In this document: positions 1-34,007 of the stretch, piece by piece
Layout of the letters: each line of letters starts with the position of its first letter
Numbering within the stretch: the stretch's first letter is position 1
IMG/VR virus record: IMGVR_UViG_3300027799_000002
Span: 1 to 34,007 of that record
Strand: one strand, 5' to 3'
DNA: 34,007 nucleotides
Source: a virus
Program-made: the position numbers and the translations under genes
Notes under the pieces: model-generated
Seen by the model: only the letters and a program-made list of their open reading frames with translations
Databases searched by the model: none
Told to the model about the DNA's origin: nothing

Positions 1-2
1 CA

Positions 3-2726
3 TTCCGGGCGGCGGCCGATAAAATTACCGCGCTAAAAGATAAATTCGTGGTCTTCGGCGGAGGCGATCAGATGGCGGGGCTTGCGCAAAGCAATACTAC
101 CCTGGACGCGTTTGCCGCCAAAGTCGCAGATTTTAAAACGGCCAATTTAGATCTATTAGCGTCCAATGCCGAGTTGCGCGCCTCATATCAGCAAGTTTTT
201 CAGGGCTTGCAAACCGCGATAGCGGCCAATGAATCCCCGTCGCAAACGTTAATTGCGCAGTTTGCCGCGATGCGTGAGGAAATCAAAGCGGTTGGCGTTG
301 AGGCCTATGGTCAAAGCACATTCCCGGATATGACTGCGGCCATACAAACCAGCGCGGTCACGGCCGGCGATTTGACGGCGCAGATGGACGCTGTGCGGGC
401 ATCGGTCAAACAACTAGAAACAGAATATCAAGCCACACAGCAAGCAGATCAGGCAGCGGCGGAAGCTAAAAAGCAAACCTTCGCGGAAATGACCGCGCAG
501 ATCAAGGCGATGGAGGCGCAAAGCAAGCAAGTCTATGGTTCGGATCGTATAGAGATCGAGGCGTCAATCGAGGCATTAAAGCGCAAGAAAGACGCCATCA
601 GCGCGAGCAATGCGTCACAGAAAGACGATCTGGACGCCATCAGAGCGAAGCTCTCCGCCGAAAAAGATATACTCCGAGAACTGGAAAGCGCACAACGGGA
701 TATGGAGCGCGCAGAGAAAGCCAGAGCCGATGCCGCGCAAAAACTCTGGCAGGACGCGGAGCGCAACCGCGAAATTGAAAAACAAGCCCTCGTCGAAAAA
801 GACCGTTTGGAGGCGCAGGCGTATCAAACTCGCCGTCAGGAAGCCGCAGAATCAATTCGCTGGCTTCAGCAATTAGATGACGCGGCTAAGCGGCGGCTCT
901 TCGCGGAAGGCGATGCCTTAGACATCCTCCATGGCCAGGGAGTCGTGCTGGACGAATTGCAACAGACCGAAGTCTGGCGGATGCAACGCGCCTGGCAGAC
1001 CGAAGACGCCTACCAGGAACAAACGCGGGCGTTGCAGGCGCAGCTTGACCCAATGGCCGATCTATTATCGCTCTCCGCGGATTTAAGCGACAATTTTGGC
1101 AAACTCTCCGGCGGCCTCGGCAAGATTGGCGATCTTTTTGGTATTGATACCAGCAAGATCGAGGGCGTATTGGGCAAACTGCAAGGGCTGGCCGAGTTGC
1201 CGCAGACCATCAAAGGCATCACGGATTCGATTGGCGGCATTGGCCAAGCGTTAGGCGGCCTCTTGGGCGGCGGAGAAGGCGGTGGTTTACTGAGTGGACT
1301 AAGTGGGTTATTGGGTGGCGGAGGCGGCGCAGGTGGTTTAGGCAGTTTAGGCGGAAGCTTATCCTCTATCGGCGGCGGACTGGCCGCGATTGCAGGGCCA
1401 GCGGCCATGCTCGCCGCTGGCGCACTCGCCAATAAAGGCTTGCTGAGTCTCATTGGCATTGATAACGATCTCGCCTATTTTGGCTTAGTACCAGGCGTTT
1501 TGGGAGAAATTTGGAATAGCTTGATGAACACGCAGAGCGAAGGCACGAAGGCCGCAAATGCTATGCAGGATTTCATCAGTAAGAATATTGTCGGCGGAGC
1601 GGAATTGGCATCCGCGATGAAAACGAATTTTGACGCCATGAGTCAAGCCGGGTTCGACTTTGCAACCTTCATGCAACAGACCGGCACGACGATGGATCAG
1701 ACGTTTGGCGGCATCAGCGCGAACTGGCAACAGGGCGCGACCGCGATGGACATCTTCACGCAGGCTATCGGCGCGGCAACCGGAAATATGGAAAAAGCCC
1801 CGCAAATCGCGTTGCAAATGATGGCGTCCTTCCAGGATATGGGTTTGACCGCCGAACAAGCGGGCGCGCAAATGTTGCAAATCGCGACGGCCGCGGGCAT
1901 GTCTGAGGCGCAAATTCAGGCGTTGCAAGCCGCGCTGACCGGCGTGCAAACGCAATTGTCGGGCGCAGGGGAAGAAGGCGCAACAACTACCGTCATTTTT
2001 GACGACGCGACAGTCAAGGCGGGCGTCTTGACCGGCCAAACACAGCAACTCTCCGGCGCATTAGGGCAGGTGACTGGTCAGTTGGCGGGCGCAGGCGCAG
2101 AGGGGCTGGAGACGAATAACGTCTTTGCGCTGGCTACGAATTCTGCGATGCAACTCTCTGGCATGACTGGACAGTTATCGGGGGAAGTCGGCGGTCTGAC
2201 TATGAATCTCGGCGGCACGAATGTCGAAACGACATTGGCGACCGGCGCAATGGGGCAGGCGGGTACGGCCACGCAAGGGTTGGCGCAGGATATGACCGAT
2301 CTGAATGTCCAATTAGAGGCGAATCTACTGGCATTGACAACTTTTAAGGATATGTTGGCCGGTCTGCCGAGTGAGCAGAGGATCAGCGTCGCGTTTGATA
2401 CGCAAGATAACGTTCCTGGCTTGGCGGCAGGCGGCATGGTACGCTCGCCATTGGTATGGGTAGGAGAACGCGGCCCGGAATTGGCGGCGTTGCCAGTAGG
2501 TACGCGCGTTTTCCCGCATAGCGCAAGCACGCGCCTGACGGCGCAAGGCTACGCGCCGCAATGCTTTGCGGAGGGCGGCATCGTCAGACCGGAAACTGTC
2601 TCGGCTGCGCCGATTATCAATATTACCGTCAATGGACGCGTCCTTGACGATGCCGCTTTCAAACAATTTACCCGCGACATCGCGGCAGAAATTCGCCGTC
2701 AAACATCATACCAAGCGAGGGCGTGA
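3..2726 (+). CDS. Phage tail tape measure protein (5' end missing)
   Basis: The frame is open to the window edge, so the N-terminus is missing; the internal GTG at 48 is probably not the start. Visible order: a helical, Gln/Ala/Glu/Lys-rich coiled-coil half (roughly residues 1-330 after that GTG), then a Gly/Leu-rich hydrophobic stretch (about 370-490, many GGLGG-like runs), then Gln/Gly/Thr-rich segments. The C-terminus carries the usual tape-measure ending, GGMVRSPLVWVGERGPELA. Tape measures set tail length, fill the tail tube and help DNA cross the membrane. The following tail genes on the same strand support this. At least 907 residues are visible, so the tail is probably long. Whether it is contractile cannot be told from here. 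Confidence 0.88.
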   Translation, partial: FRAAADKITALKDKFVVFGGGDQMAGLAQSNTTLDAFAAKVADFKTANLDLLASNAELRASYQQVFQGLQTAIAANESPSQTLIAQFAAMREEIKAVGVEAYGQSTFPDMTAAIQTSAVTAGDLTAQMDAVRASVKQLETEYQATQQADQAAAEAKKQTFAEMTAQIKAMEAQSKQVYGSDRIEIEASIEALKRKKDAISASNASQKDDLDAIRAKLSAEKDILRELESAQRDMERAEKARADAAQKLWQDAERNREIEKQALVEKDRLEAQAYQTRRQEAAESIRWLQQLDDAAKRRLFAEGDALDILHGQGVVLDELQQTEVWRMQRAWQTEDAYQEQTRALQAQLDPMADLLSLSADLSDNFGKLSGGLGKIGDLFGIDTSKIEGVLGKLQGLAELPQTIKGITDSIGGIGQALGGLLGGGEGGGLLSGLSGLLGGGGGAGGLGSLGGSLSSIGGGLAAIAGPAAMLAAGALANKGLLSLIGIDNDLAYFGLVPGVLGEIWNSLMNTQSEGTKAANAMQDFISKNIVGGAELASAMKTNFDAMSQAGFDFATFMQQTGTTMDQTFGGISANWQQGATAMDIFTQAIGAATGNMEKAPQIALQMMASFQDMGLTAEQAGAQMLQIATAAGMSEAQIQALQAALTGVQTQLSGAGEEGATTTVIFDDATVKAGVLTGQTQQLSGALGQVTGQLAGAGAEGLETNNVFALATNSAMQLSGMTGQLSGEVGGLTMNLGGTNVETTLATGAMGQAGTATQGLAQDMTDLNVQLEANLLALTTFKDMLAGLPSEQRISVAFDTQDNVPGLAAGGMVRSPLVWVGERGPELAALPVGTRVFPHSASTRLTAQGYAPQCFAEGGIVRPETVSAAPIINITVNGRVLDDAAFKQFTRDIAAEIRRQTSYQARA

Positions 2727-2729
2727 TGT

Positions 2730-4658
2730 ATGTATGCAGAGACGCGGTATCTCTACCAAAATGAATTAGACGGTACAACCCTAACGACCAATTCGCAGGC
2801 CGGCGGCATAGTAAGTGGCGCGATCAAAGTGGGTTTGGGTAGTGCGACGTTATTGACCTCCGGCACATATCTCGGCAACGCCACCGTGTTATTTACTGTG
2901 CAGGTTGATGACGTGTCCAGCGGGAATGAGATTGGATTGGCCACCTTTCGCTGGAAAACTTCGTCCGATGTGAGTTGGGTAGCGAGCGGCGTCACAACGG
3001 CGGCGGCATGGGTAGAGTTGCAAGATGGCGTCGAGATTGAATTTGTCGCGGGAGCGGGCAATGACTTTGAAGGCGGCGAAACGTTTTCGTTTTGGGCATA
3101 CGGGACATTCGGTTTGGCGAACCTGACGAAGTTTGACCGCGAAACTATGTTTCGCAGCGACCGCGCCTTGACGCCGGAAGGCGATTGGGAAATGAATGCG
3201 GATCGGCCGAGCAGCGACACCGCCATATATGCTTTACGTGTATTCAATGGCAAACTCTATGGCGGTTCGGAAAACGCGCTATATGAATGGAATGGCGCGA
3301 CATGGATGCTGGCCGCGACGGGTGGATGTTATGGCGGGCTGGCCGAACTCGGCGGCAAACTTTACGCGCTGAGTGGCAGCGGTGATCTTTTGGAATGGGA
3401 TGGAGTTTCTAGTTTTACGGTCAAGGCGTCGTCATCGCCCACGCCGTTGGTTGTCAACGCCTTGACCGCGTATAACGGCAAACTCTATGCGTCCAGTGTA
3501 GTATCAAATAGCGGCGGCCTCTATGAATGGGATGGCGTATCGGCATGGGTTTCTAAGGCGACCGCCGTGGCCGGCGAATATAACATTGCCGATATGCTAT
3601 CATTTAGCGGCTCGCTCTACGCGGCGGGGTCGATTTTGACGAAATTACTGAAATGGGATGGCGTATCGGCATGGCAGGAAAAGGCAGATCCTGGCACGGG
3701 CGGCTTATATGCACTGTGCGAACATAATAGCAAACTCTATGCGGCATCAGGCACGGGGAAACTCTATGAATATGATGGCGCGACAACCTTGACGGAAAAA
3801 GCCGATGCTTATGAAAACGCAATTATCTATGCGCTAGTATCATGGGATGGCGATCTCTATGCGGCCAACGCCAATGGAAATCTGCTGCAATGGAATGGCG
3901 TGGACGCCTGGACATTGTCCGCAGCGACTTATCAATCGCAAGAAATCCGGTCATTGACAACGCATCAAAAGTGGGGATCGACGCGCATTTTTGCCGGAAC
4001 GTATAGCAGTGCGATGTTATACAGTCTTTCGTCAGGCAACCGGATCGAAATTGATTTCGGCGCGGCCATGCAGATTACTGCCGTCATCTTTTTTGATCAC
4101 AATCTCAGCGATGCTGCCATAATCACCCTCAGTGCGGGCGCAGACCCAGATACGACGCCGAGTTATACGCAGACGTTGACCGTCGCCGATCCGCTCGTAT
4201 TTTACCCAGATGAAACGTATCGCTATTGGCGCATCACCATTGATGACAATGCCAATCCTGACGGGTATCTCGAAATCGGTGAACTTTACATGGGGACATA
4301 TTTGGAGTTAACGCAGGCCATCGCGCCAGATTGGGGGATGCAAGAGATAACCCGTTACATTATGCAGAGTCAAGCGGCGGCCTCCGGCGTGCTGCGACAA
4401 ACCACGTATGGCAAACAACGCGTATGGCAAACCTCGTATAGTGTCATTCAAAATAGCGAAATGACGCAGTTGCAAGCAATGTTCGACGCCGCGCATGACG
4501 TGACGACTGGCATTGTGAAACCGGTTTTCGTGCATTTATTTTCCGATGAATCCAGTTACTTGGCACTTTGCACTCTCAGCGCGGAGAATGCCCGCACGTA
4601 TGCCAGCGTTGATGTCAATGCGTTTAATATAACATTGACGGAGGTGCCGCGCGTATGA
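2730..4658 (+). CDS. Tail protein with seven-bladed beta-propeller and discoidin-like region
   Basis: 642 aa, starting 3 nt after the tape-measure stop. Residues about 165-440 contain seven repeats of the pattern 'nGkLYa...LyeWdGvsaW..ka', as expected for a Kelch-like seven-bladed propeller. Next comes a beta-rich stretch with 'IEIDFGAAMQITAVIFFDHN' and 'YRYWRITIDDNA', which resembles discoidin (F5/8-type) folds. The C-terminal 120 residues ('ITRYIMQSQAAASGV...TYGKQRVWQTSYSV') look like the part that binds the neighbouring tail-tip proteins. Position right after the tape measure and before hub-like genes suggests a distal-tail component displaying a binding module. The receptor-binding role is inference; the repeat structure is seen directly. 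Confidence 0.72.
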   Translation: MYAETRYLYQNELDGTTLTTNSQAGGIVSGAIKVGLGSATLLTSGTYLGNATVLFTVQVDDVSSGNEIGLATFRWKTSSDVSWVASGVTTAAAWVELQDGVEIEFVAGAGNDFEGGETFSFWAYGTFGLANLTKFDRETMFRSDRALTPEGDWEMNADRPSSDTAIYALRVFNGKLYGGSENALYEWNGATWMLAATGGCYGGLAELGGKLYALSGSGDLLEWDGVSSFTVKASSSPTPLVVNALTAYNGKLYASSVVSNSGGLYEWDGVSAWVSKATAVAGEYNIADMLSFSGSLYAAGSILTKLLKWDGVSAWQEKADPGTGGLYALCEHNSKLYAASGTGKLYEYDGATTLTEKADAYENAIIYALVSWDGDLYAANANGNLLQWNGVDAWTLSAATYQSQEIRSLTTHQKWGSTRIFAGTYSSAMLYSLSSGNRIEIDFGAAMQITAVIFFDHNLSDAAIITLSAGADPDTTPSYTQTLTVADPLVFYPDETYRYWRITIDDNANPDGYLEIGELYMGTYLELTQAIAPDWGMQEITRYIMQSQAAASGVLRQTTYGKQRVWQTSYSVIQNSEMTQLQAMFDAAHDVTTGIVKPVFVHLFSDESSYLALCTLSAENARTYASVDVNAFNITLTEVPRV

Positions 4659-5167
4659 CCGATATGACTCCCGCCTTTTTGCAGGCATTACAGACACAGC
4701 ACATGCCGGTTGTGCTGGTGTTTATCGAAAACACCGCGGGTGTACGCGTCTATGCACATCAACTTCCGACAGAGCGGGAAATCGGCTTTTCGTCAGACGT
4801 GTATTATGCGAACGGAAGTTTATTGGCGAATGGCGCGGCGTTGGCGGGCTTGGGCGTGCGGCTGTTAGATCGCGGCGCACGACTGATGAGCGTCTCGCCG
4901 TTGCGCGAGACCTTAATTGCCGAAAAAGGCTTGGCCGTAGGGAGTCTAAGCGTCAACGAAATCCAAAATATGACGGTCAGCTTAAATAATGCGGATCGTT
5001 TATTCTCTCAAATTTTTGCACGGGAGTCATTTCTGAACGGCGACTTGACTGTTAAATTGGGTTTTCGTGGGCTGGAGGCTATTGACTTTCTGCCGATGTT
5101 TGCGGGGCGTGTGGTGAAAGAAGAGCTTTCTGATGGCCTCTTGCAAATCGAGGCGGCGGCGGTATGA
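4655..5167 (+). CDS. Small tail-tip / baseplate protein
   Basis: 170 aa. The start overlaps the previous stop (ATGA), so the two are probably translationally coupled. It begins MTDMTPAFLQALQTQHMPVVLVFIENTAG and reads as a beta-rich protein without membrane segment or signal peptide. Its end overlaps the next gene by 4 nt (ATGA), and the pair looks like two parts of one tail-tip/hub assembly. I do not recognise a named family; the assignment rests on operon position between the tape-measure/propeller genes and the hub-like gene. Confidence 0.6.
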   Translation: MTDMTPAFLQALQTQHMPVVLVFIENTAGVRVYAHQLPTEREIGFSSDVYYANGSLLANGAALAGLGVRLLDRGARLMSVSPLRETLIAEKGLAVGSLSVNEIQNMTVSLNNADRLFSQIFARESFLNGDLTVKLGFRGLEAIDFLPMFAGRVVKEELSDGLLQIEAAAV

Positions 5168-6384
5168 ACTTACAAGACACCTTCACACTTGCCAAAACGG
5201 ATCGCTACGCGAACGCCGGACAAACTGGCGTATCATTACCCTTGCCCTATGGCACGTTTAGCGTCGGAGCGGGCGGCGTTTGGCTCTGCCCGTGCATTGA
5301 TAATGTGGCGTTCGTGTATTGTATTGCGGACGGTTCGATTCTGTCCGTCGCAAGCGGCAACACGGTTGAGGTTTATGTTGATGGCGTCTTGCAATCGTCA
5401 GGTTACACCGTTACCACGTCCGGCAATTATCAGTCCAAAGGCGTGATTGCATATATTGATTTTACGAGCAATCCGCAAAAAGACGTGACCGTGCGTTGCA
5501 AAGGCTTGCTTGATGTCAGTAATAATTTGATAGAGACGCCATTAGCGATTCTGGCGGATATTTTTGACCGCGCAGGGTATGATGGGACGAATAATGCGAC
5601 GGCATGGGCGGAAGCCGAACGTTTTGAGGCCGCACAAGGGTATCTCGCGGCCGGCGTGATTATCGCCGACCGGAGTTTACAGGACATCGTCAATGAGATT
5701 CTCAGTTCCTTTTTGGGGCGATTTTGGATAGAGCGATCCGGCGAATTGACGATTGAATATGAACAAATCATCAGTGCGCTGCCGGTACGCGGGATTCTGG
5801 CCGAGCGAGATTTCGCAGAATGTGCGGCGGAGCGGTCAACGGACAACATCATCAATCAAGTGGCTTGTCGCTACGCGCAAGCCTATATCAACATCGACCG
5901 CCGCACGACTACCGGCGTCGGCAAAGGCGCGGAGAATTTTTTCGGCGATGATGACGGCGCGGCCACTGCCGATCTTGCCAGTCAGAATCTCTATGGTGTC
6001 CGGCTCGCGCCGGAATTGCGTTTCTATTGGGTTCACACCGCCGCCGTTGTCACGACGTTGCAGACGCTCTTGCTCGACAAATATGCCTTTCCCGTGTGGC
6101 TACTGTCATGCGTGGAGACAACATATCGCAACCTGCTTGTCGAAAAAGGTCAATATGTCGCAGTCTCATGGCGCGAACTTTGCGACGAAAATGGCCTGCC
6201 GCTCAAAAATCAAATTATGCGTGTCTTAGAAATCGAACAGCGGCTCGATCAAGCGCAAATCGCCTTCGTGCTGCAAGATACGGGCAGCTATGTATCCATA
6301 ATTCCTTATTTCGCGAATGGCGAATATTTTGCAAATGGGAGCATCGCGGCGGGGCGTGAACGGGATCGCCGCGACTTAGCATAG
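5164..6384 (+). CDS. Putative tail hub / baseplate protein
   Basis: 406 aa, coupled to the preceding gene by ATGA. The N-terminal third is beta-rich. The middle ('IETPLAILADIFDRAGYDG', 'LQDIVNEILSSFLGRFWIERSGELTIEYEQ') resembles hub proteins whose repeated beta domains pack around the tail tube. The C-terminal part ('IMRVLEIEQRLDQAQIAFVLQDTG') is like the end of tail hub proteins that report a field or bond value per segment. No peptidase or lysozyme motif is visible. The role is inferred from composition and position; the exact family is not certain. Confidence 0.55.
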   Translation: MNLQDTFTLAKTDRYANAGQTGVSLPLPYGTFSVGAGGVWLCPCIDNVAFVYCIADGSILSVASGNTVEVYVDGVLQSSGYTVTTSGNYQSKGVIAYIDFTSNPQKDVTVRCKGLLDVSNNLIETPLAILADIFDRAGYDGTNNATAWAEAERFEAAQGYLAAGVIIADRSLQDIVNEILSSFLGRFWIERSGELTIEYEQIISALPVRGILAERDFAECAAERSTDNIINQVACRYAQAYINIDRRTTTGVGKGAENFFGDDDGAATADLASQNLYGVRLAPELRFYWVHTAAVVTTLQTLLLDKYAFPVWLLSCVETTYRNLLVEKGQYVAVSWRELCDENGLPLKNQIMRVLEIEQRLDQAQIAFVLQDTGSYVSIIPYFANGEYFANGSIAAGRERDRRDLA

Positions 6385-6393
6385 GAGGGCATT

Positions 6394-7179
6394 ATGGCAA
6401 ATCGCATTTTGACTGCGCCGCGCTATATTCAGAGTACGGATCGCATGGTCGGACAGAGCGATCCGGTATATTCTGATACCTTAAATCTCGCCGCGATAGA
6501 TGTACTGACCGGTTTGCAACTGGTCGGGGCTGGCGCGCCGTTGCGATTCGAGTATAAAAGCGCCACGACCATCACTGTCAAGGCCGGCGGCATCGGGATC
6601 AATACGTCTGGCGGCAAAATTTATGTCATTGACACGGACGCCGATCTGACATTTGCCGATTTAGATACCGGAGCGGAAGCGGGGAATACGCTTTATTATG
6701 TCTGGGTCGGCACAGCAAGCAGCGTCATCAGTCTCAAAATTTCAGCATCGGCCACGACGCCAACCGGCTTGACATATCCGGTACGATTCTCCGGCGCGTT
6801 CCGCAATGATGGCAGTAGCAATATTATGCCATTTATCGCAACCGCCGATGGCATGTATTGGTTTGACGTGGACATCGCCGTGGCAGGCGCAGACGTGACG
6901 GAAGTTTATGATGCCTCGCTCACGACGGCATTTACCGATATTCCGTGCAGCGGATTTATCCCGTCAGGGGCGCGACTGGCATACATGACCGCGAACGGCG
7001 GCACATATACCTTAGCCGTGCGTGATAACAGCCAACTGTCAACGAATGGCATTGTGATTGCCGAAGCCGCCGCTCGGCATATTTTCCCTGTGGTTGTCAA
7101 TGCGAGCGGGATTTTTGAGGCCAAGCGCGGTACGGCGGAAACCACGCGCATCAGTGTTGTTGGCTATCAAATGTTCTAA
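6394..7179 (+). CDS. Putative tail-associated structural protein
   Basis: 261 aa with a good ribosome site (GGAGGGCATT before the ATG at 6394). Thr/Ala/Gly/Ile-rich, with many predicted beta strands ('TTITVKAGGIGINTSGGKIYVIDTDADLTFADLDTG') and a closing 'FEAKRGTAETTRISVVGYQMF', typical of fibre-proximal or fibre-tip domains. No transmembrane segment. It sits after the hub gene and before three small genes that end the operon, where many phages encode short fibres. I cannot name the family. Confidence 0.5.
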   Translation: MANRILTAPRYIQSTDRMVGQSDPVYSDTLNLAAIDVLTGLQLVGAGAPLRFEYKSATTITVKAGGIGINTSGGKIYVIDTDADLTFADLDTGAEAGNTLYYVWVGTASSVISLKISASATTPTGLTYPVRFSGAFRNDGSSNIMPFIATADGMYWFDVDIAVAGADVTEVYDASLTTAFTDIPCSGFIPSGARLAYMTANGGTYTLAVRDNSQLSTNGIVIAEAAARHIFPVVVNASGIFEAKRGTAETTRISVVGYQMF

Positions 7180-7191
7180 GGGGGATGAACT

Positions 7192-7488
7192 ATGTTGATA
7201 TTTCGAAATAATGAAGTGGTGGGTAACATCGCGCCCAATATTTACGGCGCAATGAAACCCTGGCAGGACGCTAACGGCGTGGCGCGGTGGATTGTTGACG
7301 CGCAAGGCGGCGCGCCATTTACCGATTCGGATGGGCAAATCTATTTACTCCGCCTGCGCACGCCAGCCGAAGCGCAGGCCATTCAAAACACGCAACAGGC
7401 GGCGCAGTATCAACGTCCGGTCATCAATTCCAATCTACTCGATGCCGGATATTTGACCACGCGCCTGCCGGAGGGAGATCTGAAATGA
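7192..7488 (+). CDS. Small protein of the tail gene cluster, unknown
   Basis: 98 aa with an SD-like GGGGGATG 5 nt before the ATG. It contains 'GVARWIVDAQGGAPFTDSDGQIYLLRLRTPAEAQAIQNTQQAAQY', a beta-strand start followed by an Ala/Gln-rich helix. It overlaps the next gene by 4 nt (ATGA at 7485). Operon position suggests a tail accessory or fibre-attachment protein, but nothing in the sequence proves it. Confidence 0.5.
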   Translation: MLIFRNNEVVGNIAPNIYGAMKPWQDANGVARWIVDAQGGAPFTDSDGQIYLLRLRTPAEAQAIQNTQQAAQYQRPVINSNLLDAGYLTTRLPEGDLK

Positions 7489-7754
7489 ATGCCATAGATA
7501 CCAATGAATTTGTCACGCAAGTCAGAACACAATCAACGAATCTGATTTTGACGCTCCAAAAATTGCATGCCCTGAAAAACAAATGGGACGCGCTTGATCT
7601 CGGCAACACATTGAATGACAGCGACATCGGTGGCGACAATGCTGGCGTCACGAAAGCGCAACTCGCCAGCGTAGTCGGGACATCACTCGACGCGTTCGAA
7701 ACACTGCTAAGTCAAGGCCACGAGACGAATTTACACCAGATTGCCCTGGTATGA
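7485..7754 (+). CDS. Small protein of the tail gene cluster, unknown
   Basis: 89 aa, coupled to the previous gene by ATGA. Mostly helical and acidic ('FVTQVRTQSTNLILTLQKLHALKNKWDALDLG', then 'GVTKAQLASVVGTSLDAFETLLSQGHETNLHQIALV'). Short helical proteins with an 'LQKLHALKNKWDAL' type segment are common beside tail-fibre genes, where they can act as adaptors or chaperones. That role is only an inference. Confidence 0.5.
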   Translation: MNAIDTNEFVTQVRTQSTNLILTLQKLHALKNKWDALDLGNTLNDSDIGGDNAGVTKAQLASVVGTSLDAFETLLSQGHETNLHQIALV

Positions 7755-7772
7755 TGATATGAGGTGAGAAAT

Positions 7773-7991
7773 ATGACATCGGAAGAAATTGCGAAGATAA
7801 TCGAAGAGACCATCATGGAAACAAGCAAGGATCTCGAAGAGGTCAGTCAAGTTATCGCAAAAGTCGCGCGATTGACCATCCTTGTTTGTAAAGAAATGCA
7901 GGAGATGGGGCTGTCCATCGGGAAAAGCCAGGCGCGCAGCATCGACGATCACCACATGGTAGATAGTATTATGGCGCGGCTGTTGGCATAG
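7773..7991 (+). CDS. Small helical protein at the end of the late operon, unknown
   Basis: 72 aa. The ATG at 7773 is chosen because GAGGTGAGAAAT lies just upstream; an in-frame GTG at 7764 lies inside that site. The protein is one or two long amphipathic helices ('EEIAKIIEETIMETSKDLEEVSQVIAKVARLTILVCKEMQEMG') with a His-Asp-rich tail. It is not hydrophobic enough for a clear holin. It is the last rightward gene before a convergent leftward operon. Confidence 0.5.
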   Translation: MTSEEIAKIIEETIMETSKDLEEVSQVIAKVARLTILVCKEMQEMGLSIGKSQARSIDDHHMVDSIMARLLA

Positions 7992-7998
7992 TGCGGAC

Positions 7999-8022
7999 GG
8001 GCGGCCAGCGCGCTGGCCACCC
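7999..8022. terminator. GC-rich hairpin between convergent operons
   Basis: GGG-c-GGCCAGCG / CGCTGGCC-a-CCC forms an 11-bp stem with one mismatch; the core is a perfect 16-bp palindrome. It lies 7 nt after the stop of the last rightward gene and 30 nt beyond the stop of the last leftward gene. There is no U-tract on either side, so it may stop transcription from both sides only weakly or protect mRNA ends. Confidence 0.45.
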
Positions 8023-8052
8023 CGCAACGTTCTCGGCGCAAGGGGCGCTCTG

Positions 8053-8217
8053 CTATTGGTTCACGCTCCTTTCTGGTAACGTCTTGACAAACGTCTCCAG
8101 GGTTTCAGGATAGTCAGGGATTTCATACAGAGTTTCTGTATAAAGTTCTTGACTTGCTTCTTCTGCGCTATTAATGTTCCGTTTCGCGTAGTTTTCCGTG
8201 CAAGTTTCATCTGTCAT
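8053..8217 (-). CDS. 54-aa acidic protein, unknown
   Basis: Leftward ORF with a strong ribosome site (AGGAGGTAAAC before the ATG at 8217); the SD overlaps the stop of the upstream gene, so coupling is likely. It begins MTDETCTENYAKRNINSAEE and continues with a Glu/Thr/Tyr-rich chain to stop TAG. No family is recognised. It is the last gene of the leftward small-gene operon driven from about 9.36 kb. Confidence 0.55.
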   Translation of the reverse strand: MTDETCTENYAKRNINSAEEASQELYTETLYEIPDYPETLETFVKTLPERSVNQ

Positions 8218-8226
8218 GTTTACCTC

Positions 8227-8475
8227 CTAAATGATAATATACCCCGGCCCGATGGCCAGGTGTTGCACGACGACCAAGTCGTGCAGTCGGTGAATCGCCT
8301 CCGCGACGTTCACGTTAATTTGGCAGGGCTTGTCTCCCATGATACGGGAGACACATGCCCTATCCCGGGCAATATAACGCGCGATGTCCGCCTTGCGCCA
8401 TCGGCGGCCGTCGGCTTTGTTTTCGGCTAGGATGGCCAGGAGCCATCCTCGAACCTCGGCTTGTGTGTAGCTCAT
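8227..8475 (-). CDS. Small helix-turn-helix-like protein
   Basis: 82 aa. 'RWRKADIARYIARDRACVSRIMGDK' has the spacing of a helix-turn-helix: a helix, 'IARD' turn, and a recognition helix that would contact DNA. The following 'INVNVAEAIHRLHDLVVV' fits the remaining helices of a Cro/C1-like bundle. It could regulate the operon it belongs to or the paired operators at 9.36-9.41 kb. The SD is a modest GGAGGG just upstream. Assignment as DNA-binding is from pattern only. Confidence 0.5.
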   Translation of the reverse strand: MSYTQAEVRGWLLAILAENKADGRRWRKADIARYIARDRACVSRIMGDKPCQINVNVAEAIHRLHDLVVVQHLAIGPGYIII

Positions 8476-8483
8476 AGCCCTCC

Positions 8484-8816
8484 TTATATGACAATATAGA
8501 GATCAGCGCGGGCCACGTCCTGTTGCGCCGCCGCCGCCGCCAGACGACTATATAACATTTCCACCGCCGCAGCGAGCGTGCCTCCCGTCCCCACAGCCCC
8601 TTGACAATAGGCGGCGAAATACCAGCCCTCTTGATAATATTGCGGCGCATTTTCGAGGTTAGGGGCATTATCGCGCCAGGTCTCCCGGAATTCTGACGAA
8701 ACCTCATCATGTCGCTGCAACTGAATCGTGATATTCCCCCATAAGCCGCTAATCTCGCAGACCTTATCACCATCGTGATGCGTGACGCCTGGATTGATGA
8801 TGATCTCTGTCGTCAT
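8484..8816 (-). CDS. Small protein, unknown
   Basis: 110 aa starting MTTEIIINPGVTHHDGDK. The ATG at 8816 is preceded by GGAGGG at ideal spacing; the upstream in-frame ATG at 8831 overlaps that SD and is disfavoured. The body contains 'AAVEMLYSRLAAAAAQQDVARADLYIVI' after an aromatic, Tyr/Gln-rich middle ('APQYYQEGWYFAAYCQGAVGTGG'). No catalytic motif is visible and no family is recognised. Confidence 0.5.
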   Translation of the reverse strand: MTTEIIINPGVTHHDGDKVCEISGLWGNITIQLQRHDEVSSEFRETWRDNAPNLENAPQYYQEGWYFAAYCQGAVGTGGTLAAAVEMLYSRLAAAAAQQDVARADLYIVI

Positions 8817-8832
8817 GGTTGTACCCTCCATA

Positions 8833-9300
8833 TTATGCCCAGGATGTGACTGTTACACGGCGCGCGATCTCTTGAAGCTTCTGGAAATCGCGGCGCGCAC
8901 TGTCATGGCGCGTTTGCGCCTTCTGGTAGTCCTTATATAATGGGTGCGTGTCGCGCGTGGCGCCAACATTCCGCCGTTCATACTCCTGCATGGTATGTTC
9001 TAACTTATCTCTCTTTGTGAGCGCCTCTTGCAAGGCGGAGCGAACGGTCTCTTCCGCCAGGCGCATCATTTTGGCGCGCGTCTCTGCGTTCGCCGCTTTC
9101 AGTTTTGTGACTGTGGCGGCAATGCCTTGTTCTTCGGCTGCCGTCCAATCCATATTTTTCATATTTTTTTCTCGCCATGCCAACCGCAAGCAAGGCGAGA
9201 ACAGGATTTCCGATGAGCGACACGCATAGCGGGCGGCGGCCGCCCGGCGAATTGTCCACGCTCTCCGCATAATACTTGATCTCGTCGCTTGGGTTGTCAT
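8833..9300 (-). CDS. Small phage protein with an AW-type N-terminal motif and coiled coil
   Basis: 155 aa. The start at 9300 has a strong SD (GGAGGGACACC), better than internal ATGs at 9162 and 9153. Residues about 10-45 ('IMRRAWTIRRAAAARYACRS...LRLAWREKN') match a pattern I associate with small phage and prophage proteins ('I-M-rAW-I-r-A-A...c-slAWrEa'). The remainder is a charged coiled coil ('LAEETVRSALQEALTKRDKLEHTMQEYERR'). It is the first gene after the operator-controlled promoter at 9.36 kb. Function unknown. Confidence 0.55.
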   Translation of the reverse strand: MTTQATRSSIMRRAWTIRRAAAARYACRSSEILFSPCLRLAWREKNMKNMDWTAAEEQGIAATVTKLKAANAETRAKMMRLAEETVRSALQEALTKRDKLEHTMQEYERRNVGATRDTHPLYKDYQKAQTRHDSARRDFQKLQEIARRVTVTSWA

Positions 9301-9352
9301 GGTGTCCCTCCTGTTGATTGTTTTCTGATCCCTCTCTCATCCTGACGAGACT

Positions 9353-9381
9353 AATATAATTGCACTATGCAATTTTGTCAA
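9353..9381 (-). promoter_or_regulatory. Leftward promoter with an operator in the spacer
   Basis: Reading leftward: -35 TTGACA (9376-9381), 17-nt spacer, -10 TATATT (9353-9358). The spacer is filled by the perfect dyad ATTGCA-N3-TGCAAT (9359-9373). Transcription would start near 9346, upstream of the SD of the gene starting at 9300. Occupation of the dyad would block RNA polymerase. Confidence 0.75.
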
Positions 9382-9400
9382 GTAATTTATGCAGATTTTT

Positions 9401-9415
9401 GTTGCAGAGTGCAAT
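9401..9415. promoter_or_regulatory. Second copy of the TTGCA-N3-TGCAA operator
   Basis: GTTGCA-GAG-TGCAAT repeats the spacer dyad of the neighbouring promoter with one base changed in the arms. The two centres are 42 bp apart (about four helical turns), so one dimer at each site would lie on the same face of the DNA and could cooperate. Confidence 0.6.
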
Positions 9416-9484
9416 TTTTTTAAAGGTTGAAAAACGAAATCGCCCGGCATAAGGGCAACGGCAGGAGCAGAAATTCCCCCTGAC

Positions 9485-9502
9485 CGCGCAACCGGTTGCG
9501 CG
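9485..9502. repeat. Perfect 18-bp palindrome
   Basis: CGCGCAACC/GGTTGCGCG lies 20 nt beyond the stop of the leftward gene ending at 9523 and upstream of the operator-controlled promoter. It could fold as a hairpin ending the upstream transcript, though no U-tract follows leftward, or act as another protein-binding site. Bases 9421-9522 hold no convincing gene. Confidence 0.4.
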
Positions 9503-9522
9503 AATTATATTATCGGACATAG

Positions 9523-9942
9523 CTAATCTTGCCGCGCGCGTTGCCGCCCGCGCCCTAGCAATAACGGTGTCGTCAAGATACGCTCCACAGGCCAACCAGC
9601 CAAGAGGCGTTGCCGTAACGTTTTCTGGCTAATTCCAGTCTCCCGCTCCCACTTTGAGAGCGAAAGAGTTTGCCCTCTAAAGGTGAGGCGATATTTTATG
9701 CGAGCGCCGATGTGATTATGCGCTCCGCCGCGTGGCAAGAGCGGTTCCCCCATGTTCCTCAGCCATTTCCAGGCGGTAGTGCCAGAAAAGCCCATTAAAT
9801 CACCGACTTTCATGGTTGATCGATGGCAGCGATAAAGCTGCCTCACTGCCTCCTGTGGTGAGGCATAGCCTAAGCGTTCAGCAGCCGCTTGCCAAGTCTC
9901 GGCAAGAGTGAGTTTCCCATTATATCTTTTTATGCTTTTCAT
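9523..9942 (-). CDS. DNA-binding protein with two helix-turn-helix-like segments
   Basis: 139 aa from the ATG at 9942, chosen for the GAGG upstream and because it avoids a longer overlap. Residues about 30-65 ('MKVGDLMGFSGTTAWKWLRNMG') fit a helix-turn-helix. The C-terminal 50 residues ('YRLTFRGQTLSLSKWERETGISQKTLRQRLLAGWPVERILTTP') match the small helical repeat often found at the ends of phage AP2 or homing-nuclease proteins, where it binds DNA. No HNH or GIY-YIG residues are visible, so it is more likely a regulator than a nuclease. It overlaps the upstream gene by 23 nt. Confidence 0.6.
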   Translation of the reverse strand: MKSIKRYNGKLTLAETWQAAAERLGYASPQEAVRQLYRCHRSTMKVGDLMGFSGTTAWKWLRNMGEPLLPRGGAHNHIGARIKYRLTFRGQTLSLSKWERETGISQKTLRQRLLAGWPVERILTTPLLLGRGRQRARQD

Positions 9943-10114
9943 TTTGTTTTGCCTCAAAATACAAAACCTTGAGAATGTAACGCACATCATAAATTTTCCG
10001 TTGCTGCTTGTATGCAGGGCGGGCTCGATAGTTTGCCAAATAGCATGCCTGGCATTGATTCATAGCATACAATGGCCGCTCACAATGACAACGATTACAA
10101 TGTATGATGCGCAT
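9920..10114 (-). CDS. Small zinc-ribbon protein
   Basis: 64 aa. The N-terminus carries CNRCHCERPLYAMNQCQACY, two CxxC knuckles about 11 residues apart, as in a zinc ribbon; the rest is basic ('YRARPAYKQQRKIYDVRYILKVLYFEAKQNEKHKKI'). AGGGAG lies 9 nt upstream of the ATG. Such proteins usually bind nucleic acid or protein partners. It lies between the terminase and the HTH gene; a link to packaging is possible but unproven. Confidence 0.55.
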   Translation of the reverse strand: MRIIHCNRCHCERPLYAMNQCQACYLANYRARPAYKQQRKIYDVRYILKVLYFEAKQNEKHKKI

Positions 10115-10182
10115 ACATCAATTCTCCCTGCACACTTGCCTGTTGTAGCAGAATCTCGTAACTATCTCCGAGGAGAATCTTG

Positions 10183-11478
10183 TTATATTCCATAAATTGA
10201 CAATGCAACCTCGTCAATGCCGCCAAATGGCACATTTTCGGCGGTTATGTCATGTAAATAACGGAGGGCGTCGAGACTATGATCGTATTTCTTTTCCGGG
10301 ACATCTTGCCCCGGTTTCCATGCGTACATCTCGAAATCCCCGATAGTCTTTTCGCATATCGGGTCAAGCGTGAGACGTGGCCGGCCATCGCCCTGTATAA
10401 TCAGCCGATCTTGTAAGGCGCGAATCCCGTCTAATACCCGCCCCTTACCACCCTCGGCCGGCAGGTTCCGGTCTTGCAAATCGGCAATCAGCCCTGCTGC
10501 CGCAGCGTCCACCGCGCAGCATATAACATCATATTCCCTGGCCCATGCGTAGGCTTGCTCCACGAGATCGGCCCGCAGCACCCCGCTCCGATAAAATTCC
10601 CGCGCCACATGCCAACGTCCATCATTATCTATCCCAATCAATAAGATGACTGCTGGGTTAGTATAGCCCTCATCAATGGCCAATGCCCAAGATTGCATTT
10701 CAGCATCCGGACGTGATCGGACGTGGACGGCCAGATCAAACGTGTCAAAAACTACCCCTTCCGATTGTACCCACAAGCCCAATACAAGCCGTTGATACAT
10801 AATGCCCGTCAAGCGCTCCAATGCGTTAAGATAATCCGGGGGGTTATTGGGATTATCCGTCGCTTTGGAATAATAGACGGAGGCCTCGCAATGTTTGATC
10901 AAGTCGTAAATCCAATGACGCGGTCCGCCAGGGTTTGTAGTCAATAGAATTTGACGGTACGGGCCGGCCGTGCCGCGTAACCGGCCAGACACCTCTTCAA
11001 AATCCTGCCGAGAGAACGCGTTAGCTTCCTCAAGCCATACTCCGTCCAGCCCTCCCGCCCCACCAATCGAACGGATTGACTCTCGCTGTTTCTCGTCTAA
11101 CATCCCCCCGGAATAGATGACGGAGCCGTTGGCGTAAAAAAACGCTCCCATGCTTTTGGAGTACGTCACGCATGGGTCTCCCGCCATCATTGTCTGCGCA
11201 AAAAATGGGACAATCGACCGAGAACACCATTCTCGCGCCTTACGCAGGATAAGCCAGGTTGCCTTCGGGTAGGTTCGACAGTAAGCATGAACTTTTTCGG
11301 CGGCGACGCGGGATTTGCCCCCGCCCGCGCTGCCGGTCAATAAAACCACCGGGGCGCAATCTGTCAAAGGCGCGATCTGCCAGGGAAGCGGCGCAAAGCA
11401 ATGCCGCGCTTGTTCTGATAATTGTTCCCGCAGTCGTTCCGATAGATGCGTTTTGGCGGCTTGTTTGCTAAGAATCAT
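10183..11478 (-). CDS. terL: Terminase large subunit (TerL)
   Basis: 431 aa packaging motor. N-terminal ATPase: Walker A GSAGGGKS (residues 49-56), Walker B with catalytic Glu in LDGVWLEE (144-151), and the coupling motif LLTTNPGG (about 177-184). C-terminal RNase H-like nuclease: LAIDEG (Asp268), CAVDAAAAG near 330, and DHSLDALRYL near 405 supply the acidic metal ligands. The length is normal. It overlaps the preceding gene by 4 nt (ATGA). It is on the strand opposite to, and about 15 kb from, the portal gene, which is unusual since terL normally sits next to the portal. Confidence 0.95.
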   Translation of the reverse strand: MILSKQAAKTHLSERLREQLSEQARHCFAPLPWQIAPLTDCAPVVLLTGSAGGGKSRVAAEKVHAYCRTYPKATWLILRKAREWCSRSIVPFFAQTMMAGDPCVTYSKSMGAFFYANGSVIYSGGMLDEKQRESIRSIGGAGGLDGVWLEEANAFSRQDFEEVSGRLRGTAGPYRQILLTTNPGGPRHWIYDLIKHCEASVYYSKATDNPNNPPDYLNALERLTGIMYQRLVLGLWVQSEGVVFDTFDLAVHVRSRPDAEMQSWALAIDEGYTNPAVILLIGIDNDGRWHVAREFYRSGVLRADLVEQAYAWAREYDVICCAVDAAAAGLIADLQDRNLPAEGGKGRVLDGIRALQDRLIIQGDGRPRLTLDPICEKTIGDFEMYAWKPGQDVPEKKYDHSLDALRYLHDITAENVPFGGIDEVALSIYGI

Positions 11479-11825
11479 TGCTTAAAAAGCGACAACTGAA
11501 CAGGTAATCCCCGCTTGTCCAGTTCATCTGTATATTTTTGCGCGAATTCCCGGAGAAAGCTCTCAATGCGCTTGCGCGTCCGTGGGGCAAGCCGCTCCTT
11601 ATCTAATTCCGCAAAGAGATTGGCCATAATCGTAGCAAGGGCAGCCTCAGAAAATAATGGGGGAGGATAAAAGATAGCGAGCAGGCGCGGATCGCACTCA
11701 AATGTCCGAGTAATAATACGCTGGACAAGCATACCCGTCTCATCCTGCGTTTCGCGGATCTGAATTTTACCCTCCGCCAATTGTCGGCGGAGCGTTTCAT
11801 TAAATAAAGATTTTAGGTTTTCCAC
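11475..11825 (-). CDS. Protein encoded just before TerL, possible small terminase partner
   Basis: 116 aa from a GTG start, overlapping terL by 4 nt (ATGA) and the upstream gene by 13 nt. Helical and charged ('LATIMANLFAELDKERLAPRTRKRIESFLREFAQKYTDELDKRG'). Its position is where a small terminase (TerS) would lie, but there is no obvious N-terminal helix-turn-helix, so the assignment is tentative. No SD is seen, so translation probably depends on the upstream gene. Confidence 0.45.
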   Translation of the reverse strand: MENLKSLFNETLRRQLAEGKIQIRETQDETGMLVQRIITRTFECDPRLLAIFYPPPLFSEAALATIMANLFAELDKERLAPRTRKRIESFLREFAQKYTDELDKRGLPVQLSLFKQ

Positions 11826-12067
11826 AAATGTTTGCAGAGATGCTTGTCGAGAATATCCGCCAAATCCAGATTATCACTCCAATTATTATCGCCAAACTCC
11901 TCACAGAGACGACGCAATACTACCAACGCAGCATTACGTTCTTCTACAAGTACCGCATACGCTCGTTCTTGCGGTTCCAGATGCATCAGACTTTCCCGCA
12001 ACACCGTTCGCCACGCCGAACGCTGGCCTGCCTCGTAAATTTTCTCATCTCTTTCAGATAGAATCAT
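11813..12067 (-). CDS. Small helical protein, unknown
   Basis: 84 aa, starting inside the end of the methyltransferase gene (14-nt overlap). Charged helices ('ERDEKIYEAGQRSAWRTVLRESLMHLEPQERAYAVLVEERNAALVVLRRLCEEFG') and an acidic C-terminal segment ('NNWSDNLDLADILDKHL'). It may act with the following gene in front of terL. No family recognised. Confidence 0.45.
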   Translation of the reverse strand: MILSERDEKIYEAGQRSAWRTVLRESLMHLEPQERAYAVLVEERNAALVVLRRLCEEFGDNNWSDNLDLADILDKHLCKHLWKT

Positions 12068-13313
12068 ATCGTTTTGCCTGTTGCCCCGTGTACCGTTCCC
12101 ACCGTCGAATAATCACCGTGCAATAATGCGGGTCAAGTTCCATCATCAAACACTGCCGATTCAACTTCTCACAGGCGATCAGGGTTGAACCTGAACCGCC
12201 AAATAAATCAACCACAACATCCTGTGGTTTGCTAAACTGTTCTAAAAACCATTTAATCATCCGAACTGGTTTTTGATTTGGGTGCATTCGTGATAAAGGC
12301 TTACTTTTTTGAAATTCATCTGTTTCGAATTGTAATCCACATGCCCCAAACCATTGATAGCGCAAGATTTTTCGACTATGCTTGTTCTTTGACCAGCACG
12401 TTTCAAATTCTGCCAAAGAAAATTCTACATGTTCAAGTCCTTCTGCTCGCTTATCCCAAACATACCAAGACCCTTTATTTTTATTGGGTATGCGTTCAGC
12501 GTAATAATCCGCCCCCCATAAAAACATTTCAGAAACTTTGGGAAAAAATTCAAACAGAAATGATGGATCAAAATCTTTGTCATCTCCGATAACTCGTTTA
12601 TAATTTCTTCCAGATGCGGCTGTTTCACTGAGACGATTATGCTTTCCAGTTCGTTTCGCCTTCTTTCTGGTTTGCTCTGTAATTGATGAAAAATTTGTGT
12701 CAAGATTCATCCCATACGGTGGATCGGTGAAAACCATCGCAACTGCATCCTGTGTCAGTAAGCGATTCAGGTTTTCTTTTGATGTGCTATCTCCACACAA
12801 TAGCCGATGGCTTCCGACTTGCCACAAGTCGCCAAGTTTCGTGATGGGTTCTTCTTCAACGTCTGGAATCGTATCATCGGCTTCATCATCCAGCGTGGGG
12901 TCAGTTTGTCCTCCGAGTAAATCAGGGAGTTCCAGCGATGAAAACCAATCGTTATTGATACCTAACGCCGCAAAGTCGAATTCTGGCATACTGCCCAGAA
13001 TATTAGAGAGTTCCGCACTCAGCAAGTTGTTATTCCATCCGCCTTCATTGGTGCGGTTATCCGCAATTCTGGCCAGGCGCACTTGCTCCGGGGTTAAATC
13101 CGTTCTGACTACAACCGGGAACTCTTTTAGGCCTAACGACTGCGCTGCTTTTAATCGGCCATGTCCTTTAATAATGATGCCGTTACCATCAACCACGATA
13201 GGTTGATCAATCTTGAATTCCCGAATTGACTTTGCAATCCATTCAACATTGTGGAATTTTGGATTGTTCTCGTAAGGATGAATCTTCTCTATCGGCCAAA
13301 TTTCAATATTCAT
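12054..13313 (-). CDS. ParB-like domain fused to an N6-adenine/N4-cytosine DNA methyltransferase
   Basis: 419 aa. Residues 1-90 form a ParB/sulfiredoxin-like domain ('NPKFHNVEWIAKSIREFKIDQPIVV...IIKGHGRLKAAQSLG', with GHGR as nucleotide-binding core). The methyltransferase follows: catalytic DPPY at 197-200, and the SAM-binding FGGSGS motif near residue 370. The catalytic motif precedes the SAM motif, as in beta-class enzymes. Phages and prophages commonly carry this fusion; it modifies phage DNA, giving protection from restriction or marking DNA for packaging. Good SD (GGAGA) inside the end of the upstream gene; 11-nt overlap. Confidence 0.9.
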   Translation of the reverse strand: MNIEIWPIEKIHPYENNPKFHNVEWIAKSIREFKIDQPIVVDGNGIIIKGHGRLKAAQSLGLKEFPVVVRTDLTPEQVRLARIADNRTNEGGWNNNLLSAELSNILGSMPEFDFAALGINNDWFSSLELPDLLGGQTDPTLDDEADDTIPDVEEEPITKLGDLWQVGSHRLLCGDSTSKENLNRLLTQDAVAMVFTDPPYGMNLDTNFSSITEQTRKKAKRTGKHNRLSETAASGRNYKRVIGDDKDFDPSFLFEFFPKVSEMFLWGADYYAERIPNKNKGSWYVWDKRAEGLEHVEFSLAEFETCWSKNKHSRKILRYQWFGACGLQFETDEFQKSKPLSRMHPNQKPVRMIKWFLEQFSKPQDVVVDLFGGSGSTLIACEKLNRQCLMMELDPHYCTVIIRRWERYTGQQAKRYDSI

Positions 13314-13833
13314 ACATATTCTCCGGCAGAAGTTCAGGATAGATTAAATATTCAAAATAAGGCAATTGTTCAATGGCGTCGCAAAAAATCCCCCAATCGG
13401 GATGACGATGTTTTCGTCGCGCCTTATAAACATGCCGCAAAGCCTGGTAACTCATCATCACCCCACGTTCATATATTTTCTGCGGCAAATCCGCTTGTTT
13501 TTTTTCGGCCAACGCATCCCCGCTTAAATCCTTCAATTCGCCGTGCATTGTTGAACTGGTAGAGAGACATTCAACACCATGTCGGTAGGTTTCGAATTCA
13601 ATTAAAAATCCTACCTGCATAAATACCCGAAACCACACCATAATCCCGCGCAGAGCTTTAGCGTGGTCATCACCCGCTAAAATGAGTTTCGCCGCCAGAC
13701 ATAAGTCCTCCGATGGAATAGGGAGATTTCGATTTAACACATAGCACGCATTATGCGGCAAACGCATATCTTCCAGGCTCTCATAGATTCCAGCGATTAA
13801 CCTGGTTTGCACTTTTAACGGTATGTAGTACAT
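13303..13833 (-). CDS. Phage protein with weak similarity to ThyX
   Basis: 176 aa. The segment YRHGVECLSTSSTM recalls the ThyX signature RHRxxSxNxxSxRY, and the C-terminus has a conserved-looking SYQALRHVYKARRKHRHPDW stretch. Several ThyX ligands are changed (the second Arg of RHR is Gly and the Asn is missing), so flavin-dependent thymidylate synthesis is not assured. Similar proteins are, as far as I recall, annotated as hypothetical in many phages. There is no SD before the ATG; the CRISPR-repeat-like element ends 15 nt upstream of it. Confidence 0.5.
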   Translation of the reverse strand: MYYIPLKVQTRLIAGIYESLEDMRLPHNACYVLNRNLPIPSEDLCLAAKLILAGDDHAKALRGIMVWFRVFMQVGFLIEFETYRHGVECLSTSSTMHGELKDLSGDALAEKKQADLPQKIYERGVMMSYQALRHVYKARRKHRHPDWGIFCDAIEQLPYFEYLIYPELLPENMYEY

Positions 13834-13848
13834 ATTTCAACAACAGAC

Positions 13849-13867
13849 GTTTCAATCCACGCGCCCG
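13849..13867 (-). repeat. Solitary partial CRISPR repeat-like element (type I-C 3' half)
   Basis: The top strand reads GTTTCAATCCACGCGCCCG. On the transcribed (leftward) strand this is CGGGCGCGTGGATTGAAAC, equal to positions 14-32 of common 32-nt type I-C repeats as I remember them. The 5' half, which would supply the other hairpin arm, is absent. It lies in a 43-nt gap between two leftward genes and is in sense orientation within their mRNA. No second repeat and no cas gene are visible in the window. Confidence 0.5.
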
Positions 13868-13876
13868 TTCACTGGT

Positions 13877-14467
13877 TTATCTTGAAATGACAGCATCCTC
13901 CGGTTTTAACGGTAACGGTTTCTCTCCGATTAATGCCCGGAAATTCACAGGAACGAGGGCGCGTTGTTCACGTTCGCGATCTGCGCTGGTTGCGAGGGCT
14001 TGCCGCATGGCCAATGGGAGTTGCGCCCGCGCTTGTTGCGCGGCCTGGTATGCCTCGAAAAATCTCAGGAAATTTGACCGCAAAAGATCCTCATTCTCGG
14101 ATTGACGGATCGCCTGCCAACCGAATGACCGGGCGGCATCCGCCACGAAGGGCGGGAGGGACGCGCGTTTCCCTAATTGCACGGCTCGCAGAATCATGCC
14201 CCAGGCGTCCAGTGCCGTCATCTGGCTTTCCGGGTTCGCAAACGCCGCGCAATGGCGGCGAATATCCGCAATCGTTGGCGGCCATTCCGACTGCATGATA
14301 TGCTTCGCGATGGCATCAGATACCTCGCGATATGATAGATCCGCCAACATCGTAGTCCACGCCTGAACAAACGCCGCCAATTCCTGCGTCTCAGACGGCA
14401 GTTTGAATTTTCCCTGATAAAATTGAGAAATCAGGGTAACAACTTTCAACGTTTCCGGTTTTGTCAT
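13877..14467 (-). CDS. Helicase loader/inhibitor of the SPP1 G39P type
   Basis: About 196 aa. The N-terminal 75 residues ('LKVVTLISQFYQGKFKLPSETQELAAFVQAWTTMLADLSY', 'IADIRRH') fit the G39P family, which binds the replicative DnaB-type helicase and brings it to the initiator at the origin. The C-terminal half is a helical Ala/Gln-rich extension. The start at 14467 has GAGG at proper spacing; the ATG at 14476 directly abuts that site. It overlaps the initiator gene, reproducing the SPP1 order gene 38 (initiator), gene 39 (loader). No helicase gene is visible, so the host helicase is presumably used. Confidence 0.75.
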   Translation of the reverse strand: MTKPETLKVVTLISQFYQGKFKLPSETQELAAFVQAWTTMLADLSYREVSDAIAKHIMQSEWPPTIADIRRHCAAFANPESQMTALDAWGMILRAVQLGKRASLPPFVADAARSFGWQAIRQSENEDLLRSNFLRFFEAYQAAQQARAQLPLAMRQALATSADREREQRALVPVNFRALIGEKPLPLKPEDAVISR

Positions 14468-15326
14468 CTTGTCCATCCTCTAAAATAATTATGTTGTCGT
14501 TCTCGTCAAACCGCAACCGCGCCATCGCGTCCAGCGTTTTGCGGAATGGTGTGCGATCATCTTTTTCATATTTCTTGGCCGGTTGTCCAGGTACAATGCC
14601 CTTTTTGCGGTCAGCATCAATCCATGACCGCAGTCCCGCATAATGATTGGAAATTGGTCTTTCAGGGTGGTTGATCTGCCAGGCTGACATTGATTCAATC
14701 AAGCCATGCAACGCGATATCGGCTTTGCCGTTGAGTGTCGGAAAGGATGCCTTGAGATATTCCAATAGCTTTTTTTGCTCTATCTCAGAAAGATGAACGT
14801 TCTGAAACTCTCCGAAGACTGGAAAAGAATTTCGAGAGGGAAGCACGGGGGGGGCGGGGGGCTGTTCGCTTTGCCGCTCTTGCGGCTCCCCCTCCCCCTC
14901 TCTTTCTTTCTTGTTAATTCTTTCTTGTTTAAGATCATGATCATGAGAGACATTTTTGTCCATAGATATAGACATTTTGGGGGATACCCTATGGACATTT
15001 TTGTCCATAGATATAGACATTTTTGGGGATACCCTATCACCTCTTTTGCTATAATTCAGGGTAATTTCACGACGATTTCCCATTTTTTTGTTAATTTTGA
15101 TATTCACGTGTCCTGCTTTTTGTAATAAAAGCATGAGCCGAGAAACTTGTTTAACTGACAAATCAAATACTCGCGTAAAGTATTGATTCCCAGCATAGCA
15201 TATACCTTCCTTATCACATAATGCAGAAATTTCGGAATATAATAGACGGGCCATCGGGGGAATTGAAGAATCATAACGAACTACGGCAGGAAGGATTGCC
15301 CAAAATCCTGGTTTTTCATTATCCAT
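14391..15326 (-). CDS. Replication initiator with N-terminal winged helix
   Basis: 311 aa from MDNEKPGFWAILPAVVRYD; the ATG at 15326 follows a GAGAGAAAA site. The N-terminal 85 residues form the helix-turn-helix typical of phage initiators ('SSIPPMARLLYSEISALCDKEG', 'VSRLMLLLQKAGHVNIKI'). Two tandem 15-residue repeats (RVSPKMSISMDKNVH, then nearly the same again) follow at about residues 96-126, then a low-complexity acidic/Pro linker, then a DnaD-like C-terminus. It starts 8 nt inside the stop of the upstream regulator. By analogy with SPP1 gene 38 or lambda O it should bind an origin, and its own internal DNA repeats are a candidate. Confidence 0.8.
   Translation of the reverse strand: MDNEKPGFWAILPAVVRYDSSIPPMARLLYSEISALCDKEGICYAGNQYFTRVFDLSVKQVSRLMLLLQKAGHVNIKINKKMGNRREITLNYSKRGDRVSPKMSISMDKNVHRVSPKMSISMDKNVSHDHDLKQERINKKEREGEGEPQERQSEQPPAPPVLPSRNSFPVFGEFQNVHLSEIEQKKLLEYLKASFPTLNGKADIALHGLIESMSAWQINHPERPISNHYAGLRSWIDADRKKGIVPGQPAKKYEKDDRTPFRKTLDAMARLRFDENDNIIILEDGQDDKTGNVESCYPDFSILSGKIQTAV
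14949..15037. repeat. Two tandem 45-bp repeats within the initiator gene; candidate origin
   Basis: Two 44-nt copies (14949-14992 and 14994-15037), differing by one base, at a 45-nt period, so the reading frame is kept. Each copy holds the dyad GTC-CATAGATATA-GAC and a GGGgatACCC dyad. Iterons inside the initiator gene are how lambda (gene O) and SPP1 (gene 38) specify their origins; that these repeats act so is inference. Confidence 0.5.
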
Positions 15327-15522
15327 TGTATTTTCTCTCAGATTGCAATGATAGGGATGATTGGGATATATTAGCATGTTTCGCCTTTTCTTCATCGATA
15401 AACTCATTTACTAGGCGAAGTAAAACATCTGACATGCCACCAAAACGAGCGGAGACTGCCTGGAATTGATCTTTAACATCAGAAGGAACTCTAAAATTTA
15501 TCACTTTAATTTTTGTCTTCAT
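15319..15522 (-). CDS. Ribbon-helix-helix-like regulator
   Basis: 67 aa from MKTKIKVINFRVPSDVKDQF. 'KVINFRVPSDVKDQFQAVSARFGGMSDVLLRLVNEFIDEEK' fits a ribbon-helix-helix repressor: a short strand, then two helices joined by a Gly-Met-Ser turn. A longer frame begins at 15546, but that ATG lies inside the promoter spacer. The promoter's predicted start site coincides with the ATG at 15522, so the mRNA is predicted leaderless. It is the first gene of the replication/packaging operon and may repress its own and the divergent promoter. Confidence 0.65.
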   Translation of the reverse strand: MKTKIKVINFRVPSDVKDQFQAVSARFGGMSDVLLRLVNEFIDEEKAKHANISQSSLSLQSERKYNG

Positions 15523-15528
15523 AGTTTT

Positions 15529-15557
15529 AATATATGATTTATACATACAAAAGTCAA
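15529..15557 (-). promoter_or_regulatory. Leftward promoter of the replication-packaging operon
   Basis: -35 TTGACT (15552-15557), 17-nt spacer, -10 TATATT (15529-15534). The expected start site (+1) is 15522, the A of the first ATG, so no leader is predicted. The divergent rightward promoter begins 25 bp away. Confidence 0.7.
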
Positions 15558-15581
15558 GCGATTTTTTGCAGAATTTTTAGA

Positions 15582-15610
15582 TTGACGAGAATCGCCAATC
15601 TTCCTATATT
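15582..15610 (+). promoter_or_regulatory. Rightward promoter of the MazG-like gene
   Basis: -35 TTGACG (15582-15587), 17-nt spacer, -10 TATATT (15605-15610). The expected +1 is 15617, the A of an in-frame ATG. It mirrors the divergent promoter to its left in spacing and in predicted leaderless start. Confidence 0.7.
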
Positions 15611-15616
15611 ATGGAC

Positions 15617-15925
15617 ATGCATGACACCTGTCAGACAATCCCCGAATGGCAAAAAATCCTTCACGCAAATTCAGTTGCGCATGGATGGTGGGAGACTTCC
15701 CGCCCCATCCCGGAAATTCTCTGCCTCATTCACTCTGAGGTTTCGGAGGCTCTAGAGGCATATCGTAACGGAGATGGGGCGAATTTCCGGGAAGAGTTGG
15801 CCGATATTGCTATTCGCCTGTTTGACGCCGCCGAAGCCTACGGCGTCGATCTGGACGCGGAGATACGCAAGAAGCACGCCTACAACCTCACACGCCCCTA
15901 TCGGCATGGCGGGAAGATAATCTAA
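15617..15925 (+). CDS. MazG-like nucleoside triphosphate pyrophosphohydrolase
   Basis: 102 aa. 'ILCLIHSEVSEALEAYRNG' and 'EELADIAIRLFDAAEAYGVDLDAEIRKKHAYN' supply the paired acidic helices (ExxE...ExxD) that bind magnesium in all-alpha NTP pyrophosphatases, which hydrolyse nucleoside triphosphates to monophosphate and pyrophosphate. In phages such enzymes sanitise nucleotide pools or lower the alarmone ppGpp. The ATG at 15611 is in frame but only one base from the -10 box; the ATG at 15617 matches the predicted transcription start, so it is preferred. Confidence 0.8.
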   Translation: MHDTCQTIPEWQKILHANSVAHGWWETSRPIPEILCLIHSEVSEALEAYRNGDGANFREELADIAIRLFDAAEAYGVDLDAEIRKKHAYNLTRPYRHGGKII

Positions 15926-16004
15926 TTCACCATACCGGCCAGATGTTTTCTCCTACGGAATCAAGCAAAGACAGGTATCAATGATAAATATTTGAAAATA
16001 TATC

Positions 16005-16032
16005 TTGACAAATAATCAAATAGGATTATTAT
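16005..16032 (+). promoter_or_regulatory. Rightward promoter
   Basis: -35 TTGACA (16005-16010), 16-nt spacer, -10 TATTAT (16027-16032). An inverted repeat GATTAT-N9-ATAATC (16024-16044) spans the -10 box and start site and may be an operator. It serves the gene at 16080. The gap from 15926 holds nothing else that I see. Confidence 0.7.
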
Positions 16033-16079
16033 AAAGCTATAATCACAAATTGATAATTTCAAAAACAGGAGAAAACATC

Positions 16080-16316
16080 ATGAAAGTGAAAGATTTAAAG
16101 AAATTGTTAGAAAATCTACCAGATGATGCACGAATTTTTGCATCACCTACGATTGCTGGCCTTCTGAATGTTACCAGCAACAGGCATATTCTCGCTATCA
16201 TTGACGTTGCAAAAACTGGATTTGACACGAAACCACATAAGGTAGCTAAAAGGATAGTGAAAAAAGAGATTAACCAAAAAGTTGATCCCAATTTTTTCAA
16301 ACGTGCAGAAGGCTGA
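16080..16316 (+). CDS. Small protein with a PDDA motif, unknown
   Basis: 78 aa from MKVKDLKKLLENLPDDARIF, with CAGGAG 8 nt before the ATG. The beginning 'VKDLKKLLENLPDDARIFASPTIAG' is a pattern common to short phage proteins of unknown function. The rest is basic ('HKVAKRIVKKEINQKVDPNFFKRAEG') with no catalytic motif. The gene follows a strong promoter with a possible operator. AT content is clearly higher than in the structural genes. Confidence 0.6.
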   Translation: MKVKDLKKLLENLPDDARIFASPTIAGLLNVTSNRHILAIIDVAKTGFDTKPHKVAKRIVKKEINQKVDPNFFKRAEG

Positions 16317-16350
16317 ACAATCCCAACATATTAGCGGAGTTAACGCAACA

Positions 16351-16608
16351 ATGACAAGAGGAGGAAAACGCATAGGGGCCGGACGGAAGCCCGGTTCCGT
16401 CAAACCACTAGCAGAAAAACACGTAGTTCGAAAACTCTATCGGTGGACAAAAGACGAATATCGGCGCATCAAACAAGCCGTCCAGAAATCAGAAATAATT
16501 GAATCGCAATTTGTCCGACTTGCTGTTATGGAAAAAATTGAAACAATACTAAATGATAGGCAGGATGGCGAACAACGTAATGCAACGGACGAGACCCAGT
16601 CCATCTAA
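16351..16608 (+). CDS. Small basic protein with GGKRIGAGRKPGS motif
   Basis: 85 aa from MTRGGKRIGAGRKPGSVKPL. The N-terminal Gly/Arg/Lys motif resembles the start of many phage small terminase-like and MobC/CopG-like proteins, where it contacts DNA backbone. 'TKDEYRRIKQAVQKSEIIESQFVRLAVMEKIE' fits the helices of a ribbon-helix-helix. A GGAG lies about 12 nt upstream. A regulatory or DNA-binding role is likely; the exact one is unknown. Confidence 0.55.
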   Translation: MTRGGKRIGAGRKPGSVKPLAEKHVVRKLYRWTKDEYRRIKQAVQKSEIIESQFVRLAVMEKIETILNDRQDGEQRNATDETQSI

Positions 16609-16640
16609 CAGATGTCATGGGCGCACGGTTGTGTATAGGT

Positions 16641-16754
16641 TTATACCTTATGCGGCCCGCGCCGCTCCGGCCAGCCACAACCGAGAAGGATTGGGCATAA
16701 GCGCCGCGTCTTGTGCTGATACAGATGGGGGGGGGCAAGGAATTCCCCCTCCAT
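16641..16754 (-). CDS. Possible 37-aa ORF crossing a C9 tract
   Basis: It would start at an ATG overlapping the upstream stop (TGATG) and read MEGEFLAPPHLYQHK with the nine cytosines as given. One extra C would switch it to a frame ending GAARAA, the same ending as the gene at 16937. No good SD. The tract could be a slippage site or a sequencing error, or the stretch may be non-coding. Confidence 0.22.
   Translation of the reverse strand: MEGEFLAPPHLYQHKTRRLCPILLGCGWPERRGPHKV
16652..16670. repeat. 19-bp repeat (copy 2)
   Basis: It matches copy 1 at 16941-16959 in 18 of 19 positions. It sits at the left end of the leftward small-gene string, about 40 nt beyond the rightward gene ending at 16608. 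The rest of 16609-16753 shows only the short ORF and hairpin listed separately. Confidence 0.5.
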
Positions 16755-16755
16755 C
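16724..16755 (-). other. G/C-tract hairpin at the end of a small gene
   Basis: On the leftward RNA, GATGGAGGGGG pairs with the C-run plus CCATC (11 bp, one mismatch) around an AATTCCTTG loop. It starts at the stop codon of the 56-aa gene. It lacks a U-tract and so is not a clear terminator, but it may stabilise the mRNA end. Confidence 0.35.
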
Positions 16756-16924
16756 AATATATCTCAAAAATTTCACAGTAAAGTATGCGGATCGCCTGAC
16801 ACAGATCCGCATCTTCCTCAGCTTCCCCAGCGCAGCGCACAATATAGACCGCCCGCTGCATATCATACTGAATTACTACTTCATCGCGCCTTGCAATCTG
16901 CTCCAACATGGTTTTCTCGTCCAT
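16754..16924 (-). CDS. 56-aa protein, unknown
   Basis: The leftward ORF starts MDEKTMLEQIARRDEVVIQY with AAGGAG at the right distance from the ATG at 16924. The body is 'DMQRAVYIVRCAGEAEEDAD' then 'LCQAIRILYCEIFEIY'. Three cysteines and an acidic centre are visible; no known family. The strong SD and position in a tight string of small leftward genes support it as real. Confidence 0.55.
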   Translation of the reverse strand: MDEKTMLEQIARRDEVVIQYDMQRAVYIVRCAGEAEEDADLCQAIRILYCEIFEIY

Positions 16925-16936
16925 AATATGCTCCTT

Positions 16937-17161
16937 TCACGCGGCCCGCGCCGCGCCGGGGAAACCAAGCGGATCGACCGCTTGCCGATTCCAGGCTTCA
17001 GCGTCTTGCTGGTAGCGTTCAATATAAATATCCTCTATGATTATGCAATTCACACAATTGTCTAAGCATTCCCTACAACAGGAATATTGCTGCGGCTCGG
17101 CAAGGTCTTTATTTCTACTGATCCATTCCAAAAATTGTTCTTTCGTTGATAACCGAGTCAT
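16937..17161 (-). CDS. Small cysteine-rich protein, possible zinc binder
   Basis: 74 aa from MTRLSTKEQFLEWISRNKDL, with a strong GGAGGG before the ATG at 17161; upstream in-frame ATGs lack a comparable site. 'YSCCRECLDNCVNCIIIEDI' presents five cysteines in CCxxC/CxxC spacing, fitting a zinc knuckle. The C-terminus reads GFPGAARAA, and its DNA recurs about 290 bp further left. It overlaps the upstream gene by 47 nt in another frame. Function unknown. Confidence 0.6.
   Translation of the reverse strand: MTRLSTKEQFLEWISRNKDLAEPQQYSCCRECLDNCVNCIIIEDIYIERYQQDAEAWNRQAVDPLGFPGAARAA
16941..16959. repeat. 19-bp repeat encoding the GAARAA tail (copy 1)
   Basis: GCGGCCCGCGCCGCGCCGG is repeated at 16652-16670 with a single change (G to T). 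In the leftward frame both copies can encode the tail GAARAA followed by a stop. Confidence 0.5.
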
Positions 17162-17348
17162 CTTTCCCTCCTTTACGTAAAGTTTTCCCGATTTCCGCCA
17201 GACCGATGTCAACGGCCTGACGGAGTAACTCCGACTGTGCACCGTTTTTGCGGATATACCGCATCCGGCGCTGTAATTTTCGGTTCTTGAGTAGCCGCCT
17301 GACGGCGTTTAACTGTTCCGCCGTCAAGCTCAAATTGACTTGAGTCAT
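17115..17348 (-). CDS. Small ribbon-helix-helix-like basic protein
   Basis: 77 aa starting MTQVNLSLTAEQLNAVRRLL, with AAGGAG before the ATG. A strand ('QVNLSLT') followed by 'EQLNAVRRLLKNRKLQRRMRYIRKNG' and 'AQSELLRQAVDIGLAEIGKTL' gives a beta-alpha-alpha order typical of ribbon-helix-helix DNA-binding proteins. It overlaps the next gene by 47 nt. It could be an operator-binding regulator of this region. Confidence 0.5.
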   Translation of the reverse strand: MTQVNLSLTAEQLNAVRRLLKNRKLQRRMRYIRKNGAQSELLRQAVDIGLAEIGKTLRKGGKDDSVINERTIFGMDQ

Positions 17349-17360
17349 ATTGCAATCTCC

Positions 17361-17600
17361 TTAATTTTTGCATTGCACCGCGGCCGGCGCAACGCCAAAT
17401 CGTTTGGCAATTGCGTTGATATGCTGCGGCGCTACTCCATTCTGCGATTGCATGATTCTCTTCATGTGCGCCAGGTGTAATTTGGCTTCCCCGGCTAAAA
17501 TTTCCATATCTACGCCTGAGTCTTTGGCGCGGAGATCATATTTTGCCGCCCACGCCGGATGGATTTTCTTCATCTCTAAGATAATTTCTGTAAATTTCAT
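17361..17600 (-). CDS. Small helix-turn-helix-like protein
   Basis: 79 aa, coupled to the exonuclease by ATGA (17597-17600). The C-terminal half, 'HLAHMKRIMQSQNGVAPQHINAIAKRFGVAPAAVQCKN', has the Ala-rich 'INAIAKRFGVAPAAV' pattern of a helix-turn-helix of the Xre type. The N-terminal half is a short amphipathic helix with no motif. A regulatory role is plausible but unproven. Confidence 0.5.
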   Translation of the reverse strand: MKFTEIILEMKKIHPAWAAKYDLRAKDSGVDMEILAGEAKLHLAHMKRIMQSQNGVAPQHINAIAKRFGVAPAAVQCKN

Positions 17601-18271
17601 AACCGCCCTCTCATCATTTTCTGGGCAACCCGTTCTGTCGCAAGACAGTCTATGATATTATACAACAGGATTGCCGCATGTTGCTCCGGGTTATTTGATT
17701 CAATCATTTCACCGATCACATCCCCCTCAATTGCCTTTGCGAAAGGAATGCCAAACTTGTCTGTTAGTTCAGACAGTTTGTAAAATTGCTTGTCTGAAAC
17801 TGAGAAATCCCTAAATTTAAGCATCGTGTCCGTATGTTTATACGTCCACAATGCATCAGGATTACTCAGATCATGAAATGCTATCCGAAACCGGAGTTTC
17901 GGAATGTCGAAATGCGCCCCGTTGTGCGTAATGAGACGCGTCGTTGTTGGGAATGTTGCAAGGACGGCGGCGCAAAAACCTTGCAACATCTCTCGTTCGG
18001 TCGTGAAGGTCAAGACGGCGATTCCGGCGGTCTGCAACATTGCTCGCGTTGCCGTGTCAAGATTGGCAGTGCTGAGAGAGACCGCCAAACCAGATAATCG
18101 CAAGCCGATACAAAAAATTGGCGCGGAATCTGTCAGGCCTCCCCTTAGACCATTTTGCTTGGCGGCAATCTTTTCCGGGTCTTTCAGATTCCCGGTCTTG
18201 GCCCATCGCCGTTCAATCTCCATTCCGTCCTTGCCAGGATTTCTGGTTTCAATGTCTATGACTATGTACAT
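17597..18271 (-). CDS. DnaQ-like 3'-5' exonuclease, DEDDy type
   Basis: 224 aa. ExoI is IDIET (residues 5-9), ExoII is HNGAHFDIPKL (middle of the chain), and ExoIII is YNIIDCLAT (Y-x3-D, near residue 205). Together they give the four acidic metal ligands and a tyrosine, so this is a DEDDy enzyme like the proofreading domain of family B polymerases. It would remove nucleotides from 3' ends during phage replication or repair. No polymerase domain is attached. The ATG has no SD; a 7-bp hairpin ends 9 nt upstream. Confidence 0.85.
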   Translation of the reverse strand: MYIVIDIETRNPGKDGMEIERRWAKTGNLKDPEKIAAKQNGLRGGLTDSAPIFCIGLRLSGLAVSLSTANLDTATRAMLQTAGIAVLTFTTEREMLQGFCAAVLATFPTTTRLITHNGAHFDIPKLRFRIAFHDLSNPDALWTYKHTDTMLKFRDFSVSDKQFYKLSELTDKFGIPFAKAIEGDVIGEMIESNNPEQHAAILLYNIIDCLATERVAQKMMRGRL

Positions 18272-18279
18272 ATTTTTAT

Positions 18280-18302
18280 GGGGCGGTTCGCACTTCCGCC
18301 CC
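18280..18302 (-). promoter_or_regulatory. Hairpin just before the exonuclease start
   Basis: GGGGCGG-N9-CCGCCCC, a perfect 7-bp stem in the 40-nt gap between the 122-aa gene and the exonuclease. It lies where an SD would be expected and no SD is seen, so it may restrain translation or cap the upstream message. Confidence 0.4.
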
Positions 18303-18311
18303 GTTCTTGTG

Positions 18312-18680
18312 TTACCGTCCCCAGCCTCGTTTACCGCCCCATCCCTGTTGTTTTTGCCATGCCTTTAGCGGGACTCCCTTGATGATAAGGGTTTCCATAA
18401 GGGCGAGTAATTTCTCTGGATTTGCGAATTCTGGGCCGAACTCTAAATGGACAGTTACGTTACCGATACTTGTTTCAAGCCCAATCGGGATTAAGATGCC
18501 ATTGGGTTGCGCCGCCTGCACTTGCGGAGCCTGGGATCTCCCCCATCCGCCAAATTCTCCTACCGATTGCATTGGTTGTGCCGATTGTACTGGTTGCGCT
18601 GCCTGCGCTTGTTGCATCATTGCGGTAAGCGCAGCAATTTGAGCGGTCAAATCTGTTGCTGTTGCTGTTGTATCTGACAT
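18312..18680 (-). CDS. Gln/Ala-rich protein with a C-terminal GWGGKRGWGR tail
   Basis: 122 aa. The N-terminal half is low-complexity, helical Thr/Ala/Gln/Pro ('LTAQIAALTAMMQQAQAAQP'). The centre is a folded-looking segment ('ILIPIGLETSIGNVTVHLEF', 'PEKLLALMETLIIKGVPLKAW'). The tail is Gly/Trp/Arg-rich. A basic, aromatic tail would suit single-stranded nucleic acid binding, and its neighbour is an exonuclease, but a function cannot be claimed. Its SD (a G6 run) lies within an inverted repeat. Confidence 0.5.
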   Translation of the reverse strand: MSDTTATATDLTAQIAALTAMMQQAQAAQPVQSAQPMQSVGEFGGWGRSQAPQVQAAQPNGILIPIGLETSIGNVTVHLEFGPEFANPEKLLALMETLIIKGVPLKAWQKQQGWGGKRGWGR

Positions 18681-18690
18681 ATGATTATTA

Positions 18691-18719
18691 TTCCCCCCGC
18701 AGGATTCCTGCGGAGGGAA
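18691..18719 (-). promoter_or_regulatory. 29-nt inverted repeat covering a ribosome-binding site
   Basis: TTCCCCCCGCAGGA/TCCTGCGGAGGGAA forms up to 14 bp (one wobble on the leftward RNA). The leftward strand's GGGGGG, about 13 nt before the ATG at 18680, is the closing arm, so folding would hide the likely SD. It fills most of the 55-nt gap between two genes. Confidence 0.45.
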
Positions 18720-18735
18720 TGCTCCTTGTGTTGTG

Positions 18736-19362
18736 TTAATTGATAGCCAGTTTTACCTTTTTCCCGTCATTTTCGAGGGAGAACGGGTGCTCCCCAGGAA
18801 AGGCCAGTCCCATCTGCTGAAGCCGATTTTCTAATTCCGCCAAAATCCCGTCTTCTTCATCTGGGATGATACCGGAAATCTCTGCCGTGCAATGGTTTCC
18901 TTCGGAAACCACAACGCAACAGTCCACAATTTCCGCAAACTCTGTGAACGCGACATTCCAGAACTCCGGGGCAAACCGATACTGTCCGGCGTCCAAAAAT
19001 GGGATCGCATCATGTGTGACCGGCTGCGCCGCCGTCACCGGATGTAAAAACTCTTCAATTTCGTCAATCATATCTACCAACTGATTGACGATAGCATTGC
19101 AATGCTCACTCGCCCTGAAATATACTTCCCTTCTTTTTCCTTCATATTCAAAGGATTTCCTGCGTAAATCACAATAAAGATTCACATATTTACCACGTTC
19201 TATCATCATCTCGTCTTGCAAGGCGATTAGCTCTCGCTCTGCATTATACGCAGAGACATCCGCCTCTTCTGCTGCGGCCTCTGAAGAAGCCGCCTGTTGC
19301 CACTGGTATGCTATCGCTGCTGCTTCCATTGCGAAACTCACCATTTTTTTGAAGTTTTTCAT
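18736..19362 (-). CDS. Helical protein, first gene of an antisense-covered operon; unknown
   Basis: 208 aa. The N-terminal 75 residues are Ala/Glu/Gln-rich and helical ('FAMEAAAIAYQWQQAASSEAAAEEADVSAYNAERELIALQDEMM'), a probable coiled coil; the remainder is acidic with two cysteines and predicted strands ('AEIVDCCVVVSEGNHCTAEISGI'). No replication or repressor family is recognised. There is no SD directly upstream; instead a strong SD with a tiny ORF lies about 30 nt further up, so translation may be coupled. A rightward promoter overlaps its start codon. I infer a tightly controlled regulator or replication accessory. Confidence 0.6.
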   Translation of the reverse strand: MKNFKKMVSFAMEAAAIAYQWQQAASSEAAAEEADVSAYNAERELIALQDEMMIERGKYVNLYCDLRRKSFEYEGKRREVYFRASEHCNAIVNQLVDMIDEIEEFLHPVTAAQPVTHDAIPFLDAGQYRFAPEFWNVAFTEFAEIVDCCVVVSEGNHCTAEISGIIPDEEDGILAELENRLQQMGLAFPGEHPFSLENDGKKVKLAIN

Positions 19363-19390
19363 TGACTTTTTAAGGTTAGGATCCTATATT
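19362..19390 (+). promoter_or_regulatory. Rightward promoter for a predicted antisense RNA
   Basis: -35 TTGACT (19362-19367), 17-nt spacer, -10 TATATT (19385-19390); start near 19397. It strongly resembles the oppositely oriented promoter at 19495-19523 over about 30 bases, as if an inverted copy. No open reading frame follows before the terminator. Confidence 0.65.
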
Positions 19391-19401
19391 ATTCATAGCA
19401 T
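19376..19401 (-). other. Minimal leader ORFs behind a strong SD
   Basis: On the leftward strand AAGGAG (19410-19415) is followed by ATG-CTA-TGA (19401-19393) and the overlapping ATG of a 6-codon ORF, MNNIGS, ending at 19376. The next real start is at 19362. The layout resembles a leader peptide coupled to a downstream gene. Confidence 0.35.
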
Positions 19402-19469
19402 CCTACCTACTCCTTCTGTTGTTGTTGCCCTTGCGTTTTACTTGGCCGGTTTAACGCAGGGGCTTTTTT
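19397..19469 (+). ncRNA. Predicted antisense RNA of about 73 nt
   Basis: It starts from the rightward promoter at 19362-19390 and ends in the intrinsic terminator at 19427-19469. It is fully complementary to the leader of the leftward mRNA (start near 19488), including its SD and tiny ORFs. Such an arrangement is known from plasmid copy control (CopA/CopT with the leader peptide tap in R1). No coding capacity is seen. Confidence 0.55.
19427..19469 (+). terminator. Intrinsic terminator, rightward
   Basis: GCCCTTGCGTT pairs with AACGCAGGGGC (11 bp including one wobble) around a 15-nt loop and is followed by six Ts. It is directional: leftward there is no U-tract. No rightward gene precedes it, so the only transcript it can end is the predicted antisense RNA. 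Confidence 0.8.
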
Positions 19470-19480
19470 CTTTCCATTTC

Positions 19481-19500
19481 TATCTTATAGCTATAAGATA
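19481..19500. promoter_or_regulatory. Perfect 20-bp dyad operator (copy 1) over the leftward -10 box
   Basis: TATCTTATAGCTATAAGATA is a perfect palindrome. On the leftward strand its first six bases are the -10 box. The same element recurs at 19672-19691 and 25272-25291 in the same relation to the -10 of two other promoters. Confidence 0.75.
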
Positions 19501-19523
19501 GGATTCCTACCCAAAAAAGTCAA
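19495..19523 (-). promoter_or_regulatory. Leftward promoter of the 19.4-16.7 kb operon
   Basis: -35 TTGACT (19518-19523), 17-nt spacer, -10 TATCTT (19495-19500), start near 19488. The operator covers the -10 and start site. Between here and 19648 I see no further gene or signal. Confidence 0.75.
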
Positions 19524-19648
19524 GGAAATAATGCAAATTCGTAAAAATAATTTATGATTTCCTCTGTTCTTTTCCTGACTTACCTTACAAATCAAGCAAC
19601 ACCAGGAAAGCAAAAATGATAGAATTATGACAGATTCGTGGCGGAGTC

Positions 19649-19677
19649 TTGACAAGACCACTCATCAAACCTATCTT
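19649..19677 (+). promoter_or_regulatory. parM promoter
   Basis: -35 TTGACA (19649-19654), 17-nt spacer, -10 TATCTT (19672-19677), start near 19684. The -10 is the left arm of operator copy 2 (19672-19691, TATCTTATAATTGTAAGACA). The leader to the ATG at 19759 contains further TAAGAT repeats. Confidence 0.75.
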
Positions 19678-19684
19678 ATAATTG

Positions 19685-19739
19685 TAAGACAGACAATAAG
19701 ATAATAATAAGATAGATAATAGCATGATGCCCGTAAGAT
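19685..19739. repeat. TAAGAY direct repeats before parM; candidate centromere
   Basis: TAAGAC (19685), TAAGAT (19697), TAAGAT (19708) and TAAGAT (19734) occur at intervals of 12, 11 and 26 bp. ParR proteins of plasmids such as R1 bind arrays of about 11-bp direct repeats next to the parM promoter. Only a few copies are present, so this is a weak candidate. Confidence 0.4.
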
Positions 19740-19758
19740 GGGCAACCGGGGGGATAAA

Positions 19759-20727
19759 ATGGATAAACTTGGGGCGGATTTGGGGTTTTTCCAGTCGAAA
19801 TTTACGACTGGAGACCTTGTTGAAACCTTTCAAAGCGTAGTAGGGTACGCGGCCGGGAGTATGATGTCAGTTTCTCCATCACAGTCAATCCTTTTTGCAA
19901 ATGGCGTCGCTGTCGGAGAGGCGGCGCTACAATACGCAGCCCCGGCCAATATCGTCGCGCATAGTGATGATGATTGGCTTAATTCGAAAGAGATTACGTA
20001 TCTTTTTCAAGCGGGCATGGCGTCCGTTTTTCCGGCGAATGGCGTATTACGGTCGATCAAGGTGGTTTGCGCCTTACCGATCAATCTCTATAAGTATTCA
20101 CGCGGCTTGTTATCAGAGCATCTTTCGCAGGTTCATCAATTCTCGTTGGCCGACGGCCGCGATTATATGATTACGGCGGAAGTGCGCGAGATTCCGCAGG
20201 CCTACGCGACGCTTTGCGGATTATTTTTGAATGACGCTGGCATGCCGGTATCGAAAATGGCGATGGAAATGGTAGGAGTTATTGACATCGGTGGACGCGA
20301 TTTGAATTTGTTGATCTCGGAGGGATTCCGGGATAACAAAAACAAATCAGATACCTACCATAATGGCGTTTGGACGCTCATTGATTCCCTGCGCGTGGCA
20401 TTGACCGAGGAATTTGGCCGCCCATCGCTGGACAAGTATGAGACAGAAACCGCGTTGCGTTCTGGGCAATTTTGGCATGGCGGCAAGTATCACGCTATTG
20501 CCGAGATAATCGCCGTCCATAAGGCCGCCTTTGTTTCACAAATCCAGGCGCATGTTGCAGGGTTATGGGGTGATGATGTGCATCGCCTCAAAAAAATCTA
20601 CATCACTGGCGGCGGGGCATTATTGATAGGCGAGGAATTGCGGGAATGTTATCCACAATCGGAAATTGTCGCGTCTCCCGTGTCAAGTAACTGCGCGGGC
20701 GCATGGAAATTTGCGCAGCGGAAATAG
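19759..20727 (+). CDS. parM: ParM-like actin ATPase for DNA segregation
   Basis: 322 aa from the ATG at 19759, chosen for the GGGGGG 5 nt upstream (the ATG at 19738 lacks an SD). Actin-fold motifs: phosphate-1 'LGADLGFFQSKF' at the N-terminus, phosphate-2 'GVIDIGGRDLNLL' (near residue 175), and adenosine-binding 'IYITGGGALLIGEEL' near the C-terminus. ParM filaments push plasmid copies apart, with ParR linking them to a centromere. The promoter has an operator. In a phage this points to maintenance as a low-copy episome, or to positioning DNA inside the cell as some phage actin-like proteins do. Confidence 0.85.
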   Translation: MDKLGADLGFFQSKFTTGDLVETFQSVVGYAAGSMMSVSPSQSILFANGVAVGEAALQYAAPANIVAHSDDDWLNSKEITYLFQAGMASVFPANGVLRSIKVVCALPINLYKYSRGLLSEHLSQVHQFSLADGRDYMITAEVREIPQAYATLCGLFLNDAGMPVSKMAMEMVGVIDIGGRDLNLLISEGFRDNKNKSDTYHNGVWTLIDSLRVALTEEFGRPSLDKYETETALRSGQFWHGGKYHAIAEIIAVHKAAFVSQIQAHVAGLWGDDVHRLKKIYITGGGALLIGEELRECYPQSEIVASPVSSNCAGAWKFAQRK

Positions 20728-20730
20728 GAT

Positions 20731-20817
20731 GTGGCGGGGCAATTTGACAGAGCCGTCCGTCGCCAGCGAAAAGTATGGTATGAGGGCGGTCATCGGTTGC
20801 CCCTGCTCAAAAAATGA
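20731..20817 (+). CDS. Possible 28-aa ORF between parM and the ParR-like gene
   Basis: GTG start with AGGA only a few bases upstream; reads MAGQFDRAVRRQRKVWYEGG and then HRLPLLKK, ending on a TGA that overlaps the next ATG (ATGA). It is basic. It might merely couple translation of the next gene, which has no SD of its own. Confidence 0.3.
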   Translation: MAGQFDRAVRRQRKVWYEGGHRLPLLKK

Positions 20818-21167
20818 AAAAAACGAAAACGAAAAAATATATCCTGACGATTGCTTGGCGGGAATCGGAATTTCCAGGCGTAACCGCCGAATATCTGCGA
20901 ATTGAACACCAGATCAAATCTGGTCAGGACGCGATGCTCCGTGATTGTATCCTGCCACACGCCGAAGCATGGTTGAAATCTAAAAAACCGATGCCATTGC
21001 AATCACAAACGGCAAACTTGGCCCGCCTGGAATCGCAAGTGGATGAAATGTTGCGGCTGTTGCGTAAAGGGAAATTTATCGTAGAATCGCAAACGGAAGA
21101 TGCGGAGACATCCGAATTGACGCCAGATGAACAAGCCCGACTCCTGTCGGCGCTTGATAGTTTGTAA
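20814..21167 (+). CDS. Putative ParR-like partition adaptor
   Basis: 117 aa. Begins with a basic strand-like stretch ('MKKTKTKKYILTIAWRES') followed by helices ('IEHQIKSGQDAMLRDCILPHAEAWLKSKK') and a charged, acidic C-terminus ('LARLESQVDEMLRLLRKGKF', 'ETSELTPDEQARLLSALDSL'). Size, order after parM, a possible N-terminal ribbon-helix-helix and an acidic tail (which in ParR contacts the ParM filament) all fit ParR. ParR families are very divergent, so the call is from context. Confidence 0.55.
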   Translation: MKKTKTKKYILTIAWRESEFPGVTAEYLRIEHQIKSGQDAMLRDCILPHAEAWLKSKKPMPLQSQTANLARLESQVDEMLRLLRKGKFIVESQTEDAETSELTPDEQARLLSALDSL

Positions 21168-21176
21168 AGGAGAGTT

Positions 21177-21554
21177 ATGCGTTATATTCGACAGTTAGTG
21201 CAAACCACAGTAAAAAAGTCGCGTAAAAAAATCAACGCGAACCGCGAAAGAGTCAATGAAAGGAAGATCAGACGGGCAGTGCGGGAATATCTCAAGGCGA
21301 ATGATTTTCTAATTATTCCGTACATTCCCGGATTGTATGGGCGGAAGGGATGCGCTGACTTACTCTGTTGTGGTACGGTTCACGGCGTACGCGGACGGTT
21401 CGTGGCGATAGAGACGAAGCGGCCGGGCGGGAAGCCATCCCCGGAACAACTCGAATTTTTAGAGGAAGTGCGGCGGCATGGCGGGATTGCGTGCATCGCG
21501 TCCAGTGTCCAGGATGTAATTGATGCTTTAGATTTACCCCCTTATCTCCTTTAA
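21177..21554 (+). CDS. VRR-NUC domain nuclease
   Basis: 125 aa with AAAGGAGAG before the ATG. The core is 'GRKGCADLLCC' ... 'GRFVAIETKRPGGKPSPEQLEFLEEVRRHGGIACIASSVQDV': the D, E-x-K and Gln of a PD-(D/E)xK fold, in the compact VRR-NUC form. Stand-alone phage VRR-NUC proteins are structure-specific endonucleases that probably cleave branched or junction DNA. The N-terminal 40 residues are basic, suited to DNA binding. It lies between the partition genes and a Dam-like methylase. Confidence 0.88.
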   Translation: MRYIRQLVQTTVKKSRKKINANRERVNERKIRRAVREYLKANDFLIIPYIPGLYGRKGCADLLCCGTVHGVRGRFVAIETKRPGGKPSPEQLEFLEEVRRHGGIACIASSVQDVIDALDLPPYLL

Positions 21555-21562
21555 ACAAGAAA

Positions 21563-22351
21563 ATGTTGTTGCGAAGATTAGGCAATAAAACCCGGTTACT
21601 CCCGAAACTCTTAGATCTGTTTCCTGAAAATATTACGACTTTTGTCGATATGTTTATGGGGTCGGGAGCCGTATCATTTGCGATGATTGACCGAGCAAAG
21701 TATATCATTGCCAATGATAAAGATGAAGAGGTGTTTAACCTGTTTATGGCCATGAAAGAACATCGTGAAGAACTTGAAAAGGCGATATCGTTAATGCCTA
21801 TCCATGAAAGTCTTTTTAATTATTGGAAAAAACAACCAGAACATGATTGTGTTTGGCAAGCAACCCGGTTTTTGATGCTTTCAAATTTTGGGATATTTGG
21901 ACAATCTTCTACATTAAGATTTGGGCCGGGTAATGATAAACAGATACTTTTGAAAGGAATTGAGCAGTTATTCGAGACGATATGTAATATCCAGCTAATG
22001 GCCTGTGATTTTCGAGATGTCTTAAATAAAATTGGAGTGAGAGATAAAAGGGAATCTCATTCTTTTTTTATCTATGCCGATCCTCCATATATTAGCACGT
22101 GTAATAATTATCAGGAATCATTTACTGCGGTGGATACGCAGGACTTATTTGACCTCTTGATCGGCTCCGGCATCCGGTTTGCAGTCTCGGAATTTGATAA
22201 TCCCTTTGTCATTGATTTAGCGCAAAGATATGGATTACATATAAATAGAATAGGAGAACGGCGAACGTTAAATAATCGAAATACGGAAATTTTGATTACG
22301 AATTACGACCCAACTCCGCGACAGACATCGCTATTTCACGGGCAATTATAG
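21563..22351 (+). CDS. D12-class (Dam-like) adenine-N6 DNA methyltransferase
   Basis: 262 aa. The N-terminus 'LLRRLGNKTRLLPKLLDLFPE' and SAM motif 'VDMFMGSGAV' (near residue 30) are followed by 'IIANDKDEEVFNLF', the usual D12 order. Catalytic DPPY is at residues 173-176. The closing 'INRIGERRTLNNRNTEILITNYD' fits the target-recognition end of the class. Together with the other methylase it would protect phage DNA from restriction or mark it. AT content is higher than in neighbours. No ribosome site is obvious. Confidence 0.88.
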   Translation: MLLRRLGNKTRLLPKLLDLFPENITTFVDMFMGSGAVSFAMIDRAKYIIANDKDEEVFNLFMAMKEHREELEKAISLMPIHESLFNYWKKQPEHDCVWQATRFLMLSNFGIFGQSSTLRFGPGNDKQILLKGIEQLFETICNIQLMACDFRDVLNKIGVRDKRESHSFFIYADPPYISTCNNYQESFTAVDTQDLFDLLIGSGIRFAVSEFDNPFVIDLAQRYGLHINRIGERRTLNNRNTEILITNYDPTPRQTSLFHGQL

Positions 22352-22370
22352 GGATAGGTTGTTTTGACCA

Positions 22371-22390
22371 GGGAGTGCCGAATCACTCCC
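22371..22390. other. Short hairpin before the ATPase gene
   Basis: GGGAGTG-CCGAAT-CACTCCC, a perfect 7-bp stem 19 nt after the methylase stop. No U-tract follows. It may limit read-through or shield the end of the message. The rest of 22352-22485 shows only an in-frame extension of the ATPase gene with no convincing start. Confidence 0.35.
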
Positions 22391-22485
22391 CGGCCGTGCA
22401 GATTGCAGTAACTCAACGATTGATAAGATGTCGCGCGTGCGACGCCTACCAGACTCGCGCCCGCCGCGTACGTTGTCAAGAAAAA

Positions 22486-23877
22486 ATGAATCGAAAAAAA
22501 TTATCATATATTGGGATTGGATTGGCGGCGGGATTGTTATTGATTGTGGTAGGTATTATCGCGCAGCGATCACATCGTTCGGCGAATGATGGTATGTCGC
22601 TAATTTTGCATGATGAAGAGTTGGCGGTCAGGCGATTGCAATTGGCCAAAGCCGGAATGATTTTGCAGGCTGAAATGGCGGCAGTGCCGCGCAATTTAGC
22701 TCTCTCCTTTTGGGGGCGAGTCGTGCTACTCGGTTCTTTTTCCGGATCGTTGTTGATTTTAGCAGCAGGAGGACATCGGGCGATGGTGAAAGCCCGTAGT
22801 GTCCATCAATATCAGATTGGCGGCAATGTGTTTTTTGTGCATGAACGTGATCTTTCGATTGCCGCGCCAATTGCTATGGGACTGGTGAATGCCGAGAATC
22901 TCAAGCAGATGGCGGGTGGGGAAGGGAAGGCCTTGCAGTTGGCGGAGAAGATCGCCAATGTGCAATTGGCGGGATTAGACGCGCCTCCGGCGATAGCGCC
23001 AGTTCTCCCGGCCAGCATCCCTTCCTTTCAGACTTTGATCGAGTCTGGTGAGATCGCACGGGATAAGCCGATGATTTTGGGTTATGAAAACGGCGCGCCA
23101 CGCCGCGGCTCGTTTTTAGACATCTATTCCGCCGCGGTGGCCGGTGAATCAGGCAGCGGCAAGACCTCCACCATGTTGTTTTTGATCGGGAGCGGGATAA
23201 TTGCAGAGGGCGTGCGTTTCATGGGGATTGACCCGCATTATCCGCATCCGAAATCCCTGGGCTTTAAAACCCGCCCGCTTTGGGAAGTGGGGTTGATGCA
23301 GATGGCAACCAATATCGTTGCCATGCAAGATCTCTGCGAGCAGATTGATGCCACGATTGATGCCCGACTTGCGCAGCGAGACAAGGATGTAACGCCAGTC
23401 GTGTTAGTGATTGACGAACTGGCGTTTCTGGCGAAGAGCGGATTTGGCAAAACTCTGGCGCATACAATGGAGCGGGTGTCGATGGAAGGCCGGAAATGCG
23501 CAGTCTATATGCTGGCATCGTCACAAACCTGGCTGGCGGATCGCACAGGCGGAAGTTCGGTCGTGCGTGATACCCTCACCAGCGCGTTTGTCCATCGGAT
23601 TAAGCCGAAACAAGCGAATCTGCTATTGCAGGATAAAGACGAAGCTGAAAAGGTCAAAAAATACGTCAAACAGCCAGGCGATGTGTTGTTGTGTCCAGTG
23701 AATGATGACTCCATTATCTGTCAAATACCGCAGACAACGGAAGATGATATGCGGCAAGTGGCGCGATTACTGGCCCCGCGGTCAACACTGCGCGACAAAT
23801 TACAACGGGCGAATCTTGACGAGGTTGCCCGTAAGACGGGCATTGCGGTCGAACGACTACAAAAGTTGAAAAAATAA
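22486..23877 (+). CDS. Membrane-anchored FtsK/HerA-like ATPase
   Basis: 463 aa from MNRKKLSYIGIGLAAG. Two membrane segments (residues about 6-24 and 74-95) precede a cytoplasmic motor with Walker A AGESGSGKTS (near 218), Walker B VVLVIDELAFLA (near 304), and 'VYMLASSQTWLAD' as sensor. The overall design recalls FtsK, TraB/TraD coupling proteins and HerA-like pumps that move DNA across or along a membrane. A longer frame from 22375 begins with an unlikely Arg/Cys-rich stretch and no SD. Its place in the parM operon suggests DNA handling at the membrane: segregation, transfer or positioning. Confidence 0.78.
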   Translation: MNRKKLSYIGIGLAAGLLLIVVGIIAQRSHRSANDGMSLILHDEELAVRRLQLAKAGMILQAEMAAVPRNLALSFWGRVVLLGSFSGSLLILAAGGHRAMVKARSVHQYQIGGNVFFVHERDLSIAAPIAMGLVNAENLKQMAGGEGKALQLAEKIANVQLAGLDAPPAIAPVLPASIPSFQTLIESGEIARDKPMILGYENGAPRRGSFLDIYSAAVAGESGSGKTSTMLFLIGSGIIAEGVRFMGIDPHYPHPKSLGFKTRPLWEVGLMQMATNIVAMQDLCEQIDATIDARLAQRDKDVTPVVLVIDELAFLAKSGFGKTLAHTMERVSMEGRKCAVYMLASSQTWLADRTGGSSVVRDTLTSAFVHRIKPKQANLLLQDKDEAEKVKKYVKQPGDVLLCPVNDDSIICQIPQTTEDDMRQVARLLAPRSTLRDKLQRANLDEVARKTGIAVERLQKLKK

Positions 23878-23894
23878 ACAATACAAAAATTCAT
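23869..23894. repeat. 26-bp direct repeat, copy 1
   Basis: A-rich repeat whose core is AAACAATACAAAAATTCAT. It begins inside the last codons of the ATPase gene and contains its stop. The second copy is at 24267-24292, 398 bp later. Confidence 0.75.
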
Positions 23895-23955
23895 GTGTGA
23901 CAAACGGCCGCGCGGTTGGCGGATTCATTGGCCAGCACTGCGGAAGTTTTTATGA
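23893..23955 (+). CDS. Possible 20-aa ORF at the start of the cassette
   Basis: Starts at the last two bases of repeat copy 1 and encodes MCDKRPRGWRIHWPALRKFL, with its stop just before the ATG of the next gene. Strongly basic with three Trp. No SD. It may be a leader that couples translation, or chance. Confidence 0.25.
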   Translation: MCDKRPRGWRIHWPALRKFL

Positions 23956-23956
23956 A

Positions 23957-24226
23957 ATGAGAAAAAATGAAAGACCCAATAAAATAATAGATGATGTGTT
24001 GTATGTCTATAATTTAGACGCGATCCCTATTAACTATGCCAGCGAAACAGAGTGGCGGAGGCGAGGATACAAGATTAAAAAAGGCTGTCGTACGGCGGGA
24101 TATGTGGAGTATTGGCAAGGTCAAGAATATTTACGTTTTGATTTGTACTCAAAAGAGCAAACCGTCGAGATCAAAGGGAAGAAAGCCGAAATGCGGCGCA
24201 AAAATACGGATGCGGCCGCGCAATGA
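23957..24226 (+). CDS. Small protein between direct repeats, unknown
   Basis: 89 aa from MRKNERPNKIIDDVLYVYNL; an in-frame GTG at 23897 would add 20 residues but has no SD. Basic and aromatic ('WRRRGYKIKKGCRTAGYVEYWQGQEYLRFDLYSKEQTV') with a Lys/Arg-rich end. It is enclosed by 26-bp direct repeats, as a mobile or exchanged cassette would be. No family recognised. Confidence 0.5.
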   Translation: MRKNERPNKIIDDVLYVYNLDAIPINYASETEWRRRGYKIKKGCRTAGYVEYWQGQEYLRFDLYSKEQTVEIKGKKAEMRRKNTDAAAQ

Positions 24227-24294
24227 TGAGATTCTCGGAAATCCCCATCGGCGGAAGAGAGGTTAAAAAAAATAAACAATACAAAAATTCATAG
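24223..24294 (+). pseudogene. Short ORF resembling the start of a common small phage protein
   Basis: 23 aa, MMRFSEIPIGGREVKKNKQY then KNS, overlapping the previous stop by ATGA. The pattern FSEIPIG...K-Y-K recalls the first strands of a small phage family ('F-d-l-p-iG-rF...G-k-y-K-s'), which is usually about three times longer. It is cut short within repeat copy 2, which suggests a truncated remnant. Confidence 0.3.
24267..24292. repeat. 26-bp direct repeat, copy 2
   Basis: Identical over 26 bp to 23869-23894. It is followed by AGGAG and the ATG of the exonuclease gene, so the repeat directly precedes a ribosome site, whereas copy 1 is followed by unrelated sequence. Confidence 0.75.
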
Positions 24295-24304
24295 GAGCGT
24301 AACA

Positions 24305-25171
24305 ATGGACACTTACACGAAGTGGGCCGACGTACCAGGGTATTTGAAGACGAAAACCAGCATGAAGCAGGCCGGAAAACGTCTCACGCGCGGCCAACAA
24401 CCGGCGGCCATGATTGACACGACCTGGGAATATGGGCGCAAAAGCGGCGGCGGCGTCTATGCGCTCTATGATATGCGGACGTGCGTGGACAAGCGGCCGC
24501 TCTCTGAGGCGCAAGCGGCGTCGCTGGCCGTTAACCGCCGCAAGGCCACGTGTCGCACGTGCGGTCAAGGCTTCGTGCGTGTCAATGCGGCGGGCCGCTG
24601 TACGCCCTGCCAACGCGTGGTTGATCGCCGCGCACGTGTCCAGACCTGGGCCGCGTCAATGGTGACGCTCGGCGCGGTGGTGTTGGATACCGAGACAACG
24701 GGACTTGACGCGGACGTTGACCGGATTGTGGACATTGCCATTGTTGACAGCGCAAGCGGGGCGGTGTTATTGGACACCCTCGTCAATCCCGGTCAACCGA
24801 TTCCGGCGGCCGCGACAGCTATTCATGGCATTATTGATGATATGGTTGTCAATGCGCCGCCATTGACGGCCCTCTTGCCTATAATCCAAACCGTCTTGAT
24901 CGGACGGCCGGTTGTCATGTATAATGCTGCGTTTGACGGCGCATTTCTGCGGACTGCCGGGATACCTTGCCAGTATGAATGTCTCATGTTGCGCTATGCT
25001 AGATGGTTTGGCGAATGGAATGAGTATCATGGTGATTGGCGTTGGCAGACGTTAGGCGCGGCGCTTGCGCAATGCGGCTTGTCAAGGGATGGCATCACGC
25101 ATCGCGCGTTGAGTGATGCGTTAGCGGCGGCGGCCGTATTGCGATTTCTCGCTGAAAAAATAATCGCCTGA
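24305..25171 (+). CDS. DnaQ-like 3'-5' exonuclease, DEDDh type, with zinc ribbon
   Basis: 288 aa with AGGAG upstream. Residues 1-75 are basic; a zinc-ribbon 'CRTCGQGFVRVNAAGRCTPCQ' follows near 80-100. The exonuclease has ExoI VLDTETTGLD (near 120), 'AIHGI', ExoII 'YNAAFDGAFL' and ExoIII HRALSD (H-x4-D near the end), hence the DEDDh type as in DNA polymerase III epsilon. It would degrade or proofread 3' ends. The phage thus has two different DnaQ-fold exonucleases (the other is DEDDy, leftward). It ends in a clear terminator. Confidence 0.87.
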   Translation: MDTYTKWADVPGYLKTKTSMKQAGKRLTRGQQPAAMIDTTWEYGRKSGGGVYALYDMRTCVDKRPLSEAQAASLAVNRRKATCRTCGQGFVRVNAAGRCTPCQRVVDRRARVQTWAASMVTLGAVVLDTETTGLDADVDRIVDIAIVDSASGAVLLDTLVNPGQPIPAAATAIHGIIDDMVVNAPPLTALLPIIQTVLIGRPVVMYNAAFDGAFLRTAGIPCQYECLMLRYARWFGEWNEYHGDWRWQTLGAALAQCGLSRDGITHRALSDALAAAAVLRFLAEKIIA

Positions 25172-25172
25172 G

Positions 25173-25230
25173 ATGCCTACCAAATCAAGCGGATTGCGTA
25201 TTGGTAAGCATTTATTTTGTTCTTTTTTCT
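25173..25230 (+). terminator. Intrinsic terminator of the parM operon
   Basis: ATGCCTACCAA pairs with TTGGTAAGCAT (10 bp, one mismatch) around a 17-nt loop and is followed by a long T-rich run (TTATTTTGTTCTTTTTTC). It begins 2 nt after the exonuclease stop. Confidence 0.82.
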
Positions 25231-25249
25231 TTATTTTGTTATTATTTTC

Positions 25250-25291
25250 TTGACAAATTAAAAATATAGCCTATCTTATGGCTATAAGGAA
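25250..25291 (+). promoter_or_regulatory. Rightward promoter with operator copy 3
   Basis: -35 TTGACA (25250-25255), 16-nt spacer, -10 TATCTT (25272-25277). The operator TATCTTATGGCTATAAGGAA (25272-25291) matches copy 1 in 17 of 20 positions and again covers the -10 and start site. It drives the small genes from 25337. Confidence 0.75.
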
Positions 25292-25336
25292 AGAAGGAAG
25301 TCATTAACATCATCAAAAAAGGGAAGGAGAAACATC

Positions 25337-25516
25337 ATGGAATTTAAAGATATAAAATCCAAAGAAGATTGGAACGATTTTGTGTATGAAAAAGCGTTTA
25401 TTGGAAATCCTGACATATTCACGCATAGAGAACATTGGGAAGGAGCAGAACAATTTGTTTTTAATTATTTGACCGAACAAGAACAAGAGAATCTTGAGTT
25501 ATTGGGGATAGTATAA
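25337..25516 (+). CDS. Small acidic protein, first gene after operator copy 3
   Basis: 59 aa with GGAAGGAG before the ATG at 25337. MEFKDIKSKEDWNDFVYEKA is followed by 'THREHWEGAEQFVFNYLTEQEQENLELLGIV'. Acidic with several aromatic residues. Overlaps the next gene by one base (TAATG). Being the first gene of an operator-controlled unit, it could be the repressor or an early effector, but no DNA-binding motif is obvious. Confidence 0.6.
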   Translation: MEFKDIKSKEDWNDFVYEKAFIGNPDIFTHREHWEGAEQFVFNYLTEQEQENLELLGIV

Positions 25517-25737
25517 TGGAAACATTACAAAAGCTCTACGATAGCGAGATAAATTTTAGCGTATCATGCTTTTGGGATGGCGGAATTGATGTAAAAATAG
25601 GAGATCCCTTAAATGGAGTTAAGGCGACGGCCTGTTTCCGCACGATCTCAGAAGTAATTGAATGGCTAAATTACAAGGCCGTTGAATTATATCCGCAATC
25701 AGAATTTACTAACGATATAAAAGGATGGCGAATATGA
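25516..25737 (+). CDS. Small protein, unknown
   Basis: 73 aa; the start overlaps the preceding stop (TAATG), so it is coupled. 'INFSVSCFWDGGIDVKIGDP' suggests beta strands with a Gly-rich turn, then 'VKATACFRTISEVIEWLNYKAVELYPQSEF' as a helix. It ends in an ATGA overlap with the next gene. No family recognised. Confidence 0.55.
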   Translation: METLQKLYDSEINFSVSCFWDGGIDVKIGDPLNGVKATACFRTISEVIEWLNYKAVELYPQSEFTNDIKGWRI

Positions 25738-25958
25738 AACGTAGGCGTGGGGCAAAGCCAGGAGACCGGCGCGCTCTCAAAACCGACGCAGAGCGGAAAC
25801 CGCGGTCGCTGTACGTCCGGTTTACTAAGAGCGATGCCGCCCGGTTCGCCGCTGTACTGAAGGATTATGAAACTGCCGCAGATCTCATTCGCGCCGCAAC
25901 GCTCACAGAAATTGAACGACGCGAACAAAGGCCAAACGTTAATGTAAGGGAATCATAA
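25734..25958 (+). CDS. Small basic protein, ribbon-helix-helix-like
   Basis: 74 aa from MKRRRGAKPGDRRALKTDAE, coupled by ATGA to the upstream gene. 'RSLYVRFTKSDAARFAAVLKDYETAADLIRAATLTEIERRE' gives a strand and two helices as in ribbon-helix-helix DNA-binding proteins. A candidate repressor for the shared operators at 19.48, 19.67 and 25.27 kb. Assignment is by pattern. Confidence 0.5.
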   Translation: MKRRRGAKPGDRRALKTDAERKPRSLYVRFTKSDAARFAAVLKDYETAADLIRAATLTEIERREQRPNVNVRES

Positions 25959-25987
25959 CAACATGCCTACATGGGCAGGAGGAGAAT

Positions 25988-26299
25988 ATGAAAGATCGTG
26001 ATGATGTATTTTTCAAAGGTGGATTTATTGTGAGAGATGCGATTATAGGTAATGATGAGGAAGCCAAGAAACAACGGAAAACCTGTGAACGGAAAATGCG
26101 CCAGATTGCGAAGAAAGCCCGACTCCCATTTAGTGGGATGCACGTTGCGATTACAACTCAAGCTGCATTGCGCCGGGCAAAAGGCGCAGGGATCGAGAAA
26201 GGAAAGATGATCTCCAAAAAGATGCAAAAAGCATTGATCGCTGCGGGGATGCGACCGGAAAAGGCGAAGAAGCTCACATGGGAAAGTATGTGGACATAA
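25988..26299 (+). CDS. Small basic protein, unknown
   Basis: 103 aa with a strong CAGGAGGAG upstream. Lys/Arg-rich helical chain ('AKKQRKTCERKMRQIAKKARLPFSGMHVAITTQAALRRAKGAG', 'KKMQKALIAAGMRPEKAKKLTWESMWT'). No catalytic residues visible. It could bind nucleic acid by charge. Last gene before the hairpin that also starts the head operon. Confidence 0.5.
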   Translation: MKDRDDVFFKGGFIVRDAIIGNDEEAKKQRKTCERKMRQIAKKARLPFSGMHVAITTQAALRRAKGAGIEKGKMISKKMQKALIAAGMRPEKAKKLTWESMWT

Positions 26300-26341
26300 C
26301 AACCGCATGAAGGCGACTTCGCAGTATTCTCAAAATCATGG

Positions 26342-26370
26342 TTGACAAATCTATCAGCCCTTCTCATAAT
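26342..26370 (+). promoter_or_regulatory. Promoter of the head operon, overlapping a terminator
   Basis: -35 TTGACA (26342-26347), 17-nt spacer, -10 CATAAT (26365-26370); +1 near 26377, next to the ATG at 26378. The -10 lies in the left arm of a terminator hairpin, so a new transcript would lack that arm. Confidence 0.55.
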
Positions 26371-26397
26371 ATAAATTATGAGAGGGGCTTCTTTTTT
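26357..26397 (+). terminator. Intrinsic terminator of the 25.3-26.3 kb operon
   Basis: GCCCTTCTCATAAT pairs with ATTATGAGAGGGGC (14 bp with one wobble) around a 4-nt loop, followed by TTCTTTTTT. It ends transcripts coming from the left while leaving those starting at about 26377 uninterrupted. Confidence 0.8.
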
Positions 26398-28420
26398 GCA
26401 AGCATCCTTGCGGGCGCTGAAGAATATTTTTGCGGAATATGCTCCGGGGTATGGGCGCGGGATTGATATTGAAACCCGCTCCATCGGGAGCGGCGATCCG
26501 CAACCTCGCCTGGAAATTTCTGACTCTGACCGTCTGGCGGAATTAGCACTCGATCCATATCTTTTTGCCGGGATTCGCTCCCGCTACATCGGCCGCCTCT
26601 GGTTGTCAGCCTCTGGCATTGGTGATTTTGCTGAAAAAAATGAAGCATACAGCCCCCCGCAAATTATTTATCCCCCCTATCGCCAGGAAGATGGCGATCC
26701 TGAGCAATTAGATTTCTGTCGTTGGCAATTCGACGAGCGATTCACCTCACAGGGCTTGCGGCCGATTATCGATCAAATTCAAGATTCCTATATTTCGAAA
26801 GGGCGTGCAATCGTTGAGATTGACTGGCAACGCGAGACTGGAGATCGTTATCCCAAATCTATTATCATCAATGATTTCCTTGTGCGTGACCCAGAACGGT
26901 TTATTATTGATCCCAAAGACCTCCCGCCCGGCATCTATCTGAAACAGACGACCTGGTCAACGACAGTCACGGAGTCCAATCGTCTCCCAAACCGTAAATT
27001 TGCGATCTGGACAAATATCCCGCGCTTTGGCAGTCCCTACGGAGTGTCAGAAATCGCGATTTTGGATACCATTCAAAAACAACTCTACAATTCCATCGGC
27101 TTTTATGCACGGGGATTGGAGCGGTCAGGTGTAGGAGCATTGATTGGCAAATATAGTAAGGACATGGCGGGAAAAAGCGCCGATGCAAAAGCGCGTCGGG
27201 CGGAATTTCTGAGTGAACTCCAAAAACTTAAAAGCTCCACAATCACCATGATGTTCGAATCCTGCGAAGTGCAGGAACTCTCCAATGCCATTGCAGAATC
27301 CGCCTTTGCCGAATTTATCAATATCGCCATTTCTTGCATTTCCCTAGTTCTGACAGGCGATCCGACATCTCTCAAAGAAACGAAGATGGGAACTTATGCC
27401 CAATCGGAAAGCAAGGGGGTACGTACAAAAGGGGCTTTTGAACAAAATGACGCGTCGCTGATTTGCGATGGGTTTAACTATCAAGTTATCCCCTGGCTTT
27501 TGGATTGGAATTTTTCGAATATTACCGGTTATCCGATTATGCAATTGATCGAGCCGGAATTAGTACAGCCGACGATTAGTGCCGAACAACAACCGCTTAC
27601 TGTCCGTCCTGCCCCGGAAGAGATATTGCCTGAAGAATCTATGGAATCAAATGAGACGGAGGAAACGGAAGAGACGGAAGAGACAGAAGAGATAGAAACG
27701 CCAGAAGAAAGTGTGAAAGAACAGGAAGCTCAACATTTCGCGGAGTCGGAAACTCCGTCAATTCTCTCAGGTTTTCCGAACCGCCTCCCGCCCCCGGAGT
27801 TATATAATGATGAGCTTGTCCAGGAATCCGCGCAAAAATACCTTGAAAATATGCCGTCTTATACCCGTGAGGAGTTTGATAAGCTTCCTGACGAGAGCAA
27901 ACGGCAATCTTTCACGGTAACTTCAATGCGTAACACAGAGAGCAGTCTCAAACGCATCGAAACGCTAAAGGCATTGCTTGTAACAACCATTCCTATCACC
28001 AACGAGGCGCAAGCCTGGCGAGGCTACAAAACACAAGCCAAACAGGTGCTTGGCGAGCAAGAATATTGGGCGGCGGAATCTTCGCTGATTGTCTCATTTC
28101 GGTATGCCCGGCAAGCCGCCTATAATGCTGGTTTGAACGCGTTAATTACACAACAAGCCCCCAAACTATTTGGCGTGCAGGTCAAGACACTTGAGGATTC
28201 CAGAGTCCGTCCTTCTCACCGTCCACTGGACGGTTTACTGCGTAAACCAGATGATCCGATTTGGGAACGTTTGCAATTTCCGCTCTCATTTAACTGCCGC
28301 TGCTACCGCGTTCCCATCACGCCAGAGCAAGCTCAACGTGAGAAACTTACCTTGACGCCCGATAATGAATTACCCAACATAGATGTAATCGATATCTTTG
28401 AGAAGGAGAATAATGGCTAA
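26378..28420 (+). CDS. Portal protein (Mu gp29/DUF935-like) fused to a MuF-like head domain
   Basis: 680 aa. Residues about 1-400 match the DUF935 portal class ('LALDPYLFAGIRSRYIGRL', 'PRFGSPYGVSEIAILDTIQ'), the ring through which DNA enters the head. A Glu/Thr run (about 425-450) leads to a C-terminal MuF-like part ('LFGVQVKTLEDSRVRPSHR', 'DDPIWERLQFPLSFNCRCYR'), a minor head protein that in Mu is the separate gene after the portal. The ATG at 26378 lies inside the terminator; an in-frame TTG at 26396 with GAGGGG 8 nt upstream is an alternative start. It begins the head operon. Confidence 0.85.
   Translation: MRGASFLQASLRALKNIFAEYAPGYGRGIDIETRSIGSGDPQPRLEISDSDRLAELALDPYLFAGIRSRYIGRLWLSASGIGDFAEKNEAYSPPQIIYPPYRQEDGDPEQLDFCRWQFDERFTSQGLRPIIDQIQDSYISKGRAIVEIDWQRETGDRYPKSIIINDFLVRDPERFIIDPKDLPPGIYLKQTTWSTTVTESNRLPNRKFAIWTNIPRFGSPYGVSEIAILDTIQKQLYNSIGFYARGLERSGVGALIGKYSKDMAGKSADAKARRAEFLSELQKLKSSTITMMFESCEVQELSNAIAESAFAEFINIAISCISLVLTGDPTSLKETKMGTYAQSESKGVRTKGAFEQNDASLICDGFNYQVIPWLLDWNFSNITGYPIMQLIEPELVQPTISAEQQPLTVRPAPEEILPEESMESNETEETEETEETEEIETPEESVKEQEAQHFAESETPSILSGFPNRLPPPELYNDELVQESAQKYLENMPSYTREEFDKLPDESKRQSFTVTSMRNTESSLKRIETLKALLVTTIPITNEAQAWRGYKTQAKQVLGEQEYWAAESSLIVSFRYARQAAYNAGLNALITQQAPKLFGVQVKTLEDSRVRPSHRPLDGLLRKPDDPIWERLQFPLSFNCRCYRVPITPEQAQREKLTLTPDNELPNIDVIDIFEKENNG
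27652..27696. repeat. Short tandem repeat coding a Glu/Thr linker
   Basis: Nine-base units close to GAGACGGAA, repeated about four to five times, encode an EET-type acidic tract between the portal and MuF-like parts. Such tracts vary in length easily by slippage. Confidence 0.55.
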
Positions 28421-28967
28421 TTCATCAGGTTCGGCAATTCTTAATCAAGCTTTCGATGCAATAACGGAAACGTTAAACGTCAAAGTGACTGCGGTATCAC
28501 CAGGAGGACTTGCTACTGCTGATAATCAGGTTACGCAGATCACGGCGGAGCAAAACTGCGAAGCCCTCTTAACTACAATTAATGCGGATACGGGGGCGCT
28601 AGCCGGGAAAGATTTCGCGACACAGACGACGCTTGCAACGTTAGCGCTAGAGAGCGGAGGCAATCTGGCCAGTCTCAAGGCCAATACAGATGCGGGGACG
28701 CCGCAATACGGAACGGATGACACTGGCGCAGATACTTATGTAACTATCATTACGGCGGCGACCGCGAAACGGCATATCTATATTTATAACGCCGGAACAT
28801 ATCCGGTAATCATCAGTCTGAATGGAGGAACGACTGACCATCTTCGCATCCCCGGCGAATCAGCTGCTATATTTGATGCCATCGCCATCGCCAATGGCGC
28901 GGCCGTACAGGCCAAAAATGGCACGCCGGGAAGCAATTACACGGACTTATCAATTACTATTTGGTAG
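28413..28967 (+). CDS. Phage structural protein of the head cluster, unknown
   Basis: 184 aa from MANSSGSAILNQAFDAITET, with AGAAGGAG upstream of the ATG at 28413; it overlaps the portal end by 8 nt. Ala/Thr/Gly-rich, with a beta-rich C-terminal half ('TAKRHIYIYNAGTYPVIISL', 'DAIAIANGAAVQAKNGTPG'). It resembles small head or head-fibre proteins that are common near portal genes. Exact role unknown. Confidence 0.55.
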   Translation: MANSSGSAILNQAFDAITETLNVKVTAVSPGGLATADNQVTQITAEQNCEALLTTINADTGALAGKDFATQTTLATLALESGGNLASLKANTDAGTPQYGTDDTGADTYVTIITAATAKRHIYIYNAGTYPVIISLNGGTTDHLRIPGESAAIFDAIAIANGAAVQAKNGTPGSNYTDLSITIW

Positions 28968-28975
28968 GAGTAAAT

Positions 28976-30442
28976 ATGTCCAGTATAGGGAACATTGCGA
29001 AAAAACCAGAACGTTATCATATTGTCAATAGTCTTACAGACTTGCCTGCGCCAATAGATGGGACGATTTACCTGGAAAAGTATGGGTTTTATTTTTTTTG
29101 TGCTACCATTGAGACCCCTTATAATTTCGACGTATCGGCCGGGGGAATTCACCTTGAATCCAATACGACAGTTGATCTTTTTCTTTTGGGATTAGGTAAG
29201 GGAATTATTTATACCGGCTCCGGCCCAGTATTTCAAAGTTCTGGCGATGGAATGGCGGACATCCTGGAATTTCGCGATATCGATGTCATAGCGTTAGACC
29301 CGGATGCTTCTTTGTTTAACATCACGCAAGCCGCAGATAAAATTTCCCCCATTCATATCATGCACTCCAATTTTTTAATATCCAATGGGGGAAGAGTGAT
29401 TGAATCGAATTTGGAATTTGTATATAGTGTGGTGTTTGGCCCAAAGACGGGTTTTTACTGTACAGGCTCAGATTTTTTACATCTCTCACAATGCGAATTT
29501 TCTGGGTTCGCGAATGAACCCGGATGTATCATGTTTACACTGGACGGCAACTGCAAAACTGTCGCTATCAATGGCACTACATTCATCCCAGAAACGAACG
29601 AGTATTGTTTTTATTTTGACCCCACTGTTTTAATTACTACGGGGGCAGTAATCTCACACAATAATTTTAACAATGGCAGCCGCATTTTCGCTCCAGGGTC
29701 AAAAACGCAAACGGACTTGAATTTTAAGGTGACGGGGAATATTTATCTGCCAGATTCGACGATTACAGCAGGCGCGCATTTTGTCGGCGCGCCATATAGC
29801 GTTATTTCGCTGGCGGCCCAAAATGCCAAGACATTGATCTCGGTAAGCGGCTGGACATTCGACGAAACCGAACGAATTACTACCACGGTCACTGGGATTG
29901 CGACCTATGTAGGTTATGCCACGACAGTCGTTTCTGGTGATGCGAATCTGCATCTATCACCGGATTCTGGGACTAATCAGATTCTCATCAGTGAATGGAT
30001 TGTTATTGAACGTAGCGCAGGACAACGTACTGTCACCTTTACTAATGGTACGGATGTCGTCAATGAGACAGCAACTCCCCGCGTCAATGGGGATACCATT
30101 ATATTTAAAAATTCAGCAGGGACACTTCCGGCAGCCCTATCTAAAGCAGTTGTCTATTTCGTTGTAAACAAATCAACGGATTCTTTTCAATTGGCATATA
30201 CAGATGGCGGTGCCGCTATTCTTTTTGCAGATGATGGGAGCGGCACGAATAGTTACGAAACAATCGAAAGGCATGGCAGCGAAGCAACGGCTTCGATTGA
30301 TTCTGCAACCAAGCCGATTGACTTAATTCCACAAGCTTTATTACCTATCGCCACCAATGATGAGATCTGTCTATATGTAGCCAATACATCATCCGGTAAT
30401 GCAATCAGATTGCACAAAGGGTATTACCGCATCAAAAAATAA
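28976..30442 (+). CDS. Beta-helix-like structural protein, possible head fibre or spike
   Basis: 488 aa from the ATG at 28976, with TAGGAG just upstream. It reads as a chain of short beta strands with polar turns ('YNFDVSAGGIHLESNTTVDL', 'GVISHNNF'-like turns), and ends in a Thr-rich domain ('GSGTNSYETIERHGSEATAS'). This is typical of right-handed beta-helix spikes and pectate-lyase-like folds, though no catalytic site is clear. In the head operon such a protein may decorate the capsid. The role is inferred from composition. Confidence 0.5.
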   Translation: MSSIGNIAKKPERYHIVNSLTDLPAPIDGTIYLEKYGFYFFCATIETPYNFDVSAGGIHLESNTTVDLFLLGLGKGIIYTGSGPVFQSSGDGMADILEFRDIDVIALDPDASLFNITQAADKISPIHIMHSNFLISNGGRVIESNLEFVYSVVFGPKTGFYCTGSDFLHLSQCEFSGFANEPGCIMFTLDGNCKTVAINGTTFIPETNEYCFYFDPTVLITTGAVISHNNFNNGSRIFAPGSKTQTDLNFKVTGNIYLPDSTITAGAHFVGAPYSVISLAAQNAKTLISVSGWTFDETERITTTVTGIATYVGYATTVVSGDANLHLSPDSGTNQILISEWIVIERSAGQRTVTFTNGTDVVNETATPRVNGDTIIFKNSAGTLPAALSKAVVYFVVNKSTDSFQLAYTDGGAAILFADDGSGTNSYETIERHGSEATASIDSATKPIDLIPQALLPIATNDEICLYVANTSSGNAIRLHKGYYRIKK

Positions 30443-30450
30443 GGAATACT

Positions 30451-30582
30451 ATGCCAGTCAAAGCTGTTGGGAAAAAAATTATAGAGAAACATACCGGAAA
30501 AGTTGTCGCGACTGCGAAAAGTAAACGAAAGGCGGCAATTTCGGCGGCCATTCGGAACCGCGCGATCGCGAAAAAGAAATAA
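30451..30582 (+). CDS. Very basic 43-aa protein
   Basis: MPVKAVGKKIIEKHTGKVVA then TAKSKRKAAISAAIRNRAIAKKK. AAGGA lies 5 nt before the ATG. About a third of residues are Lys or Arg, which suggests binding to DNA or RNA, as for small histone-like or head DNA-condensing proteins. It is followed 2 nt later by the protease/scaffold gene. Confidence 0.55.
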   Translation: MPVKAVGKKIIEKHTGKVVATAKSKRKAAISAAIRNRAIAKKK

Positions 30583-30584
30583 GC

Positions 30585-31685
30585 ATGGCAACAATTCACG
30601 AAGTAGAAATCTTTCGGCCAGGGACACATAACAGAGTCACGTTTGACGAGGCGCGGATTGATCGTATGATTGCCCATTCGAACGCCTGTCTCCCTTATAT
30701 TATGGAGAGTATCGCGACAGGGACATATCCCGGCAACAATATCAATACTCTGGGCAAGCCGATCCCTGGACTGATTAACTTTGCGCATCAACGTTTCCTG
30801 CCAGAGACGCTCCGTGATGCGGTCAGGGACGCGCAAATAGAATTCAAGCGGCGGGGCGCATGGGTTGTCGCGACAATCAAAAATGTTAAACAGGAAATTG
30901 TGGATTTCATTCGGGAACGGTTCCCGTTTCGCTCGGTCGAGTTAATCAACGAATTGATGGTCAACGGCCAAAAATATTATGATGTGATTCGCAGCATTGC
31001 CTTCCTGCCCCCGGATATTCCGCCGGCCGTCGGAGGGCAAAGCCCCTATTTAGCGGTTGAGTACGCCGCCAATGCTGAGGGCATAATTACAATGTACTCG
31101 TACATAGAGGAGGATCCTATTATGACAGAAGATACCAAGCAACCAAGTTCTGCGGTCTCGGTTGAAGAGTTTACGGCACTCAAGGCCGAAATGAGGGACC
31201 GAGCGGGAAAAGATGAACAGGAAAAAAATGAATTGCGGGCGCGCCTGGCAATCGAAATCGGCAAGCGTGAAATGCAGGAAGTCGAAATGTTTTGCGCGCA
31301 TTTGGCGAATGATTTGCACGCAAGTCCGGCTGTCATTGCTCAGGTCAAACCGTTGCTCTTGGCCTCTGATAATCAGACGGTCAAGGAATTTATGGCCGGG
31401 CAACAAAGTACGGCCCGCGAAGGCGTGAAAAACTTAGTGGAGTTTCTGCTCAAGAATCAGGCGGCATTGACCGTACCGATTGGGGAATTTGCGGCGCAAG
31501 CACATACGATTCCCGACAAACAGGAGTCGTCAGATGATGCAACGCAACGCCGAGTAATGGAGTTTTGGGAAGTGGCCAAAAGTGAGGCGCAAAATCCCAA
31601 TGACAGAAATGAAATCTTTCTGCTTGCGATGAATATGGCATCAAAACGTTACGGGGATGCCCTGACGGGCAAAGGAGGGAAATAA
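30585..31685 (+). CDS. Mu I-like prohead protease and scaffold
   Basis: 366 aa. The N-terminal part ('HEVEIFRPGTHNRVTFDEARIDRM', 'SVELINELMVNG', 'IRSIAFLPPDIPPAVGG') resembles the Mu gpI protease class, which cleaves head proteins. After the linker at about 180 the chain is a charged coiled coil ('LKAEMRDRAGKDEQEKNELR') as in scaffolds, which act as an inner template for capsid assembly. The catalytic triad cannot be placed with confidence. Position between portal and capsid genes fits. An internal ATG at 31123, with AGGAGG upstream, could yield a separate scaffold-only form. Confidence 0.78.
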   Translation: MATIHEVEIFRPGTHNRVTFDEARIDRMIAHSNACLPYIMESIATGTYPGNNINTLGKPIPGLINFAHQRFLPETLRDAVRDAQIEFKRRGAWVVATIKNVKQEIVDFIRERFPFRSVELINELMVNGQKYYDVIRSIAFLPPDIPPAVGGQSPYLAVEYAANAEGIITMYSYIEEDPIMTEDTKQPSSAVSVEEFTALKAEMRDRAGKDEQEKNELRARLAIEIGKREMQEVEMFCAHLANDLHASPAVIAQVKPLLLASDNQTVKEFMAGQQSTAREGVKNLVEFLLKNQAALTVPIGEFAAQAHTIPDKQESSDDATQRRVMEFWEVAKSEAQNPNDRNEIFLLAMNMASKRYGDALTGKGGK

Positions 31686-31687
31686 TT

Positions 31688-32089
31688 ATGGCGCACATTA
31701 CAACATTTCAGGGCGTCGAGAAGTTTGTCAACTCAGATATCCGGTCGGGCGTCACGTCTGAGGCGATTGCCAAACGGCGATTTTGCGTAAAGGAATCGGC
31801 GGGGTATCTCGTCAAATGCACGGCTGACACGGATATTGCATTGGGATTAGCCTATGATTCTTACGCCAGCGGCGATCAAGCGCAGTATATCGTGCGCGGC
31901 GATTTGCAATTTGTCGCGACGGGAAGCATCGCCAAAGGCGATCCGCTTTGCCCAGATAACGCGACGCCTGGCAATATGCGCACGGCGATTTCCGGTGATC
32001 GGGTGTTTGGCTACGCCATTGACGTGGCGGAGACTGGCGAGTATTGCTATGGACGCTTCGATTTTATTAACCACGCGCTTCTGGCGTAA
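31688..32089 (+). CDS. Capsid decoration protein, DUF2190-like
   Basis: 133 aa, starting 3 nt after the protease/scaffold stop. Beta-rich, with the small-barrel pattern ('AKRRFCVKESAGYLVKCTAD', 'YIVRGDLQFVATGSIAKGDP', 'GDRVFGYAIDVAETGEYCYG') of head decoration proteins that bind the outside of capsids and stabilise them. No membrane segment. The order protease, decoration, major capsid is common in Mu-like heads. Confidence 0.72.
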   Translation: MAHITTFQGVEKFVNSDIRSGVTSEAIAKRRFCVKESAGYLVKCTADTDIALGLAYDSYASGDQAQYIVRGDLQFVATGSIAKGDPLCPDNATPGNMRTAISGDRVFGYAIDVAETGEYCYGRFDFINHALLA

Positions 32090-32106
32090 GGGGAGGTGAG
32101 AAAACT

Positions 32107-33168
32107 ATGAATAAGGAATTATTGCAAGCCAACATTCCCCAAGAGATGCAATTAGGGGTGGGGCAGATTCGTTGGGATATTCCGGCAAGTCAGATTTCGG
32201 AGTTTGCGGCCAACCAAATTTATCGGCCGCTCGAAAGCCAAATGGCGTATGCATACCAGCAAAGTTTGGCAGTATTTATTGCCGACATGGTTGCGCCGTT
32301 TCGCAACGTCCGTGAACTCAAGGGGCAATACCGCAAATATGACGAGCGTCTCATGTTTGACCGGCCGAAAGTCTTGACTGGCCCGGATGAAGCTCCTGGC
32401 AAGATCATGACAAAATCCACCCTGGAAGAGTACGATCTGACGGGGCGGGCCTTATCCTGTTATCTCAGCAATGCCGAACGATCACAGGCCGAACGGCAAT
32501 ATGGAAGCGTTCAAGAATGGCGGAATTTCGTCGTCAAATTGATGACTTACCTGCTCTCGCTTGACCGGGAGATCACGGTTGCGGCATTAGCGCAAGCCAC
32601 AGGCACATATGCCGCCGGATTTTCAGCGACAGCTTCCCCGTTATGGAGCGATCCGGCCGCCGATTTGATTGGCGATTGCGCAAATGGAGAAGACACGCTC
32701 CTAAGTGACGGCGAAACCTATGTTATGGGCAACAACGTCTGGCGCACTCTCCAAAGCCATCCGGCTGTCACTGGAAGCGCAACTGCAAACGGCGCGAATA
32801 TTAACGTTTTGAACCCACGGGTCGGCGTGGATTTTCTACGAAACTATTTCGGCCGGGAGAATATTCTGATCGGTAAGGCCAAATACAATACCACTCCGCA
32901 AGCCGACACCCTGACATTGGATTATATCTGGCAAGACTATCTGACGATTTGTCATACTCAAGGCTTGCCGGGTGGCGGGGATATGAACGCCCCCTTCTTG
33001 ACGACATTAGTTTTAGAAGGCGAAGCGATCCCCAATTATCGTGGGTGGGGCGTCAAGACCGTCCAGGAAACGACATCCTATCTTGGCGGCGAAATTGTGA
33101 TGTGCGGCTATTTCGCACAAGAAAAAGTCTATGCGCAAAAAAGCGGGTATCTTTTGCAAACGCTCTAA
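32107..33168 (+). CDS. Major capsid protein
   Basis: 353 aa with GGAGGTGAG before the ATG. It contains the features of a major head protein of the HK97-like fold: an N-terminal helical stretch, then a compact alpha/beta core with 'YMGNNVWRTLQSHPAVTG'-like segments, and a closing 'VKTVQETTSYLGGEIVMCGY'. Its length suits a head subunit without a large cleaved arm. It lies after the protease/scaffold and decoration genes and before the gp36-like gene. The exact family is not named. Confidence 0.82.
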   Translation: MNKELLQANIPQEMQLGVGQIRWDIPASQISEFAANQIYRPLESQMAYAYQQSLAVFIADMVAPFRNVRELKGQYRKYDERLMFDRPKVLTGPDEAPGKIMTKSTLEEYDLTGRALSCYLSNAERSQAERQYGSVQEWRNFVVKLMTYLLSLDREITVAALAQATGTYAAGFSATASPLWSDPAADLIGDCANGEDTLLSDGETYVMGNNVWRTLQSHPAVTGSATANGANINVLNPRVGVDFLRNYFGRENILIGKAKYNTTPQADTLTLDYIWQDYLTICHTQGLPGGGDMNAPFLTTLVLEGEAIPNYRGWGVKTVQETTSYLGGEIVMCGYFAQEKVYAQKSGYLLQTL

Positions 33169-33180
33169 CCGAGGGAGATT

Positions 33181-33642
33181 ATGAGCGCATATTACTCAAG
33201 CGAGACAACGATCAAAAATAAGCTCAGTGCCTCTCGTATTAACATGTATGGTGATAAAGACCGGGATGGGGAACTTGACCCGGAGACGCTGACGCAGGCG
33301 CTTATTTACGCGAAGCAACAAATTTTGATGCGTTTGGAAACTCGCTTTGGGGCGCAATGTAATGACTGGACAGATGTAACCGTACCCGATGCGCTCAGAA
33401 ATCTCTCCGACGATCTGACGATTTATTATTTAGCGACCGGCGCGAACGCGGTCAATGAAATCGTCAAATTGAATTATGAGATAGCAATTGATATGCTAAA
33501 TGAGATGCGTGACGGATTGCTGAGTTTGCCAGGGGTATCAGATTATGAGGCGGGTACGGAAATAGTGACGGCCAGTTCAGAGTCCATTTATTCGGCGGAG
33601 GCTGACGAGGACGCCAGCACTGCTTACAATGATGACATATAA
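33181..33642 (+). CDS. Mu gp36-like (DUF1320) head-tail protein
   Basis: 153 aa with GGGAG upstream of the ATG. 'ETLTQALIYAKQQILMRLETRFG' and 'LRNLSDDLTIYYLATGANAVNEIVKLNYEIAIDMLNEMRDG' match the helical DUF1320 pattern. In Mu-like phages this protein follows the capsid gene and joins head and tail. The acidic C-terminal 25 residues ('TASSESIYSAEADEDASTAY') look disordered. Confidence 0.75.
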   Translation: MSAYYSSETTIKNKLSASRINMYGDKDRDGELDPETLTQALIYAKQQILMRLETRFGAQCNDWTDVTVPDALRNLSDDLTIYYLATGANAVNEIVKLNYEIAIDMLNEMRDGLLSLPGVSDYEAGTEIVTASSESIYSAEADEDASTAYNDDI

Positions 33643-33653
33643 GGAGGAAAACC

Positions 33654-34007
33654 ATGAAAAAAATCATTACAGGATTCATCCTGTTTACGATGGGTTTTGC
33701 GGGAGGCGCGGAGTCGCTAACGATAGAACAAATCTTAAATTCCGCGTACGACAGTACAGGGAAAACGCTACGCTTATCATTGGCAACGACCAACCCGATC
33801 ACGTATAGCGTTTTGACGGATGAGGTTGCGTGGTCGTCCATTTTAACGCATGAGACAACTGGCACCCCAGGCACAGGCATCGGGGTAGGCTTAAAGTTTA
33901 TCCAGGAAACGAGCGCCTCGAATGATGAGACGGTTGCGGGGATTGCCGCGAAAATGACCGATGTAACGGGAGCAAGTGAAGACGCCTCGCTAATTTTTTA
34001 CACCATG
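33654..34007 (+). CDS. Structural protein with signal-like N-terminus (3' end missing)
   Basis: At least 118 aa; the frame runs off the right edge. AAGGAGG lies before the ATG. The first 20 residues, MKKIITGFILFTMGFAGGAE, look like a signal peptide (basic start, hydrophobic core, small residues at the end). The following sequence ('LRLSLATTNPITYSVLTDEV', 'GIGVGLKFIQETSASNDETV') has the small-residue, beta-rich pattern of fibre and tail-associated proteins. A signal peptide on a virion protein would be odd. Classification awaits the missing part. Confidence 0.5.
   Translation, partial: MKKIITGFILFTMGFAGGAESLTIEQILNSAYDSTGKTLRLSLATTNPITYSVLTDEVAWSSILTHETTGTPGTGIGVGLKFIQETSASNDETVAGIAAKMTDVTGASEDASLIFYTM

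Follow-up and report, generated by a model that had tools for sequence, protein, structure and literature searches.

Why should a promoter that points against the start of a phage operon be followed by a terminator and by no gene of its own? The question arises at the head of a leftward operon in a sequence of 34,007 bases (the window), which is the whole of IMG/VR record IMGVR_UViG_3300027799_000002, a record that carries no completeness estimate. Its source is probably a virus of bacteria with a plasmid lifestyle, and a plasmid-like prophage is likely because a ParM-like gene adjoins the region.

The first gene of the operon (18736-19362, leftward) encodes a 208-aa protein, or one of 197 aa if translation starts at 19329. 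Searches of Pfam, PHROG and other family profiles returned no match beyond chance for this protein, and its structure model (pLDDT 42) was too poor for structure search. An exonuclease-like gene (17597-18271, PHROG 403) is among those downstream of it. At 18690-18720, 15-nt arms that are 93% complementary hide the Shine-Dalgarno (SD) sequence of a 122-aa gene at 18680, forming a second possible translational control hairpin within the operon. The replication initiator-like gene (14391-15407), recognized by a PHROG-type profile match, is separated from the operon by three rightward ORFs (15611-16608); a leftward promoter-like site lies close to it (15557-15529). The operon probably excludes the initiator, and read-through from the operon into the initiator gene is possible. 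Within the initiator-like gene, two 45-bp tandem copies (14949-15038, 96% alike) may represent origin iterons. Over positions 1-34007, the cumulative GC skew falls from 8 kb to a minimum near 20 kb; this trend tracks gene orientation and may also mark the direction of replication.

A predicted antisense RNA and the leader it faces

The rightward promoter, designated P_right, is a sigma-70-type sequence at 19362-19390, in which the hexamers TTGACT (-35, 19362-19367) and TATATT (-10, 19385-19390) are separated by a 17-nt spacer and match the consensus at 10 of 12 positions. Its predicted start lies at about 19397. It is followed by a hairpin at 19427-19463, composed of an 11-bp stem (GCCCTTGCGTT/AACGCAGGGGC) and three inner pairs, and then by a T6 run at 19464-19469, with no rightward gene in the interval. 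Both elements had been proposed in a first-pass annotation of this DNA and were recovered here as described. The predicted transcript of ~73 nt (19397-19469, rightward) comprises a 5' tail (19397-19426), the stem-loop and a terminal U6 run. Folding of 19397-19470 (74 nt) gave -22.5 kcal/mol, with a z-score of -3.0 relative to shuffled sequences.

In a window-wide search, the terminator at 19427-19469 ranked in the top two terminator-like hairpins for strength; a standard scan restricted to loops of 3-8 nt missed it because its apical region spans 15 nt. Elsewhere in the window, a very strong rightward terminator-like palindrome (26356-26392, -23.2 kcal/mol, T6) overlaps both the listed start of a portal-like ORF and the -10 element of a TTGACA-17-CATAAT site, and is a possible late-gene control site. 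The window contains a single case in which a promoter matching at least 10 of 12 positions has a terminator of this kind no more than 150 nt downstream; shuffled windows averaged 0.07 cases, with one found in 4 of 60 shuffles. This pair alone is a roughly 1-in-15 chance event per window, suggestive and not conclusive by itself; moreover, here as in the other chance estimates, the shuffles concern features spotted post hoc by a reader, which somewhat overstates significance.

Further evidence comes from the strandedness of the stem, whose predicted energy is -21.3 kcal/mol in the rightward RNA versus -14.2 kcal/mol in the leftward RNA. The stem is unbroken only in the rightward RNA, as G-U pairs there correspond to A.C mismatches in the leftward one, an asymmetry carried by just two positions. 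It is moderate evidence in favor of a rightward transcript, and together with the position of the U-run it points toward transcription in that direction. Most of the first ~30 nt of this RNA (CCUACUCCUUCU) stay unpaired in the predicted fold, and this tail includes sequence complementary to both the leader SD AAGGAG and the first AUG. A promoter and an end of its own, on the strand opposite the target, are present at the sequence level, and the RNA likely belongs to the cis-encoded antisense class. Its apical region contains CUUG/UUGG matches to the YUNR motif, a weak indication given how frequent the motif is by chance. Rfam covariance models gave no match to antisense RNA families at the gathering score; the best hit to any known family was a chance-level match to NsiR1 (21.3 bits against the 39 needed). 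A role as a replication primer is not favored either, the likelier origin being the 45-bp tandem repeat in the initiator-like gene.

The leader of the leftward mRNA (19488-19363) is complementary to the predicted RNA over 19397-19469. The first-pass annotation had remarked on full complementarity, which is automatic for overlapping opposite transcripts. The leader folds with a z-score of -3.8 relative to shuffled sequences and carries the SD AAGGAG at 19415-19410 (-9.0 kcal/mol), a two-codon ORF ATG-CTA-TGA (19401-19393) and an overlapping ORF, MNNIGS (19396-19376), all of which the annotation had named. A second leader hairpin (19374-19407) pairs both small start codons; little of either AUG stays single-stranded in the predicted fold. 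The mini-ORF is nevertheless weak evidence, since the window has seven instances, on the two strands combined, of a strong SD followed by an ATG and an ORF no longer than 10 codons; the mini-ORF and its SD may be incidental.

In plasmid R1, the tiny leader ORF tap precedes repA. The first-pass annotation had drawn on this case and had noted that the next gene in the phage lacks an SD. The latter is correct for the ATG at 19362 (+0.2 to -0.4 kcal/mol), but an in-frame ATG at 19329 is preceded by the SD GGTGAG (-7.4 kcal/mol), which would lie outside the coverage of the antisense RNA. From this alternative start the gene could be translated without reinitiation after the mini-ORF, so that coupling through the mini-ORFs, which are present, is uncertain. 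Attenuation of the kind seen in pT181 and pIP501 was rejected, as the leader hairpins are not followed by a U-run on the leftward strand.

Inverted promoters and operator-like palindromes

The leftward promoter, P_left, taken here as an early promoter, occupies 19523-19495 on the opposite strand, with TTGACT at -35, a 17-nt spacer and TATCTT at -10 (9 of 12 consensus positions) and a predicted start at about 19488. The start sites of P_right and P_left face each other ~92 bp apart. The promoters are embedded in the two 45-nt arms of an inverted repeat, the right arm (19348-19392, rightward) carrying P_right and the left arm (19493-19537, leftward) carrying P_left. Separated by 100 nt, the arms agree at 35 of 45 positions, a score equalled in one of 500 shuffles of the region. 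The earlier descriptions of a facing leftward promoter and of the two promoters as inverted copies are therefore both borne out. Each spacer contains a palindrome that we termed element A, TAGGATCCTA at 19377-19386 in P_right and TAGGATTCCTA at 19499-19509 in P_left, and an exact TAGGA..TCCTA is confined to these two sites across the window. Both promoters retain the 17-nt spacer together with this motif, whereas their flanking sequence differs.

A second palindrome, element B, had gone unnoticed in the first reading. It is a perfect 22-bp palindrome (CTATCTTATAGCTATAAGATAG, 19480-19501) that covers the -10 element and the start of P_left. Copies matching at 18 of 22 positions lie over the -10 element of the parM promoter (19671-19692; promoter TTGACA-17-TATCTT, 19649-19677) and over that of a third promoter (25271-25292; TTGACA-16-TATCTT from 25250). 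Matches of at least 18 of 22 thus fall on three promoters in the window, compared with none in 100 shuffles. P_right is absent from the best matches of the scan, and its equivalent stretch agrees with element B at 11 of 22 positions by eye, the second half being lost. This distribution suggests common regulation of P_left and the parM and 25250 promoters by a single DNA-binding protein that does not act on P_right. The operator-like palindrome also argues for transcriptional repression as an additional layer of control. Because element B is intact at P_left and degraded at P_right, a repressor could shut the operon while the antisense RNA stays on.

Candidates for the repressor, chosen by position or appearance, are the 117-aa protein encoded from 20814 and two small proteins (25725-25958 and 15319-15546). 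The third promoter precedes small ORFs that include the 25725-25958 gene, whose product is a possible ribbon-helix-helix protein, and for the 15319-15546 protein a weak resemblance to RelB/DinJ fell short of the cut-off (E 0.0016). PDB matches for the small possible ribbon-helix-helix proteins were attributed to chance.

The ParM-like actin gene expected of a type II partition system is present at 19759-20727 (rightward; the listed ORF begins at 19738, the likely start being 19759), and its product matched PHROG 691 (E 1.5e-26), the Pfam domains ALP_N and MreB-like_C, and pCBH ParM (3.8e-8). Between the parM promoter and parM lie rightward tandem repeats of ~12 bp (TAAGATAGATAA, 19685-19721), possibly a centromere (parC) or an operator array. 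The gene directly after parM (20814-21167, rightward) encodes the 117-aa protein and is a ParR candidate by position only; this protein had no Pfam or NCBIfam match, and its low-confidence structure model (pLDDT 58) was too poor for structure search. In type II partition systems, parC sites lie over the promoter of the partition genes. Element B and the tandem repeats are arranged over the parM promoter in just this way and might together form the centromere and autorepression site of the ParM system, to which P_left has been tied. We regard this possibility as tentative: the third copy of element B, at 25271, lies 4.5 kb past the end of parM, and the assignment of ParR is positional. It is also compatible with the antisense RNA, so that its probability does not subtract from that of the RNA.

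Rival readings and the proposed mechanism

An unlikely alternative is that P_right serves mainly as a duplicated operator, contributing element A and half of element B to cooperative or looped repression of P_left, with a transcript that has no role. The confinement of the mismatch-free TAGGA..TCCTA to the two promoter spacers, and the spacing and likeness of the inverted arms, agree with such a function. A duplicated operator leaves unexplained, however, why a strong strand-specific terminator directly follows P_right and why both core hexamers have been retained. Convergent-promoter interference, in which P_right would act through transcription rather than through its RNA, is suggested by the facing start sites and is considerably less probable still: with its predicted end ~19 nt short of the P_left start, the P_right transcript would spare P_left from collisions, and interference would run mainly from P_left onto P_right. 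It is equally improbable that the hairpin serves the leftward mRNA as a 5' stabilizing or regulatory leader structure, with P_right and the T6 run incidental, since despite the better-than-shuffled folding of the leader and the second hairpin over the small start codons, the A.C mismatches interrupt the stem on the leftward strand and the U-run is correctly placed for the rightward RNA only.

The promoter, the gene-free terminator, the strand-asymmetric stem and the unpaired tail complementary to the SD are together best read as an antisense RNA acting on the leader, and to this extent the first-pass interpretation is supported. In its full form, the reading that we prefer holds that P_right makes an antisense RNA of ~73 nt that blocks the leftward leader, under a repressor acting on element B; judged from the sequence, we give it a probability slightly above one half (about 0.55). 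In the first layer of such a system, the repressor bound to element B would hold down P_left, the parM promoter and the 25250 promoter. The second layer would be provided by P_right, an inverted copy of P_left that has kept the core promoter and lost half of element B. Its RNA would end at its own terminator, short of the P_left start, and its tail would pair with the leader SD and the first start codon before zipping into the hairpin. Pairing would then either block translation or target the leaked leftward mRNA for degradation. Under strong P_left activity, leftward polymerases would cross P_right and shut it off. As P_left transcription would cross P_right while the terminator would stop polymerases from P_right, the switch would be asymmetric, with P_left winning once derepressed.

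The same features allow a more speculative proposal on origin, which we consider possible though doubtful. The antisense gene may have arisen by inverted duplication of the promoter of its own target, after which both copies kept element A and the target alone kept element B; one repressor would silence the operon, and RNA from the inverted twin would mop up leaked transcripts in a plasmid prophage.

Relation to known antisense systems

By anatomy, the closest known system is RNAII of plasmid pMV158, a 48-nt RNA made up of 17 unpaired nt and a terminator hairpin. It acts alongside the repressor CopG, and its binding is driven by the tail rather than by loop kissing (PMC4485353). The predicted phage RNA similarly combines a single-stranded 5' tail with one terminator hairpin near a translation start, with a putative repressor as the second layer. 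It is longer (~73 versus 48 nt) and has an 11-bp rather than an 8-bp stem. RNAII is encoded between copG and repB, upstream of the initiator gene, whereas the phage RNA lies in the 5' leader of an operon that opens with a gene of no known function; the ORF list and family profiles revealed no copG/repB rolling-circle arrangement at the phage site.

By biology, the closest counterpart is sar of phage P22, a phage antisense RNA that lowers ant translation within the immunity I region, where protein repressors are also encoded (PMC2629481, PMC13397905). Both cases involve a small phage-encoded antisense RNA (here predicted) that keeps a phage mRNA from being translated, and both regions involve protein repressors (here presumed); the phage sequence showed no relation to P22 in sequence or genes at this site. 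OOP of phage lambda is likewise a phage antisense RNA, of 77 nt, but it targets the cII mRNA close to its 3' end, via RNase III (PMC5415839), in contrast to the 5' leader position here.

The first-pass annotation had described a plasmid-like antisense switch on the leftward operon after the model of R1. The anatomy does fit an antisense RNA; the analogy to CopA, tap and repA finds little support. In R1, CopA/CopT acts through translational coupling to repA (PMC5415839), and the resemblance lies in an antisense hairpin opposed to a leader with a tiny ORF before a gene. The operon is probably without a replication initiator, which makes R1 a poor match: the first gene is the 208-aa orphan, the initiator-like gene lies behind the three rightward ORFs rather than directly downstream, and coupling is uncertain. 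Unlike CopA, moreover, the phage RNA would cover the mini-ORF SD and start codon. Plasmid prophages of mycobacteriophages carry a noncoding RNA beside parABS, in a region required for replication (PMC7157519). They share with this phage a temperate lifestyle (here probable), partition genes and an adjoining noncoding RNA (here predicted), but use ParABS, whereas the neighbor here is a ParM-like gene and the phage carries an initiator-like gene of its own.

Searches of phages, plasmids, viral contigs and genomes yielded no homolog of the region. The 208-aa gene, ParM, the exonuclease, the initiator and the capsid had no relatives in the viral contig collection, nor did the 208-aa gene and ParM in the genome contig collection, although these protein scans need exact 8-residue matches and would miss moderately diverged relatives. 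In the same scans, the terminase had relatives in four viruses only, at 63% identity or less. One contig (L003, 1-975) encodes a terminase 63% identical to that of the window, and the portal and capsid-like genes behind it appear dissimilar to those of the window, a possible mosaic exchange of the terminase. BLAST of the intergenic DNA gave only chance matches of 25-46 nt, and a promoter-arm pattern search found nothing. The palindrome pattern occurred in three viral contigs whose gene content, judged from ORF lists, shares nothing with the phage; a similar promoter sequence in one of them (L007) was taken as chance.

Antisense switches are known as a kind; what looks new here is an antisense promoter whose control sites are common to the promoter that it opposes. 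If the proposed reading is true, antisense RNA becomes a further layer of regulation in a probable plasmid prophage, from a virus without close relatives in the collections searched. Inverted copying of a target promoter would then offer a simple origin for antisense genes, and three phage promoters, that of parM included, would be linked through one operator.
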